Shown one piece after another: positions 1 through 27,521 of a stretch of 27,521 nucleotides of DNA (the first letter of the stretch is position 1; every line of letters begins with the position of its first letter). This DNA is from a virus. Location: the IMG/VR virus record IMGVR_UViG_3300005613_000339, positions 1 through 27,521 of that record, one strand, 5' to 3'. A program made the position numbers and the translations under genes. The notes under the pieces are model-generated. The model ran no database searches. It had not been told where the DNA came from and worked only from the letters and a program-made list of their open reading frames with translations.

Positions 1-78
1 ATCTCCGGAATCTCGGTGTACCGTATAAACAGTACCGACATCTTCAAAGGCTTCTTTAATATCATCGCCAATTGACAT
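1..78 (-). CDS. Phage structural protein, N-terminal fragment (runs off left end)
   Basis: The first 26 codons of a minus-strand gene begin at the ATG at 78 (MSIGDDIKEAFEDVGTVYTV...) and leave the window at base 1. The start has a purine-rich GAGAAAG about 6 nt upstream. The opening resembles a small conserved head or head-tail joining protein found after the connector gene in many siphophages. It follows the connector-like gene by 25 bp in the same operon. The assignment rests on N-terminal resemblance and position only. Confidence 0.6.
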   Translation of the reverse strand, partial: MSIGDDIKEAFEDVGTVYTVHRDSGD

Positions 79-103
79 ATATCTTTCTCAACATACATAT
101 AAT

Positions 104-559
104 TTATGCATTCTCATCTGGGGTAATTATAACGTCCTGATCTTCATCGTATGTAAAATCGCGACCTGTCTGAGGCTCATAGGCAAATCCGGCATCCACC
201 TTTGTTCCAAAGGTGTGCAGTGCATCCACACCGGCAAATTCAAAGGCATACTCTTCCTGTGCCTTTTCAAAATCTTCATCCATATCTTTGATAAGCTTAA
301 AGAAATTATCAAACCGCTGATTCAGGCTTACCTGCTTGTATTTGAATTTATCCGCTGATTCATCTCTTCGAAAAGAATACAGATGTCTCTTTGCCCGCTG
401 AATTATCCATTTGACTTTAAAATCAGTAGTCACCGGCAAAGTCCAGCCGGTATCGCGCTCTGCAGCATCGACTGCATTATTATAATCGGCAGTGACAAAT
501 TTGGATGACAGGCCTTTTAGTTCTTCAGCTAAAAGAGCTTTTAATTCTGTCTCGGTCAT
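104..559 (-). CDS. Putative head-tail connector/completion protein
   Basis: A 151-aa soluble protein. The N-terminal half is predicted helical and contains an ERDTGW-LP segment (about residues 34-42) and a KxxWIIQRAKRHLY helix (about 49-61), as in small phage head-completion or connector proteins. The C-terminus is acidic. It lies downstream of the capsid block and 6 bp after the zinc-finger gene, which is where lambda-type phages keep connector genes. No signal peptide or membrane segment is seen. The role is inferred from position and general likeness, not from a catalytic motif. Confidence 0.5.
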   Translation of the reverse strand: MTETELKALLAEELKGLSSKFVTADYNNAVDAAERDTGWTLPVTTDFKVKWIIQRAKRHLYSFRRDESADKFKYKQVSLNQRFDNFFKLIKDMDEDFEKAQEEYAFEFAGVDALHTFGTKVDAGFAYEPQTGRDFTYDEDQDVIITPDENA

Positions 560-565
560 TTCTCT

Positions 566-925
566 TTATGTATGTGCTCTCATTTTGTGCATTCGTAATG
601 CACGCTCGGATTTAATGCCACCTTTTCCGCATATTTCACAAAGCCATTCTTGATTTATATCTTCCGTTCCGACCTCTTCGGCCTCCTCGGGAACATCAGA
701 TTTAACTTCATCAATTTCCGGTTCTTTGCTTTCAGCTTCATCTACGGTTTCTTCGGCTTCGGCCTCATTGATCACAGGATCAGGTTCAATCACCCGCACA
801 GTACCCGTATTATACTTTATCTCTGTGAGAATATCTCGTGGCAGAGGGGCCTTTTCTGAATCCAGAATAAGCCCCTTTGACCACGTATCTGCACCTCGTA
901 AAGTTGTCAATACTTCGATTTTCAT
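566..925 (-). CDS. Head-region protein with C-terminal C2H2 zinc finger
   Basis: A 119-aa protein in three parts. Residues 1-47 form a compact domain of the kind found beside capsid genes (MKIEVLTTLRG..., IL.EI....GTVRVI). Residues 48-92 are a strongly acidic Glu/Asp-rich linker. Residues 94-118 hold a C-x2-C-x13-H-x4-H finger (CEIC...H...H). The ATG has AAGGAGG upstream. It sits between the beta-rich structural gene and the connector gene. A classical C2H2 finger is rare in bacterial or phage structural operons; it could bind DNA during packaging or simply stabilise a fold. Function is not known. Confidence 0.55.
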   Translation of the reverse strand: MKIEVLTTLRGADTWSKGLILDSEKAPLPRDILTEIKYNTGTVRVIEPDPVINEAEAEETVDEAESKEPEIDEVKSDVPEEAEEVGTEDINQEWLCEICGKGGIKSERALRMHKMRAHT

Positions 926-939
926 CGATTGCCTCCTTA

Positions 940-1248
940 TTAAATTCGTTCAATTACCTTGACATAAACCGTTCCGCTTCCAAGATTAATCGAACCTCCG
1001 GTGTTGTTGGCCAAAATACAGGTAACTGTACTGGCCGCCGTTACTTGAGCATCAAGAACCAAATCGCTCACATCAAGGCTAAATGACGCAAGGGCAAAGT
1101 CCCCAAGCTGTGCACCAGTGACAGTAACCTCCTTTGCTTCTTCATTGCCATCACCAATAGCTCCAGGGTTCCAAGTTGCAGAACCTGTCAGGCCTTGATA
1201 CATCTTCTTGGCCTTTTTGCTTGGCCACGGGGTATTAAATACTTTCAT
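940..1248 (-). CDS. Beta-rich phage structural protein (decoration/fibre-like)
   Basis: A 102-aa protein whose residues 35-100 form a beta-rich unit (TVTGAQLGDFALASFS, then NNTGGSINLGSGTVYVKV). This pattern of GDF-ASFS followed by TGG-I-L-SGT-V-V recurs in small virion-surface proteins of tailed phages. The start follows a GGGGGTGATGATATG leader containing a Shine-Dalgarno. It lies 12 bp after the capsid gene. A virion decoration or structural role is inferred; it is not an enzyme by any visible motif. Confidence 0.55.
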   Translation of the reverse strand: MKVFNTPWPSKKAKKMYQGLTGSATWNPGAIGDGNEEAKEVTVTGAQLGDFALASFSLDVSDLVLDAQVTAASTVTCILANNTGGSINLGSGTVYVKVIERI

Positions 1249-1260
1249 ATCATCACCCCC

Positions 1261-2508
1261 TTAATTTACGTCATACACAAAGATTGCATCCCTTTGATAC
1301 AGGACAGGTAATCCCTTATTCCATATTCTGATATTGGTAACCTCGGGATCTTTTGTATCCCATGTATCAGTATCCATTCCATATTTTCTGCCAAGGCCAA
1401 AAGGTGCATTTTTAAACTCAGCTATTTTTTGGCCATCGACCTCAGATGCAAACATAACGAATTTGTCATCAGGAATGAAGGATCGTGTCATTGTAACGTA
1501 ATCTTCAGCAGCTTTAAAACTGGCTGTTGGGGCGGAAGAGACTGTAACTGTTCCATCTTCCTCTTGAACGCTCGCAATTGTTTCATCCTCATATGTTCCG
1601 GCAGAAACATCATGGAACCGTAATGTCCCGCCAACCTCAAAGTCTGTTACATCATCAACTGAAACTACCGTTGTACTTGAGCCGGTAACAACAGCGGTTA
1701 GCCATGCTTTTACAACATACCGTTCGTCATAAACGACCAGGTTCTTAATATCCAAAAGATTCCCAAGAACCGGGGCATTCACGCCAATAATTTTTCCACC
1801 GGCCTTTTTAAACAGATCCCCACTTCCAAAAGAGGTTTTCTGCAATAAGGTCTGAATAGAATCATCAAGGGCCATAAATTTCAAAACAGTGCTGTTGCAG
1901 ATAGCATAATCCACAAGACCGTTACAGTCCTTTGAGATGGTAATTTTGGCATCCATAATGTCTTTAAGGATGTCTCTGCTGGTTCCGGCCTCCCATTTAT
2001 AGTCAGTTGTCAAGGTAGATGTATGCGCTGAAGGAATGTCATAATCGACACTTGTCTTTATCCCGCCCTTTTGGGTATAAGTAAAAGAGCCATTTTCCAG
2101 CATCTTAGCAAACATCCACTCTTTTCGTCTGTCACACCGTCCTCTTAGGCTTCGTAAATCTCTGGCAAGGCGCTGTTTAGCAGCTAGATATTGCGATTCA
2201 GTCCCTTCTTTTCGAAGGTTATTTAAAAATTCTTCATCGTATGGTATCTTTTCTCTCCATTCAGCAGCCTCAGCACTATTGGAAGCCACTCCCTGCGGAG
2301 CAGTCGTCGGTGACGGTTGGCCTGGCGCTGTAAAAGGCGTCATTCCCCTGTTACCTTCCTGAGATTCCCACTTAATAGTGGAAGAATCAGCATTGGAACT
2401 TCCAAATAGATTCATCAGAAGCAAATTTGGCGGTGTCGTAAAGGATGTTACGAGCTTATCAATCCTGCTAAGCCGTAAATCCGGTATATCACTTGATCCT
2501 CTAGGCAT
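1261..2508 (-). CDS. Major capsid protein, lambda gpE-like
   Basis: A 415-aa protein with the layout of lambda E-type capsid proteins (HK97 fold): N-terminal SRIDKLVTSF segment, PP-LL-LF motif near residue 27-35, a helical E-loop/spine region around 90-140 (LAARQRL-like segment, RR-WMF) and a C-terminal beta region ending LPVLYQRDAIFVYDV. It polymerises into the head shell. Between IKNLVVYDERYV and MTRSFIPDDKF, about residues 266-341, there is an extra beta-rich domain that also appears in the neighbouring decoration protein. GGAGGTG lies 6-12 nt before the ATG. It is preceded by the decoration gene and the protease-scaffold gene, the normal lambda C-Nu3-D-E order. Confidence 0.88.
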   Translation of the reverse strand: MPRGSSDIPDLRLSRIDKLVTSFTTPPNLLLMNLFGSSNADSSTIKWESQEGNRGMTPFTAPGQPSPTTAPQGVASNSAEAAEWREKIPYDEEFLNNLRKEGTESQYLAAKQRLARDLRSLRGRCDRRKEWMFAKMLENGSFTYTQKGGIKTSVDYDIPSAHTSTLTTDYKWEAGTSRDILKDIMDAKITISKDCNGLVDYAICNSTVLKFMALDDSIQTLLQKTSFGSGDLFKKAGGKIIGVNAPVLGNLLDIKNLVVYDERYVVKAWLTAVVTGSSTTVVSVDDVTDFEVGGTLRFHDVSAGTYEDETIASVQEEDGTVTVSSAPTASFKAAEDYVTMTRSFIPDDKFVMFASEVDGQKIAEFKNAPFGLGRKYGMDTDTWDTKDPEVTNIRIWNKGLPVLYQRDAIFVYDVN

Positions 2509-2531
2509 TGTATTTCACCTCCTTTTCATAT

Positions 2532-3200
2532 TTATTTTATTACAGTATACTGCCCAACCTGAGTTGCGCTCAGATCTGTTCTGGCATTGGAATCAACACA
2601 GGTAAGCATGCCAGTGTAAAGTATGCAGTTACTAAGAATTAAAGTTGAATGAGCACCATCGGCAGTAGAACCCGTTCCGGTATCAACCGTCTTTTCCAGA
2701 ATGCCATCGCAGGTGTCATACCCTTCGATGGTAATATAGGCAAACCGTGCAGTGGTAAATGCAGTTCCACCAATGGAACTGGTAAAGGTAATCTTTGCCA
2801 TGTGGGTATAGGTTGTCCGGTCAATCGCTGTAATGGCACCAACATTCTCAAAGGTAGTGGTGTCATCCCCTATGATTACATCATCACCCACAGCAAATTT
2901 ATAGCTGTCATCCATGGTGACATAGACATACTTGTCAGTTGTGCCCGAATTGGCAACCAAGTATGCTCTACCTGGTGCCACTTCTGCCCCGGTAATGGTT
3001 GCAGTAGGATCATAGGGAATATATTTTCCCTCGTTGCCGGCAGCGGAATCATTCTTTGAAAGAGCCTGTCCCGCTTCCAGTTTTCCATAGCCTGCCTGAA
3101 GAGTAATAGGAAGCTTCAGAGCAGCCTCGGGATCAGAGAAATACAATTTCTTGTAATCGCTCTGAGTTCCGTAAGTTATATCCGGTATATCTTTAGGCAT
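2532..3200 (-). CDS. Head decoration protein, lambda gpD-like with insertion domain
   Basis: A 222-aa protein whose ends match the lambda D-type trimeric capsid stabiliser: AGYGKLEAGQALSKN and KYIPYD at residues 36-64, then GILEKTVDT...HSTLILSNC at 166-191. That fold is usually about 110-130 aa. The extra length comes from an inserted beta domain at about 77-158 (KFAVGDDVIIGDD...ITAIDR...ITIEG), resembling the insertion in the capsid protein next door. It binds the outside of the expanded shell. GGAGGTG precedes the ATG, and its first residues (MP-x-DIPD) resemble those of the capsid protein. Confidence 0.82.
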   Translation of the reverse strand: MPKDIPDITYGTQSDYKKLYFSDPEAALKLPITLQAGYGKLEAGQALSKNDSAAGNEGKYIPYDPTATITGAEVAPGRAYLVANSGTTDKYVYVTMDDSYKFAVGDDVIIGDDTTTFENVGAITAIDRTTYTHMAKITFTSSIGGTAFTTARFAYITIEGYDTCDGILEKTVDTGTGSTADGAHSTLILSNCILYTGMLTCVDSNARTDLSATQVGQYTVIK

Positions 3201-3215
3201 TTCGTTTCACCTCCT

Positions 3216-3785
3216 TTATGTCTGAGAAGCAATAACATCGCCGGAAAGCTTGAGCATTTCCTCTACGGCTTTGTCATCTTCCTCTTCATCTCGCTTTAAT
3301 TGTATTGTTTCCTCGGTTTCAACATCTTTAGTTGAAAATCCGGAGCCGATAACTGTCTCGGTCACGCCTTTTTTCTCCCAGTCTTCGATCTCAGCATCGA
3401 TGGCCTTGCCAAAGGTTTCTTTATCCAAGACGTTATCTTTAATGAACTTTCGGTATGAGACTTGGGCCGCTACCTTGTCGTACATGCTTTTTGGTACGTC
3501 ACTTTCGGCCAGTTTTTTTGCCCACAGCGACTCTGCATCACGTTTCAGTTCATTCTGGGTCCGAATCTCATTATCCTTTTCAAGTTTGAGCACTTTGTCA
3601 TTCAGGGTTTCATTACTCTCTTCCTTCTCACTCAGCTTTCCTTCGAGATCCTTTTTCTCATCTTCCAACTTGGTTTTCTCTTGATTGAACGTATTGGTTA
3701 ATGTTTGTGTGACCTCATTACGAACACTGTCCGTAATCTCCTGAAACAACTCAGGATGTTTCTCTTTGAGCTCATTAATATCCAT
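3216..3785 (-). CDS. Internal scaffold protein, Nu3-like (in-frame start)
   Basis: An ATG at 3785, in frame with the protease gene (codon 299), is preceded by AAGGAGGTGAACACA, the strongest ribosome site in this gene. Translation from here gives a 189-aa product, MDINELKEKHPELFQ..., with a long charged coiled coil at about 30-85 and an acidic C-terminus. Lambda makes Nu3 scaffold from the 3' part of gene C in the same way. The product would line the prohead interior and be degraded by the protease half of the same gene. Confidence 0.75.
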   Translation of the reverse strand: MDINELKEKHPELFQEITDSVRNEVTQTLTNTFNQEKTKLEDEKKDLEGKLSEKEESNETLNDKVLKLEKDNEIRTQNELKRDAESLWAKKLAESDVPKSMYDKVAAQVSYRKFIKDNVLDKETFGKAIDAEIEDWEKKGVTETVIGSGFSTKDVETEETIQLKRDEEEDDKAVEEMLKLSGDVIASQT

Positions 3786-4679
3786 TGTGTTCACCTCCTT
3801 CGCTTTGGAGTTTATTTTTGAATTATGGGAAACAGCATTTTTCGAATTACCTCCAGTCATGCTTGAAATTGCAGAAGAAAGTGGCGTTACTTCATCAGCA
3901 AATCCAATGCTTACTGCCTTTTCACCAGTAAATAGGCCAGCTTCAGTTGCCTTTATCTGTGATTTTGTCATTCCTCTGTTTCTCGCAACTGTATCCATAA
4001 ACATTTCATAAAGTTCCATAACCTCATCTTGAAGAAAGCTCTTAGCTTCGGTTGAAAGTGGTTGATGAGGATTAAAATCATTTTTTCTTGCCCCGGCGAA
4101 TATTGGCGTATATTTAAGGCCCATATTCTCATCAAGTTTGCTTTGATCCATATGAATCGCGATAACCCCTACAGAGCCTACTCCGGCTGATCTTGATAAA
4201 AATATTTTATCCGCAGCTGAAGCAATTGCGTAGGCGGCTGAATAGGCAGATTCATTAGCAACGGCATAAATCGGTTTTTCCCCTCTTGCCTCATAAATTT
4301 CATCTACAAGATCAAATAAACCGCTTGCTTCACCGCCAGAGCTATCTATGTCAAAAACAATTGCATCTGTATCTTCATCAAAGGCTGCATTAAAATCCTT
4401 GCGAATAGACTCATAAGATGTAAGCCCAGAAATGGTATCAAGCCCCTGAGTACGATAGACAAGAGAGCCATGAACCGGTATAACGCTTAGTCTGGGTGAG
4501 CTTAGATCCTCTCTCTTTTCGCTTACTTCAAAATCGCTTTTAAGAAGAGTTATCTGTTCATCAATTCCTATTCGACTCCCTATTACAGACAATATCGTGT
4601 TTAATTTGTCTGGAAGGATCGTCAAGGGAGTATTGATTATTCTGCTCGCCAATCTTGTCAGTATTGTTGTTTTCTCCAA
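3216..4679 (-). CDS. S49 (SppA/ClpP-fold) prohead protease fused to scaffold
   Basis: A 487-aa protein. Residues 60-275 are a phage S49 peptidase: IVFDIDSSGGEASG (107-120), the nucleophile region NESAYSAAYAIAS with Ser147 the likely nucleophile, GVGSVGVIAIH (166-176), and Lys199 as a candidate general base. Residues 299-487 are a Glu/Lys-rich coiled coil with no enzymatic motif, the scaffold part. This is the lambda C/Nu3 organisation: the protease processes the portal and scaffold in the prohead. The start is TTG at 4679 with AGGAGAG about 9 nt upstream, giving MEKTTILTRLASRIINTPL..., a usual family N-terminus. An internal in-frame start with a strong RBS produces the free scaffold. Confidence 0.85.
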   Translation of the reverse strand: MEKTTILTRLASRIINTPLTILPDKLNTILSVIGSRIGIDEQITLLKSDFEVSEKREDLSSPRLSVIPVHGSLVYRTQGLDTISGLTSYESIRKDFNAAFDEDTDAIVFDIDSSGGEASGLFDLVDEIYEARGEKPIYAVANESAYSAAYAIASAADKIFLSRSAGVGSVGVIAIHMDQSKLDENMGLKYTPIFAGARKNDFNPHQPLSTEAKSFLQDEVMELYEMFMDTVARNRGMTKSQIKATEAGLFTGEKAVSIGFADEVTPLSSAISSMTGGNSKNAVSHNSKINSKAKEVNTMDINELKEKHPELFQEITDSVRNEVTQTLTNTFNQEKTKLEDEKKDLEGKLSEKEESNETLNDKVLKLEKDNEIRTQNELKRDAESLWAKKLAESDVPKSMYDKVAAQVSYRKFIKDNVLDKETFGKAIDAEIEDWEKKGVTETVIGSGFSTKDVETEETIQLKRDEEEDDKAVEEMLKLSGDVIASQT

Positions 4680-4755
4680 TGATTATCACTCTCCTTTTTG
4701 TTGATAATATTGGTCTAAAAATATCTTCTGTAATTTGAGGTATGGGCAATTCCAT
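4561..4755 (-). CDS. Possible small ORF overlapping protease start
   Basis: A 64-codon ORF starts at an ATG at 4755 directly after GAGGGGGAACAA, a strong ribosome site, and overlaps the first 119 bp of the protease gene in another frame. It begins MELPIPQITEDIF and has no recognisable domain. Its good RBS and its place just after the terminator hairpin suggest that ribosomes may load here and be coupled to the weak TTG start of the protease. It may equally be a chance ORF. Confidence 0.3.
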   Translation of the reverse strand: MELPIPQITEDIFRPILSTKRRVIIIGENNNTDKIGEQNNQYSLDDPSRQIKHDIVCNRESNRN

Positions 4756-4774
4756 TTGTTCCCCCTCAAAACAT

Positions 4775-4818
4775 AAAAAGCCCCCATGGAAAAGAGGAAA
4801 TTCTTTTCCACAGAGGCT
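4775..4818 (-). terminator. Intrinsic terminator between com-like and protease genes
   Basis: On the minus strand, arms at 4818-4802 and 4795-4779 pair over 17 bp (three G-U pairs), with a 6-nt loop, and are followed by a T run (GGGGGCTTTTTATG). It lies in the middle of the head operon, after com and before the protease, so it may attenuate or uncouple the two parts. It has no T run in the plus direction. Confidence 0.75.
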
Positions 4819-4853
4819 CTTAAAGAACTCGTTTTGTCCTTAAAAGGACTTGA

Positions 4854-5024
4854 TTAAATTGTTACTCTATTTATCGTTTTGCAATTTTTACATTTTACTT
4901 CAATCCGTTTAGGCGATCCACTATCTGGGACTACTCTCAATAGAAGATGTTTACAGTTTTTACATCTTATGTCATATTTGACATAATTGTCAAGATTATT
5001 TTTTATCGCTAGATTTTGCTGCAT
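4854..5024 (-). CDS. com: Com-like zinc-binding protein (Mu Com family)
   Basis: A 56-aa protein with two CxxC pairs: IRCKNCKHLL at residues 19-28 and VKCKNCKTIN at 43-52. This matches Mu Com (IRC-NC-KLL ... IEIRCPRCK). In Mu, Com binds mom mRNA and switches on translation of the DNA-modification gene; no mom gene is visible here. The ATG at 5024 has a poor RBS and overlaps the end of the upstream small gene by 29 bp, so translation is probably coupled. A GTCCTT/AAGGAC hairpin (4836-4849) follows the stop. The gene is too short for a 60-residue ORF cutoff. Confidence 0.75.
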   Translation of the reverse strand: MQQNLAIKNNLDNYVKYDIRCKNCKHLLLRVVPDSGSPKRIEVKCKNCKTINRVTI

Positions 5025-5127
5025 GTCTTTGTTTTTTTTGCCACTTTCTATAGGCTTTTTTCGACGTAAAACCTAAAGAAAGCATTTCTTGTTTTTCCGC
5101 TCGTCTTTTAGGGTTTATCGCTTCCAT
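4996..5127 (-). CDS. Small basic protein between portal and com
   Basis: A 43-aa, Lys/Arg-rich protein (MEAINPKRRAEKQEMLSLGF, then KKAYRKWQKKQRHA). Its ATG at 5127 lies inside the last codons of the portal gene, 6 nt after AGAGGA, and its end overlaps com. The tight overlaps on both sides argue that it is translated. It has no recognised domain; the charge suggests nucleic-acid binding. It could be part of a portal-com translational unit. Confidence 0.55.
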   Translation of the reverse strand: MEAINPKRRAEKQEMLSLGFTSKKAYRKWQKKQRHAAKSSDKK

Positions 5128-6748
5128 CTTTTGTCCTCTTTGGTTCGGCTTGTGTTTTTTCTTGAATACTTTCTAAATCCAACTGCAAAGGTAGATCAGG
5201 ATATTTATTTTTCTCGCTCTCATATTGCAACCTGAGCTTCCGATAATTGCCAAATCCCATCTTTTTGACCAATTCCTCATTAGGAATACCTGCCATATCA
5301 GATAGAGCAGCATGCTTGGATCCATAATACGCTTTTGCCCTTGACTCAAATTCAGTAATTTCAGACAGTGGAAAATTAATATCGATTAACTTTTCAGGCC
5401 TTTTCTTAATCTTCTTAAAAACAGGTTTTTTGTTTTTAAATTCAACTGCTCTTTCTATCTCAAAATACTCTGGGAATTTTTTATTTATCTTTGATTTTAA
5501 AAAGAAGATGTTTCCCCAAAAGTCATATCGAGCAAAGCGTTCAAAATATGCTATCTCATCAGAGACTCTATCCGACATTGGGCCACGTGAAGCTTGAACT
5601 GAAGCGAAAGGAGCGGTTGATTTGCCTGTGGTAACGCCTTCTTCTTCGTTTAATCCTGATGTTACTTGATGAAGAATATCTGTATCGGAATCGGAAATAT
5701 TCGGCAAGGTAGGATTGACAGCTATCATATCCATATTTGGCCCTAATACTATAGTGCTGCCGGGTGTCTTTTTCGCAGTTATTCCGGTTTTTGCCCTATC
5801 CGCATCTGAAAGTTTAAGCCATAGAAGCCATGATTTAGTGTCCTCAAATTTGACTTTCCATAGATAAGCACCGGCTGATTTTTTGTGGTCAATTTCATAA
5901 TTCTTTAAGTTCTCATATTTACTTAACCATTCCAGCACAGTCCTTGTATGGCCAATATTACGCTTAGTAATAAAGCTTTTATCCCATGAGATAATGAATT
6001 TGTAAAATCCACCTATCTCTTTGAATCGTTTTTTTCTGTTTCGACTATCTTTTAATTTAGCAGAATTAAAGCCTTTCTGTTTCTCTGCCACACGAATTAA
6101 TTCAGGATACCTTGCAAGAAAAATACTTGGAATATGTTCATCAATGCCAGTCTCATCATCTTTAAGGCAGTAAATCAAAGGCATTGTGGTTTTAGTAGGA
6201 TGGAAGATAATCCCATAATCATTTTCACCATCTATTACAGCAGGATCTACAAAATCAACTTCAATAAATCCATTATTATGGCATGTAGCACAAAGGAATA
6301 ACTCTCCTTCTACAAAAGCTCTTCCAACATATTTCGGCCAATAATTATAAAGCCGATTTCTGTGGTCGAGTTCAATTTCTTCTATGACTTTTTGAATTTC
6401 TTGAATATCAGAAGAGGTTTCAAATCCATATCCAGTCAAGCGGCCTACTGTCCCTCGCAAGGATGTATTGACTTGTGGATTTCTTTGGAATTTTAACCAG
6501 GATAATTCTTGAAGTGCTTTTCTTGTTCTGGCAGGATCATCTTTATCCGGGGAAGTGCTTAAAGAAACACCATCAGGGTCTCTATAGGTTGCTTCATCTG
6601 GATCATATTGCCAGGATACTGATAAAGCTTCTTTCCTGATAATTTGATCTAATTTTTCTTGAGGAAGATTTTCTAATTCTTCAATGCTTAATTTTGCAAG
6701 TTTATCTGAAGGCATAGTTTTTTTGCCAACAAAAAAGTCGGCTATCAA
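5108..6748 (-). CDS. Portal protein
   Basis: A 546-aa protein forming the head vertex ring through which DNA enters. Recognisable segments: NPQVNTSLRGTVGRLTGYGF (about 108-127), FVEGELFLCATC (about 166-177), and a C-terminal core PTLPNISDSDTDILHQVTSG followed by EEGVTTGKST and ASRGPMSDRVSDEI, which are usual in lambda B-type portals. The start is TTG at 6748 with GGAG 10 nt upstream; an in-frame ATG 11 codons later (MPSDKLAKL) lacks a ribosome site. A sigma70-like promoter lies about 85 bp upstream. Unlike lambda, no gpW-like joining gene precedes it. Confidence 0.85.
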   Translation of the reverse strand: MIADFFVGKKTMPSDKLAKLSIEELENLPQEKLDQIIRKEALSVSWQYDPDEATYRDPDGVSLSTSPDKDDPARTRKALQELSWLKFQRNPQVNTSLRGTVGRLTGYGFETSSDIQEIQKVIEEIELDHRNRLYNYWPKYVGRAFVEGELFLCATCHNNGFIEVDFVDPAVIDGENDYGIIFHPTKTTMPLIYCLKDDETGIDEHIPSIFLARYPELIRVAEKQKGFNSAKLKDSRNRKKRFKEIGGFYKFIISWDKSFITKRNIGHTRTVLEWLSKYENLKNYEIDHKKSAGAYLWKVKFEDTKSWLLWLKLSDADRAKTGITAKKTPGSTIVLGPNMDMIAVNPTLPNISDSDTDILHQVTSGLNEEEGVTTGKSTAPFASVQASRGPMSDRVSDEIAYFERFARYDFWGNIFFLKSKINKKFPEYFEIERAVEFKNKKPVFKKIKKRPEKLIDINFPLSEITEFESRAKAYYGSKHAALSDMAGIPNEELVKKMGFGNYRKLRLQYESEKNKYPDLPLQLDLESIQEKTQAEPKRTKDGSDKP

Positions 6749-6831
6749 TAGAGGATGGCTCCATGACAGCCGTCCTTTCTGAAGGTTAAAAATTTAATTG
6801 TGGTCTAAATCATTTTACATACAATATATGG

Positions 6832-6860
6832 TGTATAAATCATGTTTTAAGGGATGTCAA
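6832..6860 (-). promoter_or_regulatory. Sigma70-type promoter for the head operon
   Basis: On the minus strand, TTGACA (6860-6855), a 17-bp spacer and TATACA (6837-6832) face the portal gene. Spacing is ideal and the -35 is consensus. The 190-bp gap upstream of portal holds no gene. Confidence 0.6.
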
Positions 6861-6876
6861 GAAGTTTTTATGCTTT

Positions 6877-6894
6877 TTTTGACATATATCAAAA
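6877..6894. promoter_or_regulatory. Operator-like palindrome upstream of portal promoter
   Basis: TTTTGACATATATCAAAA is an 18-bp inverted repeat (TTTTGA...TCAAAA) 17 bp upstream of the promoter -35 box. It could bind an activator or repressor of late transcription; no binding protein is identified. Confidence 0.4.
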
Positions 6895-6939
6895 TTGACA
6901 TAAGAGTAGATAAAAAAATTCTTGTTAAGTCATGTCGAA

Positions 6940-7467
6940 TCAAATCGGGGTCTCATTTCCCACTTCTTCATTCCCATTCTTCTTAAATGCTTCTAATGTT
7001 TTGTTAAATGGCAATGCTTTTTGTGTTTGAGTTACTTTATCTTCTATTAACTTGGTCCCCTTTAGGCTTGTAGCTTGTTTATAAAAATTCATCAGGGTTT
7101 GCCCTAAGCTAAGTTTTGTTCTATCATCATCTGATAAAGTTTCAACATTTTTAACACAAAAAAGTTTTTTACCTCCTTTTAATGCTGATTTATGAATATG
7201 CTTTTGAACCATTATAGCTATGCCGGGAATTTCATTATCATTTAAGCATTTCACACCTTGACCTCTGACAGACTCAATTACCATCTTTTTTTCTCTAAGA
7301 GCCATTTTTATAGCAGTTCGTAAATTCCCTCTTGCTTCCCTCTGGACATCTTTACCAATGCTGTCATTAAGCTCTTTATAGGAAAATTCATCTCCTTGAT
7401 TAATGTTTTCAAAAAATTGCTTGTAAAGTGTTAAACTATCTAAATTTATTTCTGGTATTGTTCGCAT
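6940..7467 (-). CDS. Hypothetical protein, probable winged-helix N-terminus
   Basis: A 175-aa protein. Residues 10-75 (LYKQFF...GDEFSYKELNDSIGKDV...RGNLRTAIKMALREKKMVIESVRGQGVKCL) have the helix-turn-helix plus beta-hairpin rhythm of a winged helix. The remainder is basic, with no known motif. The ATG has AAGGAGA 6 nt upstream. Its leader consists of a 5-bp-period repeat array and it shares a 31-bp leader with the next gene upstream. Regulatory or DNA-binding function is inferred. Confidence 0.5.
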   Translation of the reverse strand: MRTIPEINLDSLTLYKQFFENINQGDEFSYKELNDSIGKDVQREARGNLRTAIKMALREKKMVIESVRGQGVKCLNDNEIPGIAIMVQKHIHKSALKGGKKLFCVKNVETLSDDDRTKLSLGQTLMNFYKQATSLKGTKLIEDKVTQTQKALPFNKTLEAFKKNGNEEVGNETPI

Positions 7468-7470
7468 AAT

Positions 7471-7586
7471 TTATCTCCTTTTTTAAGGTTGTTGTCTTGT
7501 CGGGTCTTGTCGAGTCTTGTCAGGTCGGGTCTTGTCGGGTCTTGTCAGGTCGGGTCTTGTCTCGTCAAGTCCCGTCTTATCACGTC
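7471..7586. repeat. 5-bp-period RTC array 1 in gene leader
   Basis: From 7494 to 7586, 19 consecutive triplets (18 GTC, one ATC) occur exactly every 5 bp, separated by two variable bases (TT, GG, GA, AG, AA, CC, TC, AC). On the minus strand it reads GACNN and lies directly upstream of the RBS of the 175-aa gene. The 31-bp segment 7471-7501 recurs exactly at 8168-8198 before array 2. Confidence 0.85.
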
Positions 7587-7593
7587 TCATATT

Positions 7594-8163
7594 TTAACTT
7601 ACATCACTCCATACAATCTTATCAACTGTGAATCTCCCATAATATCCGCCATTTGCTGGCCTGAATACACCTAATCCGATAAAATTACCTGCTTCTTTTA
7701 AATGTATTGTAAAAACATCCTCAGTTATTGTTTCATCCAAAATGTGAAAAATAATATTACCTCCCCACGTGTGTACTGTTGGAAAGCATTTGGGCACCCT
7801 TGACCCTGATTTTCCACGTTGACCTCTTGAATTTCCCATAACCCAAAGGCCATCAACTTCTTCTTTCTTTTTATCTAACTTCATCCCCTCTGTTACCAAA
7901 ATTCCGGCTAAAAAATGCTTTGTATAGGTAGCTTTACCCCTTCCTTTTATAGGCATAGATATAAAGCTGGCTGCTGTTTCTATGCTTTTCTTAAAAGACA
8001 TTGGCGGTATAAACATATATCCATCTTCCGTGTAATGGCCTTTTTCTCGCCATGTCCTTTTTTCATAATCATGTGGACTTTCTTTTTCTAATTTCGCCAT
8101 CCCATGGAATCTTCCTTGTTGGTAGGAACTGATCCCCGTTATTGTTGCGATTGCTTGTTTCAC
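7594..8163 (-). CDS. Conserved phage protein with Gly-rich C-terminal motif
   Basis: A 189-aa protein starting at GTG (8163) with AAGGAGA 8 nt upstream. Conserved-looking features are DGYMFIPPMSFKKSIETAAS (about 47-66), a basic Gly segment RGQRGKSGSRVPK (113-125), HTWGGNIIFHI (131-141) and a C-terminal GLGVFRPANGGYYGRF (163-178). The last motif, followed by one beta strand, recalls Gly-rich loops of ferredoxin-like RAMP proteins and is frequent in phage proteins of unknown role. No catalytic residues are apparent. The gene has RTC repeat arrays on both sides. Confidence 0.5.
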   Translation of the reverse strand: MKQAIATITGISSYQQGRFHGMAKLEKESPHDYEKRTWREKGHYTEDGYMFIPPMSFKKSIETAASFISMPIKGRGKATYTKHFLAGILVTEGMKLDKKKEEVDGLWVMGNSRGQRGKSGSRVPKCFPTVHTWGGNIIFHILDETITEDVFTIHLKEAGNFIGLGVFRPANGGYYGRFTVDKIVWSDVS

Positions 8164-8167
8164 TTAA

Positions 8168-8313
8168 TTATCTCCTTTTTTAAGGTTGTTGTCTTGTCAG
8201 GTCGAGTCAAGTCAAGTCGTATCATATCGAGTCAAGTCGCGTCGTGTCATATCGAGTCAAGTCATGTCCTGTCGAGTCTTGTCAGGTCGCGTCAAGTCGC
8301 GTCAAGTCAAGTC
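8168..8313. repeat. 5-bp-period RTC array 2 in gene leader
   Basis: From 8191 to 8313, 25 consecutive triplets (22 GTC, three ATC) occur in perfect 5-bp register. The two bases between them vary freely (AA, GA, GC, AG, TT, AT, GT, CT). It lies immediately upstream of the RBS of the 189-aa gene, in what should be its 5' leader, and begins with the same 31-bp segment as array 1. Confidence 0.88.
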
Positions 8314-8384
8314 AGAATAAAAATCTATAGGTTTTCAGGCGGGTCTCTTTCTTTCATTCGCTCCTTGCGATTGTGTTATTTTAT

Positions 8385-8561
8385 TTAACTATTCTGTATC
8401 TTTCGGCGATCTTCTTTTATCCTTGCTTTGCCAAGACAAAATTGAAAGCCATTTGATGTCGATGATACGGCCATAAGCCGCCAGTTATCATCCTTGAGAA
8501 GTTCATTAACTTCTTCAATAGAAGTCGTTTCTTTTACAGACTGAATTAATGCGTAATTCAT
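8385..8561 (-). CDS. Small protein, DUF1737-like
   Basis: A 58-aa protein, MNYALIQSVKETTSIEEVNE..., then LLKDDNWRLMAVS...NGFQFCLGKAR. The layout (Y-L-, V-LL..GW., ..G..F.F.LG) resembles the small DUF1737 family. The ATG at 8561 overlaps the TGA of the upstream gene (ATGA) and has GGAGA 7 nt before it, so it is translationally coupled. Function is unknown. Array 2 begins about 70 bp further downstream. Confidence 0.55.
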   Translation of the reverse strand: MNYALIQSVKETTSIEEVNELLKDDNWRLMAVSSTSNGFQFCLGKARIKEDRRKIQNS

Positions 8562-8914
8562 GACGATTTCTCCTTTATTTTAACTAATTTCAATTTCCTT
8601 TTCTTTTTAACTCCTAAAACATTACGAATAATCTTACTATGTTCTTTATCTGGTACGAGTCTAATTTCACCATCAAAATCAAGTAGGTAAACTTTGGATT
8701 TAAGAAAAATTAAAAATCCATCAGCTATTTCTGTAATAATTAATTCATTTGGACTCATAGAATGTAAAAGACGACACTCAGTCCCACTCTCTTCTTTGAC
8801 ACCAGTAAAAATATTCTCCTGAGTATATCCTTCTGGAATATGCTTTTCAACAACACCACGCATAGTTGAACATAGTCTATTAAGTTCTATTAGTCTGGAT
8901 GTTTTGATTTTCAA
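8558..8914 (-). CDS. Hypothetical protein
   Basis: A 118-aa protein starting at TTG (8914) with AAGGAGGAA 5-7 nt upstream. Residues 60-100 alternate hydrophobic strands (ELIITEIADGFLIFLKSKVYLLDFDGEIRLV); the C-terminus is very basic (KKKRKLKLVKIKEK). No known family recognised. It lies 72 bp after the terminase gene and is coupled by ATGA to the following 58-aa gene. Confidence 0.5.
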   Translation of the reverse strand: MKIKTSRLIELNRLCSTMRGVVEKHIPEGYTQENIFTGVKEESGTECRLLHSMSPNELIITEIADGFLIFLKSKVYLLDFDGEIRLVPDKEHSKIIRNVLGVKKKRKLKLVKIKEKSS

Positions 8915-8986
8915 TCGGTTCCTCCTTTCTCCTTACATATAGCATTTTAAAGAGTCCCTAACCCCAGCAATAAGCCACACTGCTTC

Positions 8987-10816
8987 CTACCATTTCCCCA
9001 ATAATCCTTTCGTTTTATAAAACATGCCAAAAGACACTTCACCTTTTCTTTCCCTGAAATCATTTACCCCGAGCATTCTTCCCCCATAGATTGTAGCCCC
9101 AATTGCATACATAACATCATCTTGGATACCATATTTCTCAGCCTTTTCCGTACTTCCAAATTTCCTGGCATCTGCATCATGATCAAATACTGAAGCCTCT
9201 TCAGCTAAAATATCATCTCCTTTATAGCCTGCTACAACCAATGGAGGTGCTTTAAATCTTCCAGTATAATAGGCAAGATACAATTCAGAAAACATTGTTT
9301 TTTGTCTATCATAATTTGGATAATATATTTCCGCTTTTACTTCATTGTCTTCACACCATTTATTTAAATCCACAGTTCCCCATCGCTCTGCCCCGAAAGA
9401 ATCTATTCCATCGAATTCATCATGGATCTGCCTGAGAGCATCTTCAATCCCCTCTTTTGAACTATCTTCAATATGTAAAAGATGGAGAAGAATATAAAGA
9501 TAATTCGGAGTTTCATTTTCAACAAATACATATGGATTTGATCGACTTCCCGCTAATCCTTTAGCCAATGCTGTAAAAATAGTGCGGGCAGCAGTTCTTT
9601 TTTTCATAGGGTCCGCTCTATCGACTCCTGTCATGATAGCCCAATAAGTGTCATAAATATCACTCAGTTTTTCTAAATCGGTTACTTCAGCCATTTTTGG
9701 TAAATTTTGGTGTGTGCGTAATCTATAAACACTTTCTACCGGCCATAATCTTTTTTCTATTTCATCAAACAGGTACTCATTAGACACCATTTCTTTTTCT
9801 GCCAAAGCTCCATGACCCTCATCTGAAAGTAATTTCCTTTCATGTTCCACCAGATTTATCCTCTCAGATAAAAGCTCCGTCAACTGATTATGAGTATTTA
9901 ATTGCTTATCAACCCCGAGATAATTCACAGCTTCTATCATTTCCTCTGTAAAAACTTTTTCAGATCCGGCAGACCAGGAATTTATAAAAAATCTCTCAAA
10001 GTCATGGATCGGCAAAGTAACTTTTTGGGAATCAAGGTAAGTTTGGGTAGCTTCCGGGTTCCAGAATTCTGTGGCCTTGCCTGTAGTTTCTCTATAGGAA
10101 AAGAAAACATCTTTGACCTTACCTTTTTTACATGCTTTATATATTTTATAAAGAATATGTCGTTTAGGAGCCACAGTAGTATCTATAATTCCTATGGCAT
10201 TTTTGACAAACCGGAGGGAGGTATCTATTTCTGTAAAGAATTTATCATTTGTGGCTTGATGGAATTCAGAAAAGGTATATCCTGTAGCATTTGAAAAAAT
10301 ACCGCTGACAGATGAGACTGGCCTGATAAAAGAAACCACGTTTCCGCTTTTATCTGTTAGTTGAATCTCCTTTTGTTTAAGATTTTTTTTGCCGATGATA
10401 TGAAGAAGGTTGGGGCTGTTTTGAATAATTTTGGTGAGTTCCTCAAAATGGACAAATCTAATTTGGTTTACAGAATTGGCACCGAGAATGATAGTCATTG
10501 CAGGGAAACACATGACCCGCCAGAGTTGGATAAGGCAAGTTAAAAAGGACTTCCCTTCACCTCTTGGCCACATAAAGATTATGAGCCTGTATATAAAACG
10601 TCCCCTCACCATTTTTAAGGCCACCCGTAGGATTTTCTTTTGCTCTTCCCACATTTTCAGATAGCCTTTATGGAGCTTAGAGAAAGGAATCCATTGTTTA
10701 ATATCAGAGGTAGGCGTGGGATAGACATTAAACCAGACATTATCTTCTACCCATTTGAAAAAGCCTTCGGCACCCTGGCGGTATTCTTCAAGTTTTGTTA
10801 GTTTTCTTTTGGGCAA
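8987..10816 (-). CDS. Terminase large subunit
   Basis: A 609-aa DNA-packaging motor. ATPase part: Walker A WPRGEGKS (residues 83-90), Walker B-like TFSEFH with Glu184, and an adenine/coupling region around 105-125. Nuclease part: GVDRADP with Asp399, a central VFVENE... strand, and a C-terminal QDDVMYAIGA Asp, which together make an RNase H-like metal site. It starts at TTG 10816 (MPKRKLTKLEEYRQG) with only a weak GGGA upstream. No small terminase is obvious nearby; the 175-aa winged-helix protein is one candidate. A roughly 90-residue segment between the domains (290-380) is unusually long. Confidence 0.87.
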   Translation of the reverse strand: MPKRKLTKLEEYRQGAEGFFKWVEDNVWFNVYPTPTSDIKQWIPFSKLHKGYLKMWEEQKKILRVALKMVRGRFIYRLIIFMWPRGEGKSFLTCLIQLWRVMCFPAMTIILGANSVNQIRFVHFEELTKIIQNSPNLLHIIGKKNLKQKEIQLTDKSGNVVSFIRPVSSVSGIFSNATGYTFSEFHQATNDKFFTEIDTSLRFVKNAIGIIDTTVAPKRHILYKIYKACKKGKVKDVFFSYRETTGKATEFWNPEATQTYLDSQKVTLPIHDFERFFINSWSAGSEKVFTEEMIEAVNYLGVDKQLNTHNQLTELLSERINLVEHERKLLSDEGHGALAEKEMVSNEYLFDEIEKRLWPVESVYRLRTHQNLPKMAEVTDLEKLSDIYDTYWAIMTGVDRADPMKKRTAARTIFTALAKGLAGSRSNPYVFVENETPNYLYILLHLLHIEDSSKEGIEDALRQIHDEFDGIDSFGAERWGTVDLNKWCEDNEVKAEIYYPNYDRQKTMFSELYLAYYTGRFKAPPLVVAGYKGDDILAEEASVFDHDADARKFGSTEKAEKYGIQDDVMYAIGATIYGGRMLGVNDFRERKGEVSFGMFYKTKGLLGKW

Positions 10817-10846
10817 CTTATGATTATCCCAATCTGCACTAAATGG

Positions 10847-11227
10847 TTATCTTTTTCCTGCTTCCATGATTGGAATGTTCGCTTCTGTCGGTACATAAAT
10901 AATTTTTTCAATATTTCCATTTTGGAGAGCCTCAGCGAATGCCCCAAGAAATTCTTGTAAACGATACTCTGGAAAATCTTTAGCCGCTTGACCTACTATC
11001 CCAATCGCCTCAGCACGGATGCGGATGGCGGAAGATTCTAATTCTGCTTTTGCTTGTTCAATCATGATTTTCCTAGTCTGTTCGGCTTTGGCGAGATTTG
11101 CCTTGCCTGATAAACCTTGTTGCCAAACAGAATATTGAGGCAATCCAATCATTAAGGCAAGAATAAAGACAATTACAAATATTAATATACCTGTCCAAAT
11201 CAAAACGATAGATAATCTTATTTCCAT
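10847..11227 (-). CDS. Small SPFH/prohibitin-like membrane protein
   Basis: A 126-aa protein with one N-terminal membrane helix (about residues 7-28), an Ala/Glu-rich amphipathic helix (42-90: KANLAKAEQTRKIMIEQAKA...IRIRAEAIGIVGQ) and a tail EKIIYVPTEANIPIMEAGKR. Helix plus I-YVPTEANIPI-EA is the C-terminal part of band-7/prohibitin-type proteins and is seen in phage-borne short versions. It has GGAGATATC before ATG. It lies immediately downstream of the accessory cassette region and upstream of terminase. Role unknown; membrane-associated host takeover or superinfection control are possibilities only. Confidence 0.6.
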   Translation of the reverse strand: MEIRLSIVLIWTGILIFVIVFILALMIGLPQYSVWQQGLSGKANLAKAEQTRKIMIEQAKAELESSAIRIRAEAIGIVGQAAKDFPEYRLQEFLGAFAEALQNGNIEKIIYVPTEANIPIMEAGKR

Positions 11228-11250
11228 GATATCTCCTTTTCTATGTTAAA

Positions 11251-11316
11251 GGTTTACAACAAGTTATAGTTACCCTATCCTCAATGCCGTAGGTCAGCTT
11301 GAGCCGGTGGTTATGT
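11251..11316 (-). other. attC-like site A (last of the left cassette array)
   Basis: Minus strand: left core ACATAAC (11316-11310) followed by CACCGGCTCAAGCTGACC, like the left half of site F, and right half GTAACTATAACTTGTTG ending GTAAACC. The stop codon of the 101-aa gene lies inside it, and CACATAAC nearly complements the start of that gene's cassette (GTTATCTGTG). The right core lacks the GTT, so it is degenerate. Confidence 0.5.
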
Positions 11317-11599
11317 GTTTCTCTCGCGCCCATGCCTGAATAAAGGCGACTTCTTGCCAATCTGGGTCACACACATCATCGTCGCCATCCCATTTAAATG
11401 TAGACGCTTGTTCGATCTTCCAACCATCTCTTTTTTTATCATATGACACTCGGATACCATCGGTGGACCGAACATCCATAAGTCCGATCACTATTTTTTT
11501 GACATCCGAATCCAGCACATCTGGATACCAAAGATCAATGTGTAGTTCATCCCCCCATTGGTGTGCATTTCTTACGATTGTTTTTGCGGTGTCTTTCAT
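11294..11599 (-). CDS. Cassette gene, hypothetical
   Basis: A 101-aa soluble protein (MKDTAKTIVRNAHQWGDELH..., Trp-rich: WGDELHIDLWYPDVLD, DGWKIEQ, FKWDGDDDVCDPDWQEVAFIQAWAR). No family recognised. The ATG at 11599 has GAGGTAG upstream and lies 16 bp after a cassette start of the form GTTATCTGTGAGG, which also precedes the gene at 14,150. The last six codons run into attC-like site A. Both features are typical of integron cassettes. Confidence 0.5.
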   Translation of the reverse strand: MKDTAKTIVRNAHQWGDELHIDLWYPDVLDSDVKKIVIGLMDVRSTDGIRVSYDKKRDGWKIEQASTFKWDGDDDVCDPDWQEVAFIQAWAREKHITTGSS

Positions 11600-11698
11600 T
11601 TCTACCTCACAGATAACTATGTGGTGGTTAATTAATCCTATTCAATAAACACTTTGTATCTTTCCAAAACATATCTTCTACTGTAAGAACTGGTTGGG

Positions 11699-11779
11699 CT
11701 AAAACCCTTTTCCACGCTCATGGTAAACTTTTTTGAACGGTGGTTTAAGACACCGATAGCAATATTCTAAAATATTCAT
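11699..11779 (-). CDS. Possible micro-ORF with CxxC
   Basis: A 26-codon ORF, MNILEYCYRCLKPPFKKVYH and six more residues. It has one CxxC pair and a basic tail, with only GGTG upstream of the ATG. It is the only ORF in this stretch with any motif; it may be a cassette peptide or chance. Confidence 0.25.
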   Translation of the reverse strand: MNILEYCYRCLKPPFKKVYHERGKGF

Positions 11780-11806
11780 CGATTCACCAACTTGTCCGAT
11801 TAAGAG

Positions 11807-11946
11807 TCTTGATTGGATAGAAATGTGCTAGTAGGCCAGGTCGATCAAAATCAGTCCTATGACTAGATTAATCAGCTAGCTTGATTATCTAATTCCATAC
11901 TGCATTATGCCCTCACTGCTACTAACACATTTCTACCTAAACAAGA
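11807..11946. repeat. 140-bp imperfect inverted repeat
   Basis: Arms 11807-11835 and 11918-11946 match at 24 of 29 positions when one is reverse-complemented, and several differences are G-U compatible. Nested inside is a second palindrome, ATCAGCTAGCTTGAT at its centre (about 11871-11885). The whole could fold into one long hairpin. It lacks AAC/GTT core ends, so it is not a plain attC; a MITE-like element or structured RNA are alternatives. Confidence 0.6.
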
Positions 11947-11953
11947 ACTCGAA

Positions 11954-11978
11954 GGTAACAACAAGTTATATAGTTACC
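11954..11978 (-). repeat. Shared 25-bp attC right-half motif (copy B)
   Basis: On the minus strand it starts GGTAAC and ends GTTACC, flanking TATATAACTTGTT. The flank ATAGGG..., preceded by GAGG, is identical to that of site A. A matching left half could not be found with confidence. Confidence 0.5.
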
Positions 11979-12133
11979 CTATCCTCTTTAAAGTTTCCAA
12001 GCCTTTTCAGAGATTAACTCCTTGATATTATTACCAAAAAGTCCTAAAATATGTTATCTCCATAATATGATACTCGGCCCGCAAATGTAGACTGGGCGTG
12101 GACTTTATTTTGATTTTACAGAGACAGTCCGAT

Positions 12134-12337
12134 TTATGATTCTTCCACAAGTGCATTTATAGCCTCTTCTTCCCTGTGCTTTCTTTTTTCGCAGGCTCGT
12201 ACATGTCTAAGCGCATTAGCTTTAGCACCTCTAAAATTATACCTACCCCTATTGCCCCAATAGTTATCACCTTTATTTACATAATAGCGAGGGAAGGTTC
12301 GCCCACATACCCAACATTTAAAATCCATAAAGCCCAT
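12134..12337 (-). CDS. Small zinc-finger-like cassette protein
   Basis: A 67-aa basic protein, MGFMDFKCWVCGRTFPRYYV..., with CWVC at residues 8-11 and ALRHVRAC at 42-49. These could form a C-x2-C...H-x3-C zinc site. The rest is Arg/Lys/Asn-rich (GRYNFRGAKANA), suggesting nucleic-acid binding. GGAGGAAAA precedes ATG; the start follows a GTTAGCC core by about 17 bp. Function unknown. Confidence 0.5.
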   Translation of the reverse strand: MGFMDFKCWVCGRTFPRYYVNKGDNYWGNRGRYNFRGAKANALRHVRACEKRKHREEEAINALVEES

Positions 12338-12404
12338 TTTTCCTCCAAGCGGCTAACTACAATATTAAGCAGAAAAAATTGTATATTAACGAAAATTACT
12401 CTCC

Positions 12405-13133
12405 TTACTGGGTAAGGGTTTCCGAGGTTTTTTTTAAGGGTTTTACGAATCCTATCACCCACACCCACGGGTTAGCATCCCATTGATATTCAGGCTTTTT
12501 GGTGTAGAGGGAATTCCAAAAGTCTGCAAATTGTCTTCTATATAATTTTAGTGGGTATGGTGGTGTATTCATATGAAGCATAGGTCTTGTTCCCTCTTTT
12601 TTAGCATCCTCTTCTGTTATATCCTGCAACTTCTCTGTTCGTATATTCACAATTTCGAGGGTAATACGAGAAGCCCATTTAGGCATGTGAATTGAGGGTC
12701 GCCAAGGAAACCCTCTGTCTTCTATATCTATATCCCAATTAACTTCTTTATTTGCTTTATAACAGATGTCCCAAAACCCTTCTTGTGAATCTTTAGGTAT
12801 TTTTTTTGAATGCCACCAATCATCTGTATAACCAGTTTCCCAATCTATAGCAAAATGAATAGCCTGCCATGTTTCTTTCACCCATAAAACATCTCTTGGT
12901 TGGCCGTAGGGGCATTTATTTATATGATAATCTGTTTTGAAAATTCCATCAACTTTCCATTTAAGAAGAAATGACCAATATTCGTCATGTAGGTGATCAG
13001 CTTGAATGATTTGGATTGCATAATCATTACGTTCTTTATCTTTTAGTATTATCGGTCTCCTTGTCATAGTCTTTCGACCTTCAAGGATAGCCTGTACCAT
13101 TTCGCTATTAAATATTATCGGATGTTCTTCCAT
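12405..13133 (-). CDS. Phage ASCH-like domain protein
   Basis: A 242-aa protein of a family common in phages. Family segments: PIIFNSEMVQAILEGRKTMT then RR (residues 5-26), PYGQPRDVLWVKETW (about 76-90), WRPSIHMPKWASRITLEI (about 143-160), EKLQDITEEDAKKEGT (about 167-182), F-DFWNSLY (204-211) and NPWVWVIGF (221-229). ASCH-type folds bind RNA or nucleotides; the phage version has no settled function. The ATG is only 8 bp after the cassette start GTTATCA of site C and has no clear Shine-Dalgarno, so it may depend on transcription and translation from upstream cassettes. Confidence 0.7.
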   Translation of the reverse strand: MEEHPIIFNSEMVQAILEGRKTMTRRPIILKDKERNDYAIQIIQADHLHDEYWSFLLKWKVDGIFKTDYHINKCPYGQPRDVLWVKETWQAIHFAIDWETGYTDDWWHSKKIPKDSQEGFWDICYKANKEVNWDIDIEDRGFPWRPSIHMPKWASRITLEIVNIRTEKLQDITEEDAKKEGTRPMLHMNTPPYPLKLYRRQFADFWNSLYTKKPEYQWDANPWVWVIGFVKPLKKTSETLTQ

Positions 13134-13140
13134 TACTCAT

Positions 13141-13203
13141 TGATAACAACAAGTTAATAATTACCCATGGCCTTCTCTTGTCGGCTCAATGTGATTGTTA
13201 GGC
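13141..13203 (-). other. attC site C
   Basis: 63 bp. Minus strand: left core GCCTAAC (a perfect RYYYAAC) then AATCACATTGAGCCGACAAG, closely like the left half of classical attC sites; right half AATTATTAACTTGTTG and core GTTATCA. The TAA stop of the 57-aa gene lies inside the left core, the usual cassette arrangement. The right half belongs to the shared motif rather than matching the left half, so the site looks chimeric. Confidence 0.7.
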
Positions 13204-13371
13204 ATTATATACCTCTCCAATCTTTTCATAATTACCGCCACAAAGGCACATGCCGCCTTCATTATAACCTGGATAATCTTCCCTTTCTTTGCCACATTGA
13301 TCACATTTCCAGATAATTTTTAAATCAAGTTCTGCTTCTTCTCTTTCTTCTCTGCTTTCATATTCTCTCAT
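13198..13371 (-). CDS. Zinc-ribbon cassette protein
   Basis: A 57-aa protein, MREYESREEREEAELDLKII, then WKCDQCGKERE...MCLCGGNYEKIGEVYNA. CDQC (33-36) and CLC (42-44) can bind one zinc, with an acidic N-terminal helix. Ribosome site AAGGAGG is 5 nt before the ATG. The gene lies between cassette start GTTAGGT (site D) and stop codon GCCTAAC (site C); the start and end cores are complementary except at one base. It is a complete single-gene cassette of about 195 bp. Confidence 0.6.
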   Translation of the reverse strand: MREYESREEREEAELDLKIIWKCDQCGKEREDYPGYNEGGMCLCGGNYEKIGEVYNA

Positions 13372-13390
13372 TTTGTCCTCCTTTAATTAT

Positions 13391-13453
13391 ACCTAACAAC
13401 AAGTTAATAGTTAATCACCCCCTTTTCTGAGGGTGTAGATTTATTTGTTTGGG
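13391..13453 (-). other. attC site D
   Basis: 63 bp. Minus strand: CCCAAAC ... GTTAGGT (a perfect GTTRRRY). A hairpin apex CACCC-TCAGAAAAG-GGGTG is flanked by AACAA/TTGTT lower pairing, giving the bipartite attC fold. The right half contains TTAACTATTAACTTGTTG, the shared motif. Confidence 0.7.
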
Positions 13454-13652
13454 ATGTCAACATTTAAAATTGAGTGCCTCTCTACTGCCTTATTATAATG
13501 CGGGGAATTTCACCCCGCTGTGGCGGGACAGTCACCGGCTTTGCTCCGGGTACCTCTGCGGCATTTCGATGAGGGGAACTATATTCCGGGATATAGCCTA
13601 TTGGTGCTCTACTTTGCCGCTGTCATCCTGTCGTTTAACCCCTCAGATAGCA
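13398..13652 (-). other. Cassette without a credible ORF (possible ncRNA)
   Basis: The 255 bp between sites D and E have no minus-strand ORF longer than 14 codons. The segment is richer in GC than its neighbours and contains hairpins such as GCGGGG/CCCCGC (13500-13518) and ACCGG/CCGGGT (13534-13551). It may carry a structured RNA or a decayed gene. A plus-strand ORF of 82 codons crosses it but runs into both recombination sites and looks accidental. Confidence 0.4.
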
Positions 13653-13699
13653 TTACAACAACAAGTTATAGTTAGTTGCTCTGAGTTGAGTTGTTAGCT
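13653..13699 (-). other. attC-like site E
   Basis: 47 bp. Minus strand: AGCTAAC followed by AACTCAACTCAGAG, right half TAACTATAACTTGTTG with core GTTGTAA. The left core complements the start of the upstream two-gene cassette (GTTATCTG versus CAGCTAAC, one mismatch). Lower pairing AACAA/TTGTT is present, but the upper stem is poor. Confidence 0.55.
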
Positions 13700-13717
13700 G
13701 AAAATGGCAATCCCATT

Positions 13718-13900
13718 TCAGCCGCTATAGGAACTCCATTGATCTTTATAAATATCCTCAAATTTCTTGGCAGTCTCCTCGCAAAACTCAATATGCTTCT
13801 TGATTTTCATTCGTGTTTTTGACCGGATATGATAACCATTCTCGGTTTCGTCTAATACTTGTCGAAGTAAATCCAAGCTTTCACCAAATAAACTTTTCAT
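13718..13900 (-). CDS. Cassette gene, small helical protein
   Basis: A 60-aa protein, MKSLFGESLDLLRQVLDETE..., largely alpha-helical with a basic centre (RSKTRMKIKKHIEFCEE). No family recognised. It follows the 74-aa gene by 25 bp, after an AAGGATAAAATT leader, with no recombination core between them, so the two probably share one cassette. It ends 19 bp before site E. Confidence 0.45.
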   Translation of the reverse strand: MKSLFGESLDLLRQVLDETENGYHIRSKTRMKIKKHIEFCEETAKKFEDIYKDQWSSYSG

Positions 13901-13925
13901 AATTTTATCCTTGTTGAAAAGCTGG

Positions 13926-14150
13926 TTATCGGTATCTGCGCGCCGACATCAATTCATTAATAAGTTTTTTAATATCGTCCATGCAGCCATTATTAAAAAC
14001 AGAATTTGGCGAAGGAAAAAAACAATATTGCCTCCACGGGCCATACCACTTGATTTGTCCCAAAATAAATCCAGACGACCTTGAAATTATGTTCCATATT
14101 TCCGTCTTTCCTGTATCACCAATTTTGTCAAAATCCATATATTTACTCAT
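13926..14150 (-). CDS. Cassette gene, hypothetical
   Basis: A 74-aa protein, MSKYMDFDKIGDTGKTEIWN..., with an aromatic central segment (GQIKWYGPWRQYCFFPSPNSVFNNGC), then a helix MDDIKKLINELMSARR. The centre, IKW-WRQYCFFP, resembles small phage proteins with a WY-x-R-WRQYxF core, but no function is attached to them that I can state. GTGAGG lies upstream, straight after cassette start GTTATCT. Confidence 0.5.
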   Translation of the reverse strand: MSKYMDFDKIGDTGKTEIWNIISRSSGFILGQIKWYGPWRQYCFFPSPNSVFNNGCMDDIKKLINELMSARRYR

Positions 14151-14353
14151 AAAAACCTCACAGATAACAGTGCGTTATATGGAGACCGAGTAAAAATGCT
14201 ATAAACCAATAGCCCCGGTCTCCTCTCTTGTTGGGGACAGCATACGATGGCATCACCGTCATATAGACCAAAGGCCCGCTCATCCACCGCAACGCACGGG
14301 CAGGAATGACTATGCTGGTTTGCCCCTCTGTGTATATCGTGCAATGTCTCCAT
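14147..14353 (-). CDS. Possible cassette ORF
   Basis: A 68-aa ORF that opens METLHDIHRGANQHSHSCPC; the ATG overlaps the cassette start GTTATATGG of site F, and it ends by TGA overlapping the next ATG. It has CPC and CC pairs but no recognised fold. The last third runs through the cassette end, as often happens with cassette ORFs. No Shine-Dalgarno is evident, so coding status is uncertain. Confidence 0.35.
   Translation of the reverse strand: METLHDIHRGANQHSHSCPCVAVDERAFGLYDGDAIVCCPQQERRPGLLVYSIFTRSPYNALLSVRFL
14162..14180 (-). other. Collapsed 19-bp attC-like junction (I)
   Basis: ATATAAC-GCACT-GTTATCT on the minus strand: both core boxes are present but only 5 bp lie between them. The left core with flank, CTCCATATAACGC, is the exact reverse complement of the cassette start at site F (GCGTTATATGGAG), so the boundary is a true cassette end with the hairpin lost. 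Confidence 0.5.
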
Positions 14354-14483
14354 ATAACGCCAAGGGTAAGCTGCCAAGTGGGTAGGCCCTCACCATCTCC
14401 GATTACTATTAACGCCTACTTCCTAAGCTCCCTCACTGGCTTTCGCCAGCGTCCACTTGGTCAGCTTGACCCGCTGGTTATAG
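14352..14483 (-). other. attC site F (132 bp, well formed)
   Basis: Minus strand: CTATAAC at the left and GTTATAT at the right. Left AAGCTGACCAAGTGG pairs with right CCACTTGGCAGCTT with single unpaired bases, as in long attC sites. The same alignment continues into GTTATA/TATAAC cores. The upstream cassette start GTTATAAAG complements CTATAAC. This is one of the clearest sites in the window. Confidence 0.85.
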
Positions 14484-14631
14484 AGAAAGGCAAAGATGAT
14501 TGGCCCTTCAACAGGCTGCCACAGTAGGGAACGGTGGACAAACCACCTGAGCGTTGTTTAAGGGAGCACCCACACCTATATGTTGCCTTATAAGTCCACA
14601 TAGGCCGCTTACTTCTCCGGTGAGCAATCAT
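14461..14631 (-). CDS. Small cassette ORF with Cys motif
   Basis: A 56-aa basic ORF, MIAHRRSKRPMWTYKATYRC, then GCSLKQ...VPYCGSLLKGQ. CGC and YCG may bind metal. AAAGG lies 9 nt before the ATG. The last codons enter the left arm of site F, as expected for a cassette ORF. No family recognised. Confidence 0.45.
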   Translation of the reverse strand: MIAHRRSKRPMWTYKATYRCGCSLKQRSGGLSTVPYCGSLLKGQSSLPFSITSGSS

Positions 14632-14645
14632 ACTTTTGCCTTTCT

Positions 14646-14664
14646 TTATAACAGTAGGTTAGAC
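14646..14664 (-). other. Collapsed 19-bp attC-like junction (H)
   Basis: GTCTAAC-CTACT-GTTATAA on the minus strand has the same 7+5+7 structure as junction I, and the spacer also ends in ACT. Only 20 bp separate it from the core of site G, so the DNA between is at most an empty remnant cassette. Confidence 0.45.
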
Positions 14665-14672
14665 TGCACACA

Positions 14673-14729
14673 GCCTAACATTGAATTAACCCGCGCCTTC
14701 AGGCATCGGGGTTGAGTGAGTGGTTAGCT
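14673..14729 (-). other. attC site G (57 bp, classical)
   Basis: Minus strand: AGCTAAC, then CACTCACTCAACCCCG, apex TGCCTGAAGGC, then GCGGGTTAATTCAAT and GTTAGGC. The right half, GCGCGG-TTAATTCA, is almost that of the aadA-type 59-base element, and the AACCCCG/CGGGTT stem is clear. The end of the 74-aa gene lies inside it. Confidence 0.85.
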
Positions 14730-14923
14730 ATACGAAGCGCTTCTCTTCCCTTTGCTGTCAAACGAAAGTATGGGTCTGGCACAAAAGATTTTCTTCCAGC
14801 GCATTCCATCAGCCCTTCTTTGACTAAAGCTTGCATGTCAGCGCTATCCCCACAGAATAATCCGTTGGCAGTTCTTTTCTCCGTGTGCTCCATTATTTCA
14901 TACTGCTCTCTATTTAATTTCAT
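14699..14923 (-). CDS. Small winged-helix-like protein, first gene of cassette array
   Basis: A 74-aa protein, MKLNREQYEIMEHTEKRTAN..., with LV-EGLME (about 35-41) and YFRLTAKGREALRIA (about 52-66). Helix, helix, then beta-turn with LT-KGREAL is the usual small winged-helix pattern in phage proteins. GGAGACT precedes ATG, and it follows RecT by 12 bp. The last 10 codons and the stop overlap attC site G, so the present C-terminus derives from the recombination site. No core marks its 5' side, so it may be a phage gene to which an attC has been joined. Confidence 0.55.
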   Translation of the reverse strand: MKLNREQYEIMEHTEKRTANGLFCGDSADMQALVKEGLMECAGRKSFVPDPYFRLTAKGREALRIANHSLNPDA

Positions 14924-14935
14924 AGTCTCCTTTCT

Positions 14936-16360
14936 CTAGCTATTTAGTTCATCCAATTTCCCGTGCATCGCTTTGATAATCTCCTGCTCTTTTTCCTGGG
15001 GTACATCATTCATGGAATTGTACCCCAACTCTCTCAATGCCTGGGCATACGCTGATTGGTTAGGAAAGGCTGCTTTGATTCGCACCATCTCATCCAAATA
15101 TTCGGCCCGCTTGTCAACATCTTGACCACTATGATTGCCCGGAGGTGTTTCTTCCTGGGGGTCTTTTTCAGTTGGCTTTTCAATTCGGGGAACCTCAAAC
15201 TCATAAGGCTCCCTCATTATCCGAAGCCACTTGTCGGCCCAGGCTACCCTTAGCTGCATTGACCAGTTTGGTATATCTGACCGGAGTAATTTTTCTGTGG
15301 CTTTTAACGATTTATGCTTTTTGATGTTGATAAATCCATGGTAGATCTCTTGCTCTTCATCAGATAAGGGAGATTTCCCTGATGGTGCCTTCTTGTGGTC
15401 TCTTTCCCATATCTCAAACTGTTTCCAGAATTTATCAAGCTGACTTGCTGCTTGAATTTTTATATCATCAATGGAATCAGACTCATCATCAAGATCGAGG
15501 GCTTTGGCAAGAAAAATGTCGAGATGTTTTTGATCGGTTCCTTTGGGGATAGAACCATCAAATTGCTTGATAAGTTCCTCATCTGTCTTTTCCACTGGAG
15601 TTGGGAGTTTCCCTGTTAAATCTGTTAATTTCCCTAACATATCGCTTTGTGTTAGCCCGGCCTCTATCCTATTATCCAATTCAGTAGCCCTTTCCATTTC
15701 AACACTACATGGTTGTAGTTTACTATGCCTTTTAATAACTGTTTTGATATACTGTTGATCTGGCCATGTAATCCAAGGGCATTCCTGGGCTTTTCGGTTT
15801 TTCGGATTTGCTATTGCGTATTGGTAGGCAGGGGACTTTTCCCTAACTTTCAAAATATCTGATTCAGGCATAAACAGAAAGCTTTGAAACCCATCTTCAA
15901 ATGTCCACACCGTATAAGCTCCGATCATATCGCCTCTGTCACCATCCAAAGAAGGCTTATGGTATAGACGTTCATTTGTGCCATATTCAAAATCAAATTC
16001 ATCATTGCTGTAAACCACATGCCCGGTCACTTTTACTTGAGCCGTTCTTCTGCCTAAATCTACCAACCCCCGATACATTGGCTGAAATTGAACTTCTGTT
16101 CCATACGGGATTAGAGCTGCCTTTCCGAGTATTGGTTCAAGACCAAGTTGTGCAGATTCGATCATAGCACTCAATAGACTCTCTTTTGTGCAATCCAATA
16201 GTGCCGGATTTCTAAGTAAAGCAGTATAGACCGTTCGTAGGAATCTTTTGGCGTTCATAAATTCTGGTAAAGCATTTTGAATTTGATCTACTATGGATTT
16301 TTTGTTGATAAAATCCCTGATGGTTATTGCCTTTTGTTGTTTTACTGTTAATTCACCCAT
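14936..16360 (-). CDS. recT: RecT-family single-strand annealing protein
   Basis: A 474-aa protein. Residues 1-240 are RecT: LPEFMNAKRFLRTVYTALLR (30-49), SLLSAMIESAQLGLEP (about 62-77), PMYRGLVDLGRRT (about 94-106), and WITWPDQQYIKTVIKRHSKL (about 198-217). The protein anneals complementary single strands during phage recombination and replication, usually with a 5'-3' exonuclease such as the one encoded 1.2 kb upstream. The remaining 230 residues are an unusually long, charged extension with helical segments, absent from ordinary RecT of about 270-300 aa; its role is unknown. AGAGAGGATTAAA lies before the ATG. Confidence 0.88.
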   Translation of the reverse strand: MGELTVKQQKAITIRDFINKKSIVDQIQNALPEFMNAKRFLRTVYTALLRNPALLDCTKESLLSAMIESAQLGLEPILGKAALIPYGTEVQFQPMYRGLVDLGRRTAQVKVTGHVVYSNDEFDFEYGTNERLYHKPSLDGDRGDMIGAYTVWTFEDGFQSFLFMPESDILKVREKSPAYQYAIANPKNRKAQECPWITWPDQQYIKTVIKRHSKLQPCSVEMERATELDNRIEAGLTQSDMLGKLTDLTGKLPTPVEKTDEELIKQFDGSIPKGTDQKHLDIFLAKALDLDDESDSIDDIKIQAASQLDKFWKQFEIWERDHKKAPSGKSPLSDEEQEIYHGFINIKKHKSLKATEKLLRSDIPNWSMQLRVAWADKWLRIMREPYEFEVPRIEKPTEKDPQEETPPGNHSGQDVDKRAEYLDEMVRIKAAFPNQSAYAQALRELGYNSMNDVPQEKEQEIIKAMHGKLDELNS

Positions 16361-16375
16361 TTTAATCCTCTCTTT

Positions 16376-16579
16376 TTAAGGTTTATTCTCCATACTCATT
16401 TTTTGCATCTCCATAGCCTTCATTATATGCTTCTCCGTCAACAGCCCTGCTTGATCGCGTGTCAGTTCTTCTATTTCTTTTTTACACTTAGAGCATAAAT
16501 TGACTACAAGTTCCCCTTTGCTATTTATGTCTCCATCTAGCAAAGCATCACATTCAGCACATTTTAGAATTAATTCCAT
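16376..16579 (-). CDS. Small zinc-ribbon protein in recombination module
   Basis: A 67-aa protein with CAEC (residues 8-11) and CSKC (29-32) forming a probable zinc ribbon, followed by a charged helix. It lies 15 bp upstream of recT and 21 bp downstream of the coiled-coil accessory gene, in one operon. No enzymatic motif. A nucleic-acid or protein-binding role is plausible, not shown. Confidence 0.55.
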   Translation of the reverse strand: MELILKCAECDALLDGDINSKGELVVNLCSKCKKEIEELTRDQAGLLTEKHIMKAMEMQKMSMENKP

Positions 16580-16600
16580 TTTATTCCTCTCTTTACGGGT

Positions 16601-17314
16601 TTATCTATGTACTGCACTTACTTTCTCATATATCTTTACTCCGGGAATCTCCCGGACTCCCATCTTTACTGCCTGATTAATGAGTTTTTGATCTGGTACG
16701 CAATATTCTTTTGGAACTTTTTTCGGATCTTCAATCTCTCCTACCCATTGTGTTCTCAAATGCTGGCTATGGCCCCCGGCTGTGTGAATGACTGTTTTAG
16801 GCTTGGGAGCTGTAACAGGGACTACCGTAACTTTTTCTACACCATCCTTTTCAGCTTGTTTATCAAGCTTTTTTTGGAGTTCCTTATTCGCCTCATCAAT
16901 AGCTTTTTGGCGTTTTCTCTCTGCTAACTGCAATTGATATTGATATTCTCCCCCTTTCTTGCTGAATGTTTCTGCTATATTTTTAAAGGGATCAGTAAAG
17001 AATTTGGCGGCATTATTTACCTTGTTGATAAATTCCCGGAAAGGCCCTGTTTGCTCTGCCTTCTTTCCATCAATAGCCTTGATCAATCCTTTAGCTGTAG
17101 CAGCACCATCAACTGAAATCTGGAAGGTTTCATTATCTATGACCTTCAATTCATTGGCCTGTTTTTCAAGCTCTGCCAATTGAGGCTTATACTGGTCAAA
17201 ATATTTTTGGATAGTTTCTATCTTTGGTAATGATGATACAACCGTTAAAGTGCTTTTTTTCTTCTCCTTTTTAGCCTTTTTTCCATTTGCTACTTGTGCG
17301 AAGTCTAAAGCCAT
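16601..17314 (-). CDS. Recombination-module accessory protein (coiled coil)
   Basis: A 237-aa protein. Residues 30-150 form a long coiled coil rich in Lys, Glu and Gln (AEKQ..., AERKRQKAIDEANKELQKKL). Residues 185-237 are the conserved C-terminus, RTQWVGEIEDPKKVPKEYCV, then VREIPGVKIYEK. The motif VP-EY...D...I..A...G.REIPGV-IY is common in phage proteins encoded next to RecT or Erf annealing proteins. Biochemical function is not established as far as I know. AAAGGAGATCAC precedes ATG. Confidence 0.65.
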   Translation of the reverse strand: MALDFAQVANGKKAKKEKKKSTLTVVSSLPKIETIQKYFDQYKPQLAELEKQANELKVIDNETFQISVDGAATAKGLIKAIDGKKAEQTGPFREFINKVNNAAKFFTDPFKNIAETFSKKGGEYQYQLQLAERKRQKAIDEANKELQKKLDKQAEKDGVEKVTVVPVTAPKPKTVIHTAGGHSQHLRTQWVGEIEDPKKVPKEYCVPDQKLINQAVKMGVREIPGVKIYEKVSAVHR

Positions 17315-17329
17315 GTGATCTCCTTTCTC

Positions 17330-17521
17330 TTAAGGTTTTATTGATTTGACTTTCTTTACTAAACCACTATTTCCATCCACTTCAATTTCAAGTTTCACTT
17401 CATTGAAATGTTTAAACATCTCTAATGCCTTTCCAGACAATCCAATTTCCTTACCTATTTCATAAGCCGATTCTTTGCTTATATGAGAATAAATTCTCGT
17501 TTTAATCATTTTTTTAGTCAT
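17330..17521 (-). CDS. Hypothetical small protein
   Basis: A 63-aa protein, MTKKMIKTRIYSHISKESAY..., with a predicted helix-turn-helix-like segment ESAYEIGKEIGLSGKALEMF, then two strands FNEVKLEIEVD and GLVKKVKSI. No family recognised. It starts 3 bp after the exonuclease stop with CAGAGGTAATT upstream, so it is co-translated with the recombination genes. Confidence 0.45.
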   Translation of the reverse strand: MTKKMIKTRIYSHISKESAYEIGKEIGLSGKALEMFKHFNEVKLEIEVDGNSGLVKKVKSIKP

Positions 17522-17523
17522 AA

Positions 17524-18057
17524 TTACCTCTGGAAATAATAATGAGCATTTAAAAGTCCTAAAAAAATATTAAAATCCTGAGCGCTTTCCCCTTCATACC
17601 TAACCATCTTCGGTGTTTTACCATTCGGGTCAAGTTGAAGGCTTGCAACTACATCAACTTTCTTTTTATCTACCTCCAGTAATCGCCCATAGGCACTCAG
17701 TTGTATTTTCCACTGCTTATAAAGGGTAATAGGTGTCTTCCAATCTAAAAGGGCTCTACCGAGGCTTTTTAGCCTTCCATAGAAGTCAATATGACCCACA
17801 AAGCCATAGATAGGATCTATCAACTCTTTCTCTACATAGACTACTTCCTCTACATATTCGTCGAACCATGTTTGAAAGCTGAAAAAATACCCTGCATATT
17901 CTTGAGGTATCGGCGCCCACAGTTTTTGAGCGTAAGCGGCACAAGATTGATGAACTTTCGTGCCTCTATATGCAGCTTGCTCTAAGGTAGATTCAGGTAC
18001 CTTTGAAAAATCAGTATGGGGTTCAAGTATTTCTGTAACCCTGGGTAAGTCAGTCAT
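17524..18057 (-). CDS. PD-(D/E)XK exonuclease, Cas4/RecB-like
   Basis: A 177-aa nuclease. GTKVHQSC (residues 32-39), EKELIDPIYGFVGHIDF (76-92, Asp91), LLDWKT (103-108, Asp105 and Lys107) and QWKIQLSAYG (115-124; QxxxY motif) are the ordered motifs of the RecB-type PD-(D/E)XK fold. It probably resects DNA 5'-3' to make the single strands that RecT anneals. No Fe-S cysteine cluster is seen, so it is not a full Cas4. GAAGAGGAGAA precedes ATG, and its start overlaps the end of the 42-aa membrane gene by 8 bp. Confidence 0.82.
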   Translation of the reverse strand: MTDLPRVTEILEPHTDFSKVPESTLEQAAYRGTKVHQSCAAYAQKLWAPIPQEYAGYFFSFQTWFDEYVEEVVYVEKELIDPIYGFVGHIDFYGRLKSLGRALLDWKTPITLYKQWKIQLSAYGRLLEVDKKKVDVVASLQLDPNGKTPKMVRYEGESAQDFNIFLGLLNAHYYFQR

Positions 18058-18178
18058 TTCTCCTCTTCCATCTCTCCACTATCCATTCAATAAACATCGC
18101 TGCGATAAATGCTAAAAACAGCCATAGAAAAAATCTGGGCCAAAGTAGGGAGTTAATATATGTGTATTCTGGCGGCAT
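18050..18178 (-). CDS. Small single-pass membrane protein
   Basis: A 42-aa protein, MPPEYTYINSLLWPRFFLWL, then FLAFIAAMFIEWIVERWKRRND: one hydrophobic helix (about residues 12-34) with a basic C-terminal tail. The ATG directly abuts the upstream stop (TAG ATG), and its 3' end overlaps the exonuclease gene, so translation is coupled. Possible roles include modulation of host membrane functions; nothing specific can be read. Confidence 0.5.
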   Translation of the reverse strand: MPPEYTYINSLLWPRFFLWLFLAFIAAMFIEWIVERWKRRND

Positions 18179-18634
18179 CTAATCTTCCACCTTCTCAATC
18201 TGGATAACCTCATAATTTGACGAACCTAGTTTCCAGGGCATTAATAGCCAACCTTTATACGTTATTTTGATTTTTTGATTGCTTCCAACGTAGGGTTTTA
18301 TCTTTTTTAGAACTTCAGGCTTGACTATTGAAAATTCAAACAAGCCTTCGATTGAGGCCAATTCCCCTACGCCTAACTGCATTTCTCCTTCAATGGTTTT
18401 CCAGACTATCCCTTCGTGTGATAGTTTGGTTATATACCCCACTTTTTCGCCTTGAGCATAGTCTCGGAAAAGGCCAGTTGTAGTTTGATAAACTGGAAAG
18501 CTAAGAACAAAAAGAATAAAACTTGTAGCAAGTAACATCACAATTGAATTGCTAACTCGATAATAATCAGACTGCACATAAGTCAATGAAATTGCTATCG
18601 ATATAATTATTATTGATAAAATTATGTACCACAT
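18179..18634 (-). CDS. Phage membrane protein with C-terminal beta domain
   Basis: A 151-aa protein with two hydrophobic helices (about 2-20 and 31-50), then a soluble beta-rich domain (YAQGEKVGYITKLSHEGIVW, then KTIEGEMQLG, and KIKPYVGSNQKIKITYKGWL). Similar small membrane proteins, with the G.I.K.S..G...KT.EGEM.LG pattern, occur in many prophages, with no known function. AAAAAGGAGATAAAA precedes ATG, and a strong hairpin lies just before it. Confidence 0.5.
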   Translation of the reverse strand: MWYIILSIIIISIAISLTYVQSDYYRVSNSIVMLLATSFILFVLSFPVYQTTTGLFRDYAQGEKVGYITKLSHEGIVWKTIEGEMQLGVGELASIEGLFEFSIVKPEVLKKIKPYVGSNQKIKITYKGWLLMPWKLGSSNYEVIQIEKVED

Positions 18635-18651
18635 TTTTATCTCCTTTTTAA

Positions 18652-18673
18652 GCCTGCCTTTGCTAAAGCAGGC
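18652..18673 (-). other. Leader hairpin upstream of membrane gene
   Basis: On the minus strand GCCTGC-TTTAGCAAAG-GCAGGC folds with further TTT/AAA pairing across one bulge. It is followed by TTAAAAAGGAGA and not a T run, so it is more likely a 5' leader structure than a terminator. Confidence 0.4.
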
Positions 18674-18713
18674 GCAGGCACCCGTTTAGGAGGAAGGAGA
18701 AAAAGCAATTAGG

Positions 18714-18872
18714 TTAATGCTGTTTTTCTTCATTATAATTTTTTGCAGTCTCTAAAAAATCCCTATCCCATTCCTCAAATTCCTCTGTCCAATCTGGATA
18801 AGGATTGTTATCAAGGGTAAAGCCCTGATAGAAGGCTTCAGTCCCGTCTTTGGGGGCTTTTACTTTGTCCAT
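18714..18872 (-). CDS. Small protein resembling ribosome modulation factor
   Basis: A 52-aa protein, MDKVKAPKDGTEAFYQGFTL, then DNNPYPDWTEEFEEWDRDF. The order A...G......NPY......W is that of the Rmf-like family (small proteins that dimerise ribosomes) and of phage relatives of unknown target. It is more acidic than Rmf, so ribosome binding is doubtful. The ATG lies within the last codons of the upstream 124-aa gene (35-bp overlap). Too short for a 60-residue cutoff. Confidence 0.5.
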   Translation of the reverse strand: MDKVKAPKDGTEAFYQGFTLDNNPYPDWTEEFEEWDRDFLETAKNYNEEKQH

Positions 18873-19212
18873 TAAGTTTCATCCACTTCTTTAAATCCCT
18901 TCTCATCTTTGCCAATAAGTTATCAATGTATTCCAAGGCATTGATCCATTCACCCTGCCCCGCCAAGCGTAAGGCCATATAAGCTACACTAGGATAGAAG
19001 CGAGAGGTAAAACAATATACTATCCCATATTTTTTAGACTTTGATTCGTAGAGGGGGCAGGTTGAGCAATACGTCCCAGAAAAAGCCTTGCAATATCCAC
19101 ACGAGTTCCAGTAGTGATGAATATAATGCATTGATATATGATGGGCCTTTACTTTTTCCCTGATTTCTTCCCATTTTTTAATTGATGATTTAATCCCTTC
19201 TACTTTGTTCAT
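18838..19212 (-). CDS. Cys-rich hypothetical protein
   Basis: A 124-aa protein with a His/Cys cluster in the middle (HHYWNSCGYCKAFSGTYCST, then CPLYES...VYCFTSRFYPSV). CGYC and CSTC could form one metal site or an Fe-S cluster. Helices flank it. AAAGGAGAGTT precedes ATG. The preceding 200 bp (19213-19413) hold no ORF I trust. No family recognised. Confidence 0.45.
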   Translation of the reverse strand: MNKVEGIKSSIKKWEEIREKVKAHHISMHYIHHYWNSCGYCKAFSGTYCSTCPLYESKSKKYGIVYCFTSRFYPSVAYMALRLAGQGEWINALEYIDNLLAKMRRDLKKWMKLNGQSKSPQRRD

Positions 19213-19413
19213 AACTCTCCTTTAGTGTGGTGTGGGAGGCAGGTGGTGAGCAGGGGATAGCTTCTATGGCATCTGCCAAATTCGGCTCAGTGCCACTTAC
19301 CCCCTCGACCTTATAGGCACACTATCTACCGTCTATCCTTCTTCAAACTCAGCTCACCGACCCTGCCGTCCCATATTCAGTCCCTACTATCTTGTGTAAA
19401 AAGACCTCCTCTT

Positions 19414-19581
19414 TTAAAGGTTATCGGTTTTGCCAGGGCCAGAACATCTTTTTTGAATTTTTAATATCCATTGTTTTTTTATGTCTCGCCCTCTGATCGT
19501 ATCACCCTGTCGCACATATCCATTGACCCAGACGTGAATCCAGGTCAGGGTGGCGATAGGATTGATTTTCTCTTTAACCAC
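19414..19581 (-). CDS. Small basic ORF (GTG start)
   Basis: A 55-aa ORF, MVKEKINPIATLTWIHVWVN, then GYVRQGDTIRGRDIKKQWILKIQKR. It starts at GTG (19581) overlapping the attC-like junction that closes the upstream gene. No Shine-Dalgarno of note. The strand-turn-strand composition could be a small SH3-like or OB-like fold, but this is weak. Confidence 0.4.
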   Translation of the reverse strand: MVKEKINPIATLTWIHVWVNGYVRQGDTIRGRDIKKQWILKIQKRCSGPGKTDNL

Positions 19582-19605
19582 TCAGCCTGAAGCGACTGGT
19601 TATCT
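19572..19605 (-). other. Short attC-like junction
   Basis: Minus strand: AGATAAC-CAGTCGCTTCAGGCTGAGTG-GTTAAAG. AACCA pairs with TGGTT, then TC with GA across a G-G mismatch. The stop codon of the 66-aa gene is inside the left core. At 34 bp it is shorter than known functional attC sites. Confidence 0.4.
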
Positions 19606-19800
19606 TCTTTGATCTGCCAGATACCATTCCGCAAATCGTTTAAAGCAATGCGATGGAAGCCTAATCCTGACATGAGGGTCAATCTCAATCAAGACTCCGG
19701 TGCCATCAGTGACACAACACTTGTATTGATTAAATGATACACCTTTTTCATACAGTGCATCATTGTAGTCTGATAGGCTTTTGCAATCACAAGGTTTCAT
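19600..19800 (-). CDS. Hypothetical small protein
   Basis: A 66-aa protein from the ATG at 19800, MKPCDCKSLSDYNDALYEKG, with KCCVTDGTGVLIEIDPHVRIRLP. CDC and CC pairs plus a short beta region suggest a metal-binding or disulfide fold. The ATG at 19839 would add 13 residues but has no ribosome site; AGGCAAAT before 19800 is modest. The start overlaps the end of the 118-aa gene, and its stop codon is inside an attC-like junction. Confidence 0.45.
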   Translation of the reverse strand: MKPCDCKSLSDYNDALYEKGVSFNQYKCCVTDGTGVLIEIDPHVRIRLPSHCFKRFAEWYLADQRR

Positions 19801-20143
19801 ATTTGCCTGTTGGTTCAATCCGCTTGTTAGGTATTTCACAATTTTTTAAAATACCGCCACAATTCACAATTGGACAAAAATCACCCACCTGGTTTTGAGG
19901 CCATGCAGGATGCAAACAACCATACACCCACTTCGGCCCTGTTTGTGCAGGATGGCAAGTTGGAGAACAATAATGTGGACACTCCGCTTCTTTTACCGGA
20001 AAATCACCCTCAAGAAATGTTTCCTTCCAATCGTGCCGGGCTGTATCCTGGATACCAGACCTGATTTCCTCCAATTTCGTGACAATCTCAATTTTGATGA
20101 TTTGTAATTCTTGAATTAATAGATTGAATTGATTTTCATCCAT
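19787..20143 (-). CDS. Cys-rich protein with N-terminal coiled coil
   Basis: A 118-aa protein. Residues 1-38 form a helix (QFNLLIQELQIIKIEIVTKL). Residues 54-100 carry seven Cys and several His (ECPHYCSPTCHP...VYGCLHPAWP...DFCPIVNCGG), suggesting one or two zinc sites. GGGAGGTAAAAACA precedes ATG. Its last codons contain CCTAACAAGCGG, which looks like the left end of an attC, but there is no matching right half. Function unknown. Confidence 0.45.
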   Translation of the reverse strand: MDENQFNLLIQELQIIKIEIVTKLEEIRSGIQDTARHDWKETFLEGDFPVKEAECPHYCSPTCHPAQTGPKWVYGCLHPAWPQNQVGDFCPIVNCGGILKNCEIPNKRIEPTGKYETL

Positions 20144-20163
20144 TGTTTTTACCTCCCTGGGCG

Positions 20164-20376
20164 TTAATAATCAGTCCCTCCACATAAAGGACAACCGGGC
20201 TCACCATTGTCTGTAGCAACAAGTTCACTTTCCAGAAATTTGTAGCCACAGGTCCCGCATATGAGAACAGCCTGTTTCTTTATGTCAGACTTGGCAAGTT
20301 TGTCTAAACTAATTTCAATCATCTCGTCTATTGCCTCTTCCAATTGATTGACGGTCATATTTTCACAAATGGACAT
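20164..20376 (-). CDS. Small zinc-ribbon protein
   Basis: A 70-aa protein: an N-terminal helical half (VNQLEEAIDEMIEISLDKLA) and a rubredoxin-like C-terminal half CGTCGYKF...CPLCGGTDY (residues 40-70). Such knuckles bind zinc. Its ATG lies 22 bp inside the end of the upstream gene, so it is coupled. No partner can be named. Confidence 0.5.
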   Translation of the reverse strand: MSICENMTVNQLEEAIDEMIEISLDKLAKSDIKKQAVLICGTCGYKFLESELVATDNGEPGCPLCGGTDY

Positions 20377-20579
20377 GAGGCTCTTTTTTGGTCTTGTGTG
20401 AGGTACATAGGTTCCTCCATATGGATTCCTAAGATTTCTTCCAAGTCATACAGGATGCGGTTCAATGAATCATTATCAGGGTCGGCCTGGGTGTAGTAAT
20501 GTCGCCAGGCTTTGACTTTTCTGATTAGTAGGCTTAAGAGAGATTTTTCCATTTTGGGATTATTGTTATTGAGACTCAT
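20355..20579 (-). CDS. Hypothetical small protein downstream of rsr
   Basis: A 74-aa protein from the ATG at 20579, MSLNNNNPKMEKSLLSLLIR, with KVKAWRHYYTQADPDNDSLNRI and LEEILGI. Helical and charged. The start overlaps the last five codons of rsr, so it is coupled to it; an upstream ATG at 20597 has no better ribosome site. No family recognised; being coupled to rsr it may belong with the Ro60 genes. Confidence 0.4.
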   Translation of the reverse strand: MSLNNNNPKMEKSLLSLLIRKVKAWRHYYTQADPDNDSLNRILYDLEEILGIHMEEPMYLTQDQKRASCPFVKI

Positions 20580-21888
20580 ATTTTCTAATATAATCAATTA
20601 CAGACTCACTCCATCCATCAATATGCATCCAAGCACCATAACCCACCCCATTTTTATACGATGATACATTAATCATATACCCTTTACCCTTTGGGTCTGG
20701 AACCATATCATGAGCCTGTTCATCTGTAATGACAATCATCCTGTCATATTTTTCTATGACATCAACAGATTTAATTGACCTACCGAGATAAGTACCATCA
20801 TAAGGTTGGCTGTTGGAGATAGCATCCCTCAATGCAAATCCGTGACGAGCAGGCACAAGGACTTCATATTGAGAGAATGAATAAACCTTGACCTGTTCGC
20901 AGATTTCTCTTAACAGTATTGCTAAGCCAAGACCAGCATCAATCCTTAGCATCCCAGACTTTTGTGAAAGAGAATTATCCATTGAACCAGAAACATCAAC
21001 AAGCAAAATTGTTTTCCCCCCCAGTTTCTCTTGAGAGGCCAAGCATTTCATCATAGCTCTTTCAATATGATCTTCCCATTGAGGAACATATCGAGCGGCA
21101 GCAATAAAACGAAAAGGGAGAACCCGTTCGACTTTCATTTTGTCAAGAGAATTAAAGATAATTTGCTCATCTACGCCAACTGAATTCATATTTCGTAGAT
21201 TTCTAAGCAACGCCATTGCTCCTAAACGATTCTCTTTCATTAATCGTTCCCAAGTTTCCTTTTTATCCTTACCAGTTGATAAAGCTACTTCCCAGGTATC
21301 CGGTGGTTGAAGAGTATTATCAACCAATCTCTTCCATAAAACTTCTTGCTCTTTATCTTTGGGTTTAGCATGGGAAAGGAAAAGAGCATCTCTGAGTTTT
21401 ATTTTATCAGGTCTGTTATATTTGCTAAGTTGATATTGATCAAACTTTGGGAATGCTTTTGCTAATCCCTTTTTGATTTGAGAAGCAAGAGGACATTTTC
21501 CCTCTTTCCAATAGATAGCAAGAAATTCTGTTATTTCATCTGGCCTCTGAATAACCCTTGCTAATGTCTCTTTGACTAAATCCCTATGTGCAACTCCATT
21601 GACTTTAGTAGATAGCCTTGCCATTTCTCTTACTATCAATAAAGGAATATGACGCAATTTCATCTTTTCCCTTGCCTCAATAGCCATATCAGCTACCTTT
21701 TGAGGGGCTACATGAGGAATCAAAGAAATAATTCTATCAGCAATATCTTCACCATTCTCATAGAATTGCTTTTCCCATAATAGACAGGCCATCACGGAAC
21801 GCCTTAATTGCTGTTCTGGGTTGATATGCTTTGCTGTAGCTCCCTCATGGGTGTGTATTGGTTGCCTAGGAATATTTAATCTTGCCAT
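20566..21888 (-). CDS. rsr: Ro60/Rsr homologue (TROVE plus vWA domains)
   Basis: A 440-aa protein. Residues 1-285 are a TROVE domain of HEAT-like helices (QQLRRSVMACLLWEKQFYEN at 26-45; ADMAIEAREKMKLRHIPLLI at 66-85; PFRFIAAARYVP at 258-269), and 293-430 a von Willebrand A domain with an intact MIDAS: DVSGSM (Asp298, Ser300, Ser302), Thr366 in DGTYLG and Asp389 in ITDE. Ro60 rings bind Y RNAs on their outer face and misfolded RNA in the hole; in bacteria they couple to exoribonucleases such as PNPase. AAAGGAGGTTCACT precedes ATG. Three Y-RNA genes lie directly upstream on the same strand. In a phage the complex may act on RNA stability or host RNA quality control; this is inference. Confidence 0.9.
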   Translation of the reverse strand: MARLNIPRQPIHTHEGATAKHINPEQQLRRSVMACLLWEKQFYENGEDIADRIISLIPHVAPQKVADMAIEAREKMKLRHIPLLIVREMARLSTKVNGVAHRDLVKETLARVIQRPDEITEFLAIYWKEGKCPLASQIKKGLAKAFPKFDQYQLSKYNRPDKIKLRDALFLSHAKPKDKEQEVLWKRLVDNTLQPPDTWEVALSTGKDKKETWERLMKENRLGAMALLRNLRNMNSVGVDEQIIFNSLDKMKVERVLPFRFIAAARYVPQWEDHIERAMMKCLASQEKLGGKTILLVDVSGSMDNSLSQKSGMLRIDAGLGLAILLREICEQVKVYSFSQYEVLVPARHGFALRDAISNSQPYDGTYLGRSIKSVDVIEKYDRMIVITDEQAHDMVPDPKGKGYMINVSSYKNGVGYGAWMHIDGWSESVIDYIRKYESQ

Positions 21889-21907
21889 AGTGAACCTCCT
21901 TTTATTG

Positions 21908-21990
21908 ATGGGTGGGAACCAAGGAACAAACGGTTATAGTATTTTCAATTTCAAGTCGAAGTAGCCATAACCTTCACCATTGATACCCAT
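21908..21990 (-). ncRNA. Y-RNA-like gene 3
   Basis: An 83-nt element closed by ATGGGT/ACCCAT and ATCAA/TTGGT, then stem GGTTATGG/CTATAACC. It shares with Y RNAs 1 and 2 the 5' segment AATGGTGAAG, the loop motif TACTTCG 13 nt after ATGG, and the 3' segment CGTTTGTTCCT. It ends next to the rsr ribosome site. It lacks a tRNA-like domain. Confidence 0.65.
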
Positions 21991-21994
21991 AAAT

Positions 21995-22069
21995 TTGATG
22001 GAGACTGAGGAATAAACGATTACAGACAGTTTTAGTTAGCAGCGAAGTACCTGTAATCTTCACCATCAA
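21995..22069 (-). ncRNA. Y-RNA-like gene 2
   Basis: A 75-nt element with perfectly paired ends (TTGATGG/CCATCAA) and an inner perfect 8-bp stem GATTACAG/CTGTAATC. Relative to copy 3 the inner stem differs by paired changes (A-T to G-C and C-G to U-A), which supports the fold. It has the same TACTTCG loop motif and CGTTTATTCCT 3' strand. Confidence 0.7.
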
Positions 22070-22083
22070 TCTACAATAATGTA

Positions 22084-22227
22084 TTGCCGAGGAACATACG
22101 AAAAGAGAACGTTAAGCGCTCTACCTAGCTGAGCTATCCCTATCATAAAATTGGGATAGGGAGCAGGATTTGAACCTGCGGCCTCTCGCTCCCAATGCGA
22201 AGTAACTCTTTCCTACGCCATCGGCAA
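22084..22227 (-). ncRNA. Y RNA 1 with circularly permuted tRNA-like domain
   Basis: A 144-nt element. Ends TTGCCGA/TCGGCAA pair, then bulge TGGCGT, AGGAA/TTCCT and GAAAGAG/CTCTTTTC, which is the Ro-binding type of stem (CCGATGG). Inside, in order: hairpin TCGC-ATTGGGA-GCGA with a 7-nt anticodon-like loop, T-arm GCAGG-TTCAAAT-CCTGC (22179-22163), acceptor strand CTATCCC, a linker, acceptor strand GGGATAG, and D-arm GCTC-AGCTAGGTA-GAGC (22134-22118). The 3' half of the tRNA fold precedes the 5' half, the topology of bacterial Y RNAs that mimic tRNA. It neighbours rsr. Confidence 0.85.
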
Positions 22228-22273
22228 AATAATTATTCAAGTGCATGTCCAACCCTTTTTTGAGGTTAGATAT

Positions 22274-22302
22274 AGGGTATAGATTTATTTTGGAAATGTC
22301 AA
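22274..22302 (-). promoter_or_regulatory. Candidate promoter for Y RNAs and rsr
   Basis: Minus strand: TTGACA (22302-22297) with TACCCT 17 bp or TATACC 15 bp downstream, about 50 bp before Y RNA 1. The -35 is consensus; the -10 is weak. It is the only good -35 box upstream of the Y RNAs. Confidence 0.45.
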
Positions 22303-22317
22303 GTTTTTTTTACAGAT

Positions 22318-22401
22318 AACGTAAATTTATTGATAATACGTTAATATTTCATTTTTTTTTCATCATCCCTATTATTTAATTGACATTTATTTGCGTATAA
22401 T
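22318..22401 (+). promoter_or_regulatory. Divergent control region with operator-like palindrome and -10 box
   Basis: AACGTA-13 bp-TACGTT (22318-22342) is an inverted repeat of repressor-operator size. TATAAT (22396-22401), 13 bp before the HTH start, is a perfect -10; its TTGACA (22380-22385) is only 10 bp away, so the real -35 must lie elsewhere or need an activator. The transcript leader would be very short. The HTH protein probably acts here. Confidence 0.45.
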
Positions 22402-22414
22402 GTAAATAGGCATT

Positions 22415-22684
22415 ATGGATTTGCACCCATTAAGAGAATATCGGCAGAAACACGCACTCACCCAGAAAGAGCTTGCTATCATTTTAAATACCTCCCATGC
22501 GTCCATTTCAAGAATCGAAGCAAGAAAACAAAAGATAGATCCCAATGAAGCTATTGTGATTTCCGAAAAACTTAATAATGAGGTTCACTATCTCGAATTG
22601 TTATATCCTGATAATGGTAATAAATTTAAAACCTATCCAATATCACGAATCGTAAAGCAACTGAAAAAGTGGTGCAGATTATGA
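22415..22684 (+). CDS. Cro/CI-type HTH regulator
   Basis: An 89-aa XRE-family protein. Residues 6-60 form the five-helix domain: LREYRQKHALTQKELAIILN with LTQKELA and recognition helix SHASISRIEARK. The C-terminus is basic. First gene of the rightward operon and divergent from the Y-RNA/rsr unit, the place of a Cro-like switch. The ATG has only AGG close upstream and its leader may be about 7 nt. It is coupled by ATGA to the next ORF. Confidence 0.75.
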   Translation: MDLHPLREYRQKHALTQKELAIILNTSHASISRIEARKQKIDPNEAIVISEKLNNEVHYLELLYPDNGNKFKTYPISRIVKQLKKWCRL

Positions 22685-22800
22685 ATCAATACGGTAAGGG
22701 TAAAGATTTTCTATTTAATTATGTTTACAGGTCAATTTATTACAGATGGAAAAACATATCTGAGCTTTATAGAGATTATGTAACAAAATTTAAGAAATAA
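22681..22800 (+). CDS. Small Tyr-rich basic protein
   Basis: A 39-aa protein, MNQYGKGKDFLFNYVYRSIY, then YRWKNISELYRDYVTKFKK. Its ATG overlaps the stop of the HTH gene (ATGA), which argues for coupled translation. Aromatic and basic; no family recognised. Confidence 0.45.
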   Translation: MNQYGKGKDFLFNYVYRSIYYRWKNISELYRDYVTKFKK

Positions 22801-22811
22801 TAAAAATTATT

Positions 22812-22976
22812 ATGCCCCGATATAATCTCATACAGGAATTAGACATCGATGATTTAGAGCAATTTTTGGAAGAGGCTATACAAGAGAGAAATATGGAAAT
22901 TGCCTCTGTACTTTTGGCTGAGAAAAGAAGACGCAAATTAGATGCCCAAGCCCAACAAGTCCAAGCGGGCTCGTGA
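22812..22976 (+). CDS. Small acidic-helical protein
   Basis: A 54-aa protein, MPRYNLIQELDIDDLEQFLE, then EAIQERNMEIASVLLAEKRR and a Gln/Ala-rich tail. Amphipathic helices suggest a small protein-binding regulator. No Shine-Dalgarno is seen; the next ORF begins inside its end (35-bp overlap). No family recognised. Confidence 0.45.
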   Translation: MPRYNLIQELDIDDLEQFLEEAIQERNMEIASVLLAEKRRRKLDAQAQQVQAGS

Positions 22977-23088
22977 AATACGAAAGCTCGTTAAATTCCT
23001 CAATCTGTATGCTGATTGGCACCACCCCAGCCATAAAAGCTATAGGGGTAGTCATTTGGCAGAGAGCCAGGAGGTATTTGAGTTTTAA
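22942..23088 (+). CDS. Small basic protein
   Basis: A 48-aa protein, MPKPNKSKRAREIRKLVKFL, then NLYADWHHPSHKSYRGSHLA. The ATG lies within the previous gene, and the stop TAATG overlaps the next start. Strong positive charge at the N-terminus suggests nucleic-acid binding. No family recognised. Confidence 0.4.
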   Translation: MPKPNKSKRAREIRKLVKFLNLYADWHHPSHKSYRGSHLAESQEVFEF

Positions 23089-23294
23089 TGCCAAATGAAC
23101 CATCTATAAGGAAACGAGGAGCTAACCCTGCCAAACGCAAATGCATCTGGCCTAGGCCAGATGGTACAAAATGCGGGAAGCTGTTCTGGTCTTTGGATGA
23201 ATCAGATCGTTATTGTCCACGGCATAAAGCATTAAAAAAGATGAGGGCAGGATTTAATGAGTATGAGGAAGATTTCCCCGGAGGGATAGTGTGA
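23088..23294 (+). CDS. Small zinc-binding protein
   Basis: A 68-aa protein with KCIWPRPDGTKCGKLF (residues 18-33) and YCPRHKA (42-48): three Cys and one His arranged like a small zinc knuckle. Ribosome site CAGGAGG lies well upstream inside the preceding gene, whose TAATG overlaps its start. Phages often have such knuckles in early operons; function unknown. Confidence 0.5.
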   Translation: MPNEPSIRKRGANPAKRKCIWPRPDGTKCGKLFWSLDESDRYCPRHKALKKMRAGFNEYEEDFPGGIV

Positions 23295-23452
23295 ATAAAA
23301 AACTCAAACCTATAGGAACTAAATTCTGGTATGGCTACCCGCCAAATAAAAATTGCACATTAGCTGAGTTTAAGAAATTAAGAGAAAAGGCCAATATTGA
23401 TATTGAAAAGTATATATATAAAGAGAGGTATGATGAGAAACAGCACAGCTAA
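23291..23452 (+). CDS. Small hypothetical protein (GTG start)
   Basis: A 53-aa protein, MNKKLKPIGTKFWYGYPPNK, then NCTLAEFKKLREKANIDIEK. GTG overlaps the preceding TGA (GTGTGA) after CGGAGGGATA, a good ribosome site. Its end overlaps the next gene. No family recognised. Confidence 0.45.
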   Translation: MNKKLKPIGTKFWYGYPPNKNCTLAEFKKLREKANIDIEKYIYKERYDEKQHS

Positions 23453-23624
23453 AAAAATCAGAAAGCAAATTTACGGTGAAATGTCTCCACGTATACGAGA
23501 ATACAAATTAGAGAGACATAATAAAACAATATACAAGGATGGGAAACCATATACAGTTGTAACGGAAACTCTAATTAATACCGGCCTGAGGGCAAAGTAT
23601 TTGAAAGCCAAGGCAAGTAACTAA
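23430..23624 (+). CDS. Small basic hypothetical protein
   Basis: A 64-aa protein, MMRNSTAKKIRKQIYGEMSP, with a highly charged N-terminus and TIYKDGKPYTVVTETLINTG, then RAKYLKAKA. AAGAGAGGT is just before the double ATG; 23433 is the alternative start. The pattern of a basic helix followed by a beta hairpin is frequent in small phage proteins, without a named function. Downstream is a copy of the shared 20-bp motif. Confidence 0.45.
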   Translation: MMRNSTAKKIRKQIYGEMSPRIREYKLERHNKTIYKDGKPYTVVTETLINTGLRAKYLKAKASN

Positions 23625-23645
23625 CTATATAACTTCTTGTTATAA
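23622..23645 (+). repeat. Plus-strand copy of the shared attC right-half motif
   Basis: TAACTATATAACTTCTTGTT followed by ATAA differs by one base from the motif at sites A-E on the minus strand and, as there, points in the direction of transcription. It lies between the 64-aa gene and rusA. No left attC half is evident. Confidence 0.55.
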
Positions 23646-23674
23646 TCACTCTATGAACTTTGGGGGACAGATGT

Positions 23675-24088
23675 ATGAAAATCAAAATAACAATCTATGG
23701 TAAACCGATAGCAAAGAAAAGACCACGATTTTTCCGTCGAGGTAATTTTGTTGGAACCTATAATGCACAAGAAATGGAAGAAGGTTTTTGGATGCTGGAA
23801 GCAAAACAGCAAATTAAACAGAAATTGAATGGCCCGGTCGTATTAAATGCGGGTTTCTTTTTTGGGCCTTTAAAATCATGGAGCAAGAAAAAAAGGCTGG
23901 AAGTTGACAATGGTTGGCAACCGCCCCATAGCAAAAAACCAGACCTGGATAATCTCATAAAATTTGTCAAGGACTGCCTGAATGGGCTTGCATGGGATGA
24001 TGATAGCCAGGTCTGTAAAATTGAGGCATTAAAATGTTATGACAAAATCGCAAGAACAGACATAGAAATTATGGAATTAAAACAATAG
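23675..24088 (+). CDS. rusA: RusA-type Holliday junction resolvase
   Basis: A 137-aa nuclease from the ATG at 23675, with GGGGGA upstream. KIKITIYGKPIAKKRPRFFR (N-terminus), then PHSKKPDLDNLIKFVKDCLN (about 85-104), and AWDDDSQVCKIEALK. KPDLDN with D-LNG and DDDSQV carries the metal-binding aspartates of RusA. It resolves branched DNA made in recombination and replication before packaging, and works alongside RecT and the exonuclease from the other arm. Confidence 0.87.
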   Translation: MKIKITIYGKPIAKKRPRFFRRGNFVGTYNAQEMEEGFWMLEAKQQIKQKLNGPVVLNAGFFFGPLKSWSKKKRLEVDNGWQPPHSKKPDLDNLIKFVKDCLNGLAWDDDSQVCKIEALKCYDKIARTDIEIMELKQ

Positions 24089-24100
24089 AGGAGAAATAAC

Positions 24101-24415
24101 ATGAACGACAAATTGCTCGAGGCCCTGGCAGACCTGGAACACAAACAATGGGCACACTGGACTAAATATATGCTCGAAAACCTGCTGGGCTACAATGAAA
24201 ATTCCGCGAATCAGTTTGCAAGAAAGTGTTTCAACCAAATTAACACACCATACTCCGAGCTCACCGAAACGGAAAAAGAATCTGATAGGGAGTGGGCACG
24301 GAAAACATTGGAAACAATACATGGTGAGCATAGAATCACCGTCTGCAAATACTGCAAATTTGAAAATAATCATCATCTGTACTGTAGGATGTATGGCGAA
24401 AAGGAGCAAACATGA
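24101..24415 (+). CDS. Conserved phage protein with HKQW motif
   Basis: A 104-aa protein. Residues 3-73 (LLEALADLEHKQWAHWTKYM, then TPYSELTETEKESDREWARK) follow a pattern frequent in phage and prophage proteins, L-xLEH-xW--W, then Y-xL-E-EK-xDR-WA-K, whose function is unknown to me. The C-terminal 25 residues add CKYC and H/C residues, a possible zinc site. GAGGAGAAATAAC precedes ATG. Confidence 0.6.
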   Translation: MNDKLLEALADLEHKQWAHWTKYMLENLLGYNENSANQFARKCFNQINTPYSELTETEKESDREWARKTLETIHGEHRITVCKYCKFENNHHLYCRMYGEKEQT

Positions 24416-24543
24416 TAACAGGTCTTTTAATCAGGCTTTTCGTAGGTGCCATTATCGGGTTTTTAGCATGTTCCTTGCTGAAATCTAATGGCGGTGACAG
24501 ACCGGAAACGGAAGAAGAGCAGAATTTGGCCAGGAGGGGGTAA
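24412..24543 (+). CDS. Small membrane protein
   Basis: A 43-aa protein, MITGLLIRLFVGAIIGFLAC, then SLLKSNGGDRPETEEEQ: one membrane helix with a Cys at its end and an acidic tail. The start overlaps the previous stop (ATGA), with AAGGAGCAAAC upstream. A lipobox-like LAC is present but L-x-x-C is imperfect. Function unknown. Confidence 0.5.
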   Translation: MITGLLIRLFVGAIIGFLACSLLKSNGGDRPETEEEQNLARRG

Positions 24544-24574
24544 ATGGATAATGAGTTAATTATTGGGAGGCAAT

Positions 24575-24784
24575 ATGGAATTATTTGAATATTGGTGGGA
24601 AGAATCACAACAATACAAAAATCCAGGAACAATAAAGGAAATAGCAAAGGAAGCGTGGGAAGCGGCAAAAAATCTACATGGCAAGGCTGCCTCCCAACCC
24701 AGCACTCCAGAGGACGTTGAATATCGTGGGCATCATTCATTTAGGTGCCCATACTGCAATAATGTGATTCTCCAACGCCGCTGA
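24575..24784 (+). CDS. Small protein with C-terminal CxxC
   Basis: A 69-aa protein from the ATG at 24575 after GGGAGGCAAT. MELFEYWWEESQQYKNPGTI, a helix KEIAKEAWEAAKNL, and RCPYCNN near the C-terminus. The stop is followed within 8 bp by the core GTTAAGT that starts the methyltransferase cassette. No family recognised. Confidence 0.5.
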   Translation: MELFEYWWEESQQYKNPGTIKEIAKEAWEAAKNLHGKAASQPSTPEDVEYRGHHSFRCPYCNNVILQRR

Positions 24785-24810
24785 TTCAATCGTTAAGTGG
24801 ATTTTAGATT

Positions 24811-25350
24811 ATGGCAAGTATTGAATGGGAAACACCCCAGGAGTTTTTTGATAAGCTAAATGCTGAATTTGCTTTTGATATAGATCTCTGTGCCAGTAAA
24901 CACAATGCAAAGCTACCAAATTATTTTAGTATTTCTGAAAACGCTCTTTATCAAAAGTGGGTAGGTTCTTGTTGGCTAAATCCACCATACGATAGAGACA
25001 TTGGGCGTTGGATAGCCAAAGCGTATGAATCAGCTCAGGAAGGTGCAATGGTTGTATGCTTATTGCAGTGTCGATCAGGTGATACAAAGTGGTTTCATAA
25101 TTTCGTCATGAAATCTTCTGAAATGCGCTTTATAAAAGACCGTCTGCATTTTGGACTAAAGGGCAAATTCAGCAGGGCTAATATATCCAGCATTGTAGTT
25201 GTTTTTCGGCCCTATTGTACGGGGCCTCCCTTGACTTCATCTATAGATACAAAGGGGAATCCACTTAACAAGCACATAGACCAGACCCTTATGGGCTTGC
25301 GCCCATCGGGCAGGTCATGTCAGCGTTATGCCGCAAAGTGGGAGATATAA
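24811..25350 (+). CDS. Phage-type DNA N6-adenine methyltransferase in an integron cassette
   Basis: A 179-aa enzyme. WETPQEFFDKLNAEFAFDID (residues 5-24), LCASKHNAKLPNYF, catalytic motif WLNPPYDRDI (about 54-63; NPPY transfers methyl to adenine N6), VVCLLQCRSGDTKWFHNFV (about 77-95), RFIKDRLHFG and a final strand IVVVFRPY. This is the phage Dam family, GATC-type or nonspecific. The gene lies between cassette start GTTAAGTGG (24792) and the complementary CCACTTAAC (25261), inside attC site M. About 30 C-terminal residues are translated attC sequence, not family sequence. The ATG follows the cassette boundary by 18 bp with only GTGGA as ribosome site. Confidence 0.85.
   Translation: MASIEWETPQEFFDKLNAEFAFDIDLCASKHNAKLPNYFSISENALYQKWVGSCWLNPPYDRDIGRWIAKAYESAQEGAMVVCLLQCRSGDTKWFHNFVMKSSEMRFIKDRLHFGLKGKFSRANISSIVVVFRPYCTGPPLTSSIDTKGNPLNKHIDQTLMGLRPSGRSCQRYAAKWEI
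25263..25331 (+). other. attC site M (69 bp, well formed)
   Basis: Plus strand: ACTTAAC ... GTTATGC. Stem GACC/GGTC, CCC/GGG and apex ATGGGC-TTGC-GCCCAT, with unpaired bases between blocks. The next cassette starts GTTATGCC and ends GGCATAAC. It overlaps the 3' end of the methyltransferase ORF. Confidence 0.87.
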
Positions 25351-25352
25351 AT

Positions 25353-25592
25353 ATGAGGCAATTAGATTTATTGCAAATTGTTATGGGAATGAAAAAAGGT
25401 CAAGCGTACAAATTGACGAGGGAAGACATGCTCGGGTGTGCTGATGGTATGTTGGAATCAGCATTTGACGGGCCACCCCGACAGAGCGATATTAATGATT
25501 TCATCAAAGATGCGTCACAGAATTGGGGTGTTGAATTTAAACATGATCTTCTTTCAGACATGTGGACAATGTGTAAAATAGAAGAGGCATAA
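25353..25592 (+). CDS. Cassette gene, hypothetical
   Basis: A 79-aa protein from the ATG at 25353 after GGGAGATATAA. MRQLDLLQIVMGMKKGQAYK, then LTREDMLGCADGMLESAFDG and WTMCKIEEA. Mostly helical; no family recognised. It lies between sites M and N: 22 bp after core GTTATGCC, and its stop codon TAA is part of GGCATAAC, a textbook single-gene cassette. Confidence 0.55.
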   Translation: MRQLDLLQIVMGMKKGQAYKLTREDMLGCADGMLESAFDGPPRQSDINDFIKDASQNWGVEFKHDLLSDMWTMCKIEEA

Positions 25593-25647
25593 CCACCGCA
25601 TTCACTGGACCGGAAAAAGCCCCGGCCAGTGATGCTTAACGTTAGAT
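25587..25647 (+). other. attC site N (61 bp, well formed)
   Basis: Plus strand: GCATAAC ... GTTAGAT (a perfect GTTRRRY). GCATTCACTGG pairs with CCAGTGATGC leaving one unpaired T, then A bulged and CCGG/CCGG around the apex. The pattern of two stems with extra-helical bases on one side is what integron integrase recognises in folded attC. Confidence 0.9.
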
Positions 25648-25662
25648 TTCAGGAGGTAAATT

Positions 25663-25851
25663 ATGATTAAAATAGTGGTAACGACTACAGATTATGGTGC
25701 GGCTGCTCACGGTTTTGGAGATCCCGTAAGAGTATCCGAGATTATTGAAATCCCGACAAAGAGCATTCCACCGAATTTAAAGAAGCACCTTGATTTGATT
25801 GATAATGGGTACTCAACTATTTCTTTTTCACTATTAAGGGAAGAAATCTAA
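25663..25851 (+). CDS. Cassette gene, hypothetical
   Basis: A 62-aa protein, MIKIVVTTTDYGAAAHGFGD, then PVRVSEIIEIPTKSIPPNLK and LDLIDNGYSTISFSLLREE. Alternating strands and one helix; no family recognised. TTCAGGAGGTAAATT before ATG. The cassette start GTTAGATTT and the end AAATCTAAC, which contains the stop codon, are exact complements over 9 bp. Confidence 0.6.
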   Translation: MIKIVVTTTDYGAAAHGFGDPVRVSEIIEIPTKSIPPNLKKHLDLIDNGYSTISFSLLREEI

Positions 25852-25890
25852 CAAGCCCTTGAACAACCGACTGGCTTTTCGCTGCGCTCA
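25846..25890 (+). other. Left half of an attC (site O, right half missing)
   Basis: ATCTAAC followed by AAGCCCTTGAACAACCGAC and an apex-like GGCTTTTCGCTGCGCTC has the composition of the left half and tip of an attC. No complementary right half or GTT core follows before the replication gene. The array seems to have been broken here. Confidence 0.55.
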
Positions 25891-25950
25891 TGCATAAACA
25901 ACCTATAATTTCCTATCTTCAAACATGACTCACAAGGAAGGATAGCATAT

Positions 25951-26772
25951 TTGGCAAGTCCACAAGTTGAGAATGGATACCTTAAAATATCAATGGAGCT
26001 GGTTGAAGTACTGGCAAGGTATAGAATACCAGGCCAGGAAATGCAGTTGCTATGGGTATTATTAAGAAAGACCTGGGGGTGGAAGAAGAAAGAAGATAGC
26101 ATATCATTATCTCAGTTTGCAAAATTAACCGGAATTGATAGGGGTAAATGTTCACGTCTCCTAAAATCACTAATTGCTAAAAATATCTTAAGAAATACTG
26201 TTGACCAAAAGGTCAACCCCCAGCCCAAGAAATATAGATTCAATAAGGATTATGAGACATGGGTAACTGTTGACCAAAAGGTAGCCCGTGACCATAAGGT
26301 CAACAGAGTGTTGACCAAAAGGTCATCAAAAGGGGTGACCAAAAGGTCAACCACAATAGATAATATAGATACTATACAATATATATTGTCAGAACTATTA
26401 TTTTCGCTGATTAAAAAGAGAAGAGAAACATTCAAAAAACCAGATTTACAGAAATGGGCCGATCATATTGATTTGATGATTAGGGTAGATAAAAGGGAGA
26501 CAGCAGAGATTAAGGAAGTGATTAAATGGTGCCAGCAAGATAAGTTCTGGAAAAATAATATTTTGAGCACTGCTAAATTGAGACAGCAATATGATAGCCT
26601 GGCACTAAAAATGGTGGAAGAAACAGGAGGAGTTCAAGTTACAACAGAGGAGCCTCACGAGCTCGACCCATATTATCAGGATAACAGAACTGAAGAGGAG
26701 AAACAGAGGGACGCACTGAGATGGAATGAGTTTTGTGATGTGGTGAAAAAGAGTGTTAAGACGGTGAAATAA
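25951..26772 (+). CDS. Replication initiator, lambda O-like, containing the origin
   Basis: A 273-aa protein. Residues 1-85 are the phage replication-O-type winged helix (GQEMQLLWVLLRKTWGWKKK, then DSISLSQFAKLTGIDRGKCS and LLKSLIAKNIL). The middle (about 84-135) is low complexity, with repeats of VDQKV/VLTKRS translated from the DNA iterons. The C-terminal third is helical and charged, probably the helicase-contact part. Start is TTG at 25951 with GGAAGGATAG upstream; an ATG at codon 16 is the alternative. It should melt the origin and recruit host DnaB. It is last in the rightward operon, before a terminator. Confidence 0.8.
   Translation: MASPQVENGYLKISMELVEVLARYRIPGQEMQLLWVLLRKTWGWKKKEDSISLSQFAKLTGIDRGKCSRLLKSLIAKNILRNTVDQKVNPQPKKYRFNKDYETWVTVDQKVARDHKVNRVLTKRSSKGVTKRSTTIDNIDTIQYILSELLFSLIKKRRETFKKPDLQKWADHIDLMIRVDKRETAEIKEVIKWCQQDKFWKNNILSTAKLRQQYDSLALKMVEETGGVQVTTEEPHELDPYYQDNRTEEEKQRDALRWNEFCDVVKKSVKTVK
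26200..26351 (+). repeat. Five palindromic iterons: probable replication origin
   Basis: GTTGACCAAAAGGTCAAC and close variants occur at 26200-26217, 26269-26286, 26287-26304, 26310-26327 and 26334-26351. Each is an inverted repeat TTGACC/GGTCAA around four bases. An AT-rich tract with ATAGATAATATAGATACTAT follows at 26352-26400. Iterons plus an AT-rich region inside the initiator gene match the lambda ori arrangement. Confidence 0.8.
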
Positions 26773-26773
26773 A

Positions 26774-26800
26774 AAAAGGCCCTGAAGGACAGAGCCTTTT
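26774..26800 (+). terminator. Bidirectional intrinsic terminator after rep gene
   Basis: AAAAGGC-C-CTG, loop AAGGA, CAG-A-GCCTTTT: a 7-bp and a 3-bp stem with one mismatch, A run on the left and T run on the right. It lies 2 bp after the stop of the replication gene. Confidence 0.75.
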
Positions 26801-26841
26801 GAAAATATGTAGTGTGTGATTAGAGCATTTATCTTTTAATA

Positions 26842-27030
26842 ATGATTGTGTGTGCTATCATCGGTGGGTATTTATGGCCTTATACTATTAATTCATGGTT
26901 GCTCTTTGCTGGCAAAACACCATCTGTTATGTTTTGGCATGGAGCCTTATTGGGATTCTGTCCAGTAATAGGGCAAGCAACAATTCCCATTGCAGTTATT
27001 ACATGGATTTTGATGCTCTTTTTAATGTAA
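26842..27030 (+). CDS. Small two-helix membrane protein
   Basis: A 62-aa hydrophobic protein, MIVCAIIGGYLWPYTINSWL, then LFAGKTPSVMFWHGALLGFC and VITWILMLFLM: two or three membrane segments and no signal peptide. No ribosome site of note. Located after the terminator, so it needs its own promoter. No similarity to holins beyond size and hydrophobicity. Confidence 0.45.
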   Translation: MIVCAIIGGYLWPYTINSWLLFAGKTPSVMFWHGALLGFCPVIGQATIPIAVITWILMLFLM

Positions 27031-27521
27031 TTTTATAGATTAGCTTTATCTATTGCTCGATATGTAGCTAATTTGTTAGAATTTTGAATGGGAAAATGAG
27101 GATTTTTAGAGAAAAAATTATGGTTAAGTCTCCACCTCTCAAAACACGTCCCCCCCTTGCAGGTTTGAAGCAGGGGCCTTTGTAACTATTTAATATCATT
27201 ACATTAATTGATAATTATCTTTTTATAGCCTATAAAACGTCATCTTATAATCCTGATAGCAGCTATTTAAAATGCCGATAGGTCAACAACCTCTCTACAT
27301 ATAAAGGCGAAGGCATCAAATACTATTCCAATTTGGAATACTCACATTTGGAATATATCACCTATGTAATATTATCAACTTGACATAATAAACCACCATT
27401 GACATTAATCGTATATATCGTTCAGGATAGCAAAACAATACCGTGTATCAATTTTATTCCATTATTAATACCACACATACCTTATTCATTTTTAATTCAT
27501 TGTCGTCCATTTATTCAATCT
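27031..27521. other. 491-bp AT-rich stretch without genes
   Basis: No ORF with a start and ribosome site. It contains a hairpin CCCCTTGC...GCAGGGG (about 27155-27178), the palindrome ATTCCAATTTGGAAT (27325-27339) with a third half-site TTTGGAAT 8 bp further on, and two TTGACA boxes (27380, 27399). It looks like a control region at an operon boundary. Confidence 0.5.

Follow-up and report, generated by a model that had tools for sequence, protein, structure and literature searches.

A predicted integron cassette array with a Dam-type adenine methyltransferase gene in the replication arm of an uncultured tailed phage

The record IMGVR_UViG_3300005613_000339 is a linear fragment from an uncultured virus of bacteria, and its whole length of 27,521 bases (27.5 kb) was analyzed and is called the window here. 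Between the phage genes for a RusA endonuclease and a replication protein O, the plus strand holds at least three tandem cassette-like units with two intact candidate attC sites, M and N, and one truncated site at the end (Table 1). The 5' end of each unit is complementary to its own R'' box: GTTAAGTGGATT (24792-24803) pairs with AATCCACTTAAC (25258-25269) over 12 bp in cassette 1, GTTATGCC (25325-25332) with GGCATAAC (25586-25593) over 8 bp in cassette 2, and GTTAGATTTC (25641-25650) with GAAATCTAAC (25843-25852) over 10 bp in cassette 3. The initial annotation had reported three plus-strand cassettes in a row with complementary ends; all three pairs were found, slightly longer than it had given. 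The ORFs that start at 24811, 25353 and 25663 are all on the plus strand, and cassette ORFs and sites are aligned with the phage operon, which bears out the claim that their orientation follows transcription. The ORFs of cassettes 2 and 3 have ribosome-binding sites shortly 3' of the R' box, and in cassette 3 this sequence (AGGAGGT) lies directly behind the box. Profile searches of Pfam and PHROG assigned neither of these two products to a family. Promoter matches were no commoner than in shuffled sequences, and no obvious cassette promoters were seen. Inside the downstream replication O gene there are four GTTGACCAAAAGGT-like copies (26197-26347), which are probably iterons of the origin, of the kind seen in lambda-type phages.

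Table 1. Features of the two arms, with positions in the window. R1 is the covariance model trained on bacterial attC sites; z compares a fold with those of shuffled sequences.
Feature	Position	Strand	Remarks
Cassette-like unit, opposite-arm array	14174..14358	-	13-bp end complementarity GTTATATGGAGAC/GTCTCCATATAAC
attC, opposite-arm array	14352..14483	-	91-nt loop; R1 13.7 bits; perfect L''/L' architecture; z -4.14
attC, opposite-arm array	14673..14729	-	3' of ORF 14923-14699; R1 21.3 bits
RusA endonuclease gene (phage)	23675..24088	+	PF05866, E 1.5e-27; upstream phage flank of the array
Possible cassette 0 (tentative)	24563..24791	+	ORF 24575-24784 (69 aa), no family
Weak attC-like site K	24692..24798	+	Overlaps end of ORF 24575-24784; R1 22.4 bits, E 5e-4
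Cassette 1 (Dam methyltransferase)	24792..25324	+	12-bp end complementarity; ORF and attC between the ends
Dam-type DNA N6-adenine methyltransferase gene	24811..25350	+	179 aa, NPPY motif; PF05869, E 2.4e-27; PHROG 111, E 1.2e-45
attC site M	25263..25331	+	R'' ACTTAAC, L'' CAT[A]GACC, L' GGTCATG, R' GTTATGC
Cassette 2	25325..25640	+	8-bp end complementarity; ORF 25353-25592 (79 aa)
attC site N	25587..25647	+	R'' GCATAAC, L'' CAT[T]CACT, L' AGTGATG, R' GTTAGAT
Cassette 3	25641..25852	+	10-bp end complementarity; ORF 25663-25851 (62 aa)
Truncated last attC	25846..25905	+	R'' and left arm kept; L' and R' half absent
Replication protein O gene (phage)	25951..26772	+	PF04492, E 3.7e-20; PHROG 277; downstream phage flank

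The product of cassette 1 matches the PF05869 profile at 96.1 bits against a cut-off of 28.1, with the NPPY motif conserved, and the first cassette thus carries a Dam-type adenine methyltransferase, as had been proposed. Its reading frame has no stop codon ahead of the attC site, which sets it apart from typical cassette genes, but runs through M into the next cassette and ends at 25350, with NPLNKHIDQTLMGLRPSGRSCQRYAAKWEI as the read-through tail. A Dam relative in one of the phages compared (L001) ends in AIDK, which resembles the SIDTKG found directly before the R'' box in the window when the ends are compared ungapped (the aligner placed them differently); the attC site therefore sits at the expected position of the stop codon. 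Methyltransferases of the same type were found in 1113 GenBank phage records, all matches being below 60% identity, and in seven IMG/VR relatives (L001-L007) with 44-51% identity and no attC nearby. Since these seven relatives have no attC, the gene is normally an ordinary phage gene. Close relatives with the same flanks and no attC-like structure had been named beforehand as evidence that would speak against a cassette. The seven do lack attC sites, but none of them is close and shares the flanks, and the cassette reading stands.

Sites M and N were evaluated with a covariance model, R1, built from 30 bacterial attC sites, none from a phage, and including the R''-R' and L''-L' pairs. Its training sites came from arrays of class 1 integrons and of chromosomal ones (largely Rhodocyclaceae), all gathered via IntI1. 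An attC model search had been suggested as a check of the cassettes; R1 recovered M at 21.1 bits and N at 18.3 bits, together with the site at 24692-24798 (site K) and two minus-strand sites, everything else in the window scoring at most 11.2 bits. M and N, 256 bp apart, show the same layout, that is, AAC, five nucleotides, an 8-base L'' with an unpaired fourth base, a loop, L', five to six nucleotides and GTT, and in both of them L'' and L' form seven of seven Watson-Crick pairs. Sites with this full architecture occur three times in the window (M, N and 14483 on the minus strand), against a mean of 0.4 in shuffled sequences. The bottom-strand DNA of M and N is more stably folded than almost every shuffled version (z -3.55 for M and -3.11 for N), in agreement with the clean folds described for them earlier. 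A search of the window with Rfam returned no attC match. Class 1 control sites reach 50-68 bits with R1 against 18-22 bits in the window, and the window sites are therefore divergent. A fairer standard is Tetrasphaera phage TJE1, whose sites recombine in experiments: its best attC site scored 22.1 bits, on a level with M and N; as R1 missed two other TJE1 sites and both sites of Polaribacter phage P12002L, its sensitivity is limited. This evidence supports M and N as attC sites and the units that they delimit as integron cassettes.

The two ends of the array are less regular. The site claimed for the third cassette is present as a left half from 25846, but the L' and R' half is missing and the site is thus truncated; neither R1 nor the second model, R2, whose training includes M, N, the minus-strand site 14673-14729 and TJE1 sites, matched it, and its fold reaches only -3.8 kcal/mol. 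At the left end, the Dam gene does lie in the first complete cassette, as stated in the initial annotation, but site K hints at a preceding one. This possible cassette 0 opens with A|TTGGGAGGCA, which has a ribosome-binding site inside, and its start ATTGGGAGGCA (24562-24572) is complementary at 10 of 11 positions to TGCCTCCCAAC (24688-24698), inside ORF 24575-24784. Site K scored only 13.0 bits with R2 and has no stable fold (z 0.48); it is kept as tentative because R2 and folding do not back its R1 score. Possibly it is the attC of an additional cassette upstream, in which case the Dam cassette would not lead the array. At the left edge TT is preceded by an A instead of a G, and inspection by eye recognized no attI there. 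No integron integrase was found in the linear 27.5-kb record with the TIGR02249 profile, and the record thus has no intI gene, as a complete integron would.

A second array on the opposite arm, likewise oriented with transcription, had also been claimed, and two minus-strand sites near 14.4-14.7 kb agree with it. The one at 14352-14483 scored 19.9 bits with R2 though absent from the training of that model. The fold of the other, 14673-14729, is no better than those of its shuffles (z 0.07). On the 3' side of the latter, a 27-nt unit, GTTAGGCTGTGTGCAGTCTAACCTACT (14690-14650, minus strand), resembles an empty mini-cassette.

Several other features of the window were recorded. A gene for a TROVE/Ro-like protein (20566-21888, minus strand; PF05731, E 1.1e-16) adjoins a Y-RNA-like match (22085-22209, minus strand; 35.3 bits with Rfam YrlA, short of its gathering score of 69), which includes most of the sole predicted tRNA; the two make up a phage-borne Ro/Y-RNA pair. 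Two short GTCNN-type repeat arrays (7494-7596 and 8196-8323) with the common leader TTTTTTAAGGTTGTTGTC lie on either side of ORF 7594-8163. A TAACTATATAACTTGTTGTTA-like repeat of about 21 nt occurs in six intergenic copies, at 11266, 11968, 13156, 13406 and 13668 on the minus strand and at 23630 on the plus strand, all in the coding direction, and was absent from the other loci fetched. Its sequence is similar to the right half found in attC sites; its copies have no matching left arm, and it was rejected as attC.

As a background set we used 78 loci of related phages, obtained from portal and capsid scans. In 980 kb of these relatives, R1 found a single site of at least 18 bits (L117, 1099-1228, plus strand, 33.7 bits), and R2, run over 1.15 Mb, again gave it as the sole find among the relatives. 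Sites of the attC type are thus rare in this phage group, with this record and L117 as the cases among the 78 loci, and the window is a genuine exception. Such rarity points to sporadic capture. The phage of L117 is related by terminase, portal and capsid; its one strong attC site, like site K, extends over the 3' end of a short ORF, here one with a CxxC motif at its C-terminus.

Judged by sequence, the locus is best classified as a CALIN, a cluster of attC sites lacking an integron integrase. It occupies the DNA-replication arm of a tailed phage, with the RusA side to its left and the O gene to its right. Several attC sites close together (at least two), the box architecture, the end complementarity, a single orientation and no integrase are the features used for this class, and all were found; it is because no integrase gene is present in the record that the array is assigned to CALINs. 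One or more of the cassettes would have been inserted during infection or lysogeny by the integrase of an integron in a host, which would work in trans on the bottom strand in its folded form. The insertion point may have been an existing attC site, or a GNT-type secondary or attG site at the left edge. Integron integrases also cut secondary GNT sites (PMC10127599) and, as cited in PMC12901181, genomic attG sites (Loot et al. 2024), an activity that could explain an array with no attI. Because every ORF runs in the direction of the phage operon, the cassettes probably owe their expression to read-through transcription of that operon. The methyltransferase, by membership of its family, would methylate the phage DNA and blunt host restriction. 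While M and N are intact, the Dam cassette and the second cassette may leave the phage by excision and enter an integron of a host; clean excision would not be expected for the last cassette because its attC is truncated. We give this explanation as a whole (a phage CALIN, a host integrase in trans, read-through expression and Dam acting against restriction) a probability of about 0.85.

That the sites are attC look-alikes, ordinary intergenic hairpins or terminators arisen by chance, is very improbable. Their bit scores are modest and simple 8-bp end pairs are common, with 14.6 per shuffled window. However, the complementarity is ordered over cassettes of 212-478 bp, each pair chaining to the next, and a series of three units with complementary ends, arranged head to tail with gaps of 30-130 nt, appeared in none of 300 dinucleotide-preserving shuffles. 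A strict test, which combines perfect architecture with a minimum of 8 nt of end complementarity, was passed by M and N in the window, by three of three TJE1 cassettes and by 53 matches in bacterial integron loci, yet it was nearly silent in 966 kb of portal- or capsid-related phage DNA, with one match, a tandem-repeat artefact in L147. As terminators, M and N were rejected, as there is no U tract and the terminator scan had no match at either site.

The other two alternatives accept the cassettes and differ from the preferred explanation in their origin. The array could be a fossil, its cassettes acquired through homologous or illegitimate recombination with a CALIN of a host chromosome, not through an integrase, and being now fixed genes with decaying attC sites. 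The truncated last attC, the weak first site and a Dam frame that reads through its own attC are all compatible with such a history, and illegitimate recombination has been proposed for some phage CALINs by Qi et al. (PMC9892861). Neutral decay should, however, erode the seven of seven L pairs, the unpaired base and the 8-12 bp of end complementarity that M and N retain, and we regard a fossil array as somewhat unlikely. Alternatively, the cassette may have been born in the phage, a resident Dam gene having gained an attC site and become mobilizable instead of being imported as a cassette. The wide occurrence of this Dam type among GenBank phages, always below 60% identity, the seven fetched relatives with no nearby attC and the attC position at the would-be stop codon all suit such a birth. 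Yet no phage was found with the same Dam in the same place and no attC, and a phage-derived Dam cassette imported from an integron would look identical; birth in the phage is thus an unlikely origin. The broader proposal that two arrays on divergent arms, each aligned with transcription, were separately captured from host integrons and kept by selection for expression, and that a phage Dam gene was turned into a cassette, which would make phages both recipients and makers of counter-defence cassettes, is equally doubtful.

Exchange of the cassettes through host integrons, as put forward in the initial annotation, found no backing in the searches. No member of the Dam family occurred in 35 integron-bearing genomes, a search for the same methyltransferase cassette in bacterial integrons having been suggested as a check, and no homologue of cassettes 2 and 3 was found among IMG/VR viral contigs or GenBank phages, nor any of cassettes 2 and 0 in plasmids. 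As no integron or other phage array yielded a homologue of any cassette, we treat movement of the cassettes as inferred. The searches for relatives returned a single 41% match with the terminase and distant matches with the replication protein O; the window DNA had no match among GenBank phages, and the genome scan with the terminase revealed no host prophage. None of these searches yielded a close relative with an empty site. If the sites are active, the phage would pick up and pass on a restriction-countering gene via host integrons, and two systems of gene sharing that are normally investigated separately would thereby be connected.

Phage cassette arrays have been known since 2023, and the window is a well-supported further case. 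Qi et al. (2023) described 17 CALINs from phages among 10,705 genomes, with five methyltransferases on phage-associated cassettes, and observed recombination by IntI1 in five of six phage attC sites tested, those of TJE1 recombining with attI1 (PMC9892861). The CALINs of the virulent phages TJE1, P12002L and Pseudoalteromonas phage PH101 (PMC9892861) are, like the one presented here, integrase-less attC arrays in tailed phages with methyltransferase cassettes; the cassettes point in one direction here as in TJE1 and PH101, and the strict test that M and N pass is also passed by those of TJE1. The window shares with class 1 and Rhodocyclaceae chromosomal integron arrays the order of the attC boxes, the unpaired fourth L'' base, the spacers of 5-6 nt and the end complementarity, but it differs from them in having no intI and no recognized attI, and in R1 scores of 18-22 bits versus 50-68 for class 1. 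Its Dam protein is about 50-55% identical over the catalytic domain to the PF05869 enzymes of Paenibacillus phage Lily and Brevibacillus phage Abouo and has the same NPPY motif, whereas the inspected genes of Lily and of L001-L007 are ordinary phage genes with no attC. Unlike the CALINs of Qi et al., this one belongs to an uncultured phage in which two arrays lie apart, on arms transcribed in opposite directions, and it includes a PF05869 Dam methyltransferase whose frame reads through its attC. With the general principle already published in 2023, what the window adds is one more lineage, a cassette of the Dam type and the presence of two arrays in the same genome.
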